NCBI RefSeq assembly: GCF_014211915.1
Contig: NZ_CP060039.1
Location: 496,001-560,000, forward strand
Reading direction: 5' to 3'
DNA length: 64,000 nucleotides
Source: Burkholderia cenocepacia
GTDB taxonomy: Bacteria; Pseudomonadota; Gammaproteobacteria; Burkholderiales; Burkholderiaceae
The position numbers and the translations under genes were made by a program. Shown one piece after another: positions 1-64,000 of this stretch. Each line of letters opens with the position of its first letter. Position 1 is the first letter of the stretch. Below the pieces are notes generated by a model. It did not search any database, was not told the origin of the DNA, and worked only from the letters and a program-made list of their open reading frames with translations.

Positions 1-1488
1 TCGATGCTGCATTCGCTGACGGTCGGCGCGCTCGTCACGATGATCGTCGTGCCGATGGCGTTCACGTTCGCGTATGCGCTGACGCGCTCGTGCATGCCGC
101 TGAAGAACGCCGCGCGCACGATCGCGCTGCTGCCGCTGCTCGCGCCGACGCTGCTGTCGGCCGTGTCGTTCATCTACTGGTTCGGCAATGCGGGGCTCCT
201 GAAGCCGCTGCTGCACGGCCATTCGATCTACGGGCTGCCGGGCATCGTGCTGAGCATGGTGTACGCGTCGTTCCCGCACGTACTGATGATCCTCGTCACC
301 GCGCTGTCGCTCGCGGACGGCCGGCTCTACGAGGCTGCCGACGCGATGGGCACGCGCCGCATCCGCAAGTTCTTCACGATCACGCTGCCCGGCGCGAAGT
401 ACGGGCTGATCAGCGCGACGATGGTCGCGTTCACGATGTGCATCAACGACTTCGGCGTGCCGGTCGTGATCGGCGGCTCGTACAACGTGCTGTCGACCGA
501 CATCTACAAGCTGATCATCGGGCTGCAGGATTTCAACCGCAGCGCGGTCGTGAGCCTGATGCTGCTGTGCCCGGCGCTCGTCGCGTTCGGCGTCGACTAC
601 TTCATCCGCCGTCGCCAGCAGTCGCAACTCGGCGCGCGCTCGACGCCGTACCAGCCGAAGCCGTCGCGCGGCTTCGACGCCGCGATGCTCGCGTACTGCG
701 CGCTGGTGTGCGCGTTCTTCATCGCGGTGGTCGGCATCTCGGTGTTCGCGTCGTTCGTGAAGTTCTGGCCGTACCGGATGACCCTCGGGCTGCAGCATTA
801 CGAGATGGGACTGATCGGCGCCGGCATCTTCGACGCTTACAAGAACAGCCTGCGGATGGCCGCGACGGTGGCGATCGGCGGCACGATCGTCGTGTTCGGC
901 GGCGCCTACCTGATCGAGAAGACCCGCGGCGCACGCTGGCTGCGCGGCTTCATCAGCCTGTGCGCGATCTTGCCGATGGGCGTGCCGGGGCTCGTGCTCG
1001 GCATCAGCTACATCTTCCTGTTCAACGCGCCCGGCAATCCGCTGAACGGGCTGTACGGATCGCTGTGGCTGCTCGCGATCGTCACGGTCGTCCACTACTA
1101 CGCGTCGAGCCATCTCACCGCGGTGACCGCGCTCAGGCAGATCGACGGCGAGTTCGAGGCCGTGTCCGCGTCGCTGAAGGTGCCGTTCTACAAGACCTTC
1201 CTGCGCGTCACGGTACCCGTGTGCCTGCCCGCGATCCTGCTGATCGCGCGCTACCTGTTCGTCAACGGGATGACGACGGTGTCGGCCGTCGCGTTCCTGT
1301 ACTCGCCGGACACGCAGCCCGCATCGGTCGCGATCCTGAACCTCGACGACGCGGGCCAGATGGGCCCGGCCGCCGCGATGGCCACGCTCGTGCTCGCGAC
1401 CTCGTCGTTCGCGTGCGTGCTGTTCGCCTGCATCTCGCACCGCCTGCTGCGTCGTACGCAGGCGTGGCGCCATCCGCATCGCCGTTGA
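1..1488 (+). CDS. 2-aminoethylphosphonate ABC transporter permease (5' end outside window)
   Basis: Inner-membrane permease with two fused binding-protein-dependent transport domains, as in the PhnV/PhnU-type permease of AEP importers. The frame is open from base 1, so the true start lies upstream; the ATG at 4 is probably internal and roughly 80 residues are missing compared with the usual length of about 570. Some twelve hydrophobic segments are visible. Each half carries an EAA-type loop that docks the ATPase: [20 protein letters not shown] near residue 110 and [20 protein letters not shown] near 390. The phnW transaminase starts 47 bases downstream, which supports AEP as the substrate; without that context it would only be a generic spermidine/iron-type permease. 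Confidence 0.85.
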
Positions 1489-1535
1489 TTCCCTGCCGTA
1501 TCCACGTGACGTCCCGACTTCATCAAGGAGACACC

Positions 1536-2666
1536 ATGACGCTCGCCGCCCCGCCCATCCTGCTCACCCCCGGCCCCCTGACGACCTCCGAGCGCACGCG
1601 CGACGCGATGCTGCGCGACTGGGGCTCGTGGGACGGCGACTTCAACGCGATCACCGCGCGGCTGCGCGAGCGCCTGCTGCGGATCGTGCACGGCGAAGGC
1701 ACGCACGAATGCGTACCGCTGCAAGGCAGCGGCACGTTCTCGGTCGAGGCGGCGATCGGCACGCTGGTGGCGCGCGACGGCCACGTGCTGGTGCCGAACA
1801 ACGGCGCATACTGCCAGCGCCTCGCGAAGATCTGCCGCGTGCTCGGCCGGCGGCTCACGACGATCGACTACCGCGAGGATCGCCGCGTCGATCCGGCCGA
1901 CGTCGAGCGCGCGCTCGCCGCCGATCCGTCGATCACGCACGTCGCGCTCGTGCACTGCGAAACCGGCGCCGGCGTGCTGAATCCGCTGCACGACATCGCG
2001 CTGGTCGTCGCCAAGCACGGGCGCGCGCTGATCGTCGATGCGATGAGCTCGTTCGGCGCGATCGACATCGACGCACGCACGACGCCGTTCGACGCAGTGA
2101 TCGCCGCGTCCGGCAAATGCCTCGAAGGCGTGCCCGGGCTCGGCTTCGTGATCGCGAAGCGCAGCGCGCTCGAACGCTGCGAAGGCAACAGCCATTCGCT
2201 CGCGATGGACCTGTACGACCAATGGGTCTACATGCAGCGCACGACGCAGTGGCGCTTCACGCCGCCGACGCACGTGGTCGCCGCGCTCGACGCGGCCGTC
2301 GCGCAATACGTCGACGAAGGCGGGCTCGCCGCGCGCGGCGGCCGCTACCAGCGCAACACCCACGCGCTGATCGACGGGATGCGCGCACTCGGCTTCCGGC
2401 CGTTCCTCGATCCCGCGATCCAGGCGCCGATCATCGTCACGTTTCATGCGCCGGACGATCCGAACTACGACTTCAAGCGGTTTTATCAGGAGGTCAAAAA
2501 GCGCGGCTACATTCTGTATCCGGGCAAGCTGACCGAAGTGGAGACGTTCCGCGTCGGCTGCATCGGCCATTTCGGCGAAGCCGGCATACCAGGCGCCGTC
2601 GCCGCGATCGCCGACACGCTGCGCGCGATGGGCGTGCGCCGCGTATCGGCCGAAGCGGCGGCCTGA
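1536..2666 (+). CDS. phnW: 2-aminoethylphosphonate--pyruvate transaminase
   Basis: PLP-dependent fold-type I aminotransferase of 376 residues that converts AEP and pyruvate to phosphonoacetaldehyde and L-alanine in the cytoplasm. The N-terminus [20 protein letters not shown] and the glycine/serine-rich cofactor region ([15 protein letters not shown], residues 64-78) are characteristic. The PLP lysine lies in [16 protein letters not shown] near residue 194. The start at 1536 is set by an AAGGAG ribosome site at 1525-1530; longer upstream readings in this frame are a shadow of the permease gene. It sits between the permease and an FAD oxidoreductase, so import and first catabolic step are co-transcribed. 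phnX (phosphonatase) is not seen here and may lie upstream of the window. Confidence 0.95.
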
Positions 2667-2761
2667 CGATGTGACGCGATGCCCCGGCCGCGTGCGCAGG
2701 CGCAGGCGGCCGCCCGTTTTCCCGGCCGTGCGCCGCACGGCCCCTTATCGACGAACCTCCG

Positions 2762-4150
2762 ATGCGACCTTTCTGGATCGAACAAGCGCTGTTCAACGAC
2801 GGCGATCTCGCCCCCGCGCTGCAAGGCGCGACGCAGGCCGACGTGTGCATCGTCGGCGGCGGCTTCACGGGCCTCTGGACCGCGATCCAGGCGAAGCAGC
2901 ACGACCCCGCGCTCGACATCGCGATCCTCGAGGCCGACCTGTGCGGCGCCGGCGCGAGCGGCCGCAACGGCGGCTGCCTGCTCACGTGGTCCGCGAAATT
3001 CCTGACGCTGCGGCGCCTGTTCGGCGAAGCCGAGGCGATCCGGCTCGTGAAGGCGTCGGAAGCGGCCGTGCAGCACATCGCCGATTTCTGCCGCGCGCAC
3101 CACATCGATGCCGAATTGCGGCTCGACGGCACGCTGTACACCGCGACGTCGCGCGCGCAGGTCGGCACGCTCGCGCCGGTGCTCGACGCGCTCGCCGCGT
3201 GCGGCATCCACAGCTACGAGCCGCTGCCGCCCGCCGAAGTCGCGCGCCGCTCGGGCTCCGCGCGCAATCTCGACGGCGTCTACTCGCCGATCGCCGCGAC
3301 CGTGCATCCCGGCAAGCTCGTGCGCGGGCTGCGCCGCGTCGCGCTTGCGATGGGCATCCGGATCTACGAGCGCACGCCGATGCTCGACTTCACGCCCGGC
3401 CAGCCGGCCGTCGTGCGCACGCCGTCCGGCAGCGTGAGCGCGGGCAAGCTCGTGTTCGCGATCAACGCATGGATGGCGAGCCGCTTCCCGCAGTTCGAAC
3501 GGACGATCGCGGTGGTGTCGAGCGACATGGTGATCACCGAGAAATGCCCCGAGCTGCTCGAGCGGACCGGGCTCGTGGACGGCGTATCGGTGCTCGATTC
3601 GCGGATCTTCGTGTACTACTACCGCACGACCGCCGACGGCCGGCTGATGCTCGGCAAGGGCGGCAACACGTTCTCGTGGCGCAGCCGCATCGCGCCCGTG
3701 TTCGATCGCCGCTCGCCGTACGAGGCGCAGCTCACGCGCAGCCTGCGCGAATTCTTCCCGTCGCTCGCCGGCGTGCCGATCACCGCGAGCTGGAACGGGC
3801 CGTCGGATCGTTCGGTGACGGGCTTCCCGTTCTTCGGCCGCCTCGACGATGCGCCGAACGTGTTCTACGGCTTCGGCTATTCGGGCAACGGCGTCGGGCC
3901 GACCTACATGGGCGGGCAGATTCTGTCGTCGCTGGTGCTCGGCCTCGACAACGCGTGGACGCGCAGCCCGATCGTGCGCGGCCCGCTCGGCCATTTCCCG
4001 CCGGAGCCGATCCGCTATGTCGGCGCGCACGTCGTGCGCAACGCGATCCGCCGCAAGGAGCGCGCGGAGGACGAGAGCCGGCAGCCGTCGGCTATCGATA
4101 CGTGGCTCGCGAAATTCGCGAGCGCGGCGGGGAAGGCCGACAAGGCGTGA
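2762..4150 (+). CDS. FAD-dependent oxidoreductase of the DAO family, phosphonate-linked
   Basis: A 462-residue flavoprotein of the D-amino-acid oxidase/glycine oxidase superfamily. The dinucleotide-binding motif VCIVGGGFTGLWTAIQAK is at residues 28-45, followed by ERNGG-like GASGRNGGCLLTW near 64, and the C-terminal FAD contact GYSGNGVGPTYMGGQIL near 376. Such oxidases are recurrent members of AEP operons, where family members are reported to oxidise AEP or N-methylated AEP to phosphonoacetaldehyde; that substrate is inferred from context here. It follows phnW after 95 bases and ends just before a terminator. No strong ribosome site precedes the ATG, so the start is moderately secure. Alternative: a general amine oxidase recruited to the operon. 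Confidence 0.8.
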   Translation: MRPFWIEQALFNDGDLAPALQGATQADVCIVGGGFTGLWTAIQAKQHDPALDIAILEADLCGAGASGRNGGCLLTWSAKFLTLRRLFGEAEAIRLVKASEAAVQHIADFCRAHHIDAELRLDGTLYTATSRAQVGTLAPVLDALAACGIHSYEPLPPAEVARRSGSARNLDGVYSPIAATVHPGKLVRGLRRVALAMGIRIYERTPMLDFTPGQPAVVRTPSGSVSAGKLVFAINAWMASRFPQFERTIAVVSSDMVITEKCPELLERTGLVDGVSVLDSRIFVYYYRTTADGRLMLGKGGNTFSWRSRIAPVFDRRSPYEAQLTRSLREFFPSLAGVPITASWNGPSDRSVTGFPFFGRLDDAPNVFYGFGYSGNGVGPTYMGGQILSSLVLGLDNAWTRSPIVRGPLGHFPPEPIRYVGAHVVRNAIRRKERAEDESRQPSAIDTWLAKFASAAGKADKA

Positions 4151-4180
4151 CGATGCGTTGAGCGGAACCCGCAACGAAAA

Positions 4181-4202
4181 AGGGACGCGGCAACGCGTCC
4201 CT
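4181..4202. terminator. Bidirectional terminator between phosphonate operon and gntR
   Basis: A perfect 9-bp stem (AGGGACGCG / CGCGTCCCT) with a GCAA loop. An A-run at 4177-4181 gives a U-run for leftward transcripts from the regulator at 4243-4971. The rightward U-run is short. It separates two convergent genes. Confidence 0.8.
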
Positions 4203-4242
4203 TTGCCGGTGCGCGGCAGCCCGCGCGGGCATTGACCGACGC

Positions 4243-4971
4243 TTACGCGCCGGCCTTCTCCCGCGCCGCCTTGCCCGTCGCGGGCAGCCCCTGCTCGTCG
4301 TGCGTACGGCGCATCCGCGCGAGGCCGTGCGCGACGTGCTCGCGCACGAGCGCGACGGCCTTGTCCTCGTCGCCGGCCGCGAGCGCCTGCACGATCTTGT
4401 CGTGCTCGGCCGCCGACACGGCGATCGCATCCTCCTCGGCCTCGATCGCCGCCTGGCGCAGCAGGCCGAGCTGGCGCACGAGCCGACGGTAGGTATCGGT
4501 GAGATGGGTATTGCCGACGCCGACGACCATCGCGTCGTGGAACTGCACGTTCAGCTCGGTATAGCGCGTGACGTCGTGCGTCTTTGCGGCGTCCTTCATC
4601 GACTGGATGATGCCCTTCAGCACCTTCAGCGTATCGGGCGAGATGCGTTTCGCGAGCGCGCGCGCGACCGATTCGTCGAGCATCGCGCGCACTTCGTAGA
4701 TCTCCTCGGCCTCGCGCAGCGGCACGACCCGCACGGTCACGCCGCGATTCTTCTCGTTGCGCAGCAGGCCGGCCTGCTCCAGCGCGCGAAACGCCTCGCG
4801 CACCGGGCCGCGCGACACGTTCAGCTTCGTCGCAATCTCGACTTCGTTGAGCTTTTCGCCGGGCGCGTATTCGCCGGAGACGATCGCGCGCTCGAGCATG
4901 TCCTGGACGATCATCGCGAGCGACTGGCTTTGCAGGAGTTCGATGGCGCTGAGCGCGTTCGGGGCAGTCAT
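4243..4971 (-). CDS. GntR-family transcriptional regulator, FadR/FCD subfamily
   Basis: A 242-residue repressor-type protein. Residues about 18-85 form the winged HTH, including EVEIATKLNVSRGPVREAFR and the wing ending NEKNRGVTVRVV. Residues about 95-225 form the all-helical FCD ligand domain with metal-binding-type histidines (FHDAMVVG, HDKIVQAL). FCD regulators usually sense small organic acids or sugar acids. It is convergent with the phosphonate operon and has its own strong promoter at 5032-5060, with a GTATAC palindrome over the -10, which suggests autorepression. The target genes are not proven: the phosphonate set and the phospholipase gene upstream are both candidates. Confidence 0.9.
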   Translation of the reverse strand: MTAPNALSAIELLQSQSLAMIVQDMLERAIVSGEYAPGEKLNEVEIATKLNVSRGPVREAFRALEQAGLLRNEKNRGVTVRVVPLREAEEIYEVRAMLDESVARALAKRISPDTLKVLKGIIQSMKDAAKTHDVTRYTELNVQFHDAMVVGVGNTHLTDTYRRLVRQLGLLRQAAIEAEEDAIAVSAAEHDKIVQALAAGDEDKAVALVREHVAHGLARMRRTHDEQGLPATGKAAREKAGA

Positions 4972-5031
4972 GGTCGGGCAGGCAGCGGGGCTGTGGATGA
5001 AAACGAGGGCGCCATATCGGCGAATGATCCT

Positions 5032-5060
5032 TGTATACCCTCGGCTCCAAATATTGTCAA
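5032..5060 (-). promoter_or_regulatory. Promoter of the gntR gene with overlapping palindromic operator candidate
   Basis: On the minus strand, TTGACA (5055-5060), a 17-base spacer and TATACA (5032-5037) give a near-consensus sigma-70 promoter. The palindrome GTATAC at 5033-5038 overlaps the -10 and resembles the TnGTnnnACnA sites of FCD-type GntR proteins. Confidence 0.7.
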
Positions 5061-5170
5061 CAGTTTTCAGTTTCCAAAAGCCAATCCAGCGTGCCGGAAC
5101 GGGACCGGCACGCGGTGGTCGCGCGCTACGGGCGAACTGCCCCGCTTCGCACGACCGCCGCGCCGCGCCG

Positions 5171-7351
5171 TCAGGCCGTCTGCTTCACCGGCCCCGGATC
5201 GCTGTGGCTCGGCCGGCCCGTCTCGACGTGGCCCGCGAAGCGGCGCACGACCTTGTCGTCGCCGCCGCGCAGCGTCGTCGCGGTGATCGTCAGATCGTAC
5301 CAGCCGTGGCTCGACGACAGCTCGAAGTGCCCCTTGACGCGCTCGCCCGGCTCCAGCGTGTAGGTGCGCGCATGCGCATGGCTGTACGCGTTGTCGACCG
5401 TCACGCGGCACGTCGCGCGGCCGCTGTTGCGCAGTTGCAGGTACACGTGGCGATTGCGCACGTCGTAGCCGATCTTCGCTTCGGGGTTCGCGTGGCGGCC
5501 GTCCGCGGCGAGCCGCGTGTTGCCCTGGAACTCGCACAGATAGCCGTTCGGGCCGTAGGCGGCCAGATGGTACTCGCCACGCGCGGCCGACGTGCTCCAC
5601 GTATCGACGAAGCGGTCGCGCGCGGACACCGCGTAGCGGCGCGGCGGCGTCGCCGGGTTGCGGCGGTCGTACACGTAGAACGCGGCGCCCGCGTCGCCGG
5701 TGTTCGCGAAGTCGAGCGACACCGTGTCGTCATGCGCGCCCACCCGGCTGTGCACGAACAGCTCGTACGGCAGCGCACGCGCCGGACGCGTGCCGGGCTC
5801 CTGCGCCGGCATCGATTGCTGCGCGGGCACCTGGTACGCCTGGCCGGCGGTCGCGATGTGCTGCGGCACCGTGAAGCTGACCGTGCGCGTGTCGGGACGC
5901 GCGGAGAAGTCGAACGCCGACGTGAGATCGCCGCAGATCGACCGGCGCCACGCGCTGATGTTCGGCTCCTTCACGCCGAAGCGCGCTTCGAGGAAACGCA
6001 GCACCGACGTATGGTCGAACGTCTCCGAGCAGACCCAGCCGCCCTTCGTCCACGGCGAGATGATGATCAGCGGCACGCGCGGCCCGAGGCCGATCGGCTG
6101 GATGCCGCCCGGGTCGGCGCCCGGCACGAGCGGGCTCATTTCGCCCGGGTACTTGTTCAGATCGAGCAGCTCGTCGCCGAGGGTCGACAGCAGGTTCGAC
6201 GACACGATGCCCTGCCCGCCCACGCCGCTCGTGACCGGCGGCACCGGCGGCACGACGTGGTCGAACAGCCCGTCGTTCTCGTCGTAGTTCAGGATGAACA
6301 CCGTCTTCGCCCACACTTCGGGGTTCGACGTCAGCGCCTCGAGCACCATGTTGATGTAGAACGCGCCGTCGGTCGGCGACGCCTGCGGGTGCTCGCTGTA
6401 CTTGTACGGCGACACGATCCACGACACCTGCGGCAGCCGGTTCGCCTGCACGTCGGCCTTCAGCTCTGCGAGCGTGTGGTCCGACGCGCCCTTGTCGACC
6501 AGCGGGCCGCTCGCGCCTTCCTTCACCTGGAAGCGCTTGAAGAACATCAGCGAGTTGTCGGTGTAGTTGTCGGTCGGGTCGCCCGGAATGCCGGTGCCGC
6601 CCTGGTACACCTTCCAGCTGATCTTCGCGTTCTCGAGCCGTTCGGCGTAGGTCGTCCACGTGTAGCCGTTCACGTCGTTGCGCTCGCCGATGCCCGGGCC
6701 GTTCGGCGCGCTGCCGTAGACGTTGCGCGAGTCGACCGTGCCGGTCCACAGGTAGATGCGGTTCGGCGCCGTGTCGGCATGCGCGGAGCAGAAGTACGCA
6801 TCGCAGATCGTGAACGCGTCGGCGAGCGCGTAGTGGTACGTGAGATCCTGGCGCTTCAGATAGCCCATCGTCAGCACGTCCTGCTTCTGGTTCACCCACT
6901 GGTCCCACTGGCCGTTGTTCCAGGACAGGTGGCCGCTGCTCCAGCCATGGTTGGTGCCCGGCTGGAATTCGGTCGTCTGCTTCGGGTCGAGATAGAACGG
7001 CAGCACGTACGGCGCCGACGGATCGAGCCCGCGCGAATGGTAGTTCTTCGTGAACACCGACGCCGGTGGCTGTTGCCACACCGGTGCGCCGTTCGGCAGC
7101 AGGTGCGGGCGCGGGTCGTTGAAACCGCGCACGCCGCGCAGCCCGCCGAAGTAATGGTCGAACGAACGGTTTTCCTGCATGAAGATCACGACGTGCTCCA
7201 CGTCGCGGATCGTCCCGGTGCGATAGGCGGCCGGCATCGCCAGCGCAGTGCGGATCGCGGGCGGGAAGCCCGCGTAGGCGGCCATCGCGCCGGCCGACTG
7301 CGCGGCGAGGCGCAGGAAATCGCGTCGATTGTTCGAAGACATGAAGAGCAC
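5171..7351 (-). CDS. Phosphocholine-specific phospholipase C, Tat-exported
   Basis: A 726-residue member of the bacterial phosphatidylcholine-PLC / acid phosphatase family (PlcN/PlcH type), which cleaves phosphatidylcholine or sphingomyelin to a diglyceride and phosphocholine outside the cell. The twin-arginine signal NRRDFLRLAAQSAGAMAAYAG is at residues 8-28. The metal-binding region starts with VEHVVIFMQENRSFDHYFGG (about 51-70) and continues with the NGLFDHVVPPVPP segment near 358. Two C-terminal DUF756-type beta domains fill residues from about 490 onward. A weak in-frame alternative start is M4. It is divergent from the LysR gene. PLCs release phosphate from host lipids, so it makes functional sense beside phosphonate genes. 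Secretion beyond the periplasm would use a type II system encoded elsewhere. Confidence 0.93.
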   Translation of the reverse strand: MLFMSSNNRRDFLRLAAQSAGAMAAYAGFPPAIRTALAMPAAYRTGTIRDVEHVVIFMQENRSFDHYFGGLRGVRGFNDPRPHLLPNGAPVWQQPPASVFTKNYHSRGLDPSAPYVLPFYLDPKQTTEFQPGTNHGWSSGHLSWNNGQWDQWVNQKQDVLTMGYLKRQDLTYHYALADAFTICDAYFCSAHADTAPNRIYLWTGTVDSRNVYGSAPNGPGIGERNDVNGYTWTTYAERLENAKISWKVYQGGTGIPGDPTDNYTDNSLMFFKRFQVKEGASGPLVDKGASDHTLAELKADVQANRLPQVSWIVSPYKYSEHPQASPTDGAFYINMVLEALTSNPEVWAKTVFILNYDENDGLFDHVVPPVPPVTSGVGGQGIVSSNLLSTLGDELLDLNKYPGEMSPLVPGADPGGIQPIGLGPRVPLIIISPWTKGGWVCSETFDHTSVLRFLEARFGVKEPNISAWRRSICGDLTSAFDFSARPDTRTVSFTVPQHIATAGQAYQVPAQQSMPAQEPGTRPARALPYELFVHSRVGAHDDTVSLDFANTGDAGAAFYVYDRRNPATPPRRYAVSARDRFVDTWSTSAARGEYHLAAYGPNGYLCEFQGNTRLAADGRHANPEAKIGYDVRNRHVYLQLRNSGRATCRVTVDNAYSHAHARTYTLEPGERVKGHFELSSSHGWYDLTITATTLRGGDDKVVRRFAGHVETGRPSHSDPGPVKQTA

Positions 7352-7568
7352 CTGTGGTCGGTGGGAGTGGGGGCGCCGGGCGAGCGGGCCGGCGATCTTG
7401 CGTCGCCGTTATTACCCCGCACCGGCATGTCCCGGCCGTGACCGGTTCCCGCAGGTTTCTTGCGGTCACCCCCAGCTTTTTTTCGAAGTCTCGCACGGCC
7501 CGTCTTTCATCCGGCCGACATATGCGTGCGCTACGCTGACGCGCGATGAAGAGGGGAGAAGCCGAGTC

Positions 7569-8504
7569 GTGTTCGATCAGCTGAAGGCGTTCCACGCGAC
7601 CGTCCGGCAGGGCAGCATCACGCGCGCCGCGCGCCACCTGGGCGTGAGCCAGCCGACGATCGCCGCGCAGATCCGGCAGGTCGAGCAGGTGTACGGCGTC
7701 GAACTGTTCTACCGCAGCGGCCGCAAGCTCGAGGTGACCGAGACGGGCATCGAGCTGCTGCCGCTCGTCGAGAAGATGATCGCGCTCGAGGCGCAGGCCG
7801 ACATCATGCTGCGCAACGTCGGCGGCCTGTTCGAGGGCCATCTGCGGATCGGCGCGACGGGCCCGTACTACATCATGGATGCGGTCGGCCGCTTCTCGAA
7901 CGCGCACCCGTCGATCGCGCTCACGTGCCGGATCGGCAACTCCGAGGAAATCCTACAGGCGCTGCAGGAATCCCGCATCGATCTTGCGGTCTCGTCTCAG
8001 CGCAATGACGCCGACGGCCTCGAACGCAAGGTGATCTCGACCGATCCGCTCGTGCTCGTCGTGCACCGCCATCATCCGCTCGCGCGGTTCGAGTCGATCG
8101 ACGCGGCGCGGCTCGCCGACGTGCGGCTGCTGATGCGCGAGGAAGGGTCGGTCACGCGCCGCTGCACGGAGACGATCCTCGCCGCGGCCGGCGTCGCGGC
8201 GACGTCGGTCGCCGAGATCGGCAGCCGCGAAGCGATTCGCGAGGCGATCCTGCATGGGGTGGGCGGCAGCCTGTTTCCGCTCGGCGAAGCCGAACGCCAT
8301 CCGGACCTGCGCGTGATCGCGCTGCGCGGCGTCGACACGACGATCGACGAATACGTGTACTACCTGAAAGCGCGCCGCCAGAGCCCCGCGATCGATGCGT
8401 TCCTTGCGTGCATCCTGCCGGGCGGCGGCGAAGCGGCCGGCGTGGTCGATGCTGCCGACGCGATCGAAACCGGACGAACGATGCGGCGGGCGAACGCGCG
8501 CTGA
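7569..8504 (+). CDS. LysR-family transcriptional regulator
   Basis: A 311-residue LTTR starting at a GTG placed after a GGGGAGA ribosome site; the frame is open upstream but has no other well-placed start. The HTH is at residues 4-62 (GSITRAARHLGVSQPTIAAQ), followed by a periplasmic-binding-like effector domain (GHLRIGATGPYYIMDAVGRF from about 92). It resembles LTTRs found with AEP-use genes, but the ligand cannot be read from sequence. It is transcribed divergently from the phospholipase C gene across 217 bases, the classical arrangement for an LTTR controlling its neighbour. Confidence 0.88.
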   Translation: MFDQLKAFHATVRQGSITRAARHLGVSQPTIAAQIRQVEQVYGVELFYRSGRKLEVTETGIELLPLVEKMIALEAQADIMLRNVGGLFEGHLRIGATGPYYIMDAVGRFSNAHPSIALTCRIGNSEEILQALQESRIDLAVSSQRNDADGLERKVISTDPLVLVVHRHHPLARFESIDAARLADVRLLMREEGSVTRRCTETILAAAGVAATSVAEIGSREAIREAILHGVGGSLFPLGEAERHPDLRVIALRGVDTTIDEYVYYLKARRQSPAIDAFLACILPGGGEAAGVVDAADAIETGRTMRRANAR

Positions 8505-8603
8505 GCCGCCGCGCGTTCGCCGGTTCCGCACATTGCGTGGCGCTTTTGCCGCGCCTTCCCTCGTTGCCTTCCTCGTGCCTTCCTTCTGTCGCGGCGCCGT
8601 GCG

Positions 8604-10244
8604 TCACTTCGGTAGCGCCGGAATCATCCACGTCAGCACGTGCTGCTGCAGGAACACCAGCACGCCGAGCAACAGCGTGAGGATCACGCTGTGCCAGAAG
8701 GTGCGTGCGAACACGACACCCTCCTGCCCTTTCAGGTCAGTCGTCGACACGCCCGTCGCGATGTTCTGCGGCGAGATCATCTTGCCCATCACGCCGCCCG
8801 ACGAATTGGTCGCGGCCATCAGCACCGGATCGAGGCCGAGCTGCCGGGCGGCGACGACCTGGAGGTTGCCGAACAGCGCGTTGCCCGACGTGTCGCTGCC
8901 GGACAGGAACACGGCGATCCAGCCGAGCGATGCCGACACCAGCGGGAACAGCGCACCGGTGGACGCGACGCCGGTGCCGAGCGTATAGCTGATGCCCGAG
9001 TAGTTCAGCAGGTACGCGAGCCCGACGATCATCATCACCGTGACGATCGCGATCCACGTCTGCCGCCACGTCTTCACCACGCATTCGACGAACGCGCCGG
9101 GGCCGGTGCGCGTCAGCGCGGCCGTGATGATTGCCGACACGAGGATCGCGGTGCCCGTGCCGAGCGGCTGGAAATCCCAGATCGCCGCATACGGCTTGTG
9201 GTACAGCGACACGTACACGGCGTTGTGCAGGCCCGGCCACTTGATCTTCACGTCGCCGATCGCCGCGATGTTCGCGTGCACCCACACGATCACGACCACC
9301 GACACGACGAGCCACGGCAGCCAGCCGCCGAAGCCCGCGCGCGCGGCGCCGGCGGCGGCCGGCACGCTGCGCGCGAGCGCGTATTGCGGATCGGGCTGCG
9401 GCTTCCACAGCTGCAGGAAGCCGATCGTCACGATCAGCGACGTGAGCGACGACAGCACGTCGGTGAGCTGGTAGCCGAGGAAGTTCGACGTGACGAACTG
9501 CGCGAGCGCGAAGCTGCCGCCCGACACGAGCAGCGCCGGCCACAGCTTCGCGATCGAGCGCAGCCCGCCATACGCGCCGACCACGTAGAACGGCAGCAGC
9601 AACGCGAAGAACGGCAACTGGCGGCCGACCATCTGCGCGAGCGTCACAGGCGGCAGCGACGTGACCGCGCCGAGCACGGTGATCGGCACGCCGAGCGCGC
9701 CGAACGCGACCGGTGCCGTGTTGAACAGCAGCGTATAGGTGAGCGCTTCGAGCGCGGGAAAGCCGAGCGCGATCAGCAGCGCGCTCGTGATCGCGACCGG
9801 CGTGCCGAATCCGGAGATCCCTTCGAGCAGACAGCCGAACGAGAACGCGACGACGAGCAGCACGAGGCGGCGATCGTCGGGCAGGTTGTCGAGCATCCAC
9901 TGCCGGAACTGGTCGAAACGGCCCGACTTCACCGCGATGTTGTACAGCAGCAGCGCGTTGAAGACGATCCACATCACCGGCACGACCGCGAGCGCCATGC
10001 CGGCGCCGACCGCGTTGAATGCGAGCCCGGCCGGCATGCCCCACGCGCCGATCGCCACCGCGAGGCCCGCGACGAGCCCGGCGAGCGATGCCTGCCATGC
10101 GGGGCGGCGCAGCACGCCGAGCGCGATCAGCGCGACCGCGATCGGGATCACCGCGACGAGGAACGACAGGAGCAGCGAATTGGCGACGGGCGCCAACGGT
10201 TGCGCGAAGACGATGCCGGGCGGTAGGGCGTCGGTGGGATTCAT
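8604..10244 (-). CDS. lldP: L-lactate permease (LctP/LldP family)
   Basis: A 546-residue inner-membrane proton/lactate symporter with about twelve or more membrane segments. Family features include the conserved core GCLLEGISGFGTPVAITSAL (about residues 136-155), the FNTAPVAFGALGVPITVLG stretch (about 174-192) and SGSDTSGNALFGNLQVVAA near 447-465. Length matches the family (about 530-560). No lactate dehydrogenase gene is adjacent, so it stands alone here. The 5' leader contains unusual inverted repeats at 10261-10348 that may regulate it. Glycolate is an alternative substrate in this family. Confidence 0.93.
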   Translation of the reverse strand: MNPTDALPPGIVFAQPLAPVANSLLLSFLVAVIPIAVALIALGVLRRPAWQASLAGLVAGLAVAIGAWGMPAGLAFNAVGAGMALAVVPVMWIVFNALLLYNIAVKSGRFDQFRQWMLDNLPDDRRLVLLVVAFSFGCLLEGISGFGTPVAITSALLIALGFPALEALTYTLLFNTAPVAFGALGVPITVLGAVTSLPPVTLAQMVGRQLPFFALLLPFYVVGAYGGLRSIAKLWPALLVSGGSFALAQFVTSNFLGYQLTDVLSSLTSLIVTIGFLQLWKPQPDPQYALARSVPAAAGAARAGFGGWLPWLVVSVVVIVWVHANIAAIGDVKIKWPGLHNAVYVSLYHKPYAAIWDFQPLGTGTAILVSAIITAALTRTGPGAFVECVVKTWRQTWIAIVTVMMIVGLAYLLNYSGISYTLGTGVASTGALFPLVSASLGWIAVFLSGSDTSGNALFGNLQVVAARQLGLDPVLMAATNSSGGVMGKMISPQNIATGVSTTDLKGQEGVVFARTFWHSVILTLLLGVLVFLQQHVLTWMIPALPK

Positions 10245-10260
10245 CGTGGCTCCAGATGTC

Positions 10261-10348
10261 GACCCGAGTTGGCGCTTCAGCGTCTACTCGGGTCCCATGC
10301 ATCGTGCGGCCGACCCGGGTTCGCATCTCGATGCGCCGGGTTCGGGTC
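10261..10348 (-). promoter_or_regulatory. Inverted-repeat cluster in the lactate permease leader
   Basis: GACCCGAGT (10261-10269) pairs with ACTCGGGTC (10286-10294). A second structure is ACCCGG (10313-10318) with CCGGGT (10336-10341), enclosing the perfect hairpin CGCAT-CTCG-ATGCG (10322-10335). Both lie 17-104 bases upstream of the start codon, so they could be operators or leader RNA hairpins. The rest of the 10245-10714 gap shows no gene I can support. Confidence 0.5.
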
Positions 10349-10714
10349 AAGGCGATGTCCTGCAGTCACGGCCACGATCAGGCGCTTGCGTACGCAACGA
10401 CGTTGCGCGGCCAACCGATCGGTCGCTTAAAAGAGGTTAGGAGGCGCGACGCGCTTGTACAAGGGGAGAAGCCCGATGCGGGCGAGCCGGTGCGAACCGG
10501 CCGCCGCACGCTGGCCGGCAGATGGCGCGCGGCTGGCGCGTTCGACAGGAAACCCGTCGCGACCGGCCCACCGGCGCCCGCAATGTTGCGCGGCCGGAAA
10601 AGGTGACTGCCAGCCACGACGATGTTTCGTTTGGCCTCCGAAGCCTAGACTGGCTGCATCGTTTCCGGCCGTGCCCGCGATGGCGCGGCACCGGAACCTC
10701 ACGGAGCACACACG

Positions 10715-11032
10715 ATGAAGACGATGAAACACGCGGCATGCGCATTCGTGCTGATCGGCGCGGCGTTCGCCGCTCACGCGCAAGCCGCGTCGACGCTCAC
10801 GCGCGCGCAGGTCCGCCAGGAACTCGTGGAACTGCAGGCCGCCGGCTACCGGACGAGCCTCGCAAGCAGTCCCGATTTTCCCCGGAACATGCAGGCGGTC
10901 ATGCAACGTGCCGAGCAGGCGCGCGGTGAAGGGGACGTTGCCGGTTACGGCAGCGACGGCCGGGCGACCGGAGAATCAGGCAAGCCGGCGCTGCCGCACG
11001 CGGTCGATCGCGGCACGTATGCGCACCACTGA
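10715..11032 (+). CDS. Small secreted DUF4148-type protein
   Basis: A 105-residue protein with a signal peptide (MKTMKHAACAFVLIGAAFAA, cleavage after AHAQA near residue 25). The following LTRAQVRQELVELQAAGY is the DUF4148 signature, a short periplasmic family abundant in Burkholderia with no known function. The remainder is glycine-rich and apparently disordered. It starts directly after a GGAGCACAC-type ribosome site and is a single-gene unit between the lactate permease and gshA. Confidence 0.8.
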   Translation: MKTMKHAACAFVLIGAAFAAHAQAASTLTRAQVRQELVELQAAGYRTSLASSPDFPRNMQAVMQRAEQARGEGDVAGYGSDGRATGESGKPALPHAVDRGTYAHH

Positions 11033-11107
11033 CCGGCTCACCGACGGAACCGGATGGATCGCACGGCAGCGGCGCGGCACACCCTGCGCCGGCCGCGTGC
11101 GCGATAG

Positions 11108-12721
11108 TCACACGCTGAAGCGGTTCAGCGTATAGGCGCGATAGGCGGCGACGAATGCGTCGAACGATCCGGCCTCCTTCGCTTCGAGCTCGGCCTGCTC
11201 GGCCAGCGACTTCGCGGCGAGCGCCTGTTCGGTGTGCAGCGTCTCGGCCGACGGCGGATGCGCGCGGAAATGCGCGGCATGCGCTTCGCTCTGCGCGAGC
11301 CCGAACGCGAGGAACGACTGGCCGTTCTCGCGCATCGTGCGCAGCACGCGCGCCGACGGCGTGCGCTCCGGATCGGCGAGCTTCTCGCGCTGCGCGGCGA
11401 TCGCGCGCGCATGTTCGTCGCCGCCGCGGATTTCGTCGAGCCGGCGACCGACGATTTCGATATCGGCCATCAGTTCATCGGCCCACTGCTGCAGCGTGAC
11501 CGATTGACCGTCGCGCGTCAGCGCGAGCCCCGGCTTGCGGCCGTCCAGCGTCACGCTGCCGAAGTTCGCGTTCGCTTCCTTGTACGCATCGCAGTCGAGC
11601 GGCGCGCTGTCGTCGAGTGCGCAGGCGAGCAGGAACGCGTCGATGAAGCGCGCGGTCTCCAGCGCGATGCCGGTCGGCTCGAACGGGTCGATGTCGAGAC
11701 AGCGCACTTCGATGTACTGCACGCCGCGCGACGCGAGCGCATGCAGCGGCCGCTCGCCCGAATACGTGACGCGCTTCGGCCGGATCGTCGAGTAGAACTC
11801 GTTCTCGATCTGCAGCACGTTCGTGTTGATCTGGATCCACTCGCCGTCGCGATGCGTGCCGATCGCCTCGTACGCCGGATACGGCTCGCTCACGGCCTTC
11901 GACAGCGCGTCGAGATAGCCCGGCAGCGTGTTGTAGTCGACGTGCAGCGCGGCCTGGGCCGTCGTGTTCGAGTAGCCGAGATCGCTCATCCGCAGGCTGG
12001 TCGCATACGGCCGGTACAGCGTATCGGCGTCGAACGTGTCGAGCTTGTGCGGCTTGCCGCGCAGGAACTTCGTGTCGAGCACCGGCGACGCGCCGAACAG
12101 GTACATCAGCAGCCAGCTGCGGCGGCGGAAGTTGCGGATCTGCGCGAGATAGCGTTCCGACTGGTAATCGACGAGCGTCGCCGTCGACTCTTCTTCCTCA
12201 TGCAGGCGCCGCCACACTTCCTCGTGCAGCGAGTAGTTGTAGTGGATGCCGGCGATGCACTGCATCGTGCGGCCATAGCGATACGCGAGGCCGCGGCGGT
12301 ACACCGTCTTCAGGCGGCCGATGTTCGACGTGCCGTAGTTGGCGATCGGGATCTGGTCGTCGGCCGGCAGCAGGCCGGGCATCGAATCGTTCCACAGGAT
12401 CTCGTCGCCGAGCGATGCATAGACGTAGCGATGCAGATCGTCGAGGCGTTCGAGCGTGAGCGCGGCGTCGCGCTCCGCGGGCGTGATCAGTTCGATCAGC
12501 GCTTCGGAATAGTCGGTGGTCAGCGCCGGATGCGTGAGCGCCGAACCGAGCGCGCGCGGATGCGGCGTGAACGCGATCATCCCGTCGCGCGTCACGCGCA
12601 GGCTTTCCTTCTCGATGCCGCGCAGGCCGTCGGGCAGATGCTGCCGCGTCGGGCCCGAGCTCAGCGCGTCGAGGCGTTTCAGCAGCAGTTCGGACTGGCG
12701 GTGAGTCATGGTGTTCGACAT
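11108..12721 (-). CDS. gshA: Glutamate--cysteine ligase
   Basis: A 537-residue ATP-dependent enzyme that joins L-glutamate and L-cysteine, the first step of glutathione synthesis. It belongs to the gamma-proteobacterial GshA class: GIEKESLRVTRDGMIAFTPH at residues 30-49, TTDYSEALIELITP (68-81) and YVEVRCLDIDPFEPTG-like IEVRCLDIDPFEPTGI near 335 match that class. ATG codons at residues 1 and 5 are both usable starts. No gshB follows; in this genus gshB is usually elsewhere. Its product gamma-glutamylcysteine could also serve ergothioneine synthesis by EgtB (58983-60344). Confidence 0.95.
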   Translation of the reverse strand: MSNTMTHRQSELLLKRLDALSSGPTRQHLPDGLRGIEKESLRVTRDGMIAFTPHPRALGSALTHPALTTDYSEALIELITPAERDAALTLERLDDLHRYVYASLGDEILWNDSMPGLLPADDQIPIANYGTSNIGRLKTVYRRGLAYRYGRTMQCIAGIHYNYSLHEEVWRRLHEEEESTATLVDYQSERYLAQIRNFRRRSWLLMYLFGASPVLDTKFLRGKPHKLDTFDADTLYRPYATSLRMSDLGYSNTTAQAALHVDYNTLPGYLDALSKAVSEPYPAYEAIGTHRDGEWIQINTNVLQIENEFYSTIRPKRVTYSGERPLHALASRGVQYIEVRCLDIDPFEPTGIALETARFIDAFLLACALDDSAPLDCDAYKEANANFGSVTLDGRKPGLALTRDGQSVTLQQWADELMADIEIVGRRLDEIRGGDEHARAIAAQREKLADPERTPSARVLRTMRENGQSFLAFGLAQSEAHAAHFRAHPPSAETLHTEQALAAKSLAEQAELEAKEAGSFDAFVAAYRAYTLNRFSV

Positions 12722-13187
12722 GGAGACGCAAGTGCGTGACGGCCGCGCGCAGAACGCCGCGCGCGGCCGGCTGGATTGTTGGTCGCTTCGTTGGTAGCGG
12801 GCACTTTAACATCTCGCCGGAAGCCGCGCTTGAGGTGGCCGCGGGCACGGCGCGCGGGCCTGAGCGGGTGATCGGGCGGGGCGGGCGGGGCAGTCCCGGC
12901 CCGTATCACCGGTTCCCGACGAAGCCGATCGGCACGGCGGCCACCGCAATTCGTCGGACGGAATGTGAATGGCGAACGGGTGGCGGCAGGTGCAACCGTA
13001 CCGCTGAATCGATCGGGAAACGACGCGGGCGCAGGCATCGCACGCGCTACATTCGGCCGGCGCCGCAGGTAGTGTAGAAGCGCCGTGACGGCGCCGCGTC
13101 ACGCCCCGGCGCTTGCCGCATGCCGGCACCGCGTGCGCGACGGGTTGCGGCGCCGCCTCCTTGCGGTCGCACCCGGCCGCGGCGTGC
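12722..13187. other. Gene-free interval between alkA and gshA
   Basis: GC-rich sequence of 466 bases. Open frames here are composition artefacts. I see no convincing promoter, hairpin or repeat beyond the expected gshA promoter region next to 12722. Confidence 0.5.
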
Positions 13188-14147
13188 TTACCCGCCGCGC
13201 GCGCCGCCTGCCCGGTCGGCCACTTCGTTCCACAGATGCAGCGCCGCATACGCACGCCACGGCCGCCAGCCTTCGGTGCGGTGCTTCTGGCTGGCGAGCC
13301 GGTCGAGCGCCGGGTCGCGCGCGGCGATCGACTGCATCAGCACGAGGTCGGATGCCGGCCACGCGTCCGGGTCGCGCCATGCGCGCATCGCGATGTATTC
13401 GACCGTCCACGGGCCGATGCCAGGCAGCTCGAGCCACGCGCTGCGCAGCGTCGCGAGATCGGCATGCGCATGATCGACCGGCACGTCGCCGGCCGCCACC
13501 GCGCGCGCCACGCCGGTCAGCGCGGCCACGCGCTTGCCGGGCATCCCGATCTTGTCGAGATCGCACGCGGCCAGCGCGTCGGGTGTCGGGAACCGCCACG
13601 CGGGCGCGCCGTCGTCATCATGAATCACGCGTTCGCCGGCCCGTTCGACGAGCCGGCCGACGATCGTCGTCGCGGCCTTCACGCTCACCTGCTGGCCGAC
13701 GATCGCGCGCACGGCCAGCTCGAACCCCGACCACGCACCCGGCACGCGCAGCCCCGGCGCGGCCTCGACGAGCGGCGCGAACCACGGATCGCGCGCGAGG
13801 CCGCCGCCGATCGCGGCCGGATCGGCGCCGAGGTCGAACATCGTCGCGACGCGTGCGGCGAACGCATCGTCGACGTGCCGCGCGACCGCCCCTTCGACGG
13901 TCGCGAGCAGGCAATGCTTGCGCGGATGTTTCGTGACGGTGAGCCGGCCCGCATCGCCGTGCAGATCGACGATGCGGCGATACACGCCGTCCGCGACCTG
14001 CTCGACACCGGGAATCGCGCGCCCGCTGAAGAAGCGCAGCACGCGCGCCCAGTCGTACGGCGCCTTGTAGCGCAGCTCCATCTGCGCGGACGGCGGCACA
14101 GGGCCGCCGTTCGCGAGGGAGGTAATCGTTGTCGTGTCGATGCTCAA
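13188..14147 (-). CDS. alkA: DNA-3-methyladenine glycosylase II (AlkA type)
   Basis: A 319-residue base-excision repair glycosylase that removes alkylated purines. The AlkA N-terminal domain occupies about residues 20-130; the helix-hairpin-helix/GPD motif is LPGIGPWTVEYIAMRAWRD near 237, followed by the catalytic aspartate in WPASDLVLMQ. VGQQVSVKAA near 151 is also typical. Its ATG overlaps the stop codon of the upstream ada gene by four bases (14144-14147), so the two are translationally coupled and probably co-induced by methylation damage. Confidence 0.92.
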   Translation of the reverse strand: MSIDTTTITSLANGGPVPPSAQMELRYKAPYDWARVLRFFSGRAIPGVEQVADGVYRRIVDLHGDAGRLTVTKHPRKHCLLATVEGAVARHVDDAFAARVATMFDLGADPAAIGGGLARDPWFAPLVEAAPGLRVPGAWSGFELAVRAIVGQQVSVKAATTIVGRLVERAGERVIHDDDGAPAWRFPTPDALAACDLDKIGMPGKRVAALTGVARAVAAGDVPVDHAHADLATLRSAWLELPGIGPWTVEYIAMRAWRDPDAWPASDLVLMQSIAARDPALDRLASQKHRTEGWRPWRAYAALHLWNEVADRAGGARGG

Positions 14148-15235
14148 ACCGCACTGCCCTCCGTCTCGGCTTCGGCTTCATCGTTGTGAACATGGCGCGC
14201 CTCGGCCGCGAGCAGCGTCGCCTTGCGGCGCACGCCCCAGCGATAGCCGGCGAGCGCGCCGCCCTTCTGCACGACGCGGTGGCACGGAATCGCGAGCGCG
14301 ACCGGATTCGACGCGCACGCGGACGCGACCGCCCGCACCGCGCGCGGCGCACCCAGCGCCTCGGCGATCTCCGAATAGCTGCGCGTTTCACCGTACGGGA
14401 TATGCGTCAGCGCTTCCCACACGCGCTGCTGGAACGCGGTCGGCGCGATGTCGAGCGGCAGGTCGAACGCCTGCCGCGTGCCGTCGAGGTACGCGCGGAT
14501 CTGCGTGACGAACGGCGCGAGCCGGGCCGACGCTTCGACCAGTTCGGCGCGTGCGAACGTGTCGTTCAGCTCGCCGACGAGCGACGCCGCGTCGTCGCCG
14601 AATGCGATCCGGCAGATGCCCTGTTCGGTGGCGGCAACGAGCACCGTGCCGAGCGACGTCGACGCAGTCGCATAGTGGATTCGCAGGCCGGCGCCCTGGC
14701 GGCGGAATGCGGACGGCGCCATCCCCAACTCGCGCGGCACCGACGCATAGAGCCGCGACGGCGAGTTGAACCCCGCGTCGACGGCCGCCTGCGTGACCGG
14801 CCGCCCGCGTTGCAGCGCCTGCCGCAACGCAGCGCCGCGCTGCGCGGCCTGGTACTGCCGCGGCGACACGCCGACCACACGCTTGAAGAGCCGCTGCAGG
14901 TGAAACGGGCTCACGTGTACGGCGTCGCTCAACTGCTGCAGCGTGAGCCGCTCGGCGTGCGCATCGAGCACCGCGCATGCGCGATTGACGATTTCCAGTT
15001 CGCGCGGCAGCCCTTCCGGCTGGCAACGCTTGCAGGGCCGGAAGCCGGCCGCGCGCGCGGCCGCCGGATCGGCAAAAAAGGATACGTTCTCCCGGCGCGG
15101 CTGCCGCGACGCGCAGGTCGGGCGGCAGAACACGCCGGTCGTGCTGACGGCATAGAAGAACGCGCCGTCCGCATGCGGATCGCGCTCGGTCACGGCGCCC
15201 CAGCGGGCATCGTCGGTCGGATAGGCGGTTTTCAT
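14144..15235 (-). CDS. ada: Ada bifunctional regulator / O6-methylguanine-DNA methyltransferase
   Basis: A 363-residue adaptive-response protein. The N-terminal zinc domain has Cys37, Cys41, Cys68 and Cys71 (FCRPTCASRQPR, RPCKRC); Cys37 is the methylphosphotriester acceptor. An AraC-type HTH follows (residues about 85-180, VHVSPFHLQRLFKRVVGVSP). The C-terminal methyltransferase domain has the active-site motif IPCHRVVQKGGALAGYRWG. I chose the ATG at 15235, preceded by a GAGG site, over an in-frame ATG at 15286, because it places the first cysteine at the canonical spacing. It heads an operon with alkA. Methylated Ada would activate this same promoter. Confidence 0.95.
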   Translation of the reverse strand: MKTAYPTDDARWGAVTERDPHADGAFFYAVSTTGVFCRPTCASRQPRRENVSFFADPAAARAAGFRPCKRCQPEGLPRELEIVNRACAVLDAHAERLTLQQLSDAVHVSPFHLQRLFKRVVGVSPRQYQAAQRGAALRQALQRGRPVTQAAVDAGFNSPSRLYASVPRELGMAPSAFRRQGAGLRIHYATASTSLGTVLVAATEQGICRIAFGDDAASLVGELNDTFARAELVEASARLAPFVTQIRAYLDGTRQAFDLPLDIAPTAFQQRVWEALTHIPYGETRSYSEIAEALGAPRAVRAVASACASNPVALAIPCHRVVQKGGALAGYRWGVRRKATLLAAEARHVHNDEAEAETEGSAV

Positions 15236-15475
15236 CTGAACCTCGCACTCTCTAGTGTAGATGGTGCCTACTCTAGCCATCGGCACATGCCGTCGCGCCC
15301 TGAATCTTGCTCTGTGATTCGTGCCGGCGAGCCGGGGGTCGCATCGTTAAAGATAAATCCGACGAAACGCGCGCGGCGGCTGCTCCAGCGCCGTTTTCGT
15401 CATCGTCCCGTCACCCTTTTGTTGCAGTGCGGATGCGACAAATCGCCGTCCTGACGTTTTTTTGCAATCGGAATA

Positions 15476-15504
15476 TTGCGTCGCACCATCGCCGTGTGTA
15501 TAGT
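15476..15504 (+). promoter_or_regulatory. Sigma-70 promoter of a small-RNA candidate
   Basis: TTGCGT (15476-15481), exactly 17 bases, then TATAGT (15499-15504). It points away from ada and toward a terminator about 40 bases downstream of the predicted start, with no start codon and ribosome site between. Confidence 0.75.
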
Positions 15505-15510
15505 TGGAAC

Positions 15511-15577
15511 TGTCTCCTCCATGTCTCCTCCTGATATGGATTAAGCCCGTTCCGCTCTGCGTGAACGGGCTTTTTTT
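15511..15577 (+). ncRNA. Candidate trans-acting small RNA with duplicated CU-rich motif
   Basis: A unit of about 67 nt runs from the predicted start near 15511 to the U-run ending at 15577. It contains the 10-mer TGTCTCCTCC twice, at 15511-15520 and 15522-15531, predicted to be single-stranded. It ends in a strong intrinsic terminator: AAGCCCGTT (15543-15551), a 12-base loop, AACGGGCTT (15564-15572), then seven Ts. The CU-rich motifs are complementary to purine-rich Shine-Dalgarno sequences, so a role in translational repression is plausible. No protein is encoded. The identity is inferred from architecture only; I do not recognise it as a named RNA. Confidence 0.65.
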
Positions 15578-15665
15578 CGTCCGTCGATTGTGCCGCGTTC
15601 CGGCCGGCAGCGCAGGCGCGATGCGTCTACACTCGATGCTCGTCGACTGCGAAGGAGTCCCGCCC

Positions 15666-16079
15666 ATGAAGCCCACCATCCGCGGAATCGATCACATCGT
15701 GCTGCGCGTGACCGACATGGCGGCGATGACGCGCTTTTACTGCGACGCCGTCGGTTGCCATGTGGAGAAGGAACAGCCCGACCTGGGCCTCGTACAACTG
15801 CGCGCCGGCGACGCGCTGATCGACCTGCTGACGGTCGGCGGCCCGATCGACCGGCCCGACAGCGGCCCGCCCGGCACCGGGCGCAACCTCGATCATCTGT
15901 GCCTGCGCGTCGAGCCGTTCGATCCCGACGCACTGATCGCCCATTTCGCCGCGCATGGCGCGCGGCCCGGCGCGCCGGCCGAACGCTACGGCGCCGGCGG
16001 CTACGGGCCGTCGATCTACCTGTTCGATCCCGAAGGCAACATGGTCGAATTCAAGGGGCCGCCGGCCGCGCTCGGCTGA
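15666..16079 (+). CDS. VOC-family (glyoxalase/dioxygenase-like) protein
   Basis: A 137-residue vicinal-oxygen-chelate protein. The first beta-alpha-beta-beta-beta unit starts GIDHIVLRVTDMAAMTRFYC, with the metal-ligand histidine in DHIVL. The second contains LDHLCLRVEPFD, and the C-terminal glutamate ligand lies in DPEGNMVEFKGP. That is the H/H/E metal site of the family. The start at 15666 follows an AAGGAG ribosome site (15651-15656). Substrate is unknown; single-domain VOC proteins of this kind include virulence-related and lactoylglutathione-lyase-like members. Confidence 0.88.
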   Translation: MKPTIRGIDHIVLRVTDMAAMTRFYCDAVGCHVEKEQPDLGLVQLRAGDALIDLLTVGGPIDRPDSGPPGTGRNLDHLCLRVEPFDPDALIAHFAAHGARPGAPAERYGAGGYGPSIYLFDPEGNMVEFKGPPAALG

Positions 16080-16120
16080 ACGCGGCCGGCGCGCGGGCCC
16101 TGACGGGCCCGTACGGACCC

Positions 16121-16675
16121 TTATGCGCCCTCGCGCGCCTTCAGCACCGTCCACTCGACCGCGACCGGATCGTGGTCGGCGCTCGAGATCCACGCGGTGC
16201 CGTCCTGCACCGTGCACTGCAGGCGCATCGTGCGCGCCGCGAGCCGCCCGAGCGCGGCCGCGACGCCGTCGGCGAGCGACAGCACCTGCACGTTGCGCAG
16301 CCGTTCGACCTTGCTGCGCACGCCCTGCCACCAGATATCCGACGTCTTGCCGCCATAGGCGATCACCGTGACCTGCCCGGCGCGGCCGGCCGCCTTCGAG
16401 ATGCGCCGTTCGTCGGGCTGGCCGGCCTCGATCCACACGTCGATCGCGCCCGTCAGATCCTTCTGCCACAGGTCGGGCTCGTCGACGTCCGACAGCCCCT
16501 TGCAGAATTCGAGCCGCTCGTGCGCGAACAGCGCGAACGCGACGATGCGCACCATCATCCGGTCGTCGGTTTCCGACGGATGGCGCGCCACCGTCAGCGC
16601 GTGATCGGCGTAGTAATGCCGATCCATGTCGGCGATTTGCAGTTCGGCTTTGTAGATCGTGGATTTCAGCGCCAT
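16121..16675 (-). CDS. yaeQ: YaeQ family protein
   Basis: A 184-residue cytoplasmic protein with the full YaeQ domain. MALKSTIYKAELQIADMDRH at the N-terminus, HPSETDDRMMVRIVAFALFA (residues 32-51) and the DLWQKDLTGAIDVWIEAGQP segment are family hallmarks. The fold is related to PD-(D/E)XK nucleases; the E. coli member was linked to suppression of rfaH defects, but the biochemical role is unsettled. It converges on the VOC gene, with 41 bases between the stop codons. Confidence 0.9.
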   Translation of the reverse strand: MALKSTIYKAELQIADMDRHYYADHALTVARHPSETDDRMMVRIVAFALFAHERLEFCKGLSDVDEPDLWQKDLTGAIDVWIEAGQPDERRISKAAGRAGQVTVIAYGGKTSDIWWQGVRSKVERLRNVQVLSLADGVAAALGRLAARTMRLQCTVQDGTAWISSADHDPVAVEWTVLKAREGA

Positions 16676-16769
16676 GCGGATGCGGCCCGGGCGGGCATTC
16701 GGTTCGGTCGGGCCGTGATGATACCGAATGCGCGCCGTCCGGCGTGCGTGATGCGCGATCCACAGCGCA

Positions 16770-16793
16770 ACGGCCCGGCAGGCGCCGGGCCGT
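16770..16793 (-). terminator. Hairpin downstream of the secreted 115-aa protein gene
   Basis: ACGGCCCGG (16770-16778) and CCGGGCCGT (16785-16793) form a perfect 9-bp stem with a 6-base loop. There is no T-run, so termination would be weak or protein-assisted. Confidence 0.45.
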
Positions 16794-16864
16794 GATCGGT
16801 TCGCGCCGCCGGCTGGTCGGGCCGGCGCGCTCGCGCGTCGTGCGACGGCGCGATGAAGGGACGT

Positions 16865-17212
16865 TTATTGCTTGACGAAGCGCGAATCGGTCCAGAGGCC
16901 TTGCTGGTCGCTGTTGTCGGCGCTGACGAACTGCACGTCGCCCTGGTCGACCGACACCACGCGGAAACGCTGGCCTTCCGGCACCGACAGGCAGCGGAAG
17001 TCGTCGAAGTACTGCTGCTTCGCCTGCGACTTGCCGTCACGTTCGTGATTCAGTACGGAATCCAGATTGTCTTTCGACAGGCAGCCCCATGCATTCTTCG
17101 TCAGCTGGATTTCCTGCTTCGGCTTGACGGCCGAATCGCCGCCGGCCTGGGCAATCGACACAGCGCAAAATGCGCCGACAAGGGCAAAAAGGACACCGGT
17201 ACGCTTGATCAT
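16865..17212 (-). CDS. Hypothetical small secreted protein
   Basis: A 115-residue protein I do not recognise. The first 23 residues form a signal peptide (MIKRTGVLFALVGAFCAVSI, cleavage after AQA). The mature part has two cysteines (AWGCLSKDNLDSV and DDFRCLSVPEGQRFRVV), which could form one disulfide in the periplasm. Next comes a hydrophilic C-terminus ending in RFVKQ. It appears to be monocistronic with a hairpin at 16770-16793 behind it. Confidence 0.65.
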   Translation of the reverse strand: MIKRTGVLFALVGAFCAVSIAQAGGDSAVKPKQEIQLTKNAWGCLSKDNLDSVLNHERDGKSQAKQQYFDDFRCLSVPEGQRFRVVSVDQGDVQFVSADNSDQQGLWTDSRFVKQ

Positions 17213-17715
17213 GTTCTGTCTCCAGGCTTGCGGGCACCAGGCTGGGTTAGCTATGTGTTTAAAGGTGATCGTGAACCCGCGTTTTTCACTTTAGAAGACC
17301 GGTAAACGATAGCAAGCACATTTGTTGTGCGACCGCAATAGCGGCGGATTGTCGCACCCCGTGCGCAGGCTGCTTTTCGCGCAATGGGCGCCCCCGGCAA
17401 GTGTGTCCAAACTGCGCATCGGCCCGCGTGGCCGGGCGGAGAGCGTTACCAGGCAAGGCTTTCAGCAAAGTTACAATGCGGCGATTGAACGGTTTGGATA
17501 ATCCATTTCGCTATCCGGATCATTTTGATGCGATGCACATAAAGTCATCCGAAACGATTCGACTTTACCGCAGCGCGGAATCGCAAATACCTGATACAAG
17601 AAAAATGCCAGGTATAAGCGTATCCGTATTTATCCGTAGTTCCCCGCATGTATTCGGGCGCTCGCGAAGCCTCCTCGCAAGCGCTTTTACCGGTGTGGCG
17701 TTTACCCTGCTTTAT
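17213..17715. other. Intergenic interval upstream of speG's 3' end, no gene supported
   Basis: About 500 bases, with the part from 17460 to 17700 richer in A+T than the surroundings. The one long plus-strand frame covering it runs antisense through speG and has no ribosome site, so I leave it out. It contains the leftward promoter region for 16865-17212. Confidence 0.4.
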
Positions 17716-18258
17716 TCAGGCGGTTTGCTGCCGTTCGAAATAATCGCGCTGGAAGATGCACATCCGATAAGCGTTGTGATACGCGCCATTCCCGAAAAAT
17801 TCTTCCTTCAATTCGGCCTCGTGCTGGAATCCGCATTTCTCGTACACGTGGATCGCCGCCGCGTTCGACGTATCGACGATCAGGTACAGCTTGCGCATGT
17901 TCAACACCTTGAACGCGTACTCGATCGCGAGGCGCGTCGCCTGGCCCGCATAGCCGCGCCCCTGGCGCTGCGGCGCGATGATGATCTGGAACTCGCCGCG
18001 GCGGTGGATGTAGTCGAGCTCGATCAGCTCGACGAGGCCGACCAGTTCGTCCTGCGCATCGACCGCGACGAAACGGCGCTCGCGCTGGTCGTGTACGTGG
18101 CGGTCGTACAGCTGCGACAGTTCCGAGAAGGTTTCGTACGGCTCCTCGAACCAGTAACGCATGATCTTCGCGTCGTTGTTCAGCTCGTGGACGAAGCGCA
18201 GGTCCTGGCGCTCCAGCGGCCGCAGCGCGAGCGTGTTGGTATCGTTCTGGAGTTGCAT
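17716..18258 (-). CDS. speG: Spermidine N1-acetyltransferase
   Basis: A 180-residue GNAT acetyltransferase that moves an acetyl group from acetyl-CoA to spermidine or spermine in the cytoplasm. The sequence is close to E. coli SpeG over its length: [57 protein letters not shown] (acetyl-CoA loop QGRGYA) and [21 protein letters not shown] chose ATG 18258 because AAGGA then lies seven bases upstream; ATG 18264 is in frame but too close. It controls polyamine toxicity. Neighbours are unrelated. Confidence 0.92.
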
Positions 18259-18409
18259 GTTCATGTCCTTTTTGAGGCCGGCGCACGTGCGGAACGCCCC
18301 CGCGGCGCGGCCGCGTTCGGGCCCGTTTCGCACTGTAAGAAATTGAACGCGGGCGGAGTTCAGAGCCTAGAATGGGAGCAAGGGTTCCTGCCACCGCAAG
18401 GAGGCTATC

Positions 18410-18580
18410 GTGATCGAGCAAGTCATCCTCGGAATTTTCCTCGTGCTGCCGCTCGTCATCGTGGCTGCGCTGTTTTCCGACGAACTGTGGCAGGAGCACC
18501 GCCGCCAGCATCCGCGCGACGAGAACGCACCGCACATCGACTGGAAGCATCCGTGGCGCCGCGTGCGACGCGGACATTGA
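18410..18580 (+). CDS. Small single-span membrane protein, 56 aa
   Basis: A short frame beginning GTG at 18410 behind an excellent AAGGAGG ribosome site (18399-18405). The product has one hydrophobic helix near residues 4-22 (QVILGIFLVLPLVIVAALF). A charged tail follows, rich in Trp, His and Arg (LWQEHRRQHP, HIDWKHPWRRVRRGH). I do not recognise a family. Size and topology suggest a small regulator or partner of a membrane protein. Confidence 0.65.
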   Translation: MIEQVILGIFLVLPLVIVAALFSDELWQEHRRQHPRDENAPHIDWKHPWRRVRRGH

Positions 18581-18695
18581 CGTCGATCATCGCCATCCGC
18601 GACAAGCGCCGGCCGGGGAGACCCGGGCCGCGTAACCTGCCGGGCATGCCCCTTGCGCTTCGATCCGATTCCCGCCCAACCCGCGAGACGCCGAC

Positions 18696-18944
18696 GTGAA
18701 CGACAAGCCCACCACTCCTCCGCACGATATCCCGAACGAAACGATCGACCTGCAGATCGCCGATGTGCTGGCGGCCGTCCGCTATCCGGCGAACAAGGAT
18801 GCGATCGTCGATGCCGCGCGCGACGCCGGCGCCAGCAACGAAGTCCTGTCGATGCTCGACGGCCTGCCCGAACAGGACTACGCGGACGTCGACGCCGTCA
18901 CGCACTGGGTCGCCGGCAACTTCGGCCCGGGGCTCGGCATTTGA
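18696..18944 (+). CDS. DUF2795 domain protein
   Basis: An 82-residue soluble protein starting at GTG 18696. The segment LQIADVLAAVRYPANKDAIV followed by DAARDAGASNEVLSMLDGLP and the YADVDAVTHWV end fits the DUF2795 pattern: a small alpha-helical domain built around a YPA(S/N)K motif. Function is unknown. It lies between the 56-aa membrane protein and the diguanylate cyclase gene, all in one direction, with gaps of 115 and 110 bases. Confidence 0.75.
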   Translation: MNDKPTTPPHDIPNETIDLQIADVLAAVRYPANKDAIVDAARDAGASNEVLSMLDGLPEQDYADVDAVTHWVAGNFGPGLGI

Positions 18945-19054
18945 GCGCCGACCAATAACGCGATAGGATCGGGCCGCACCGGTCGCGCCGCGATCGGCAG
19001 GCGTGCCGCCCGGCGCAAGATCGGGTGTTCGAGCACGCGTGTCCGGGGGACTCC

Positions 19055-20413
19055 ATGGAAGGCATCCTGATCCAGCACACGACGCAACGTCAGCTGTGGT
19101 TCGGCGCGCTGACTGCGCTCGTCATCCTGCTCACGCTCGGGATCGCCGCGCCGCACGCGAACGTCGCGCTGCCGGCCGTCGAGCCGTTCATGCCGATGTG
19201 CGCGCTCACCGTATTCACGACCGCGAGCATCGCCGCGTTCTTCCTCGGCGCGCAGTTCACCGTCACGCGCCAGCCCGTGCTCGGTGCGCTCGGCGGCGCC
19301 TATGCGTTCACCGCGCTCGCCGTCGCGCTGCAACTGCTTACCTTCCCCGGCGTGTTCGCCCCGCACGGCCTGCTCGGCGCGCGCCCGCAAAGCGCCGCGT
19401 GGATGTGGGTCTTCTGGCATGCCGGCTTTCCGTGCTTCGTGATGGCCGCGCTGGTCGCACGCGAGCGGCTGACGCGCGCCCCGGTCGGCGCGAAAGAGAC
19501 GCGCCGCTGGACCGTCGCGCTCGTCGGCGGGCCGGCCATCGCGGCGGCGCTCCTGTGTGCGCTCGCGCTGAACGTGTCGCTGCCACCGGCATTCCACCCG
19601 CCCCGCGACACAGCCGTGCTGCCCGTCAGCGGCATCGCGCTCGTCGTGTGGGTCCTCAACGTGCTCGCGCTCGCGGCCGTGCTGGTCACGGGCCGGCTGC
19701 GCACGACGCTCGACCTGTGGCTCGCGATCGCGGTGCTCGCCTGCCTCACCGATACGACGCTGAACCTGCTGTCCACCAACCGCTTCACGGTCGGCTGGTA
19801 TGTCGCGCGCGTGTTCAGCATGTTCACGCCCGGCGTGCTCGTGTGCGTGCTCGCGTGGGAAGTGACGATGCTGTATCAGCAGCTGTTCGAAGCACACGCG
19901 ACGCTGATCCGTTCTTCCGCGCGCGATGGACTCACCGGCGCGTTCAATCGCAGCCACTTCAACGATCATTTCCACACGCTGTTCCTGCAGGCGCGGCGGC
20001 AGGGCGAACCGCTGTCGCTGCTGATGGTCGACGTCGACCGCTTCAAGGCGTACAACGACGCGTTCGGTCACGTGAAGGGCGATGCGTGCCTGATCGCCGT
20101 CGCGAATGCACTGGCCGGCGCGGTGCGGCGGCCGGCCGATATCGTCGCGCGCTACGGCGGCGAGGAATTCGCGATCGTGCTGCCGAACACCGGCGCGCGC
20201 GGTGCGCGGGTGGTGGCTGACGAAGTGCGCGACGCCGTGCTGCGGCTCGACCTCGCGATGCCCGACTCGCCGGCCGGGCGCGTGAGCGTCAGCGTCGGCT
20301 GCGCGACCGTGTCGGCCGACGATCTGTCGACGCCCGACGCGTTGATCGAAGCTGCGGATGCCGCGCTGTATCGCGCGAAGGATGCGGGGCGAAACCGGGT
20401 CGTCGTCGCCTGA
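19055..20413 (+). CDS. Membrane diguanylate cyclase (MASE4-like sensor plus GGDEF)
   Basis: A 452-residue protein predicted to make cyclic di-GMP from two GTP. Residues about 10-280 hold some eight membrane helices with no large loop, resembling MASE-type sensor modules. The GGDEF domain starts at DGLTGAFNRSHF (about 291); the active site is RYGGEEFAIVLP (about 371-382) and an inhibitory I-site RPAD lies five residues before GGEEF. The ATG at 19055 is preceded by GGGGGA; an upstream GTG at 19025 is possible. The intact motif predicts an active enzyme with product inhibition. Confidence 0.9.
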   Translation: MEGILIQHTTQRQLWFGALTALVILLTLGIAAPHANVALPAVEPFMPMCALTVFTTASIAAFFLGAQFTVTRQPVLGALGGAYAFTALAVALQLLTFPGVFAPHGLLGARPQSAAWMWVFWHAGFPCFVMAALVARERLTRAPVGAKETRRWTVALVGGPAIAAALLCALALNVSLPPAFHPPRDTAVLPVSGIALVVWVLNVLALAAVLVTGRLRTTLDLWLAIAVLACLTDTTLNLLSTNRFTVGWYVARVFSMFTPGVLVCVLAWEVTMLYQQLFEAHATLIRSSARDGLTGAFNRSHFNDHFHTLFLQARRQGEPLSLLMVDVDRFKAYNDAFGHVKGDACLIAVANALAGAVRRPADIVARYGGEEFAIVLPNTGARGARVVADEVRDAVLRLDLAMPDSPAGRVSVSVGCATVSADDLSTPDALIEAADAALYRAKDAGRNRVVVA

Positions 20414-20563
20414 AAACGTCTGCTGTTTGGCCAATTGTTACGGTCATTGTGACCGGAATAATCCGCCGTTACGGATTGCGGCGCGGGGATACGATCGCTT
20501 ACAGCCCGGGCTGGGGCCGCTCGCTATGCTGGGTTTCATATTGAACCCAAGCAGGTGAACGCG

Positions 20564-20689
20564 ATGAAGAAGGCCCTTTTGCTGATTGCCGGCGTCGCCG
20601 TGTTGTTGAGCGGCTGTATCGTGGTGCCTGATGGTGGCGGGTATTACGGTGGGGGTGGGTATTACCATCATCATCGTCATTGGGATTGA
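20564..20689 (+). CDS. Tiny lipoprotein with Gly/Tyr/His tail, 41 aa
   Basis: MKKALLLIAGVAVLLSGC is a complete lipoprotein signal with lipobox LSGC (Cys18). The mature part is only about 24 residues, rich in Gly, Tyr and His and ending YYHHHRHW-Asp. An AGGTG ribosome site precedes the ATG. The His-rich end could bind metal ions; this is inference. Similar mini-lipoproteins are scattered in Burkholderia genomes. Confidence 0.7.
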   Translation: MKKALLLIAGVAVLLSGCIVVPDGGGYYGGGGYYHHHRHWD

Positions 20690-21335
20690 GGCGGGTGAGG
20701 GTCTGGACGCATCGATCCGGACCTTAGCTCAATCAGGCCGGCGTAGTCAGCTCGGCATGCATCGGAAAGACCTGTAGCGCAGCAAGCGTTCGTAGTGGAG
20801 ATGCTCAAGGCGCGCATCTTTGTGGGCTGATCTTCGATCAGTCATGCCTCGACCATCGTCCAGCAGATCGCCCTCGCTGCGGCGAAATTGACATCGAGAA
20901 GTTCGAAAGAACCCGACGTGTCGGCACCTCCCCGGTGGACATCAGCGGCACGAGCGTCGTGCCGACCTGCGGACGCCCATTCCACAATACGTTAGGCCTC
21001 GTTTGCGTGAAGCAGATCGCCTCGGATCACTCGCTCACAATCTAACGGGCACTTTCCCCGTCGAGTTCGTGGTTTAGATGTGGGTTAACGCTCGCCCCGA
21101 CTGCCTTGCCAAGAAGAATTTTAAGAGCGCAGTTCCTGTGGGTATCGACTTGCCCATCGGCGATCTCATGCTCCCAGCGCACTTAGATGGCCAGGAAAGT
21201 TCAAATAATATTTCGTTTTAAACCCAACCATCTGGATAACCATTTCAAATTAGTCTGATTGATTTCTGGGGAATGAGCACGTTAGCGTAACAGCCATTAC
21301 GCATACCGCCCAACATCAACGGAGCTAAAGCAGAA
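20690..21335. other. Gene-free, lower-GC junction preceding the DUF6402 islet
   Basis: Roughly 650 bases with no supported gene. Composition drifts to A+T toward the right and several short frames look like decayed coding sequence. This may be the scar of an insertion that brought in the next two genes. No intact repeat or att site was found by eye. Confidence 0.4.
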
Positions 21336-22553
21336 ATGCCATCGGATCTGGATAAAATTCCCTACTTCACAATAAATAAGTTCATTTGGAAATGGAAACT
21401 TCATGAGGGTGCAGATGGGTGCAAGGTCGTTCCAAACATCGCGCTTTCCATGGATAAGCCTGCACCACTGCTTCCGATACAACAAAAACCGAAAGTGGCC
21501 GAACCCAAGCATGCATCCACCGAGCCAAAGCGCGACTCGCTTGACAAAATGGTTGATGATTTGGAGAGGGTCGGCAAGGCACTGGCACGCTTTCAAGTAT
21601 GGCTCAATGCTCCCGGTGCTCCCAAACCCGCCATCGTGAAACTAAAAAGGGATGATTCCGTACCAGCGTTCGATATCCAGGAAATTCCCGCAGCAATGCG
21701 CAAGATATACCTCCCGACATCCGCCGCACTGATGGAGCGATGGTTTTCTGGGAAATTAAATTACTCGCGTACCTCTTCGGACGAAGAGGCGGAAATCAAT
21801 CAAGACGGACTCTCATACCCGTCCGACATGTACGACATGTCTACCATTAAATTGGATTGGGTTCTTCGTTTCCCCCGGGCGAAGCAGCAATTCGACCACC
21901 TGATCAATGAAGCAATTCGCTCACAAAAATCCATAAACGAACTATACAAGCTGCTTCTCCCGTATAAAGACTGTGCAACGCGACTCTATACCGACGACAT
22001 TTGCAGGAACGATCTTCGCAGCATGCACCGACGATTTCAATTTCAATACGCAAGAATAGACAGCACGTTCGGGCAAAAAATTGGAACTCAACTAGATGCA
22101 CAGCTTCGCAACAATGGTGTGCCCGATGACTTATCCGGGGCGCTCGGTTCCTTCAATATATATGCCGCGCTCGGAAGTGCGCGCTTCTCATGGGATGTGG
22201 ATTCGCGCCGAACGACAGCGGAAGTGACGGGGCTGTGGGTATATGTGAAAGACAACTATACATTTACCGACAAACCTGGCGAGCGATCTCAATATTTAGG
22301 GCACTGGAGTAGCGACGGCGTCATCGTCGTCCCATACAGTGCAGCCGCAGCATTCTTGAACTCCGAGCATTTCCCATATGTCAAATACGCCGTCGCCAGG
22401 GGCAATCCATTCATCAAAGGAAATGTTTACTATCCTGTGGAGAACATCGATTTTAGAAGATGGTCTGAGATGCATGGCAGAGGTGGGGACTTTATCATCT
22501 ACTCCGACAAAAGATACATTCCAATCTCCCCATTCATAAAGATTCGGCTATGA
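21336..22553 (+). CDS. DUF6402-like protein of unknown function
   Basis: A 405-residue protein in markedly lower-GC DNA than the host. N-terminal residues 1-60 are variable and proline/lysine-rich. The C-terminal two thirds (from about AMRKIYLPTSAALMERWFSG) resemble the DUF6402 family found in Burkholderia and Pseudomonas accessory regions. Features include TGLWVYVKDNYTFTD, SQYLGHWSSDGVIVVPY and a closing NFIDFRRW-like VENIDFRRWSEMHGRGGDF. No signal peptide or membrane helix is visible. DUF6402 genes often sit near polymorphic-toxin or type VI loci, so an effector role is possible but unproven. The gene 20 bases downstream could be its partner. Confidence 0.6.
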   Translation: MPSDLDKIPYFTINKFIWKWKLHEGADGCKVVPNIALSMDKPAPLLPIQQKPKVAEPKHASTEPKRDSLDKMVDDLERVGKALARFQVWLNAPGAPKPAIVKLKRDDSVPAFDIQEIPAAMRKIYLPTSAALMERWFSGKLNYSRTSSDEEAEINQDGLSYPSDMYDMSTIKLDWVLRFPRAKQQFDHLINEAIRSQKSINELYKLLLPYKDCATRLYTDDICRNDLRSMHRRFQFQYARIDSTFGQKIGTQLDAQLRNNGVPDDLSGALGSFNIYAALGSARFSWDVDSRRTTAEVTGLWVYVKDNYTFTDKPGERSQYLGHWSSDGVIVVPYSAAAAFLNSEHFPYVKYAVARGNPFIKGNVYYPVENIDFRRWSEMHGRGGDFIIYSDKRYIPISPFIKIRL

Positions 22554-22572
22554 TCAAACTCAACAACAAATC

Positions 22573-22947
22573 ATGACGAATTCTTCAAAAATTATCTGCA
22601 CACTGCTCTTTGCCGCAGTGATCGGCATCTTTGCCTTTGACAGAACACCTCAAGGGAAAGAGTGTAGAAAATCGACATCTCCAGATGGAATATATATTGC
22701 CGACCTGTGCCTTTTAGCCTGGGTTCCGGGCGGAGATTCTCGGTACGTTGGCCGCGTATACCGCGCGCAAACCGGGAGACTGCTTGCTCAGCACACATTT
22801 AACACACCTACTCCGGAAATTTCCTGGAATAGCTATAGTGATGCCTACGTGGCCTTTTCAAAAGGCGACGGCGGAGATGATTCTGTATATATACCGTTGC
22901 CGCCAGCATTCATCGATCGGCTGCTAGCGGCACGTCCGCGGCTGTAA
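22573..22947 (+). CDS. Hypothetical exported or membrane-anchored protein, 124 aa
   Basis: Starts 20 bases after the DUF6402 gene and shares its low GC. Residues 7-22 are a hydrophobic signal or anchor (IICTLLFAAVIGIFAF). The rest is soluble with a Cys pair (KECRKS, ADLCLL) and a beta-rich look (YVGRVYRAQTGRLLAQ). I do not recognise the family. Tight linkage and size fit an immunity protein for the preceding gene, but that is inference. Confidence 0.55.
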   Translation: MTNSSKIICTLLFAAVIGIFAFDRTPQGKECRKSTSPDGIYIADLCLLAWVPGGDSRYVGRVYRAQTGRLLAQHTFNTPTPEISWNSYSDAYVAFSKGDGGDDSVYIPLPPAFIDRLLAARPRL

Positions 22948-23048
22948 AACCACTGTTGCAACCTGGGTGGAAGTCGTCACGCGGATGCAGACATGCTCTA
23001 TAACCGGGTAATGGCCGTGCCATTCCCGGCCAGCAATCCTTTTCGTTT

Positions 23049-24443
23049 CTATTTCCCGATACAAAACCTGCTGAAAATCACCCCCAGCAGATCATCCGAC
23101 GTGAACTCCCCGGTAATCGCATTGAGCTGCTCCTGCGCGAGCCTCAGCTCTTCGGCAAACAGATCGAGCGACTGCGCGCGCTGCTCCGCGTGATCCGCCG
23201 CCTGCGCGAGATGTTCCTGCGCGGCTCGCAGCGCGATCAGATGCCGCTCGCGCGCCAGATACACCCCCTCGGCCCCCGCCTGCCACCCCGCAATCCGCAG
23301 CAGTTCCGCGCGCAGCATGTCGATCCCGTCGCCGCGCTTCGCCGACAGGTGCACCTCGGTCAGATCGCCTTCCGCCGCCGGATGCTCGACGCACGCCGGC
23401 ACACCGGTCAGATCCGTCTTGTTCAGCACGCGCACCACCGGCACGCCGGCCGGAAACCGCGCGGCGATCGTTTCGTCGTCCGCCGTCATCCCCGTGCGCG
23501 AATCGAGCAGATGCAGCACGACGTCCGCGCGCTCGATCTCGCTCCACGTGCGCGCAATGCCGATCCGTTCGACTTCGTCCTCCGTCTCGCGCAGCCCGGC
23601 CGTATCGATGATATGCAGCGGAATCCCCTCGACCTGGATCGTCTGCGCGACCTTGTCGCGCGTCGTGCCGGCGATCGGCGTGACGATCGCCAGCTCGGCG
23701 CCCGCCAGCGCATTCAGCAGCGACGACTTGCCGACGTTCGGCTGCCCCGCGAGCACGACCGACAGCCCTTCGCGCAACAGCGCGCCCTGCCGCGCATCGC
23801 CGAGCACGTGCGCGAGTTGCGCGCGGATCTTCGCGAGCTTGCCGCGCGCGTCGGCCGCTTCGAGGAAGTCGATTTCCTCCTCCGGAAAATCGAGCGTCGC
23901 CTCCACCAGCATCCGCAGCGTGATCACGTCGTCGACGAGCGCATGAATCTGCCGCGAGAACGCGCCGTCGAGCGAACGCCCGGCCGAGCGCGCGGCCGCC
24001 TCGGTGCTCGCCTCGATCAGGTCGGCGACGGCCTCGGCCTGCGCGAGGTCGAGCTTGTCGTTCAGGAACGCGCGCCGCGTGAACTCGCCCGGCTCCGCCA
24101 GCCGTAGCCCGAAGCCGCGCCCCGCATCCAGGCAGCGCTGCAGCAGCAGTTGCATCACGATCGGCCCGCCATGCCCCTGCAACTCGAGCACGTGCTCGCC
24201 GGTGTACGAATGCGGCGCCGGGAAATACAGCGCGATCCCGCGGTCGAGCGGCGCCCCATGCGCGTCGAGGAACGGCACGTAGCTCGCATGGCGCGGCGCG
24301 AGCTTTTGCCCGCACAACGCGTCGATCAACGGCAGCGCGGCCGCCTCGCCGCCACGCCCGAACGACACGCGGACGACCCCGATGCCGCCCCGGCCGGCAG
24401 CAGTGGCAATGGCGACGATCGGATCGGAATCAGTAGCGAGCAT
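23049..24443 (-). CDS. mnmE: tRNA modification GTPase MnmE
   Basis: A 464-residue G protein that with MnmG installs the carboxymethylaminomethyl group on U34 of certain tRNAs. The N-terminal folate-binding domain (residues 1-120) is followed by the helical domain and an inserted G domain: P-loop [12 protein letters not shown] near 228, [16 protein letters not shown] (switch II region) and NKTDL near 340. It ends with the conserved C-terminal CIGK, whose cysteine is catalytic. Length is typical (about 450-470). It is the last gene of the leftward block beginning at rpmH, though the HTH gene on the other strand lies between. Confidence 0.97.
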
Positions 24444-24577
24444 GGGAATTCGAGAAATCGGGCAATCAGCGGGTCAATGGTGCGCCCGCGCAACAGTTCG
24501 GGCATCGGAACGCCGGCATTGTAGCGTGCCGGCTCACATGCCACCGGCCGCGACGCCGGATTCGGACTCGCCCGAAT

Positions 24578-24733
24578 TTATCCCACCGGGGATAAGCAGA
24601 GTATCAGTCCGGCGTCATGACGGTGCGGCCATTTCGGACGAGTATGCGTGCCGGAGGGGCTTGGCACCGCGTCCCTCAATTTCATTCCCCATCCTGACCA
24701 AGGGGGATTCGTCTGAATAGGATACGTTTATCC
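24578..24733. promoter_or_regulatory. Two inverted repeats upstream of the HTH gene
   Basis: TTATCCC-ACCG-GGGATAA... reads TTATCCC (24578-24584) and GGGATAA (24589-24595) with a 4-base loop. A second pair, GGATA (24720-24724) and TATCC (24729-24733), lies 46 bases before the HTH start codon. They share the TATCC/GGATA half-site in opposite orientation and may be operators of that regulator. Confidence 0.45.
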
Positions 24734-24779
24734 CATATGGTTGTCTGGGACGCGGCGATGAAATTGCACAATCTCCCTC

Positions 24780-25214
24780 ATGCCGACATCCGAAGAAAAA
24801 GCCGCGTTCTCGGAACGCCTGAAATTCGCCCTGCGGCGCAGCCCGGAGAAGGTCACCGGCGCGACGGAGCTGGCGAACCGATTCAATCTGCGCCACCGCG
24901 GAACGCACCCCGTTTCGCCGCAAACCGCGCACAAATGGCTGACGGGCCGCACGATCCCGACGTCGGACAAACTCGAAACGCTCGCTGAATGGTTGCGCGT
25001 CGAAGTGCACTGGCTGCATTACGGGCCGTCGCCGAGCGTGATCGAACATCCGACGCCGCAACCGCTGCCGCGCGACGAACGTTATCCGCCGACACCTGAG
25101 ACGATCGAACTCGCATCGAAAATCGAGGCCTTGTCGCCGCATCAGCGTTACCTCGTGCAGGAACTGGTCGAGCAGTTCTACGGCGATCCGAAGCTCGAAG
25201 CGAAGAAGGCCTGA
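24780..25214 (+). CDS. HTH (XRE/phage-repressor-like) transcriptional regulator
   Basis: A 144-residue protein. Residues about 8-80 form a helix-turn-helix domain: FSERLKFALRRSPEKVTGAT, then ELANRFNLRHRGTHPVSPQT and AHKWLTGRTIPTSDKLETLA, the latter being the typical recognition and support helices of the lambda-repressor fold. The C-terminal part (ETIELASKIEALSPHQRYLV) is a short helical tail and there is no peptidase domain. It is flanked by candidate operators on the left and a strong terminator on the right. The regulated genes are unknown. Confidence 0.8.
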   Translation: MPTSEEKAAFSERLKFALRRSPEKVTGATELANRFNLRHRGTHPVSPQTAHKWLTGRTIPTSDKLETLAEWLRVEVHWLHYGPSPSVIEHPTPQPLPRDERYPPTPETIELASKIEALSPHQRYLVQELVEQFYGDPKLEAKKA

Positions 25215-25270
25215 GCGGCAGCAACCGCACGCGCCGCCGCCGTCGTCGCCGGGAAAACACCGGGCAAACA

Positions 25271-25303
25271 AAAAGCCGCATGGTCACGAACCATGCGGCT
25301 TTT
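25271..25303. terminator. Bidirectional terminator between HTH gene and yidC
   Basis: AGCCGCATGGT (25274-25284), loop CACGA, ACCATGCGGCT (25290-25300), extended by A-runs on the left and T-runs on the right. It serves convergent transcripts from both sides. Confidence 0.9.
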
Positions 25304-25349
25304 TTTGCGCGCATCGCGGATGGCTGGCCACCCGCGAATGCAACGAACG

Positions 25350-27008
25350 TCAGGCCGGCTTCTTCTTGACGCCGCCGAGCTTGCGCGTGATGTAGTACTG
25401 CTGCGCGATCGACAGCACGTTGTTCACCACGTAGTACAGCACGAGACCTGCCGGGAAGAAGAAGAACATCACCGAGAACGCGATCGGCATGAACTTCATC
25501 ATCTTCGCCTGGACCGGGTCCGGCGGCGTCGGGTTCAGGCTCGTCTGCACGAACATCGACACGGCCATCAGCACCGGCAGGATGAAGAACGGATCGCGCT
25601 GCGACAGGTCGTGAATCCACAGAATCCACGGCGCGCCGCGCATTTCGACCGATGCGAGCAGCACCCAGTACAGCGAGATGAACACCGGGATCTGGATCAC
25701 GACCGGCAGGCAGCCGCCGAACGGATTGACCTTCTCGGTCTTGTACAGCTCCATCAGCGCGGCGTTCATCTTCTGCGGATCGCTCTTGAAGCGTTCACGC
25801 AGCGCCTGCATGCGCGGCGTGATTTCCTTCATGCGCGCCATCGACTTGTAGCTCGCGGCCGACAGCGGGAAGAACACGGCCTTGATCAGCACCGTCAGCA
25901 GCACGATCGCCCAGCCCCAGTTGCCGACATAGCCGTGGATCTTCTCGAGCAGCCAGAACAGCGGCTTCGCGATGATCGTCACCCAGCCGTAGTCCTTCAC
26001 GAGCTCCAGGCCCGGCGCGATGCCTTCGAGCATGCGCTCTTCTTCCGGACCGGCGAACAGGCGCGCCTGCACATCGGCCGACTGGCCCGGGGCGATCGCC
26101 GCGACCGGCTGCTTCACGCCGACGCGGTACAGCGTCGGGTCGATCTTTTCAGCGTAGATGTCGCGCTTCGCGCCCTGCTGCGGAATCCAGGCCGACGCGA
26201 AGTAGTGCTGCACCATCGCGACCCAGCCGTTGTCCGCGGACTTCTCGAAGTTCGCCTTGTTCTTGTCGAGGTCGCTGAAGTCGATCTTCTGGAAGTGCTT
26301 CGCGTCCGTATAGACCGCCGGCCCGAGGAACGTGTGCGAGAACATCGGCGTTTCGACGGCCGTGTTGTCGCGCACCAGTTCCATGTAGACCGTCGGCGTG
26401 ACCGGTGCCGTGCCGACGTTGTCGATCTTGGTGTCGACGCCGATCACGTAGCTGCCGCGCGTGAACGTGTAGGTCTTCACGACCTTCACGCCGCCCTTCA
26501 CCGGCGATTCGAACGACAGCTTCAGCGTGTTCTGGTCGCCCGTCAGCGACGTCGAGCCGGGGTTCAGCTGCGTGTAGACGTCGTTGTGGTTCGGGAAATC
26601 GCCGCCGAGCAGGCCCGTGCGTGCGAGATACGTATGGCCGGCCGTGTGGTCGAACAGCGTGATGTACAAGTCGGGCTGCTTGCCGTCGCCCTGCTTCTTC
26701 AGCGTCAGCTTCGCGAGCGTGCCGCCGCGCGTGTCGATTTCGCCGTCGTACACGTCGGTCGAGAACTTCACGAGCTGCGCCTGCGCGGCCGGGGCCGTCG
26801 TCGACGGTGCGGCGCCGGCTGCAGCGGCAGGCACGTCACCTGCGGTCGTCGCGCTCGTGCCCGATGCGCCGCCGGCAGCGGCCGGGGCCGTGTGCGTGGC
26901 ACTCGGGAAGAACATCGACGGGCGTCCATGGTCCCGCTGCCAGTTGTCGTACAGCATGACAGCTGACATGAAGAAGATCACCCATAGGACGGTGCGTTTG
27001 ATATCCAT
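25350..27008 (-). CDS. yidC: Membrane protein insertase YidC
   Basis: A 552-residue inner-membrane insertase/chaperone. The start [20 protein letters not shown] includes the first membrane helix; a low-complexity Ala/Thr linker (residues about 35-80) leads into the large periplasmic beta domain. The conserved 60KD insertase core runs from about residue 345 ([20 protein letters not shown]), with the groove arginine region [19 protein letters not shown]. Length matches the Gram-negative type. Its start lies nine bases from the stop of yidD, in the conserved order rpmH-rnpA-yidD-yidC. Longer upstream readings are artefacts across yidD. Confidence 0.97.
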
Positions 27009-27016
27009 GCGTTGTC

Positions 27017-27283
27017 TCAGAGTCGATGGGACCGCGCGTCGGCTTCGCCGCGAGCGCGAGTGTCGGAGTTGGGCGGCGGGACGAGGTCGATGCCGCCCGC
27101 GGAAAACGGGTGGCATCGGCACACGCGCCTGACGGCGAGATACGTGCCGCGCGCGGCGCCATGATACTGGATTGCCTCGCGCGCGTAATCCGAACAGGAA
27201 GGATAAAAACGGCAACGGTTGCCGAGCATCGGGCTCACGGCAACCTTGTAGAAGCGCAGCAAGGCGATCAATACCGTTTTCAT
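27017..27283 (-). CDS. yidD: Membrane protein insertion efficiency factor YidD
   Basis: An 88-residue DUF37/UPF0161 protein: [20 protein letters not shown], then [20 protein letters not shown] with the conserved Cys pair and [16 protein letters not shown]. It is an amphipathic membrane-associated helper of Sec/YidC insertion. The ATG at 27283 gives the normal length. Placement between rnpA and yidC is the standard bacterial order. Confidence 0.96.
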
Positions 27284-27359
27284 ACCTTGGGCGGCGCCGT
27301 ACGACGCCGCGTCAAAACCGGCCGGGCGGGCGCGAACGCCGCACCGGGGCACGGATGCG

Positions 27360-27830
27360 TCACTCGGACGCGGGCTTCGACGCCCGGCGGGCGATTTCCC
27401 GGACTGCCCTGTCGAGCAGTTCGCGGATCTCGGCCGCGCACATCGCCGCGAGCGGGGCGGAAGCCGCGCTCGGCAGCGCTTTCTTGTCGAAGCGCGTGTG
27501 CTGCCGCAGCAGCAGGTCGTAACCGGCGAATTCGGCGCGGCGCAGGCGAAACTGATCGCGCGCCAGCCGCTTCACGAGGTTACGTGTTACTGCACGCGGC
27601 GCATACTTCTTGCCGATGACGAGCCCCAGGCGTGCAGGCTGACCGGTCGGCTTGCCGTAGATCACGAAGTGCGCGGAACGCCGCCACGGGCGCAAACGAA
27701 AAACGGATGAAAATTCATCCGTTTTCAGAAGTCGCGCAGCTTTCGGGAAGGCGGCTTTCGTCTGCGACGGATTCGCACCCGGCTCGACGGCACCTTCCGC
27801 AGGACTGCGGACGGCGGACACAGCGCGCAA
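27360..27830 (-). CDS. rnpA: Ribonuclease P protein component
   Basis: The protein subunit of RNase P, which helps M1 RNA mature tRNA 5' ends. [20 protein letters not shown] and the RNR motif region [20 protein letters not shown] are diagnostic. The frame has no internal ATG before the domain. A TTG at 27830, six bases after the rpmH stop codon, gives 156 residues and a GTG lies at 27821; both add about 30 residues before the conserved FPKAARL, so the start is uncertain. Confidence 0.9.
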
Positions 27831-27836
27831 CCTGCC

Positions 27837-27971
27837 TTAGATGGCGAGGCGCTTGCGGCCCTTCGCGCGGCGAGCGTTGATGACCTTGCGGCCACCTGCC
27901 GTCTTCATGCGGACACGGAAGCCATGGGTGCGCTTGCGGCGCGTCACGGACGGTTGGTAAGTACGTTTCAT
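27837..27971 (-). CDS. rpmH: 50S ribosomal protein L34
   Basis: A 44-residue protein, [20 protein letters not shown] through [10 protein letters not shown], identical in pattern to bacterial L34. It is the first gene of the leftward rpmH-rnpA-yidD-yidC set and has a promoter at 28086-28115. Confidence 0.98.
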
Positions 27972-28085
27972 GATGTTCTCACTTGTTCGAGAATGTCGAA
28001 ATTCAGGGGACCGCGTGCCCTTAACCGGAGGCATTCGGGCGAACGCAATCGCCGGGAATACAGGATTGGTTTTCGCGGAACCCGC

Positions 28086-28115
28086 TATTTAAACCGTTTT
28101 TCCGTTGACGGTCAA
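28086..28115 (-). promoter_or_regulatory. Promoter of rpmH
   Basis: Minus-strand TTGACC (28110-28115), 18 bases, TAAATA (28086-28091). The long 5' leader to the ATG at 27971 is normal for rpmH. Confidence 0.6.
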
Positions 28116-28181
28116 TACTTTACGAGTCGCTCGCCTGTGCCGGGCCACGCCGATCCGGCCCCGCGACCCACAAACCCAGCC

Positions 28182-28190
28182 TGTGGATAA
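28182..28190 (-). promoter_or_regulatory. Single DnaA box upstream of dnaA
   Basis: A perfect TTATCCACA on the minus strand, about 200 bases before the dnaA start. It is the only good box I find in the 421-base rpmH-dnaA interval, so it looks like a dnaA autoregulatory site and not an origin. No other feature stands out there. Confidence 0.75.
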
Positions 28191-28392
28191 GTCCCGCTGT
28201 GGCCGCGTTTGGCGTTAGAATCTCGCCTTATCTCCAAGAATCCCGCACGCCGCCTCGGCTCGCGCCTGCCCCTCCAACACTGTGACGCAGGCGTCCGAGG
28301 CACGCTCGCACGACCGCTTCGGGCCTTGTTGCGCGACTGCGACAAGGGCGCCGGCGAGCCGCGCTGTGCACGCAAAAAACGACAGTTACTTG

Positions 28393-29969
28393 ATGAACGA
28401 TTTCTGGCAACACTGTTCCGCACTGCTGGAGCGCGAGCTGACGCCCCAGCAGTACGTGACGTGGATCAAACCCTTGGCCCCGGTGGCCTTCGATGCGTCG
28501 GCGAACACGCTGTCCATCGCCGCGCCGAACCGCTTCAAGCTGGACTGGGTCAAGAGCCAGTTTTCGGGCCGGATCTCCGATCTGGCCCGTGAATTCTGGA
28601 ACACGCCGATCGAAGTCCAGTTCGTCCTCGATCCGAAGGCCGGCATGCGCAGCGCCGCGGCAGGCACCGCGCCGGCCGCGCCACGTGCACCGCTGACCCC
28701 GAACGGCCCGGCCGCGACGGTCGCCGCGATCGCCGCCAACCTGACCGCGAATGCTTCCGCTGCGCCTGCCGCGCCGGCCGACGTGCCGATGACGCCGTCG
28801 GCGGCCGCCGCGCACCACCTGAACGCCGACGACGCCGACATCGACCTGCCGAGCCTGCCCGCGCACGAAGCCGCAGCCGGCCGCCGCACGTGGCGCCCGG
28901 GCCCCGGCGCCGCCCCGCGAACGGCGGCGAAGCCGATTCGATGTACGAACGTTCGAAGCTGAACCCCGTGCTCACGTTCGACAACTTCGTGACCGGTAAG
29001 GCCAACCAGCTCGCGCGCGCCGCCGCGATCCAGGTCGCGGACAACCCCGGCATCTCGTACAACCCGCTGTTCCTGTACGGCGGCGTCGGCCTCGGCAAGA
29101 CCCACCTGATCCACGCGATCGGCAACCAGCTGCTGCTCGACAAGGCCGGCGCGCGCATCCGCTACATCCACGCCGAGCAATACGTGTCGGACGTGGTGAA
29201 GGCGTACCAGCGCAAGGCGTTCGACGACTTCAAGCGCTACTACCATTCGCTCGACCTGCTGCTGATCGACGATATCCAGTTCTTCTCCGGCAAGTCGCGC
29301 ACGCAAGAGGAATTCTTCTACGCGTTCGAGGCGCTGGTCGCGAACAAGGCGCAGGTGATCATCACCAGCGACACGTATCCGAAGGAAATCTCGGGCATCG
29401 ACGATCGCCTGATCTCGCGCTTCGACTCGGGCCTCACCGTCGCGATCGAGCCGCCCGAACTGGAAATGCGCGTCGCGATCCTGATGCGCAAGGCGCAGTC
29501 GGAAGGCGTGAATTTGTCGGAAGACGTCGCGTTCTTCGTCGCGAAGCACCTGCGCTCGAACGTGCGTGAGCTCGAAGGCGCGCTGCGCAAGATCCTCGCG
29601 TATTCGAAGTTCCACGGCCGCGAGATCTCGATCGAGCTGACCAAGGAAGCGCTGAAGGACCTGCTGACCGTGCAGAACCGGCAGATTTCGGTCGAGAACA
29701 TCCAGAAGACCGTCGCCGACTTCTACAACATCAAGGTCGCCGACATGTACTCGAAGAAGCGCCCCGCGAACATCGCGCGGCCGCGGCAGATTGCGATGTA
29801 CCTGGCGAAGGAACTCACGCAGAAGAGCCTGCCGGAAATCGGCGAGCTGTTCGGCGGGCGCGATCACACCACCGTGCTGCACGCGGTGCGCAAGATCGCC
29901 GACGAGCGCAGCAAGGACGCGCAGCTCAACCACGAGCTGCACGTACTGGAACAGACGCTGAAGGGCTGA
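28393..29969 (+). CDS. dnaA: Chromosomal replication initiator DnaA, frame interrupted
   Basis: DnaA binds TTATCCACA boxes and melts the origin. Domain I starts [20 protein letters not shown] and reads in one frame to about 28930. From about 28915 the continuation ([20 protein letters not shown]) is in the next frame, so one base appears missing near 28910-28922 in a GC-rich run within the variable domain II linker. Everything after it is intact: Walker [10 protein letters not shown], Walker [10 protein letters not shown], and the box-recognising signature [15 protein letters not shown]. Restored length would be 525 residues, normal for the genus. Because dnaA is essential, a sequencing or assembly error is the likeliest cause. 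A single DnaA box lies upstream, and dnaN follows after 170 bases. Confidence 0.93.
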
Positions 29970-30139
29970 GCGCGCGCACCGCGCTTGATAATTCGGCCTC
30001 CGCCCCAATTTAAGGGGGGCGGTTCGGTTTTGAGGCACAATACTGGTTTGACCGCCCCGGTGGTGGCGGGCCAAGAGCCCGGCCGGCGGGGCGCTGCGAG
30101 GCTGCTGCGCTGCAGGCCGTTACTCAACGAAGGAACTCT

Positions 30140-31246
30140 ATGCAACTGGTCAAGACCGAACGAGACACCCTCCTCAGGCCGCTGCAAACGGTCAGCGGCA
30201 TCGTCGAACGCCGCCATACGTTGCCGATCCTCGCCAACCTGCTGATCACCAAGAACGGCCCGGACGTTTCATTCCTGTCGACCGACCTGGAGCTGCAGAT
30301 CACCACGCGCGCCGATTTCGGCGTCGGCGGCGACCAGATCGCGACCACCGTCGCGGCCCGCAAGCTGCTCGACATCCTGCGCGCGATGCCTGACGGCCAG
30401 GTCACGCTGTCGCTCGCGGACAAGCGCCTCACCGTTCAATCGGGCAAGAGCCGCTTCGCGCTGCAGACGCTGGCGGCCGACGAGTTCCCGACCGTCGCGC
30501 AGGCGAAGGATTTCGGCGCCACGCTCACCGTCCCGCAGAAGTCGTTCCGCCAGCTGCTCGGCATGGTGCACTTCGCGATGGCGCAGCAGGACATCCGCTA
30601 CTACCTGAACGGCATGCTGCTCGTCGTCGACGGCGACCAGCTGATGGCCGTGGCCACCGACGGCCACCGCCTCGCGTTCTCGTCGATGAAGCTCGAAGGC
30701 GGCACGTTCGGCCGCCAGGAAGTCATCGTGCCGCGCAAGACGATTCTCGAGCTGCAGCGCCTGCTCGAGGACATCGACGACACCGTCACCATCGACATCG
30801 CGCAAACCCAGGCCAAGTTCACCTTCGGCCAGGTCGAGCTCGTGTCGAAACTCGTCGAGGGCAAGTTCCCCGACTTCCAGCGCGTGATCCCGAAGGCGCA
30901 CAAGAACACGTTCGAGATCGGCCGTGAAGAACTGCAGCGTTCGCTGCAGCGTGCGGCAATCCTGACCTCGGACAAGTTCAAGGGCGTGCGCTGCATCATC
31001 GCGCCGGGCCAGCTGAAGATCATGTCGACCAACGCCGATCAGGAAGAGGCGCAGGAAGAACTCGAAATCGCCTACCAGGGCGATACCGTCGACATCGGCT
31101 TCAACGTCACGTATCTGCTCGACGTGCTCGCGAACCTGAAGGTCGACACCGTGCAGGTGAGCCTCGGAGACGCCAGCTCGAGCGCGCTGATTACCGTGCC
31201 CGAGAACGACGAGTTCAAGTATGTCGTGATGCCGATGCGCATCTGA
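30140..31246 (+). CDS. dnaN: DNA polymerase III beta sliding clamp
   Basis: A 368-residue clamp that dimerises around DNA and tethers polymerase III. MQLVKTERDTLLRPLQTVSG, RHTLPILANLLI, the GHRLAFSSM stretch and the C-terminal YVVMPMRI (partner-binding pocket) are conserved. The ATG at 30140 follows GAAGGAACTC. It is downstream of dnaA in the usual order, and the 170-base gap contains a GC-rich inverted repeat near 29999-30022. Confidence 0.98.
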   Translation: MQLVKTERDTLLRPLQTVSGIVERRHTLPILANLLITKNGPDVSFLSTDLELQITTRADFGVGGDQIATTVAARKLLDILRAMPDGQVTLSLADKRLTVQSGKSRFALQTLAADEFPTVAQAKDFGATLTVPQKSFRQLLGMVHFAMAQQDIRYYLNGMLLVVDGDQLMAVATDGHRLAFSSMKLEGGTFGRQEVIVPRKTILELQRLLEDIDDTVTIDIAQTQAKFTFGQVELVSKLVEGKFPDFQRVIPKAHKNTFEIGREELQRSLQRAAILTSDKFKGVRCIIAPGQLKIMSTNADQEEAQEELEIAYQGDTVDIGFNVTYLLDVLANLKVDTVQVSLGDASSSALITVPENDEFKYVVMPMRI

Positions 31247-31271
31247 CGCGCTCGACATCGCGACACACACC

Positions 31272-31290
31272 AGGGGGCGGCAAGCCCCTT
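31272..31290 (+). terminator. Probable terminator after dnaN
   Basis: A 7-bp stem (A-GGGGGC with GCCCC-TT, one G-U pair) around GGCAA, followed after four bases by five Ts. It separates dnaN from gyrB. Confidence 0.6.
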
Positions 31291-31328
31291 TGGCGTTTTT
31301 ATGGCGAACCGACAACCCGCCCTTTTAG

Positions 31329-33914
<2,586 letters not shown>

Positions 33915-33943
33915 AGGCGTTGCAGCCGTAGGGCGCCAGAGTA

Positions 33944-33996
33944 TGTGCGACTGGCGCCACAGTTGTGCGACTGGGTGACAGAGTTGGCGCGACTGG
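33944..33996. repeat. Three copies of a GCGACTGG-type short repeat after gyrB
   Basis: TGTGCGACTGG occurs at 33944-33954 and 33964-33974, with GCGCGACTGG at 33987-33996. Closely spaced copies like this resemble multi-repeat ends of IS21-type elements, but no transposase is present. It may mark the left edge of the island. Confidence 0.45.
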
Positions 33997-34013
33997 CCTA
34001 CGTCTCGAGATTG

Positions 34014-34035
34014 AGGCAAGCGCGTGAGCTTGCCT
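34014..34035 (+). terminator. Terminator downstream of gyrB
   Basis: AGGCAAGC (34014-34021), loop GCGTGA, GCTTGCCT (34028-34035), then TTCTTC. Confidence 0.65.
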
Positions 34036-34086
34036 TTCTTCATCTCGGTTGGCAGCCAAGACCTGTCTTGGCCTTGGCGATGCGCA

Positions 34087-35700
34087 TCATGGCAGCATAG
34101 GCAGTCCCAGCTCCTTGAGGAATGCGTTGTGGCGCTCGGTGGCCAGTTTGATTTGCTTATCCAACGAAACCAGTTCCGCATGCACTGCCGCGAGATCGAT
34201 CTGCTCCTCGGCTTCCGCCGTGCTCACGTAGCGCGAGATATTCAGATTGAAATCGTTCTTCTCGATTTCCTCCATGCCCACGCGCCGCGAATAGCGAACC
34301 TCCTCCTTTCGGAACCGGTAGGTGTCGATAATCTTGTCGATGTGCTCAGGTAGGATCTGGTTCTGCCGCTTCCCCTTCTCGAAATGCTCTGCCGCGTTGA
34401 TGAACAGCACGTCATCGGGCTTCTTGCATTTCTTGAGCACCAGGATGCACACAGGAATGCCGGTGGAAAAGAACAGGTTGGCGGGCAAGCCGATCACCGT
34501 ATCGATGTGGCCATCCTTGAGCAGCTTGGTGCGAATGCGTGCTTCGGCACCGCCACGGAACAGCACGCCGTGGGGCAGGATGATGGCCATTACCCCGTCT
34601 TGCTTCAGGAAATGGAAGCCGTGCAGCAGGAAAGCAAAGTCCGCAGCCGACTTGGGTGCCAAGCCGTAATTCTTGAACCGCACGTCCTCACTCAGTGCCT
34701 CAGTAGGCTCCCACCGGTAGCTGAAGGGGGGATTGGCTACCACCGCGTCGAACTTCGGCATCTTGGCCGGGTTGGTTTCACGCAGCATGTCCCACTCGTT
34801 GAGCAGGGTGTCGCCATGGAAAATCTCGAACTCAGAATCCTTCACCCCGTGCAGCAGCATGTTCATGCGCGCCAGGTTATAGGTGGTGATGTTCTTTTCC
34901 TGGCCGTAAATCTTCCCAATCGTGCCCTTTGCTTCCTTCATACGGTGGCGCACATTCAACAACAGGGAACCTGAACCGCAGGCCAGATCCATCACGCTGT
35001 CGAGATGGGAACGCTTACCCGTAGCAGGCTCCTGGCTATCGAGCGTCACGATGGCCGATAGGATGTCCGAAATGCGCTGCGGGGTGTAGAACTCGCCTGC
35101 CTTCTTGCCCGAGCCAGCCGCAAACTGACCAATCAGATACTCATAGGCATCACCCAACGTGTCGCTGTCGGTAGAGAACTGCTTCAGTCCGTCAGCAATT
35201 TCCTTGATGATCTTGCACAGGCGGGTATTGCGCTCGACATAGGTTTTACCAAGCTTGTCGGATGCAAGGTTGATCTCCGAGAATAGCCCCCGAAAGGTGC
35301 TGGCGAAGGATTCGTTCTCGATGTAACTGAAGCCGCTCTGCAAGGTTTTCAGGAGCGCCGCATCTTGCGTCCGTGCCATCTCGGCAATGTTGCCCCACAG
35401 GAACTGCGGCTCGATCACGTAGTGCACCTTGCGGCGCATTTGCTTCTCGAACTCAGGCACATCGTTTAGGTTGCCCTCGTACCAGAGTTGCAGAGGGGTG
35501 GATACCGAGCCGTCGATCTGCTGCGGATAGTCCGGCCCCAACTCTTTTTTTGCAGCAGCCTCGTAGTTGTCGGACAGGTAGCGCAGGAACAGGAATGCCA
35601 GCATGTAGTCGCGGAAATCGTCCGCGTTCATGGCGCCGCGCAGTTGGTCGGCAATGGCCCAGAGGGTCTTGCCCAGTTTTTGTTTTTCGAGATCAGTCAT
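34087..35700 (-). CDS. hsdM: Type I restriction-modification methyltransferase subunit
   Basis: A 537-residue N6-adenine methyltransferase subunit that with HsdS and HsdR forms the type I complex. The helical N-terminal domain (TDLEKQKLGKTLWAIADQLR) is followed by the SAM site DLACGSGSLLLNVRH (about 243) and catalytic motif IV VVANPPFSYRW (about 320). Its ATG overlaps the stop of the upstream PrrC-like gene by four bases (35697-35700), so it is the last gene of the hsdR-hsdS-prrC-hsdM operon. The IS66 insertion in hsdS lies upstream and may reduce its expression. Base composition is lower in GC than the core genome. Confidence 0.95.
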   Translation of the reverse strand: MTDLEKQKLGKTLWAIADQLRGAMNADDFRDYMLAFLFLRYLSDNYEAAAKKELGPDYPQQIDGSVSTPLQLWYEGNLNDVPEFEKQMRRKVHYVIEPQFLWGNIAEMARTQDAALLKTLQSGFSYIENESFASTFRGLFSEINLASDKLGKTYVERNTRLCKIIKEIADGLKQFSTDSDTLGDAYEYLIGQFAAGSGKKAGEFYTPQRISDILSAIVTLDSQEPATGKRSHLDSVMDLACGSGSLLLNVRHRMKEAKGTIGKIYGQEKNITTYNLARMNMLLHGVKDSEFEIFHGDTLLNEWDMLRETNPAKMPKFDAVVANPPFSYRWEPTEALSEDVRFKNYGLAPKSAADFAFLLHGFHFLKQDGVMAIILPHGVLFRGGAEARIRTKLLKDGHIDTVIGLPANLFFSTGIPVCILVLKKCKKPDDVLFINAAEHFEKGKRQNQILPEHIDKIIDTYRFRKEEVRYSRRVGMEEIEKNDFNLNISRYVSTAEAEEQIDLAAVHAELVSLDKQIKLATERHNAFLKELGLPMLP

Positions 35701-36797
35701 TGGGGGTCTGCTTCCTCAACGGCTTGAGGAAATAAATCGGGATTAAAGGGATAGCGATTTAGGAAGTCATGCAGGATCTTCCTAAAGTAAGCCTTGTTCT
35801 CGTCCAGCATCTGCTGAGGCTCGAACAGTGAATAGCTGCCGTGGCTCAGGATGTTGATCAGGCGTGCGTGCAAGATGCCATCTGGGTCATCGTCTTCCTG
35901 CTTGATGCAAGCTGAGAAGTTCCTGTGGCCGTGGAAGCTCGCTGTCTTCTCCAGAATGGTGCGCAGCATGTTGAAGTGATGGGTGAAAAGCCGGTCTTCC
36001 TGCGCAGCCTGATACAACTCAGCCAAGGCGGCGACATGGTGGAAGAACGGCGTGTCGCCTGCTTCCTCTCGCAACATGTACCCGCTACCGGTTGAGTTCT
36101 TATTGACGAAATACTTGCGGGCTTTGCCCAGCTCGTTGCACAACACATTGAAGAACAGCGTGTGGTGCGTCGAGATCACGGTCTTGAGCTTGCTTTCGGG
36201 TCGCTTGAGCAGTTGCGCTAAATGGTTAGCCACGGCAATGGCGTTGTGCTCATCCAACGACGAAATTGGGTCGTCAATGTAGATGTATTTCACCCACTGG
36301 TAAGCCTCGGCACCATCCAGCACCAACTGGACGATGGCAAGGAAGAAGCACCAGACAAAGATGTTTTCCTCGCCGCGCGACACTTTGATATTGTCGATGG
36401 GCGGCCCGTCCACCGTGCGCGAGAAGCGCACCACCCATTCCTGCGTATCGATGCGAAAATCAAAATCCGCATAGCGTTGCAGCAGCGGACGAATGCGGTT
36501 GTCCATCTCCAGCTCGGCTAGGCCGACAAAAAAGCGCGAGGCCGCGTTGAGCGTAAGGCGGCGGTCGCTGTCACCATCCAAATCGTTGTCCCAGTGGAAC
36601 AGGTCCTCGGTAAAGGCATTGAAGTAGAGCGTGTCGCGGGCATCACCCTGCTTGCCGATGTCTTTGAACGCCATCGATAGCCGCGTCTTGCCGGTACCGT
36701 TGTAGGCATAGAGCAGGATGGTTTTTTTGCTCTCCAATTCCTGGCGCAATTGCACGGCCAGCGCGGGCAGATCGGCGAAGGCTTGGCCCGGCTTCAT
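35697..36797 (-). CDS. prrC: PrrC-like anticodon nuclease (AAA ATPase) in type I R-M operon
   Basis: A 366-residue protein resembling PrrC, the tRNA-Lys anticodon nuclease held inactive by a type I R-M complex until a phage protein perturbs that complex. The ABC-like ATPase part has Walker A AYNGTGKTRLSMAFK (31-45), the diagnostic LYFNAFTEDLFHWDNDLDGD (57-76), signature SRGEEN (140-145) and Walker B YIYIDDPISSLDE (171-183). The C-terminal part has FNMLRTILEKTASF and INILSHGSYSLFE, placing Arg279, Glu283 and His319 like the Arg/Glu/His triad of PrrC. It is slightly shorter than the E. coli protein (about 396). Both ends overlap neighbours by four bases, matching the prr cassette. The substrate tRNA is not predictable from sequence. 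Confidence 0.8.
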   Translation of the reverse strand: MKPGQAFADLPALAVQLRQELESKKTILLYAYNGTGKTRLSMAFKDIGKQGDARDTLYFNAFTEDLFHWDNDLDGDSDRRLTLNAASRFFVGLAELEMDNRIRPLLQRYADFDFRIDTQEWVVRFSRTVDGPPIDNIKVSRGEENIFVWCFFLAIVQLVLDGAEAYQWVKYIYIDDPISSLDEHNAIAVANHLAQLLKRPESKLKTVISTHHTLFFNVLCNELGKARKYFVNKNSTGSGYMLREEAGDTPFFHHVAALAELYQAAQEDRLFTHHFNMLRTILEKTASFHGHRNFSACIKQEDDDPDGILHARLINILSHGSYSLFEPQQMLDENKAYFRKILHDFLNRYPFNPDLFPQAVEEADPQ

Positions 36798-37139
36798 TCC
36801 TGCACCTCACTCAGCGCCGGGAATAACCGCTGCATCAAGCCCTTCTTGTGGGCTTGAAGGCCATCGATCTTTTGACTTTGGACGGCAATTACATCATCAA
36901 GGGCTGACAAACAATCGGCAATTGCTTGTTGTTCCTCTCGTTCTGGAACCGACACCGTCAGACTCAAAATATCACCCCGTGAAAGCCCCGGGATGAGATT
37001 GCCAGAAGCCAACGCGATCAACCGTTGCCGCTGCGTCGCCAGAAAATGAAATACAAACTCACCATGTACACCGCGTGGCCTGACCGCCATCAACTGACGC
37101 CCCATAGCTACTTCATCAAGTTCTAGGTAAAGTAACTCA
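36794..37139 (-). pseudogene. hsdS: hsdS 3' fragment (type I specificity subunit), split by IS66
   Basis: The C-terminal part of a specificity subunit: LLYLELDEVAMGRQLMAVRP-like start of the second target-recognition domain's end, then QQAIADCLSALDDVIAVQSQ and the closing coiled conserved region HKKGLMQRLFPALSEVQE. The reading frame continues to 37168 only because it runs into the IS end. Removing the IS and one target copy joins it in frame to 39670-40612 (codon 315 spans the junction), giving a 426-residue HsdS. Its stop overlaps the PrrC-like ATG. Confidence 0.92.
37132..37139. repeat. Left copy of IS66 target-site duplication
   Basis: GTAACTCA directly adjoins the IS left end and is repeated at 39670-39677. 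Eight bases is the known duplication length of IS66-family elements. Confidence 0.95.
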
Positions 37140-37219
37140 GTAAGCGCGCAGAAATGGGCGTCTAGCACTCAGCGATCTGAGCGTGCAGGCTATGTCCACT
37201 GATTTTCAGTGGACACCTT

Positions 37220-37699
37220 ATGACAGAACAACATTCAGAAACGTCGGGCCTGAAGGTCGTCAGCGTTGGCATAGACGGTAAGCGTCGATTCGATCGGCAT
37301 ACCAAACGCCGACTCGTCGAGGCTTGCCTGGAGCCGGGAGCATCAGTCGCAGGACTCGCACTGCAGCACGGCGTTAATGCGAATCTCCTGCGCAAATGGA
37401 TCAAGCTGCATCAGCAACGGCTCTCTGAGGATTCGACGCAGTCGTCGACCGCAGAGTCGGCATTCGTGCCGGTCGTTATGGTTAGCAGTGAACAGGCGCT
37501 CGTCGAGCACAATTCCGTCAGGTCTTCATCGTTGGCCGCGACCGCTAGTTCGCCAGCAAATGCAGCGGCCGCGTCGACGCTGACGGCGCAGATGCCCAAC
37601 GGCATCACGCTTAAGCTCGAATGCGGCAAGAACGACGCAGCGCTTCTATCAGTGATGATCGAAACACTGGGACGGTGTGATGTTCCGGCTAAGCGATGA
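37220..37699 (+). CDS. tnpA: IS66 accessory protein TnpA
   Basis: A 159-residue HTH protein of the IS66 orfA class. The recognition region is GKRRFDRHTKRRLVEACLEP through GLALQHGVNANLLRKWIKLH. It ends in the usual weakly conserved tail and overlaps tnpB by about 20 bases, which suggests coupled translation. Confidence 0.92.
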   Translation: MTEQHSETSGLKVVSVGIDGKRRFDRHTKRRLVEACLEPGASVAGLALQHGVNANLLRKWIKLHQQRLSEDSTQSSTAESAFVPVVMVSSEQALVEHNSVRSSSLAATASSPANAAAASTLTAQMPNGITLKLECGKNDAALLSVMIETLGRCDVPAKR

Positions 37700-38030
37700 G
37701 CTGAAGGTCTATGTGCACCGGGACGCCGTTGACTTCCGTAAGAGCATCAACGGTCTTGCAGCCATAGTCGAGCAGTCGATGAAGCTCGATCCATTCGAGC
37801 AGGCCGTGTACGTATTCAGCAATCAGCGCCGCGATCGCATCAAGATGCTGCTGTGGGACCGTAACGGCTTCTGGCTGTTGATGAAGCGGCTCGAGCAGGA
37901 TCGTTTCGTTTGGCCGCGTAAGGAAGCGGTGCTCAAGCTCAGAACCGAGCAACTGCATTGGCTGCTCGACGGCATCGATATTGAAGCGATGCGGGCGCAC
38001 CCGACACGCTATTATCAGCGCGTGACGTGA
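37680..38030 (+). CDS. tnpB: IS66 accessory protein TnpB
   Basis: A 116-residue protein of the IS66 Orf2 class: MFRLSDELKVYVHRDAVDFR, KSINGLAAIVEQ, FSNQRRDRIKMLLWDRNGFW and the closing ARLEKDRF-like RLEQDRFVWPR. Needed for transposition in studied members. A GTG at 37677 is an alternative start. Confidence 0.94.
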   Translation: MFRLSDELKVYVHRDAVDFRKSINGLAAIVEQSMKLDPFEQAVYVFSNQRRDRIKMLLWDRNGFWLLMKRLEQDRFVWPRKEAVLKLRTEQLHWLLDGIDIEAMRAHPTRYYQRVT

Positions 38031-38063
38031 AACGCGAGCCAGCATCGCTGGTCTAATCCGGCG

Positions 38064-39620
38064 ATGCTGCCATCATCCTCATCTCCCACCGACGAACTGC
38101 AGGCGCTGCGCGCAGAACTCGCTGCCATGAAGAGCGAGTTGCGTGTGGTGACGGTCGAACGCGACTTGCTGCGCGAGAAGCTCAAGGCCTTTCAGCGGCA
38201 GTTGTTTGCCGCCAAGAGCGAAGTGCGCGGCGCCGAGCAACGCGACCTCTTCCTGAACGAAGCAGAGGCGGGCGCAACGGGATCTGAACCGGCGCAAGAG
38301 GCGCAAACGGAACAGAGCATCGAGGTTGGCGCACACGAGCGCAAGAAGCGTGGACGCAAACCGCTAGATCCGATGCTGCCTCGCGAGGTTGTGCGTCATG
38401 AATTGCCGGAATCAGAACGCGTTTGTGCACACGACGGGCATGCGCTCGTCGAGATCGGCGCCGAGATCAGTGAGCAGCTCGATATCGTGCCGCAGCAGGT
38501 TCGCGTCATTCAGCACCAACGAATCAAATACGCGTGTCCTTGCTGCGACCTCGGCATCAAGGTGACGCCGGCGCCGGCTCGCATCATTCCGAAGGGGTTA
38601 CTCACTGAATCGGCGCTTGCATGGGTAGTCGTGAGCAAGTTCGCTGACGCTCTGCCGCTGTATCGAATCGCCGCGTTGCTACACCGTTTCGGCGGCGATC
38701 TCTCGCGTGGCACGCTGGCAGCCAGCGTGGTGCGCGTCGGTACCGCAGTGCAGCCGCTCATCAACTTGATGCGCGATCACTTGCTTGAGGCCGACATCGT
38801 CTACGGCGATGAGACAACGGTGCAGGTGCTGAAAGAGCCAGGCCGTGCCGCACAACGCAAGAGCTACATGTGGGCACAGATGAGCGGCACCGGCCCACCG
38901 GTTCGATTGTTCAGTTACAGCTCGACGCGCAGCGCGGCACAAGCCGCGGCGCTCTATGCTGGCATCAAGCCCGGCGCGGTGTTGATGACGGACGGCTATG
39001 AGCCGTACAACGATGTCGCCGACACTAACCAACTGGTGCATCTTGGCTGTTGGGCGCACGCACGTCGCTACATGATCGAGGCCGAGGAGAATCTCCCAAA
39101 GGCGCAACGTGGTCGCGACCATCCCGTCAGCGAATTCATTCGACTGATCGGGCAATTGTTTGCGATCGAATCGCGCTGCGAAGGGCTGACGCCAGAGAAA
39201 CGGTTGCTGACGAGGCAACGCGACAGTCGTGCGATCCTTGGGCAAATCGAGGAACTGCTTCTGCGTCAGTTGCATGCAGTGTTGCCGCAAAGCGCCTTTG
39301 GCAAAGCGCTTCACTACATGCAGGGTCAATGGCCGAAGCTCATTCGCTATGTCGAGAACGGCGCTTGGCCGCTCTCGAACAACGCCTGCGAGAACGCGAT
39401 CCGGCCATTCACCGTCGGGCGAAAAAACTGGCTCTTCTACGACACTGTCGCTGGAGCGAATGCTGCTGCCAACCTGTATTCGCTAATCGAAACGTGCAAG
39501 GCGAACGGCGTCGAACCGTACGGCTATCTCGTCGCGCTGTTCAAGGCACTGCCTCTCGCAAACACCGGCGACGACTACGAGGCGCTATTGCCTTGGCGCC
39601 TCATCCCCTCCGCAGACTGA
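38064..39620 (+). CDS. tnpC: IS66 transposase TnpC
   Basis: A 518-residue DDE transposase. An N-terminal leucine-rich coiled coil (LQALRAELAAMKSELRVVTV) and a Zn-ribbon-like region (CACPCCDLGIKV-type YACPCCDLGIKVTPAP near 153) precede the catalytic core: VYGDETTVQVL (first Asp), LMTDGYEPYND (second Asp) and the glutamate in ENGAWPLSNNACENAIRPFT. The C-terminal IS66 domain NLYSLIETCKANGVEPYGYL is complete. No frameshift is seen, so the element may still be active. Confidence 0.96.
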   Translation: MLPSSSSPTDELQALRAELAAMKSELRVVTVERDLLREKLKAFQRQLFAAKSEVRGAEQRDLFLNEAEAGATGSEPAQEAQTEQSIEVGAHERKKRGRKPLDPMLPREVVRHELPESERVCAHDGHALVEIGAEISEQLDIVPQQVRVIQHQRIKYACPCCDLGIKVTPAPARIIPKGLLTESALAWVVVSKFADALPLYRIAALLHRFGGDLSRGTLAASVVRVGTAVQPLINLMRDHLLEADIVYGDETTVQVLKEPGRAAQRKSYMWAQMSGTGPPVRLFSYSSTRSAAQAAALYAGIKPGAVLMTDGYEPYNDVADTNQLVHLGCWAHARRYMIEAEENLPKAQRGRDHPVSEFIRLIGQLFAIESRCEGLTPEKRLLTRQRDSRAILGQIEELLLRQLHAVLPQSAFGKALHYMQGQWPKLIRYVENGAWPLSNNACENAIRPFTVGRKNWLFYDTVAGANAAANLYSLIETCKANGVEPYGYLVALFKALPLANTGDDYEALLPWRLIPSAD

Positions 39621-39669
39621 CGCACAGCCGGTCGCTGAGAGCAAGCCACGTGGCTTATTGCGCGCTTAC

Positions 39670-39677
39670 GTAACTCA
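39670..39677. repeat. Right copy of IS66 target-site duplication
   Basis: GTAACTCA, identical to 37132-37139. Confidence 0.95.
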
Positions 39678-40612
39678 CCCACGCCACTCCCCTTGACAGT
39701 TATGAGGATATCTCCCGCACGCCCTGAATTTGCGCTGTGCGAGGTCCATTTTCCAACTAAAGCCAAATCATTTGCGTAATCTGACGGCCCTGTGAAGTAT
39801 GGAACATCACCAGCATCCGCATACTCGTCTGGTGCGAGATGAAGCCCTGAAATGAGGTCGATCCGCGTCGAAAGTTCGACTTCCTTCCACGCCTCGGCGT
39901 CCCGAAACTCAGGAAAGCGCAGACGTGGAACCGTTTCGCCTTCGCAGGGGAACAGCTGCTGCAGCAAGCCATTCTTGTGGATCTTGAGCGCGTCAAGTTT
40001 CCGGCTCTCGGCCGTAATCACATCGTCGAGGGAAGACAGAAATTCGGCGATTTTTTTTTGCTCGTCGCTCTTGGGAATCGAGATTGCAAATTCCCTCAAA
40101 GCGCTGCCGGAAAGCTCCTTGAATGTATTGCCTGCACCGATATCTTCTAGGCGTGATCTGTTATTTCCAAGATAGTAGTAAATGAACTTGGATTCATAGC
40201 CGGCCCCCGCGACAATGCCACGGCAACCTTGGTTGATTGCCATTGGTTGGGTGTTTATTGCCAAATGCCCGATGGGGGCACGCGTAGAGAGGATAATGCT
40301 TCCTTCAGGCAATAGTTCCGACGAGCAATTTTGGAGGCCGTTCTGCGTCAGAGTGCGGATCGTTCTGGAAACGTATGGGCTTACGTCCTTTCCCATTTCC
40401 GCTGGTGTAATCCATTGAATTTCACCGTTCCAGTATTCCGGAACACTGGTGCTCGGAGTTCCTCCTTGAGTAATACGTGCAATCTTCGACAGCGGTTCAG
40501 TCGCCCACTCCCCCGCCCCCCTAAACTCAGGAAACCGGAGTCGCGGCACCAGCGCGGTTTTCTCGTTGTTCTGTTCGCACATTGCGGCGACGTCCTTATT
40601 GTTCATATGCAC
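39670..40612 (-). pseudogene. hsdS: hsdS 5' fragment (type I specificity subunit), split by IS66
   Basis: The N-terminal 314 codons. The first target-recognition domain includes ARITQGGTPSTSVPEYWNGE and SSELLPEGSIILSTRAPIGH. The central conserved spacer is DEQKKIAEFLSSLDDVITAE, and the second recognition domain starts at VPRLRFPEFRDAEAWKEVEL and is cut after VKGSGVGEL. The start at 40612 overlaps hsdR by 17 bases. The truncated frame would run on into the IS and end around 39575, giving a non-functional half subunit. Some truncated HsdS halves can dimerise, but this one carries an incomplete second domain. Confidence 0.93.
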
Positions 40613-43565
40613 TCAGCCCCGAAATCTCGCGCCCCTGGGCGAGCTTGTGCAGCAGTGGCGTCATGTCTTCCACCAATGCCAGTTCTTTTTGCGTGCGCGC
40701 TTTCCAGCCCAAACCAAGCGGAGCCATCAACTCGCTCAGCGCTTCGCCATCGAAGACGCGGCGGCGCAATACGTCATCCACGAAGGCTTGTAGCGCCTCG
40801 GCGGCCAACCCATGCTTGGTGGCGATATCGGTCAGTTCGCGGGTCTTCTTCTCGGCCTTGAAGCGCTCGTAACCTGCGCGGATTTGCTTTTCGTCCAACG
40901 CCTCACCCACAGGCAGGCCACGGATGTATTCGGCGATGTCCTCGCGCTCCTCGATGAACTTAGCGTCTGACTGAATCAGACCGATGAGTTGCTCACGGTT
41001 GAGAGTAAGCTTGCCGGGCTTTTGCTGCGTCATGCGGGCAATCAGCCCCATGATGTAGTCGTAGTCGATCACCGCCGAGGCAAAAAGCACGAACTCGAAG
41101 TCAAGCTGTTGTATTTCGGGCGGAGCCTGGTCGCCTTGCTTGTCCTGCTGTTCCTTGAGCCGCTTGGCCGTCTCCAAATACACGCCTTTGAAACCTTGCA
41201 GCTGGTCGGGCGATGCGATCTGCGTGATCTGCGTTTTCTGCTCCTCGCTCAGATCGGTGTATTGATCTAGCTGGGTCTTAAGACGTTGCACTTCTTTGAA
41301 CAGGTTGACGAACTGGCTACGCGCAGCGTCTCCCTTGAGGTTGGCCACCTCTTCGGGAGCGTTAGCCAGCCCCTGTGTTTGCATGAAGTCGGCCAGCTTT
41401 TGGGTGGCGGTTTGCAGGCTATCGATGACCTTGGGTGCTGGGTCCACCAGCCAGATTTCGCGCGGGTTGTCGATCTTCTCGCCTGAGAAGAGTGTGATGG
41501 CTTCTTCCACAGGCTTCTGCTGTTGGCGGAAGTCGAGGATGTTGCCGTAGGGCTTGCTGTCGTTCAACACGCGATTGGTGCGCGAAAAAGCCTGGATCAA
41601 GCCGTGATGCTTAAGGTTTTTGTCCACGTACAGGGTGTTCAGGTACTTGGAGTCGAAACCAGTGAGCAGCATGTCAACGACGATAGTGATATCGATCTTC
41701 TCGGCGTGGGGAAGATCGGCATTGGGGTATTGCTGATCTTTGATGCGCTTTTGCACGTCCTGGTAATACAGATCGAACTCGCCGATCCGGTGGCTGGTAC
41801 CAAAGCGAGCGTTGTAGTCGGCAATGATGCGAGTGAGCGCGGCCTTCTTGCCCTCCGGGTCCTGCTGGTTGTCTTCCTTTTCCTGCGGCAGGTCTTCCTG
41901 AATCTGCTGCACATCCTTGTTGCCTTCGGCAGGCGGAGAGAACACGCAAGCTACGTTCAGGGGCTGAAAGGTTTCATCTTCGCCCTGCTTTTTGGCTTGG
42001 AGGGCTTTGAGCGCCTCGAAATACTCGATAGCGTCGTTGATGCTGGCAGTGGCCAGCACGGCGTTGAATTTCCGCTCGTTGGTGGCGGCATCATGCTTGG
42101 CGAGGATGGTCTCGATGACCTTGGCCTTGGCCAAGCCTTCGCCAGGCTTGGGCGGGTTCTTGCCCTCGGGCTTGAAGTAGTCCACGTGGAAGCGCAAAAC
42201 GTTGCGGTCTTCGATGGCGTGGGTAATGGTGTACTGGTGCAGGCAGCGTTGGAATAGGTCGTCCGTGGTGCGATAGCTGGCCTGTTGCCCCTCGATCTGT
42301 TGGTAGCTGGCGTTCTGCTCGAAGATCGGCGTGCCAGTAAAACCAAACAATTGGGCGTTGGGGAAGAACTCCTTGATAGCCTTGTGGTTCTCGCCGAATT
42401 GCGAACGGTGGCATTCGTCAAATATGAAAACCATGCGCTGGTTGCGCAGAGGTTCCAGGCGTTCCTTGTAGTTGCGCTTGTTGGTGCCGTCGAGCGCCAA
42501 GCCCAGCTTCTGGATGGTGGTGACGATCACCTTGTCGGCATAGTCGTCGGACAGCAGGCGACGCACCAGCGCTTCGGTGTTAGTGTTCTCTTCGACACAG
42601 CCTTCCTGGAAGCGATTGAATTCCTCGCGGGTCTGGCGATCCAGGTCTTTGCGGTCCACCACGAACAGGCATTTTTCGATGTCCGGGTTGTCCTTGAGCA
42701 ACGTGGAGGCCTTGAACGACGTGAGCGTCTTGCCGCTGCCAGTGGTGTGCCAGATGTAGCCGTTACCGCAGTTTTGGTGGATACAATCAACGATGGCTTT
42801 GACGGCATATATTTGGTACGGCCGCATCATCAGCAGCTTCTGCTCGCTGGCCACCAGCACCATGTATCGGCTGACCATCTGACCCAAGGTGCACTTGGCG
42901 AGGAACTTCTCAGCGAAGCTATCCAGTTGCGTGATCTTCCTGTTGTCTTCGCTCGCAAACTGGTAGACGGGCAGGAAGCGTTCGTCAGCGTTGAAGCTGA
43001 AGTGACGCGCGTTATTGTTGGCGAAGTACCAAGTGTCGGCGCGATTGCTGACGATAAAGAGCTGGATAAAACAGAGCAATGTCTTGCCGTAACCGTTGCC
43101 GGGATCGCTCTTGTAATCGACAATCTGCTGCATAGCCCGACGTGGGCTAACAGCCAGTGTCTTCAATTCGATCTGCACTACCGGCACACCGTTGATCAGC
43201 AACATCACGTCGTAGCGGTGATGGCTGTTGTCGGTGTTGATGCGCAACTGGTTGACTACCTCGAAGTCGTTCTTGCACCAGTCGCGGATGTTGACGAGCG
43301 CGAAGTTGAGCGGCGTGCCGTCGTCGCGCTCGAAGCTGTTGATGTTCCGCAGCGTCTGGGCAGCGTTGTAGACATCGGACGTGATCACGCTGTCCAGAAG
43401 GCGCTGGAACTCGCTATCGGTCAGGTGTACCCGGTTGAGAGCCTCGAACTTTTCGCGGAAGTTCGCTTCCAGTGCGGCGCGGTCCCTAATTTCTGGCCGA
43501 TAAGTGTATTTTAGGTCGCGGAGCTTGGAGATAAGATCTTGCTCTACCCGATTTTCGGCTGTCAT
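40596..43565 (-). CDS. hsdR: Type I restriction endonuclease subunit R
   Basis: A 989-residue translocase-nuclease. The N-terminal nuclease domain shows YDVMLLINGVPVVQIELKT (D..ExK type). The SF2 motor has motif I WHTTGSGKTLTSF, motif II IFDECHRSQFGE, motif III FTGTPIFEQNA and motif VI QAFSRTNRVL. The C-terminal helical domain ends ISGLSAYEQ. I chose the ATG at 43565 (MTAENRVEQDLISKLRDLKY); the longer reading to 43880 is in relic sequence. The ribosome site is weak. It is the first gene of the operon and overlaps hsdS. Without a working HsdS it should be inactive as a sequence-specific nuclease. Confidence 0.94.
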   Translation of the reverse strand: MTAENRVEQDLISKLRDLKYTYRPEIRDRAALEANFREKFEALNRVHLTDSEFQRLLDSVITSDVYNAAQTLRNINSFERDDGTPLNFALVNIRDWCKNDFEVVNQLRINTDNSHHRYDVMLLINGVPVVQIELKTLAVSPRRAMQQIVDYKSDPGNGYGKTLLCFIQLFIVSNRADTWYFANNNARHFSFNADERFLPVYQFASEDNRKITQLDSFAEKFLAKCTLGQMVSRYMVLVASEQKLLMMRPYQIYAVKAIVDCIHQNCGNGYIWHTTGSGKTLTSFKASTLLKDNPDIEKCLFVVDRKDLDRQTREEFNRFQEGCVEENTNTEALVRRLLSDDYADKVIVTTIQKLGLALDGTNKRNYKERLEPLRNQRMVFIFDECHRSQFGENHKAIKEFFPNAQLFGFTGTPIFEQNASYQQIEGQQASYRTTDDLFQRCLHQYTITHAIEDRNVLRFHVDYFKPEGKNPPKPGEGLAKAKVIETILAKHDAATNERKFNAVLATASINDAIEYFEALKALQAKKQGEDETFQPLNVACVFSPPAEGNKDVQQIQEDLPQEKEDNQQDPEGKKAALTRIIADYNARFGTSHRIGEFDLYYQDVQKRIKDQQYPNADLPHAEKIDITIVVDMLLTGFDSKYLNTLYVDKNLKHHGLIQAFSRTNRVLNDSKPYGNILDFRQQQKPVEEAITLFSGEKIDNPREIWLVDPAPKVIDSLQTATQKLADFMQTQGLANAPEEVANLKGDAARSQFVNLFKEVQRLKTQLDQYTDLSEEQKTQITQIASPDQLQGFKGVYLETAKRLKEQQDKQGDQAPPEIQQLDFEFVLFASAVIDYDYIMGLIARMTQQKPGKLTLNREQLIGLIQSDAKFIEEREDIAEYIRGLPVGEALDEKQIRAGYERFKAEKKTRELTDIATKHGLAAEALQAFVDDVLRRRVFDGEALSELMAPLGLGWKARTQKELALVEDMTPLLHKLAQGREISGLSAYEQ

Positions 43566-43719
43566 TTTGATTACGGTACTGTAGGCAGGGGCAGGCTGTA
43601 TATTGCCATGCTCCCCGCTATGCCAACAGGCTTCTGGATATGAATCGCTCGATCCGCCATGACCGCGCTTGAATTCTCGGCTAGCCTCAAGGCTTTGACA
43701 GCGATCGGCCATCCACCCC

Positions 43720-43800
43720 ACCGAATCAACACGCGATAAAGCGCAGCCGCAAAGTACGCAAGGAACATCGCAAAGGAACATCGCAAAGGAAAGCTGTCTC
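43720..43800 (-). pseudogene. Relic of a cytochrome b561-like gene
   Basis: Minus-strand translation gives MFLAYFAAALYRVLIRWGG, matching the C-terminal TFLVHFAAALYHGLIRRDG of the intact b561 gene at 50842-51375 with similar DNA. Next to it a 13-bp unit GGAACATCGCAAA is tandemly duplicated (43762-43774, 43775-43787), which breaks the frame. It fills the gap between hsdR and the HNH gene. Confidence 0.5.
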
Positions 43801-43834
43801 TCGACTGCGACGCCGTTCACTATTGCGATCTGGC

Positions 43835-44485
43835 TCAAGACTCGGCGCCGAAATGAAGCTCTCTGTGACAATTTGGGCACAACGCGATCGCATTTTCGAC
43901 CGTATCCTCACCGTCGTCTGCAAGGCGTTGCTTGTGGTGCACCTCGAGGTATGGTGTGCGATCCTTTTTCCGGAGAAACGGAGCACGCAATTTGCAACGC
44001 TCACAAGCGCCATTCGCTCGAAGCAAAACTTCCGCAACAACGTCAGCGCTTCGAACGTAGATCTCCGTGACGGCCTTGATCTTTGCGGGCTTTTTGTTGG
44101 CCCGTGAGAGTCGCTTCCGGCGTGCCGTCGATGTGTCTGCAAGCGCTCGATCCACGTCTTCGTCGAAAGCTGCTCGGCGTGCCTGAAGAGTCTGGAAAAC
44201 CGCGACCGGCCCCTCATGTTGTGCGAGTTCGAACGTACCGCGCTCTACCCGTATGAACTTCGCCTCGCGTTTCGACGGATCGAAATCGACGCACTGAGGA
44301 CAATGGTCCTCCACCTTGCGACGCACTGTCGCCTGAAACGTCGCCATGTCTTGATAGTTGTCTGGCAACTCCCCTGACGAGAATTCGACCAGCAGCGCTT
44401 CATAGATCTTCTTGTACGGCGCTCTTCCACCCAGTTTTCGCACCACATTCTCAATGTCGCCAACTTTCACGCTGTACTGCGGCAT
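43835..44485 (-). CDS. HNH endonuclease
   Basis: A 216-residue protein. The N-terminal 80 residues (GDIENVVRKLGGRAPYKKIY, ATFQATVRRKVEDHCPQC) resemble a winged-helix DNA-binding module. The C-terminal HNH domain has the zinc pair CERC, the catalytic YLEVHHKQRLADDGEDTVEN and the second pair ALCPNCHRELHFG. It begins four bases after the MazG-like gene, so the two form an operon upstream of the type I cluster. It may act in phage defence; no cognate methylase is adjacent. Confidence 0.85.
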   Translation of the reverse strand: MPQYSVKVGDIENVVRKLGGRAPYKKIYEALLVEFSSGELPDNYQDMATFQATVRRKVEDHCPQCVDFDPSKREAKFIRVERGTFELAQHEGPVAVFQTLQARRAAFDEDVDRALADTSTARRKRLSRANKKPAKIKAVTEIYVRSADVVAEVLLRANGACERCKLRAPFLRKKDRTPYLEVHHKQRLADDGEDTVENAIALCPNCHRELHFGAES

Positions 44486-44489
44486 TTAC

Positions 44490-44840
44490 TCAATCCCCGT
44501 ATTCAGAGTATTTTTGTGATTTTCCGTACACCTTAGCCGGCGGATATTTCTTTTTATTGATTTCAATTTTTTCCAGCGCCGCCTTGTGGAGATCAATCTC
44601 TAACCTGTCAGCTAGCAGCACTAGGTACGTCAGAACGTCGGCCATCTCGTGACGGATCGCTATCAGCTGGTCAGCGGAAAGCTCTGCTTTCTCTCCGGAA
44701 TCAAGCCATTGAAACGGCTCCAGCAGCTCGCTAGCTTCGACGCTCAACGCCGCAGCCAAATTCTTGGGCGTATGGAACCTCTGCCAACCGCGCTCCGCTG
44801 TAAACTGACGGAGTACATCGCGAAGCTCTTCCAATTCCAT
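44490..44840 (-). CDS. MazG-like nucleotide pyrophosphohydrolase
   Basis: A 116-residue all-alpha NTP pyrophosphohydrolase of the RS21-C6/dCTPase type. The metal site is ALSVEASELLEPFQWLD (ExxE) with EMADVLTYLVLLADRLEID (ExxD). It hydrolyses a nucleoside triphosphate to the monophosphate and pyrophosphate; the preferred base is unknown. It is the first gene of a pair with the HNH nuclease, in an island of low GC. Confidence 0.85.
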   Translation of the reverse strand: MELEELRDVLRQFTAERGWQRFHTPKNLAAALSVEASELLEPFQWLDSGEKAELSADQLIAIRHEMADVLTYLVLLADRLEIDLHKAALEKIEINKKKYPPAKVYGKSQKYSEYGD

Positions 44841-45134
44841 TTTTTTCTCCGCTGCGCCTGCATACGAAGTTCCAATAGAAAGGTCCCAGGTCGCCAGGGA
44901 ATTAGCACCTTCAGCCTATGGAAACAGCAGGATCGTTATAGGAGTTTGGAAAATATCACAATTTCGAGATAAGAGCCCTCTCACTCACCCTAACTCCTCA
45001 CCAGTGCCCCACGTCGTCTGATACCCCACCGGAAAGCATCGCCGGCCGTTCAGCGACATCACGACCAACAACGCATTGAGCACGAGTGGGGCCCATGCCA
45101 GATGTCCCGCACATATTTCCGGCACCTCAAATGC
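44841..45134. other. Right edge of the defence island, no gene seen
   Basis: Nearly 300 bases containing the leftward promoter region of the MazG-like gene and the downstream flank of the rRNA operon. I see no repeat or attachment site. Confidence 0.4.
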
Positions 45135-45136
45135 AA

Positions 45137-45164
45137 AAACCCCCGCCTGGTCGGGCGGGGGTTT
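45137..45164 (-). terminator. rRNA operon terminator
   Basis: AAACCCCCGCC (45137-45147), loop TGGTCG, GGCGGGGGTTT (45154-45164). Leftward transcripts get a U-run from the As at 45135-45139. It lies just after the 5S gene. Confidence 0.92.
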
Positions 45165-45177
45165 CTGGCTTAGGGGA

Positions 45178-45292
45178 GCCTGACGATTACCTACTTTCAC
45201 ACGGGAATCCGCACTATCATCGGCGTAGAGTCGTTTCACGGTCCTGTTCGGGATGGGAAGGGGTGGGACCGACTCGCTATGGTCATCAGGCA
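45178..45292 (-). rRNA. rrf: 5S ribosomal RNA
   Basis: Read on the minus strand it starts TGCCTGATGACCATAGCGAG and contains the conserved CCGAACAGGACCGTGAAACG. The 3' end pairs with the 5' end (CCTGA/TCAGG). Ends are placed to within a few bases. It is the last gene of a 16S-23S-5S operon. Confidence 0.95.
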
Positions 45293-45446
45293 AAGGGGGT
45301 TGTTCTGCTGGCGTGGCCAACAGAACCAATCTGGGAAGAAGCAGTAATTTTGAGTTGTGTGTATCACACACGAGAATCCAACATGTCGCTTTGGATCGCG
45401 GCCGGTGCTGTCGCACGGCGCCGATCTACAAGGCAGACTTGTTATA

Positions 45447-48325
<2,879 letters not shown>

Positions 48326-48727
48326 CTATAACGAGTCTGTCTCATCTTTCGACGCGACAGTCGCTACAGGTTGAGTTCTCGCGTTGTGCCGTATTCCAAT
48401 TGAGTCAAACATAGAGTTCGAATCATCTTGAGATACATCGATACAATCACAACCCGGATAGTTTTCACGTCCATCTCGAGACGCTTCCGCTATCCAAATT
48501 ACTTACTTCTTCCAGATTGTTAAAGAACGACAGCCGATACTTTCGTACCGCTCTGACTGACTCAATCGCCAATGAGAAAAACTCGAACCAAACTTCATTC
48601 GAATGTTTGTCATTGAGGATTATCGAAAGCGGCCGGTATTATAACCGTTTAAACCGCTAACAGACAGTCTTTCTGTCTTAATCAACAGCCGATAAGCGTG
48701 AGCGCTCAACTTGTGCGAGAAGCTCTG
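48326..48727 (-). other. 16S-23S internal transcribed spacer without tRNA genes
   Basis: Only about 400 bases. I searched for the tRNA-Ile(GAT) and tRNA-Ala(TGC) cloverleafs expected in a betaproteobacterial spacer and find neither, nor their T-loop GGTTCGA signatures. A boxA-like element is present near 48527 (minus strand TTCTTTAACAATCTGG region). Confidence 0.8.
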
Positions 48728-50262
<1,535 letters not shown>

Positions 50263-50436
50263 AACCTGTTACTGTTTTCGGTTCAGTTAAGAACCGGTCG
50301 CTCACTCAAAGCTGACAGGAATATGAATCACTTCATAAACCTGACTTACTTTAGTGTGAGACTCTTGATACTTTCGCCATCTGATCCGAGGATCAGCTCG
50401 CTGCCATCAAGCGCCCACACTTATCGGCTGTTAATT

Positions 50437-50446
50437 TTTAAAGAGC
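50437..50446 (-). promoter_or_regulatory. boxA antitermination element of the rRNA leader
   Basis: GCTCTTTAAA on the minus strand, upstream of the 16S gene, resembles the NusB/S10 boxA consensus. The leader 50263-50507 otherwise has no gene. Confidence 0.6.
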
Positions 50447-50507
50447 GTTTCTGCGAGGAATCTTGAACCCCTCAGCAGCGCTGCGTTTTCAGCAGCAGAG
50501 AAGCGAG

Positions 50508-50536
50508 ATTATCAACCGTTTTTTGAGACTCGTCAA
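50508..50536 (-). promoter_or_regulatory. rRNA operon promoter
   Basis: Minus-strand TTGACG (50531-50536), 17 bases, GATAAT (50508-50513), preceded by an A/T-rich tract like an UP element. No gene is seen between this promoter and 50841. Confidence 0.85.
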
Positions 50537-50841
50537 CAACTTTTTTAACTACTTCGTTGCGACGACCGCGGTTTAATTTCGCGTGCACTGGAATCGATAA
50601 AACCGACTTCAACAGCACCCGCTTCCCTCTTCTTCTTCCGCGCCGTGTTTCCGTTAGCGCGAAAGAGGCGTGATTCTATGCATCCGCCCCGGTCTCCGCA
50701 ACCCCTTTTGTGAAATATTTTTGACGTGCTATGGCGAGGACCGCCGAGCACTTCCCAGTGCTCATATATAAGGCGACACGGCAGGCGCAGCCTCGGCCGC
50801 CCTTGAACAGCCCCGCCGTATCGAACGCAACCTTCCGTCGA

Positions 50842-51375
50842 TTACCGCCCCACCATCGCCCTCACCACGCCGTCCCGCCGAATCAGCCCGTGATACAGCG
50901 CCGCGGCAAAGTGCACGAGGAACGTCAGGAAGAAGAGATAGGCCAGCACGCGATGCGCGACCCGAAGCCACGCGAACGCCACCGGATCAGCCGACACCAG
51001 CGCCGGCAGTTGCACGCCGCCGCCCAGCGTCACCGGATATCCGCCCGCCGACAGCATCGCCCAGCCGATCAGCGGCATCGCGACCATCAGCGCATACAGC
51101 ACGAGATGCGAACCGTGCGCAGCCACCTTCTGCCACCACGGCAGATCCCCGGGCAACGCCGGCGGCTTCGACAGCATCCGCACCACGATCCGCACGCACA
51201 CCAGCACCAGCACGGCCACACCCAGCGGCTTGTGAATCGCCACCAGGATCTCGTGCCGCCCGGAAACCGACGCCACCATCCCCACCCCGATGAACAGCAT
51301 CGCGAGGATCATCGCGGCCATCACCCAGTGCAGCACCCGCGCCGGCAAACCAAACGTCGTCGAAGCCTTCATCAC
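50842..51375 (-). CDS. Cytochrome b561
   Basis: A 177-residue inner-membrane di-haem protein with four helices. ARVLHWVMAAMILAMLFIGV carries the first haem histidine; HEILVAIHKPLGVAVLVLVC and VLAYLFFLTFLVHFAAALYH supply others. Its ATG overlaps the catalase stop by four bases, so electrons from the membrane pool may be passed to the periplasmic haem peroxidase encoded upstream. A decayed copy of the 3' end sits at 43720-43800. Confidence 0.92.
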   Translation of the reverse strand: MMKASTTFGLPARVLHWVMAAMILAMLFIGVGMVASVSGRHEILVAIHKPLGVAVLVLVCVRIVVRMLSKPPALPGDLPWWQKVAAHGSHLVLYALMVAMPLIGWAMLSAGGYPVTLGGGVQLPALVSADPVAFAWLRVAHRVLAYLFFLTFLVHFAAALYHGLIRRDGVVRAMVGR

Positions 51376-52457
51376 CGTCCCTCCCCACTCACTCGCGCCA
51401 CGCCTGCCACGCCGGCCTCTTCACTCGTGCGCCGCAGATACGAATCCGCATACGCGGCCGAACGCGCCGCCAGCAACGGATCGCCCGACACCTGAATCCC
51501 CTGCGGCAGCACCGTCGGGTCGTAATTCACGTCGCGGCACGGGCCGCTGTCCTGCGCCTCCACGCGGTCGAGCACGAGCGTGCCCGCATCGATCGTCGTG
51601 CGCTGCGCGGGCCAGATCTTCGTCGCGTCGTCCACCGGGTCGCCGGGCTCCGCCAGCGTGACCAGCAGCTTCCACTTCTGCGGGCCGGCCGCGATGCGCT
51701 GCGTCACGTCCTGTTGCAGCACGTTCGGGTCCGCGGCCGTCGCGACATCGCCGGCGCCCGCCGTCTGCTCCGGCACGACGCGCCACCGCACTGCCTGGCG
51801 CTTGCCGGCCGCGTCGACGAAGTAGAACGCGTTCAGCCCGTAATAGCTTTCGGTGACGTAGCTCGCGCTCGGCTTCGCACCCTTCACCCATTGCAGGAAC
51901 GCGCCCGCTTCCGGATGCGCGCCGAAAAACGCCTTCACCTTTGCCGGGTCCGGCTTGCCCGTCTTCGGATCGGGCCGGGTCGCGAGCGTCTGCTCGTAGA
52001 ACGCCTGCGGCGTCGCCACTGGAAACACCGGCATCGCGTTCATCCCGGTCCGCCATTGCTCGCCGTCCGGTGCGGTGAGCTTCAATGCGAGGCTGCGGAT
52101 CGGCACGCTGCTGTCCGGCGCATAAGGATTCCCGCCCGGCAACGCGAAGCGCCCGACCACCGGCGTGCGCACCGCCTTGAAGAACGGCGCGACCGAATAC
52201 GCGCTCGCAGCGCCGTTGCCTTCGAAGTAGCCGGTCACGCACACGCCCTTCGCGTGATTGCGCCGGTAACCGGGATGGATGCCGCTGTTGGTCTGCAGCG
52301 CGTCGACGAGCCGGTGCGGGGTCAGACGCGCCGGCGCGAGCCATCCGCCGGCATACCCGAACGCCGCGGCCACGCCGGCCACCGCGCCGCCGATCACGGC
52401 CCAGCGCCACCACCCGCGCCCGGGCTCGCGCTGCGGCGAAGAAGAAGATTGCTTCAT
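51372..52457 (-). CDS. Membrane-anchored catalase-family peroxidase (SrpA-like)
   Basis: A 361-residue small catalase-type haem peroxidase. A membrane anchor lies at residues about 17-40 (WRWAVIGGAVAGVAAAFGYA). The catalase core runs from HPGYRRNHAKGVCVTGYFEG (distal His region) through FALPGGNPYAPDSSVPIRSL to the proximal region near the C-terminus. Such proteins are shorter than true catalases (about 480+) and act as peroxidases in the periplasm. The ATG at 52457 follows a GGGAG site; an earlier in-frame ATG at 52511 lies within the promoter region. Driven by the ECF-type promoter at 52496-52524, divergent from the sigma factor gene. Confidence 0.92.
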   Translation of the reverse strand: MKQSSSSPQREPGRGWWRWAVIGGAVAGVAAAFGYAGGWLAPARLTPHRLVDALQTNSGIHPGYRRNHAKGVCVTGYFEGNGAASAYSVAPFFKAVRTPVVGRFALPGGNPYAPDSSVPIRSLALKLTAPDGEQWRTGMNAMPVFPVATPQAFYEQTLATRPDPKTGKPDPAKVKAFFGAHPEAGAFLQWVKGAKPSASYVTESYYGLNAFYFVDAAGKRQAVRWRVVPEQTAGAGDVATAADPNVLQQDVTQRIAAGPQKWKLLVTLAEPGDPVDDATKIWPAQRTTIDAGTLVLDRVEAQDSGPCRDVNYDPTVLPQGIQVSGDPLLAARSAAYADSYLRRTSEEAGVAGVARVSGEGR

Positions 52458-52495
52458 GAATGCACTCCCGATCGTCAGATCATTGTCGAACGCGT

Positions 52496-52524
52496 GTAGG
52501 ACGCCGCTCACGCCGCTTTATTCC
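52496..52524 (-). promoter_or_regulatory. ECF-type promoter for catalase-cytochrome b561 operon
   Basis: Minus strand: GGAATA (52519-52524), 13 bases, GGCGTCCTAC (52496-52505). The same sequence with the same spacing occurs facing the other way at 52551-52579. Confidence 0.8.
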
Positions 52525-52550
52525 ACGAAGAATTTTTTCGTATGCTGGAG

Positions 52551-52579
52551 GGAATAACCGATGCCGGGCGGCGTCCTAC
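52551..52579 (+). promoter_or_regulatory. ECF-type promoter for sigma/anti-sigma operon
   Basis: Plus strand: GGAATA (52551-52556), 13 bases, GGCGTCCTAC (52570-52579). It is a mirror copy of the catalase promoter, with 26 bases between the two -35 elements. This implies autoregulation. Confidence 0.8.
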
Positions 52580-52615
52580 GCGGCATCTACGACCCTTTCG
52601 GCAACCGGCCCAGCC

Positions 52616-53137
52616 ATGCCCTCCACCGCCCTCGACGACGAAGCATTGCGCGAACTCATCCCCAGGCTGCGACGCTTCGCGCTCTGGCTGGCGCGCGACG
52701 TCCATGCAGCCGACGATCTCGTCCAGTCGACGCTCGAGCGCGCGCTGTCGCGCTGGACGAGCCGTCGCGACGACGCGTCGCTGCGCAGCTGGCTCTTCAC
52801 GATCCTGTACCGGCAATTTCTCGATGGCAAACGCAGCGCGAAGCGCTACGCGTGGCTGCTCGGCCGCATCGGCGACGACGACGAAGCGCACTGGCCGTCC
52901 GCCGAACGCGAATTCGCGGCGCGCGCGACGCTTGAAGCGTTCGGGCGGCTCTCGGACGAACAGCGCAGCCTGCTGCTGCTCGTCGCGGTCGAGGGCTTCA
53001 CCTATCAGGAAGCGGCCGACCTGCTCGAGGTGCCGATCGGCACCGTGATGTCGCGGCTCTCCCGCGCGCGCCAGGCCCTGCGCCAGCTCAGCGACGGCGA
53101 ACTTCCCGCTCCTTCTCTCCGATTGATGAAGAAATGA
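52616..53137 (+). CDS. ECF RNA polymerase sigma factor
   Basis: A 173-residue two-domain ECF sigma. Sigma2: PRLRRFALWLARDVHAADDL with VQSTLERALSRW. Sigma4: DEQRSLLLLVAVEGFTYQEA and DLLEVPIGTVMSRLSRARQA, the promoter -35-reading HTH. The ATG at 52616 precedes the sigma2 domain by a normal distance. Its stop overlaps the anti-sigma ATG (53134-53137). The matching promoters on both sides predict that it controls itself and the divergent catalase operon. Confidence 0.94.
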   Translation: MPSTALDDEALRELIPRLRRFALWLARDVHAADDLVQSTLERALSRWTSRRDDASLRSWLFTILYRQFLDGKRSAKRYAWLLGRIGDDDEAHWPSAEREFAARATLEAFGRLSDEQRSLLLLVAVEGFTYQEAADLLEVPIGTVMSRLSRARQALRQLSDGELPAPSLRLMKK

Positions 53138-53892
53138 ACACGCCTCCGAACGAACATGACCTTCAGGCCTATGTCGACGGCCAGCTCGACGACGATGCGC
53201 GCGCCGCGGTCGAGCGCTATCTCGCGCTGCATCCTGAACGCGCGGAACAGGTGAAGCAATGGCAGCAGGACGCGCAGCGGTTGCGGGCCGCGCTGGAGAG
53301 CGTGCGGATGCCGGCGGACAACCCCGCGCTGGATCCGGCGGCGATTCGTGGCCGACGGGCCGAGCGCGCGCGGATGCGGTTCGCGATGGCGGCTTCGTTC
53401 GTGTTCTGCGTCGGGCTCGGGACGTTCGGCGGATGGCAGGCGCGCGGGTGGAACGCGGCGCCGCCGATCGCGCCGATGAGCGATGCGGTCAAGGCTTACC
53501 AGATGATGGTGGTCGATCGGACGGCCAAGGTCGATTACCGGCCGACCGGTGCGGGCGATTTGCAAGGGTGGCTCACCAAAGGCGTGGGCGCATCGGCGAA
53601 GCTGCCGGATTTGAGCGCGGCGGGGTTCAGGCCGGTTGGTGGGCGGCTGTTCACGACGGACAGCGGGGCGACTGCTGCAATGGTGCTCTATGAGGATGAT
53701 GCGGGACGGACGCTGAGCTTCTATCTCCGGCCGGCGGAATCGGGACATCGGCTGCTGCCGAACGGGCAACGCGTGGATGGCGCGCTGCTCGCGCGGTATG
53801 GCTCGGTGAATGGGCTCAACTATGCGGTGGTCGGGCCGGCGGGGAGTCTTGGCGAGAAAGCAGTCGTGCAGGCGCTCGATCAGCAGACTTGA
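53134..53892 (+). CDS. Membrane anti-sigma factor
   Basis: A 252-residue protein. The cytoplasmic N-terminus (NEHDLQAYVDGQLDDDARAA, then VERYLALHPERAEQVKQWQQ) is an anti-sigma domain lacking the HxxxCxxC zinc motif. One membrane helix lies near residues 83-103 (FAMAASFVFCVGLGTFGGWQ), followed by a periplasmic sensor-like domain. It would hold the co-encoded sigma factor inactive until a periplasmic signal, possibly oxidative, arrives. Codons in the second half shift toward G- and T-ending forms, as in gyrB. Confidence 0.88.
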   Translation: MNTPPNEHDLQAYVDGQLDDDARAAVERYLALHPERAEQVKQWQQDAQRLRAALESVRMPADNPALDPAAIRGRRAERARMRFAMAASFVFCVGLGTFGGWQARGWNAAPPIAPMSDAVKAYQMMVVDRTAKVDYRPTGAGDLQGWLTKGVGASAKLPDLSAAGFRPVGGRLFTTDSGATAAMVLYEDDAGRTLSFYLRPAESGHRLLPNGQRVDGALLARYGSVNGLNYAVVGPAGSLGEKAVVQALDQQT

Positions 53893-53994
53893 AGTGGTCG
53901 GAGGCGTGCCCGGCCGGCGGTTGGTCGTGGCCGTCAGCGCCTTTTGCGGAGCGGCTGGGCGGACTTGAGCGGGCGCATGCTCACCGCTCGAATG

Positions 53995-54360
53995 CACAGC
54001 GTTTCGACTGACTTTCCTCCGCTGTTATTCACATCGACACCTCGCCGGCGCCCTCACCTTTAAAATCACAGGGTTTCGAGTCGCCGCGGAACCGGATATC
54101 CACATCTCTCCTCTGGTACCGCAGGTCGCCTTCGGTCGGTTCGCTCACCTTTGGCGCGCACAGTGTTTCGGGTTGTTTTGGGCGTCGATATCCACAAGGC
54201 ATTCGACTTTCTGACGTCGCACGCGATTTGTTCGCTGCCCTCTTTCATTGTCGGCAAAGCCTTGTCGGGCAAGACATTCAGGCCAACGAGTCCGTCAACC
54301 CGGGATGCTCACCGATCGGATGCACAGGGTTTCAACTGGATCGTGCGCCGGTTATCCACA
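53995..54360. other. Four composite repeats each with a DnaA box (origin candidate, part 1)
   Basis: The motif CACAGnGTTTC occurs at 53995, 54067, 54159 and 54323. Each is followed, 28-30 bases after its first base, by a DnaA-box-like sequence: TTATTCACA (54025-54033), ATATCCACA (54096-54104), ATATCCACA (54187-54195) and TTATCCACA (54352-54360). Units 1 and 4 share longer similarity (ATGCTCACCG.TCG.ATGCACAG). The region has no gene. It reads as a DnaA-binding iteron array next to the second cluster at 55753-56011. Confidence 0.65.
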
Positions 54361-54394
54361 CACCGCCGCTCGCGCTTCGGTTACTTCGTCCCGA

Positions 54395-54697
54395 CTATCC
54401 CGAGAATCTCGCGGTTTCCGGCGCAACGACGTAGTGGATCGACTTCCCGAGCCGATTTGCGTTGCCCAGCCCGCGCATGCCCGGAATCAGCATCGCCACG
54501 AACGTGATGGTGATGACATCGTCGTCTGGCCTGAGGTCCACCGTGGACGCCCTTTTGTCTGTGATGCAGATCTCGAAGTTGCGCAGATCCTGCCCGGTCG
54601 CTGCAAAGTCTTCGTCGGCAGCATTCAGGCCCAGCAGCGTCGCGGTGTGGAGCGTGACCGAACACCGGTCGATCGTGCCGAAATTCAATGTGCTCAT
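54395..54697 (-). CDS. Hypothetical protein, 100 aa
   Basis: A soluble protein of no family I recognise: MSTLNFGTIDRCSVTLHTAT with a beta-rich middle (NFEICITDKRASTVDLRPDD, DVITITFVAMLIPG). GGAGA precedes the ATG. It is the last of four small leftward genes between two DnaA-box clusters. Composition is a little below the host GC. Confidence 0.55.
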   Translation of the reverse strand: MSTLNFGTIDRCSVTLHTATLLGLNAADEDFAATGQDLRNFEICITDKRASTVDLRPDDDVITITFVAMLIPGMRGLGNANRLGKSIHYVVAPETARFSG

Positions 54698-54851
54698 CGT
54701 CTTCTCCGAATTTCACCGCCTGTCTTCCGATAACAATCGCGCGCAATCGCCCGCACACGCGGATGTTCCGTCCCGTGTCATGGCTCCTGAAGTACGGGTA
54801 TCGTCCGGGTCCTGCTTCGGTTTCGTCATGTCGTTCGCCGTCATCGATAGC

Positions 54852-54953
54852 TCAGGGTTCGAAATCGACCGTCATGCGTCGCGACGAGAAATACGCCGGG
54901 ATCGCCGACAGCGTGATCTCGCCGCGCGACACCATCAGGACCTTGTACGTCAT
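54852..54953 (-). CDS. Possible short protein, 33 aa
   Basis: A short frame MTYKVLMVSRGEITLSAIPA to a stop at 54852. It has host-like codons and lies between two likely genes on the same strand, 18 bases after the end of the 111-aa frame. Support is weak; it could also be the remnant of a longer protein. Confidence 0.3.
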   Translation of the reverse strand: MTYKVLMVSRGEITLSAIPAYFSSRRMTVDFEP

Positions 54954-54971
54954 CGCATTGTCTCGAGTGAT

Positions 54972-55307
54972 TCAGTCATGTCGTTCGATGACGTATTGCG
55001 TCGGCCCGCGCCATGCAACCGAACGGTACCCGCTTCGAACGACGCCGAACTCCCGGTAATACTCGACGAGTGCCTGCGGGCTCCAGTCGCGGCCTGCGGG
55101 AAACAACGCATCGAGATCGATAAGCGCGGCGACGAGCGCCTGACGGTCGTTGTCGTCCGCGATCGCACGCTCGCAGCAATCGGCTTTCCGGGCGAAGCCC
55201 AACCGGATCAGCCCCTCGGCCGCCGCCATGTCGGTCACGACGACCGCAATGTGGCCGGCAATGTCCGTCACCAGCATCTCGTCGACGGGCGCCTTCATCG
55301 CGCGCAT
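54972..55307 (-). CDS. Hypothetical protein, 111 aa
   Basis: A soluble helical protein: VTDIAGHIAVVVTDMAAAEG, then LIRLGFARKADCCERAIADD and LVAALIDLDALFPAGRDWSP. I do not recognise it. Two start codons (residues 1 and 4) are possible; a competing frame starting at 55320 gives an arginine-rich product and is less likely. It follows the 55330-55590 gene by 22 bases. Confidence 0.5.
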   Translation of the reverse strand: MRAMKAPVDEMLVTDIAGHIAVVVTDMAAAEGLIRLGFARKADCCERAIADDNDRQALVAALIDLDALFPAGRDWSPQALVEYYREFGVVRSGYRSVAWRGPTQYVIERHD

Positions 55308-55329
55308 CGTCCAGTGTCATTTGCTGTGA

Positions 55330-55590
55330 TCACCTTGTCTCCTCCGTGAGCCATCCAACGATCTTCGCGACGTCCTCGCCGGACAGCATGCCGACGCGAT
55401 CAACAGACACCCCGTAGCCGAGATCGAACTTCACGTTGAATCGCTCGCCCTTGTAGCGGCAACACAGGACTTCCGCTTCCGGTATCGACACGCGTTGCTT
55501 GAACACGATGTCGCCCGGATGGTGCTGCATCCGGCGTACGACGGTGTCGATATCGAGCGCCTGGAGATGGGGCGATGAAGCATCGATCAT
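55330..55590 (-). CDS. Hypothetical protein, 86 aa
   Basis: From ATG 55590: MIDASSPHLQALDIDTVVRR, then MQHHPGDIVFKQRVSIPEAE and the closing GMLSGEDVAKIVGWLTEETR. It looks like a small alpha/beta protein with two adjacent cysteines (VLCCRYKG). The frame is open to 55659 but the extension is arginine-rich and poorly supported. It is the first of the four small genes and faces away from the DnaA-box cluster at 55753. Confidence 0.5.
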   Translation of the reverse strand: MIDASSPHLQALDIDTVVRRMQHHPGDIVFKQRVSIPEAEVLCCRYKGERFNVKFDLGYGVSVDRVGMLSGEDVAKIVGWLTEETR

Positions 55591-55752
55591 TTGTCGCGAA
55601 CCCGTTCGCCGGGCCTTTGCATGCTGGATGCCGGCGATTCTACAGACATGACGGCTCACGCATCGCGCGAGCGCTTCACAGCGTTCCGTTTCGTTTGTCC
55701 TCTCGCTGCACGCAGTGCATATCCTGAGCGGATCACAGTCGACGGACTGTGC

Positions 55753-56011
55753 TTATCCAAAGGTGTTAACAGGGTTCGTATATATACGTAGTGATAGTTA
55801 ACAAGCGCTGTGCCCCACAGTGGATAACCTCCGTAACGCACTGAATTTTCAACGCGAAGCGAAATGCATAACCCTGGGTGCGCGACGTGAACAGCGTCCG
55901 GCAGCACAGAACAACTTTTCGTCGATTCACAGCCGCGCCGACATATCCTCAATCGTTCCACTGTGAATCCAGAGGCTTCCTGGGCAGTTATCCAGAGGGC
56001 AATGTGGATAA
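55753..56011. other. DnaA-box cluster with AT-rich palindrome (origin candidate, part 2)
   Basis: Within 260 gene-free bases: TTATCCAAA (55753-55761, plus), TTATCCACT (55819-55827, minus), TTATCCAGA (55988-55996, plus) and a perfect TTATCCACA (56003-56011, minus). Between the first two lie two GTTAAC sites (near 55765 and 55797) and the palindrome CGTATATATACG, an easily melted tract. This is the composition expected of an origin with an unwinding element. It ends about 125 bases before the tRNA-Val promoter. Confidence 0.65.
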
Positions 56012-56137
56012 CACCACAGCACATCGACGCGTTTTGCTGTGATGCGAACAGATGAAGCGTCAGCGTTCCCGCATCGTCAGGCCACATCGATCGTCAGCCC
56101 GTGCGCGGCCCGATTCAAAAAATTTTCACGAAGGGGG

Positions 56138-56166
56138 TTGTGCTGCCCCAAAACCCTCTCTATAAT
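56138..56166 (+). promoter_or_regulatory. tRNA-Val promoter
   Basis: TTGTGC (56138-56143), 17 bases, consensus TATAAT (56161-56166). The tRNA starts 13 bases later. Confidence 0.85.
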
Positions 56167-56178
56167 TCGCGGCTTCTT

Positions 56179-56255
56179 AGGCTCGTAGCTCAGTTGGTTA
56201 GAGCACCACCTTGACATGGTGGGGGTCGTTGGTTCGAATCCAATCGAGCCTACCA
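56179..56255 (+). tRNA. tRNA-Val (anticodon GAC)
   Basis: The 7-bp acceptor stem AGGCTCG/CGAGCCT, anticodon stem-loop CCACCTTGACATGGTGG with anticodon GAC, T-loop GGTTCGAATCC and an encoded CCA (56253-56255) give a complete 77-nt cloverleaf. It stands alone with its own promoter and a terminator at 56320-56352. No integrase gene lies next to it. Confidence 0.98.
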
Positions 56256-56319
56256 ACGAACAAAATGAAGGGGTCCGGCAGCACAACTTGCCTACAGGCA
56301 ACGCGGCTCGCCAACATAC

Positions 56320-56352
56320 AAACGCCACGCGGCAACCTCGCGTGGCGTTTTT
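56320..56352 (+). terminator. Terminator downstream of tRNA-Val
   Basis: AAACGCCACGCG (56320-56331), 7-base loop, CGCGTGGCGTTT (56339-56350) and more Ts. Confidence 0.9.
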
Positions 56353-56575
56353 CTTTTCCGGTCCGAAACAACGCAAAACAACGCATGAAGCCCCGATGCG
56401 TTGCGCGATACACAGCCCGGCATCGCGTCGTCATCGACTGTCGGATCCGCCACACAACTGCCGCTGCACGGCGCGTAGAATCGTGTGCGCATCGACGCGG
56501 CGGCTTCGCCCGTCATCCGACTTCCACCACATCAAAACAACGACGCGCGATCCGCGCGACTGAGAGCACACGATC

Positions 56576-57091
56576 ATGTCCGAGGCCACGACCGCCGCAT
56601 CATCGGCAAGCAACGACGAAATCTCCGCTTACGTCGGCAAGAACGCCGCCTGGTTCGAACGAAAATGGGCGATCGCCGACTCGCGCAAGAGCCGGCAGTC
56701 GTGGAACTGGGCCGCGTGCTTTCTCGGCCCGGTCTGGTTGGCGTATCGATGCATGTACTGGCAGGCGGCCGCCGTGCTCGCCGTCACGCTCGGCATCACG
56801 CTGGTCGAATTGCTGTACTTCCCGACATACTTCGAATCGAGCACGCTCGACCCGATTACCATCGGGATCGCGGTCTCGATCGGCTGGTGCGGGAACAGCC
56901 TCTACAAGCGATACGTCGAACGCCAGATCGAAAAACTGCGCCCGCACGCGACGTCTCGCGAATCGTTTCTCGCGCTGCTCGAGGCGCAAGGCGGCACGAA
57001 CTGGCTGGCGGCGGCCGGTTTCGCCGTCGCGACGCCGCTGCTCGGCGTGCTGCTGTACATGATCGGCAACGCCGGAGGCGCGATGTACTGA
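56576..57091 (+). CDS. DUF2628 membrane protein
   Basis: A 171-residue protein. A soluble N-terminus (EISAYVGKNAAWFERKWAIA) leads to the DUF2628 core SWNWAACFLGPVWLAYRCMY and further helices (AAAVLAVTLGITLVELLYFP, ITIGIAVSIGWCGNSLYKRY, TPLLGVLLYMIGNAGG). Function is unknown; such proteins are usually small inner-membrane components with the WFGPFWLxYRKM-type motif seen here. It is monocistronic. Confidence 0.82.
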   Translation: MSEATTAASSASNDEISAYVGKNAAWFERKWAIADSRKSRQSWNWAACFLGPVWLAYRCMYWQAAAVLAVTLGITLVELLYFPTYFESSTLDPITIGIAVSIGWCGNSLYKRYVERQIEKLRPHATSRESFLALLEAQGGTNWLAAAGFAVATPLLGVLLYMIGNAGGAMY

Positions 57092-57181
57092 TCGCGATAG
57101 CCGGCGATTGGAAAACGCAGGGCAGAAAGAAGAGGGCGGCACCGGCGGGCACATCGCATACGGCGCATGCTCGCGCCGCGC

Positions 57182-58063
57182 TCAATGCAGATGCTTCAAT
57201 TTGTCAGGATTCCGCACGACATAGATCGCGACGATCTTGCCGTCGTCGATCTCGAGTGCCGTCGTCTGCAGCTCGCCGTCGGCTTCCAGCGTGACGAAAC
57301 CCGGCAGCCCGTTGATGAACCCGGCCCGCACGAGCTTCGACGCATGCGTCGCGAACAGCTCGGCCAGGTACGCATGCACCCGCATCACGCGTTCGAAGCC
57401 GAACACCGGCTTGCCGGCCGCCGTACGCTTGCCGCCGCCGTCCGAATGCAGGCTCACGTCCTCGGCGAGCATCGCGCCGAGCGCGCGCATGTCGCCGCTG
57501 CGTGACGCCGCGAAGAACGCTTCGGCCAGTTCGATCCCGCGCTGCTTCTCGACATGAAAACGCGGCCGCGCCTCGCGCACGTGCGTGCGGGCCCGCGCGG
57601 CGAGCTGCCGGCATGCGGCCGGGTCGCGCTGGATCGTCGTGGCCACTTCGTCGAATTCGAGGCCGAACACATCGTGCAGCAGGAACGCCGCGCGTTCGAG
57701 CGGCGACAGCCGTTCGAGCGCGAGCAGCAGCGGCAGCGTGACGTCGTCCTGTTCGTCTTCCTCGACGACCGGCTCGGGCAGCCACGGGCCGATATAGGTC
57801 TCGCGCTGGTGCCGCGCGGACTTCAGCTGGTCGAGGCACATGCGCATCACCATGCGGCGCAGGAACGCCTCGGGCACGCGCACCTCGGTACGGTCGACGT
57901 CCATCCAGCGGATGAACGCGTCCTGCACCATGTCCTCGGCATCCGCGACGGAACCGAGCATCCGGTACGCGACGCGGATCAGCGTGCGACGCAGCGGATC
58001 GAAGCTCGCCGCCGCGTCGGCCCGTTCGTCGGCGTTGCCGCTGGCCGGGTCGAGGCTCGGCAT
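57182..58063 (-). CDS. ECF41-type RNA polymerase sigma factor (SigJ-like)
   Basis: A 293-residue ECF sigma with a C-terminal SnoaL/NTF2-like extension. Sigma2: LIRVAYRMLGSVADAEDMVQ DAF; sigma4: LSPLERAAFLLHDVFGLEFD and ATTIQRDPAACRQLAARART. From about residue 185 the SnoaL-like domain follows (IELAEAFFAASRSGDMRALG), which replaces an anti-sigma protein by tuning activity in cis. ECF41 genes are typically paired with a carboxymuconolactone-decarboxylase-type gene, as here: the start overlaps the stop of that gene by one base. The ECF41 promoter upstream of the pair fits autoregulation. Confidence 0.92.
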   Translation of the reverse strand: MPSLDPASGNADERADAAASFDPLRRTLIRVAYRMLGSVADAEDMVQDAFIRWMDVDRTEVRVPEAFLRRMVMRMCLDQLKSARHQRETYIGPWLPEPVVEEDEQDDVTLPLLLALERLSPLERAAFLLHDVFGLEFDEVATTIQRDPAACRQLAARARTHVREARPRFHVEKQRGIELAEAFFAASRSGDMRALGAMLAEDVSLHSDGGGKRTAAGKPVFGFERVMRVHAYLAELFATHASKLVRAGFINGLPGFVTLEADGELQTTALEIDDGKIVAIYVVRNPDKLKHLH

Positions 58064-58539
58064 CAGGCCACCATCTTCGCGGCGGCGGCCTTCGCGTCGG
58101 CCGGGTCGACCCACAGCCCGAAGCCGACGGCGAGCCGGTTCCAGCCGTTGATCACGTTGATCATCACCGTGAGTTTCACCTGTTCTTCCTCGCTGAAATG
58201 GTCGTTCAGCGCCGCGTAGGCCGCTTCGTGCGCCGCATGGCCCTCCGACAGCCGCGTGAGCGCCTCGGTCCAGCCGAGCGCCGCGCGTTCGCGGTCGGTG
58301 TAGCAGGGCGCGTCGCGCCATGCGGACAGCAGGTAGATGCGCTGCTCGGTCTCGCCTTCCTCGCGCGCCTCGACGGTGTGCATGTTAAGGCAGTTCGCGC
58401 ACGCGTTGATCTGCGACGCGCGGATCTTGACCAGCTCGATCAGCGTCGGCTCGAGGCTCCCGGCCGCGGCGACCGACACGGTCATCCAGCTCTTCATCAG
58501 CGCGGGGGCGGCGGCAAACGGATTGAGTTTCGCAGTCAT
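58063..58539 (-). CDS. Carboxymuconolactone decarboxylase / AhpD-like protein
   Basis: A 158-residue alpha-helical protein of the CMD/AhpD superfamily. The redox motif CANCLNMH (CxxC..H) lies near residues 42-49 after LVKIRASQINA, a layout typical of alkylhydroperoxidase-like members. ATG 58539 has a GGAGAAG ribosome site. It is the conserved partner of ECF41 sigma factors and heads the operon behind a TGTCACA-N16-CGTC promoter. Exact reaction unknown; a peroxide-reducing role is suggested by the motif. Confidence 0.9.
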   Translation of the reverse strand: MTAKLNPFAAAPALMKSWMTVSVAAAGSLEPTLIELVKIRASQINACANCLNMHTVEAREEGETEQRIYLLSAWRDAPCYTDRERAALGWTEALTRLSEGHAAHEAAYAALNDHFSEEEQVKLTVMINVINGWNRLAVGFGLWVDPADAKAAAAKMVA

Positions 58540-58573
58540 GTTGCTTCTCCTTTCGTGTGGGTTCCGCCGATAT

Positions 58574-58600
58574 GACGAGCGAGCCCCCGCGCGTGTGACA
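58574..58600 (-). promoter_or_regulatory. ECF41-type promoter
   Basis: Minus strand TGTCACA (58594-58600), 16 bases, CGTC (58574-58577), matching the known ECF41 consensus. The interval from here to 58982 (upstream of egtB) holds no other feature I can support. Confidence 0.8.
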
Positions 58601-58982
58601 TCGATGCAAAAAATTTTTTGGCGCCGTCGAAGCGGGCAGCGGCAAGCGAAGGGCGGAGCCGTTGAGCGGGGCACCAAGAAGGTCGCGATATCGACTGACG
58701 AATCGGCTGCCCGACGCCGCGCCTCGGACGCACGCGCGCCATCGACCTTTCACGCATGCCGAGCGGCTGTCACCGGACGTCAGTAGGGCGCGGCCGCGGG
58801 CACGCGCATTGCGCCTGTCGGCCGACCCCTGCTACGAGGGCGCCGACGGTTCATTACGCACGCGATGCCGACGTCATGAATGCTTTCATTTTTCTTTCGC
58901 TTTCGTTTCATCCGAAATCCGATTCGCGACGTTCACATTTCTGGACCATACTGTTCTGCACGGGCAGATGAAGTGAAGCCGC

Positions 58983-60344
58983 ATGAGCGACCCGGCGCGC
59001 GCGCCGGCTGCCCGACGACGCAGCAGCAATTCGCCCGTCAGCCGCGCGCATCTCAGCGCAAGGCTTTCCCTTTTCCGGCAACGCAACGCAGCGAATCGCG
59101 ACGTGAACGGTAAACCGATGAGCCTTTTTGCCTCCCAGCTTCAGCGCCGTTATCAGGACGTGCGCGCCCATAGCGTCGCGCTGACCGCGACGCTGTCCGC
59201 CGAAGACCAGGCCGTGCAGTCGATGCCCGACGCGAGTCCGACCAAATGGCATCTCGCGCATACGACCTGGTTCTTCGAAACCGTCGTGCTGATGCGCCGC
59301 GTGCCGGGCTACGCGCCGTTCGACGACGCATTCCAGTTCCTCTTCAATTCCTATTACGAAGCGCTCGGGCCGCGCCATCCGCGACCGCAGCGCGGGCTGC
59401 TCACGCGTCCGTCGCTCGACGAGGTGCATGCGTACCGGCAATACGTCGACGACGCGATGCTGCGCGCGCTGGCCGGCGCCGACGCGGCGCTGCTCGACGC
59501 GATCGCGCCCGAGCTGGTGCTCGGCCTGCATCACGAGCAGCAGCATCAGGAACTGATCGTCACCGACATGCTGCATGCGTTCTCGTGCAACCCGCTGCGG
59601 CCGGCATTCCGGCCGCGCACGGGCGACGAAGCCGGATGCGCGCTCGCCGCGGGCGACGCCGGCCCGTTGCGCTGGCTGCCGCAGCCGGGCGGGCTCGTCG
59701 AGATCGGCCACAATGGCGACGCGTTCTCGTTCGACAACGAACGGCCGCGTCACACCGCGCTCGTGCGGCCGTACGAGATCGCCAACCGCCTGGTGACGAA
59801 TGCGGAATTCGCCGCGTTCATCGCCGACGGCGGCTATACGCGGCCCGAGTTCTGGCTGTCCGACGGCTGGGCCACGGTGCAGCGGGAAGGGTGGCAAGGG
59901 CCCGCGTACTGGATGCCGGACGACGACGATGCAGCCGCCACGCGCGTGCGGCGCACGTTCGGCCTGCATGGCGTCGAGCCGCTCGCGCCCGACGCGCCGG
60001 TGTGCCACGTGAGCTTTTACGAAGCGGCCGCGTATGCGGAATGGGCCGGCGCGCGGCTGCCGACCGAATTCGAATGGGAAACCGCGTTCGCGGCCGACGG
60101 CATCCGGCAGATGCTCGGGCACGTGTGGCAATGGACGCGTTCGTCCTACGAGCCGTATCCGGGCTTTCGGCCGCTCGCCGGGGTCGCGGCCGAATACAAC
60201 GGCAAGTTCATGGTCGGCCAGCAGGTCCTGCGCGGCAGCAGCATCGCGACGCCGCCCGGACACGAACGGCCGACGTACCGCAATTTCTTTCCGCCGGCGG
60301 CACGCTGGCAATTCACGGGAGTGCGACTTGCGCGAGACGTCTGA
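58983..60344 (+). CDS. egtB: Ergothioneine biosynthesis protein EgtB
   Basis: A non-haem iron sulfoxide synthase that couples a thiol donor to hercynine. From ATG 58983 it has 453 residues; an in-frame ATG at 59118 would give 408 and the first domain starts just after it, so the start is open. The DinB-like domain has the iron ligands in KWHLAHTTWFF and LGLHHEQQHQELIVTDML (HxxxH). The formylglycine-enzyme-like domain follows (VEIGHNGDAFSFDNERPRHT, ANRLVTNAEFAAFIADGGYT) and ends RGSSIATPPGHERPTYRNFF. egtD overlaps its 3' end. No egtA, egtC or egtE is adjacent. Confidence 0.93.
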   Translation: MSDPARAPAARRRSSNSPVSRAHLSARLSLFRQRNAANRDVNGKPMSLFASQLQRRYQDVRAHSVALTATLSAEDQAVQSMPDASPTKWHLAHTTWFFETVVLMRRVPGYAPFDDAFQFLFNSYYEALGPRHPRPQRGLLTRPSLDEVHAYRQYVDDAMLRALAGADAALLDAIAPELVLGLHHEQQHQELIVTDMLHAFSCNPLRPAFRPRTGDEAGCALAAGDAGPLRWLPQPGGLVEIGHNGDAFSFDNERPRHTALVRPYEIANRLVTNAEFAAFIADGGYTRPEFWLSDGWATVQREGWQGPAYWMPDDDDAAATRVRRTFGLHGVEPLAPDAPVCHVSFYEAAAYAEWAGARLPTEFEWETAFAADGIRQMLGHVWQWTRSSYEPYPGFRPLAGVAAEYNGKFMVGQQVLRGSSIATPPGHERPTYRNFFPPAARWQFTGVRLARDV

Positions 60345-61341
60345 CCTGACGGCCACGAGCGGTGGCCTGCAACCCGCCCGCGATTCGCGGCCGAGCGCGT
60401 TCGAGCGCGATCTGATCGACGGACTGTCGCGCACGCCGCGCAGCATCCCGCCGAAATACTTCTACGATGCGGCTGGCTCCGCGCTGTTCGACCGCATCTG
60501 CGAACTGCCGGAGTACTACCCGACGCGCACCGAGCTCGGCATCCTGCGCGATCGCGCGGCGGAGATCGTGCGGCGCGTCGGCCCGCACGCGGACATCGTC
60601 GAATTCGGCGCGGGTTCGCTCGAGAAGATCCGCGTGCTGCTCGACGCATTCGCGGACAACTATGCGAACGCACCGGCGCGCTACGTACCGGTCGACATCT
60701 CCGCCGATTACCTGCACGGCGCGGCCGCGCGGCTGCGTGCGGCCTATCCGTGGCTCGACGTCGCGCCGCTCGCGGCCGACTACACGAAGGCCGAGCAACT
60801 GGCGCCGTTGACCGAAACGCCGCGGCGGCGCATCGGTTTCTTTCCCGGTTCGACGATCGGCAACTTCTCGCCGGAAGAAGCCGACACGTTCCTGCGCGAC
60901 GCGGCGCGGCTGCTGCGCGGCGGCGGCCTGCTGGTCGGCGCGGATCTCGTGAAGGACGAGCGCACGCTGCATCACGCGTACAACGACGCGCAGGGCGTGA
61001 CCGCGCAGTTCAACCTGAACCTGCTGGTGCGCGCGAACGCGGAGCTCGGCGCGGACTTCGACGTCGACGCCTTCTCGCACTGCGCGTTCTACGATCGCGG
61101 GCGGCAGCGCATCGAGATGCATCTGGTCAGCGACGTCGCGCAGACCGTGCACGTGCGCGGCCACGTGTTTCGTTTCGAAGCCGGCGAACGCATCCATACG
61201 GAGAATTCGCACAAGTTCACGATCGACGGCTTTCGTGCGATGGCGCGCCGCGCCGGATTCGAACCCGATACCGTGTGGACCGACGCGGACAACCTGTTCA
61301 GCGTGCACTGGCTGCGCAGCGTCGACGATATCCGCGCGTAA
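60328..61341 (+). CDS. egtD: L-histidine N(alpha)-methyltransferase EgtD
   Basis: A 337-residue SAM-dependent enzyme that trimethylates histidine to hercynine. Motifs: IPPKYFYDAAGSALFDRICE (substrate lid), ADIVEFGAGSLEKIRVLLDA (SAM loop), RRRIGFFPGSTIGNFSPEEA and the C-terminal ERIHTENSHKFTIDGFRAMA. No ATG or in-frame GTG lies at a sensible place; a TTG at 60328 with GGGAG six bases upstream fits best and overlaps egtB by 17 bases. The product feeds EgtB. Confidence 0.93.
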   Translation: MRETSDLTATSGGLQPARDSRPSAFERDLIDGLSRTPRSIPPKYFYDAAGSALFDRICELPEYYPTRTELGILRDRAAEIVRRVGPHADIVEFGAGSLEKIRVLLDAFADNYANAPARYVPVDISADYLHGAAARLRAAYPWLDVAPLAADYTKAEQLAPLTETPRRRIGFFPGSTIGNFSPEEADTFLRDAARLLRGGGLLVGADLVKDERTLHHAYNDAQGVTAQFNLNLLVRANAELGADFDVDAFSHCAFYDRGRQRIEMHLVSDVAQTVHVRGHVFRFEAGERIHTENSHKFTIDGFRAMARRAGFEPDTVWTDADNLFSVHWLRSVDDIRA

Positions 61342-61352
61342 CGCGCGTTGCC

Positions 61353-61388
61353 GCGAACCGCCCGCGCCGCGAAGGCGAGGGCGGTTCG
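61353..61388 (+). terminator. Hairpin after egtD
   Basis: CGAACCGCCC and GGGCGGTTCG form a perfect stem with a long G/C loop. No T-run follows, so it may act as an RNA 3' stabiliser more than a true terminator. Confidence 0.45.
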
Positions 61389-61634
61389 CTCGCCATGCAC
61401 ACCGGCGGGTGCGATCCGATCGCCGGTTTCGTGCCGAAAATCCCCTTTTTACCGACCCGATGCATCGCTGCAACGGTGTGTGGAATACCGCCTTTGCCTT
61501 GCTCCATCAGGCTTTGCGGGCACCCGTAAACGTCCGTTACCTGTCTCGCATACCCGTTTCACCTGTGTCAGCGCCTGGTGCCTAGACTCCGAACCGTAGT
61601 CACATGACGCACGACACGTGCAGGGAGTCGCGAA

Positions 61635-61937
61635 ATGAGCAAGAAACTTATTCTCGGTGCAGTTCTCGGTGTAGCGGCGCTGGCAGCTTCGGGCGTCGCG
61701 TCGGCCCACGTCGACCTGTCGGTCGGCATCGGCGTGCCGGGCGTCTACACGGCGCCGGCGCCCGTCTATGTGGCGCCGCCTCCGCCGGTGATGTACGCGC
61801 CGGTCGGCTATCGCGATGACGACTGGCGTGCGCGCCAGTGGCGTGAACACGAGTGGCGCCGCCGTGAATGGCGCGAGCACGAGTGGCGCGAACGCGCGTG
61901 GCGTGACGGCGGCGGCTGGCGCGGCCGTTGGGACTGA
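61635..61937 (+). CDS. Secreted protein with WR-pentapeptide repeats
   Basis: A 100-residue protein. The signal peptide is MSKKLILGAVLGVAALAASG with cleavage after ASA near residue 24. A Pro/Val/Tyr-rich segment (VYVAPPPPVMYAPVGY) follows, then a run of five-residue units each starting Trp-Arg (WRARQ, WREHE, WRRRE, WREHE, WRERA) and ending WRGRW. The charge alternates strongly, suggesting binding to a polyanion or membrane surface. YXWXXR-rich periplasmic proteins of this sort are common in Burkholderia; the role is unknown. Confidence 0.75.
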   Translation: MSKKLILGAVLGVAALAASGVASAHVDLSVGIGVPGVYTAPAPVYVAPPPPVMYAPVGYRDDDWRARQWREHEWRRREWREHEWRERAWRDGGGWRGRWD

Positions 61938-61990
61938 GCGCGACCGGCACACGAGCGCACTGATCACGACGACCTGAGGAGAGTGATCAC

Positions 61991-62245
61991 ATGAATCCCA
62001 TCCGGCACATCGGACGGTATGCAGCCGCCGCACTCGTTGCGCTCGCAACGATCGGCAGCGCGCACGCGGCGGGCTGCATGAAGGGCGCGGTGGTCGGCGG
62101 TGTGGCCGGCCACTACGCGGGGCACCACGCGGTGGTCGGCGCGGTCGGCGGCTGTATCGTCGGCCATCACATGGCGAAGAAGCACGCGCAAGAGCAGGCC
62201 GCGCAGCACAAGGCCGCCGCGCAGGGCATGCAGGCGGCGCAGTAA
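61991..62245 (+). CDS. Glycine-zipper-like periplasmic protein
   Basis: An 84-residue protein with signal peptide (cleavage after AHA near residue 27). The core CMKGAVVGGVAGHYAGHHAV followed by VGAVGGCIVGHHMAKKHAQE is a glycine zipper with GxxxG spacing, two cysteines and several histidines. The C-terminus is Ala/Gln-rich. It may associate with the outer membrane like other zipper proteins. It follows the WR-repeat gene in the same direction. Confidence 0.7.
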   Translation: MNPIRHIGRYAAAALVALATIGSAHAAGCMKGAVVGGVAGHYAGHHAVVGAVGGCIVGHHMAKKHAQEQAAQHKAAAQGMQAAQ

Positions 62246-62432
62246 GCAACCTCGTCACCGGGGCGATGCCGTCGCGTCGCTCCGGTGCTTCGTTCCCGCG
62301 TTCATGCACGCACCGAATTGATCCGACGAATGCGTGCCGCACGCGTCGTTACGATCATTTACAACGTCGTGCGGCGCGAGTTTCGCGCGTTCATAAAATG
62401 CAGTCACACAAACGCGCTCCAGGGAGCACAGG

Positions 62433-62801
62433 ATGAAACAGCAACGATATCTGTCCGTCCTCACGGCCGCGCTGCTCGCGCTCGGCTCGGTGTCCGCCCA
62501 TGCGGCGGCCGGCGGCAATGGCGGGGGCAACGGCGGCGGTCATGGCGCTGGCGGCTCGGGCGGCAACGCGGGCGGCATGTCCGCCGGTCACATGAGCGGC
62601 CAGGCACTGAGCAACTCGAACGGCATGCACGCGGGCGACCGCGACAAGGGCCTCGCGCGCGCGGCCGACCGTTCCGACACGATCGCCGATCGCACCGGCA
62701 CGCAGCCGGGCCGGGGTCACACACACGCGCATGGCCATACCGCGCATGCGTCGACGTCCACGCATCATTCGCATCGGAATGCATTCGGCCGCACGCTGTA
62801 A
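62433..62801 (+). CDS. Gly- and His-rich secreted protein
   Basis: A 122-residue low-complexity protein. After a signal peptide ending AHA (residue 24) comes a Gly/Asn tract (AAGGNGGGNGGGHGAGGSGG), a Ser/Met stretch and a His-rich tail (GHTHAHGHTAHASTSTHHSH). Metal binding by the tail is plausible. The gene starts after a GGAGCAC ribosome site and ends before a strong terminator. Confidence 0.7.
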   Translation: MKQQRYLSVLTAALLALGSVSAHAAAGGNGGGNGGGHGAGGSGGNAGGMSAGHMSGQALSNSNGMHAGDRDKGLARAADRSDTIADRTGTQPGRGHTHAHGHTAHASTSTHHSHRNAFGRTL

Positions 62802-62823
62802 GCACGGCCGGCGAATGCAGGAG

Positions 62824-62847
62824 AAGGGCGCTTCGGCGCCCTTTTTT
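62824..62847 (+). terminator. Intrinsic terminator after the Gly/His-rich gene
   Basis: AAGGGCGC, UUCG-type tetraloop TTCG (62832-62835), GCGCCCTT and six Ts. Confidence 0.92.
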
Positions 62848-63034
62848 CATGGTGAAAACGCACGAGGCTGTCGACCGGAAACCTCATGCCGACCCGATTT
62901 GCAACCAGCCGTAACTGCGTCGCCCGCCCGCGAGAATACGGATGGCTTTCATGCGAATGACAGGATGAAAACCGGCCGGAGCAACAGGCGCCGCGGGCAC
63001 TCGGCACGATCGGTAAAGGCCCGGCCACGCCGAT

Positions 63035-63061
63035 AAAAAAGGGCGGCTCGTCGCCGCCCTT
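63035..63061 (-). terminator. Terminator of the type III restriction gene
   Basis: AAGGGCGGC / GCCGCCCTT around TCGTC; the As at 63035-63040 give a U-run for the leftward transcript. Confidence 0.88.
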
Positions 63062-63065
63062 CGTC

Positions 63066-64000
63066 TCACCGCCCCGCGCCCGCCGTCGGCGCCGCAGGTT
63101 CGAACAACGCATCGGCCTGCGTGACCCGCACGAAGCGCGCCGCGCCGTCGCCGTCGACCAGCGCACGGAAATGCGCTTCGCCGCACGCGAGCTTCGCGCG
63201 CTCGTGCTCGCTCGGCACGTGGCCGTCGGCATTCGGCGTATCGACGACGAAGTACAGCCGCTCGCCGCCGTCCTGTTCCGCGAGCACGGCCCAGTCCGGG
63301 TGATAGCTGCCGAGCGGCGTCTGCACGCGGAACCACGCCGGCAGCTTCGCGTAAAGCTTCACGCCGTCGTGCGCTTCGAGCGCATCGGCGAACGCGCGCT
63401 CGGCGTCCGTCTCGCACACGACCGCTTCGTGGATCGACTTGCGCGCGTCCGGCCGCAGGTTGCGCAAGTAGCCGGTCAGCGCCTCGCTCTCGAACGATTC
63501 GAGCGCATGCACGTGGCGCTCGCCGAGCTTGCGGTACGCGATGCCCGCGACGAGCGCGAGCCGCTTGCAGCGGTTGATCGCGTCGGCCGCGACCGCGATG
63601 AACTGCTGCGGATTCACGCGGAAATCGTCGAGCCGGCCGCTGTCGGCGAGGATCGTCGCAAGCGAACGGCGCGTGAGCTGTGTGCGGTCCTGCAGCTCGG
63701 TGAGCAGGTCGGGCAGCGGCAATTCGCCTTCGTCGAGCAGCACGGTGCCGGCGCCGGCAACCTCGATCGCCTCGATGCCGGCCTTGCCGATGTCGATCTC
63801 GGCCTTGCGCCACTGCAGCCGCGCCCGTGCGATGTCCGGCGCGTCGCGCAGCGCGGCCGTGCAGTCGCGTACCAGCTTCGCGTTGTCGAACTCGACGCGG
63901 TACACAGTGCGATGGCGGATGCGATCCCACAGCGCGCGGAAATCCTCGCCGAACACGACGGCCTTGCCCGATGCATCGCGCCGCAACGCGATCGCGCGGC
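63066..64000 (-). CDS. Type III restriction endonuclease subunit (Res), C-terminal part only
   Basis: The frame stays open at the window edge, so only the last 310 or so residues are seen. VVFGEDFRALWDRIRHRTVY RV and the following all-alpha segment match the C-terminal region of Res subunits. The nuclease domain appears at LGSYHPDWAVLAEQDGGERL followed by YFVVDTPNADG. In active enzymes the second half of this motif reads E-T-K; here it is D-T-P, so the catalytic Glu is conservatively replaced and the Lys is absent. The helicase part and the mod gene lie beyond the window. If the motif reading is right, the protein may not cut DNA. Confidence 0.8.
   Translation of the reverse strand, partial: RAIALRRDASGKAVVFGEDFRALWDRIRHRTVYRVEFDNAKLVRDCTAALRDAPDIARARLQWRKAEIDIGKAGIEAIEVAGAGTVLLDEGELPLPDLLTELQDRTQLTRRSLATILADSGRLDDFRVNPQQFIAVAADAINRCKRLALVAGIAYRKLGERHVHALESFESEALTGYLRNLRPDARKSIHEAVVCETDAERAFADALEAHDGVKLYAKLPAWFRVQTPLGSYHPDWAVLAEQDGGERLYFVVDTPNADGHVPSEHERAKLACGEAHFRALVDGDGAARFVRVTQADALFEPAAPTAGAGR

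Follow-up and report, generated by a model that had tools for sequence, protein, structure and literature searches.

Vibrionaceae possess a described site linking the replication of two chromosomes: crtS, a single site contained within 153 bp, is reported to bind the initiator RctB and to trigger replication of chromosome 2 (PMC5991422), and adenine-methylation sites as well as a putative DnaA site are described within it (PMC6090056). In the words of Du et al. (2016), a Vibrio-like mechanism linking chromosomes 1 and 2 (c1 and c2) 'is worth exploring', and a 2026 survey sets the task of finding 'timers' other than crtS and the control by methylation known in A. tumefaciens. The published c2 iteron of Burkholderia is ctCCCGAAAAacCTCACCTtt; the same report describes clusters of the 7-mer CTGTGCA in three B. 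cenocepacia origins, with a function given there as unknown (PMC4948915). The other strand of this 7-mer contains CACAG, a word reported to be methylated on one strand, at the adenine in its fourth base, with loss of the mark upon deletion of BCAL3494 (PMC7364216).

The element described here is formed by two arrays, A and B, of a composite repeat unit, located on C1 of a Burkholderia genome of 7.6 Mb, assembled as four contigs. Array A lies within the window, i.e. the whole 64,000 bp stretch analysed (C1:496001-560000). Similarly to crtS, the arrays are found on chromosome 1, away from the origin, at a conserved place; they combine a word whose methylation is known from published work, CACAG, with the DnaA-like block G[AT]T[AG]TCCACA, and they are a candidate target of the chromosome-2 initiator, sharing the half-site CTCACC alone with the c2 iterons and with a candidate operator. 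They differ from crtS in being made of 9-25 units per array-bearing genome at two loci, in the initiator, which in Burkholderia is a Rep_3 RepA (WH1 and WH2 domains) and not RctB, and in the mark, which is CACAG on one strand instead of GATC. On the best reading, the arrays would work like Vibrio crtS without being homologous to it, and we class the element outside crtS, as a variant among the systems controlling replication between chromosomes. The original prediction that no element of such composition had been described agrees with a search of the open-licence literature, where none was found. The features used below are as follows.

53973..54364, + strand: array A, gene-free, four units, between an ORF at 53134-53892 (+) and an ORF at 54395-54697 (-)
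53973..54037, + strand: unit 1, with CTCACC at 53980-53985, CACAG at 53995-53999, GTTTCGACT, and last block GTTATTCACA at 54024-54033
54046..54108, + strand: unit 2, with CTCACC at 54053-54058, CACAG at 54067-54071, GTTTCGAGT, and last block GATATCCACA at 54095-54104
54137..54200, + strand: unit 3, with CTCACC at 54144-54149, CACAG at 54159-54163, GTTTCGGGT, and last block GATATCCACA at 54187-54196
54301..54364, + strand: unit 4, with CTCACC at 54308-54313, CACAG at 54323-54327, GTTTCAACT, and last block GTTATCCACA at 54351-54360
28182..28190, - strand: canonical DnaA box TTATCCACA, just upstream of dnaA, in the presumed oriC1; distances are given relative to it
C1:287.5-289.0 kb (L117 7530-9030), outside the window: array B, with 13 units scoring E < 0.001

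The motif CACAGnGTTTC, predicted to occur four times in a gene-free stretch, has exactly four copies in the window, all on the + strand (53995, 54067, 54159 and 54323), versus 0.07 expected; at least four copies were found in none of 100 shuffled sequences. The stretch is free of genes; the ORF to its right, on the opposite strand, has its stop at 54395, and array A is crossed only by overlapping ORFs in other frames. Each copy is followed by a box, in order TTATTCACA, ATATCCACA, ATATCCACA and TTATCCACA, which starts 30, 29, 29 and 29 bases after the start of the motif, as had been claimed. The prediction had missed CTCACC, equally conserved and located 15 bases before CACAG (14 in unit 2), the GAGT following GTTTC, and the larger array B. 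The unit is described by the formula CTCACC-N9-CACAG-nGTTTCGAGT-N12/13-G[AT]T[AG]TCCACA, with a period of about 90 bp. The step from unit 3 to unit 4 is 164 bp, nearly two periods, and a fifth exact unit is found at that spot in one relative (G041). Array A is not an ordinary tandem repeat: TRF finds none there, because the units share blocks and not their whole sequence.

Relatives found by pattern were used to build a profile, which gave 502 matches and 411 distinct unit sequences, 410 after dropping two Winogradskya contigs (L059 and L063), each of which had a single weak match. Near-invariance in the 411 distinct units is seen for CTCACC, for CACAG, for G[AT]T[AG]TCCACA and for the T of GAGT; in the first three it arises partly through selection, since the seeds were required to contain CACAGnGTTTC, CTCAC and TATCCACA. 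The stretches from the search for relatives include lone matches in other bacteria (24 of 71), and some of the named contigs duplicate strains of the genome set. In 345 of 362 units the starts of CTCACC and CACAG are 15 bp apart; those of CACAG and the last block are 28 bp (111 units) or 29 bp (224 units) apart. The dinucleotide preceding CACAG is most commonly TG (173 units). Neighboring units are most often spaced by 85-95 bp, or by about twice as much. All units share a single orientation in 71 of 77 loci, a figure which takes in loci with one unit, and inverted blocks occur in the other 6. Between blocks the units diverge, while the blocks themselves stay.

The exact pair is not scattered over the 7.6 Mb genome, where five copies were counted, four in array A and one at C1:287639, and it is present in 46 of 65 Burkholderia genomes, the reversed-pattern control giving no match in any of the 65; the predicted confinement and conservation are thus both borne out. 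With a second profile, the own genome has a total of 18 scoring places. By profile search, 9-25 units were found in 52 of the 65 Burkholderia genomes and none in the remaining 13; 53 of 398 genomes of the family match, 50 of them Burkholderia and the other 3 from one further genus. For the genus and family counts stricter profile filters were used, and the counts are those among the matches listed. The last three (G167, G238 and G287, genus g20) have a single weak match each, with E between 1e-4 and 6e-4, either a remnant or a chance match.

A DnaA domain is encoded at 28959-29441, and together with the canonical box at 28182 it places the presumed oriC1 within the window. The box is followed by G and is therefore also a CACAG site. 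The dnaA gene is seemingly split over overlapping frames (28282-29969; ORFs 28282-28962 and 28890-29969), perhaps by an assembly error, and its open frame is shorter than in several relatives.

In the own genome array A lies about 25 kb from dnaA and array B 236 kb from it, on the opposite side. Array B is located 216-301 kb upstream of dnaA in all 21 genomes in which both were placed, and array A, among the matches listed, 17-61 kb downstream of it in 15 of 16 genomes, the exception being G058, where it lies 635 kb away in the opposite orientation. Nine of these distances were computed and the rest obtained by hand. Among the matches listed, all those in the 21 array-bearing genomes with dnaA placed are on the dnaA contig. 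Two CTCACC-CACAG matches about 299 kb from dnaA in G009 may represent a moved array A. In the array-less genome G017 the left flanking genes are present at both loci, and neither array is there.

The blocks of the unit share words with the chromosome 2 origin (ori2). Exact CCCGAAAANNCTCACCT occurs in 13 copies in the own genome, all on C2 and all containing CTCACC; most adjoin the Rep_3 initiator gene, and a few form a separate cluster some 140 kb off. A second c2 iteron cluster is likewise reported for J2315 (PMC4948915). The own one (L150 3535-3804, G000 C2:2103535-2103804) holds degenerate iterons, mostly 23 bp apart, with 3.9 CTCACC and 1.1 CACAG per kb, i.e. no CACAG enrichment. An inverted repeat, CTCACC-N6-GGTGA, is found 69 bp before the repA start in the own genome; of 22 ori2 regions examined, 18 contain it (15 of 15 from array-bearing and 3 of 7 from array-less genomes). 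Rep_3 initiators typically have inverted half-iterons as their operators, and CTCACC alone is therefore a plausible RepA target; judged by its sequence, it is the core both of the c2 iterons and of the candidate RepA operator. PF10134, also considered for the c2 initiator, proved to be the wrong family.

CTCACC and CACAG reach 8.9 copies each per kb in array A and 9.0 each in array B, 11.3 and 14.0 at ori2, and 0.55 and 1.29 over the remainder of the window, corresponding to an enrichment over the latter of 16-fold and 7-fold in the two arrays and of 21-fold and 11-fold at ori2. The composite CTCACC-N7-10-CACAG has 20 copies in the own genome, 17 in the arrays, two in the ori2 iteron cluster and one elsewhere, versus two for the reversed control, and 2-3 copies in each of four array-less genomes, versus 0-4 for their controls. 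Of the genomes examined, all 15 array-bearing ones have it at ori2 and none of the 7 array-less ones does, and the CACAG count in the densest kb at ori2 is 6-19 in the former and 0-7 in the latter. These 22 regions come from the genomes with an ori2 place listed (15 of the 52 array-bearing and 7 of the 13 array-less), and the contrast probably reflects one or a few evolutionary splits and not 22 independent cases, since array presence may itself go back to one split. An iteron-like site followed by CACAG was also noticed on C3 (L153 3854-3890, G000 C3:593854-593890); GCTCACCGATCGGAT is common to it and to unit 4 of the window.

The units nevertheless differ from the c2 iterons. Only the right half, CTCACC, is identical, with CACAG close by at ori2 in array-bearing genomes, whereas the left half CCCGAAAA is missing from the units in iteron orientation, where only an inverted likeness, TTTCGAG, is seen; GAGT and the last block have no counterpart in the iterons. 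The CTGTGCA 7-mers (PMC4948915), taken together with CACAG methylation (PMC7364216), offer a further likeness, TGCACAG in the unit being the same word on the other strand; the 7-mers are single words scattered in origins, while in the units the word is fixed within a composite at two chromosome-1 loci.

The reading to which we assign a probability of about 0.5 is that arrays A and B are methylation-marked sites which bind the c2 initiator RepA and couple the replication cycles of c1 and c2. As part of this whole, the units are taken to be protein-binding sites and neither genes nor RNAs. The arrays combine a RepA half-site, a methylation mark and a DnaA-like box, and are thus candidates for a device tying the copying of c2 to c1.

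The pairing had originally been attributed to DnaA bound together with a second protein. A composite, origin-proximal protein-binding element is supported, but the identity of the DnaA box is doubtful and the partner is more likely RepA. Among 335 last blocks only 45 read TTATCCACA and 229 begin with A; the block is mostly ATATCCACA, which is a poor DnaA box, and most units depart from the DnaA-box consensus TTATNCACA, which is fitted by two of the four boxes of array A. Sites of the datA, DARS or DnaA-box-cluster kind, at which DnaA would be titrated or recharged to control oriC1 while the other blocks bind an accessory protein, are nonetheless similar in having DnaA-like boxes clustered off oriC on the main chromosome. 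The end of the last block, TCCACA, resembles a DnaA box; T[AG]TCCACA is otherwise rare, [AT]T[AG]TCCACA having four copies outside the units in 371 kb of own-genome stretches; the bases ahead of CACAG, often AAT-n, suggest a half-kept box; and array A is near dnaA. We consider a DnaA titration or reactivation site unlikely all the same: beyond the departures from the consensus, the last block is one among four conserved blocks, the conserved G ahead of it is no DnaA trait, CTCACC and GAGT, conserved as much as the box, would be left unexplained, and the change observed at ori2 between the clades would be unexpected.

The CACAG of the unit is best read as a methylation site. The base after the last block, counted in the 335 units fitting G[AT]T[AG]TCCACA, is T in 147, C in 95, A in 93 and G in none, whereas CCACA is followed by G in 142 of 410 cases in the 371 kb of own-genome stretches, units included. 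The last block thus never forms a CACAG site, and each unit contains one methylatable site and one kept from becoming so. Neither the missing G nor the GAGT block was among the seed requirements. Of all the signs that methylation is of importance for the element we consider the missing G the strongest, despite the normal growth in exponential phase reported for the CACAG-methylase mutant of J2315 (PMC7364216).

A protein of 672 aa with an N6_N4_Mtase domain is encoded about 12 kb from array A and 2 kb past the end of the window (L325 2092-4110, G000 C1:562092-564110), and is a candidate for the CACAG methylase, the homologue of BCAL3494; motif scans of other own-genome stretches gave no convincing methylase candidate. 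A methylase confined to array-bearing genomes was sought, but a protein of about 700 aa with this domain is present in all 12 genomes searched, 7 array-less ones included, and the idea of a co-distribution failed.

CACAG is dense at oriC1, at ori2, at the c3 place and in the arrays, and this would also suit an array serving an unrelated nucleoid, segregation or methylation-sensing protein (SeqA-like or KfrA-like), which would organise the origin region and act at ori2 through CACAG. A KfrA-type protein is encoded beside ori2, and nucleoids larger relative to the cell are reported in methylase mutants (PMC7364216). Since such a protein leaves the identity of the first block with the RepA half-site unexplained, we regard it as improbable.

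An array of small RNAs, a family of mobile repeats or some other neutral repeat, as might be suggested by the tandem period near 90 bp with some steps about double and by the inverted blocks in 6 of 77 loci, is very improbable, given that RNAalifold finds no consensus pairs over 60 units, that four array loci have no Rfam match, that no plasmid or phage match was obtained, that the units diverge between blocks which themselves stay, and that the loci hold their places across species. The RNA results also led to the rejection of a structured RNA gene or a REP-like repeat, and a mobile element or phage was discarded on the same matches and conserved places, two lone pattern matches being present among viral contigs. 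A coding repeat was rejected as well, the spacings of adjacent units being spread over all three values modulo 3 (99, 75 and 72 cases).

If the arrays do couple the two cycles through RepA, the c2 initiator would bind A and B on c1 via CTCACC, perhaps helped by the TTTCGAG block, which lies about two turns on, and the last block would be read by DnaA or by RepA. Every unit would hold one obligatory site of CACAG adenine methylation, its last block being kept from becoming another. Since the mark on CACAG is confined to a single strand, a c1 fork passing through a unit would give one methylated and one unmethylated sister, a difference lasting until re-methylation. This change, or the mere doubling of the sites, would alter the RepA available to ori2, so that the start of c2 would be tied to an early part of c1 replication, by analogy with crtS and RctB in Vibrio. 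The sequences show the anatomy, conservation and position of the arrays, their words in common with ori2 and the co-distribution; RepA binding, gating by methylation and the direction of the effect are what we infer here. Trigger and titration both fit. A more specific version, in which array-bearing Burkholderia evolved, independently of Vibrio, an array-based c1 sensor made of a RepA half-site, a one-strand mark removed by the fork and an unmethylatable DnaA-like box, so that a brief methylation difference licenses or times ori2, is tentative and on balance somewhat doubtful.

Replication of c2 is reported to start after that of c1 (PMC13342612; PMC5991422), and for J2315 the C periods are given as 58 and 51 min, with a rate of about 33 kb/min (PMC4948915). 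Synchronous ending would require c2 to start 7 min after c1, when the forks are about 231 kb from oriC1, versus 236 kb for array B in the own genome, an agreement noticed post hoc. A placement of array B tuned to the difference in chromosome length was rejected, its distance showing no correlation with the c1/c2 arm-length difference in 9 genomes (Spearman -0.27).

Other results weigh against the coupling role. The c2 iterons are kept in all 65 Burkholderia genomes, array-less ones included. The DNA-binding region of RepA is near-identical in 13 aligned proteins, 7 of them from array-less genomes; a domain gained by the array-bearing clade was looked for and none was seen, the 13 proteins aligning over their whole length. 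The array-less clade thus keeps c2, its iterons and a near-identical RepA, and the arrays would be an added control, not a universal requirement. The full iteron is absent from the units, which have only its right half in iteron orientation, and the 13 exact copies of CCCGAAAANNCTCACC are all on C2, none in the arrays. In J2315 the c2 foci are reported to double occasionally before those of c1 (PMC4948915), and the B. cepacia Hi-C report describes ori2 contacts with a large part of Chr1, not with a stated focal site (PMC13342612).

For the coordination of chromosomes in Burkholderia, the arrays offer two defined and removable c1 loci, together with a candidate protein and a methyl mark that are both identified by name; the 13 of 65 genomes devoid of arrays provide a natural contrast. 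If the reading is true, a chromosome-1 site joining initiator, methylation and DnaA-like elements evolved twice.

Some minor features of the window were also recorded. A low-GC island beside dnaA (31299-43880) contains type I restriction-modification genes and further ORFs, as follows.

31299-34181: ORF of 960 aa, no Pfam match
34087-35700: HsdM
35697-36797: AAA_13 protein
38064-39620: IS66 transposase
39575-40612: HsdS
40596-43880: HsdR

Rfam family RF02278 (Betaproteobacteria toxic small RNA) is matched at 15511-15578. About 1.5 kb to the right of array A, a second small cluster of DnaA-box-like sequences is located at 55753-56011, upstream of a tRNA gene (56179-56252).
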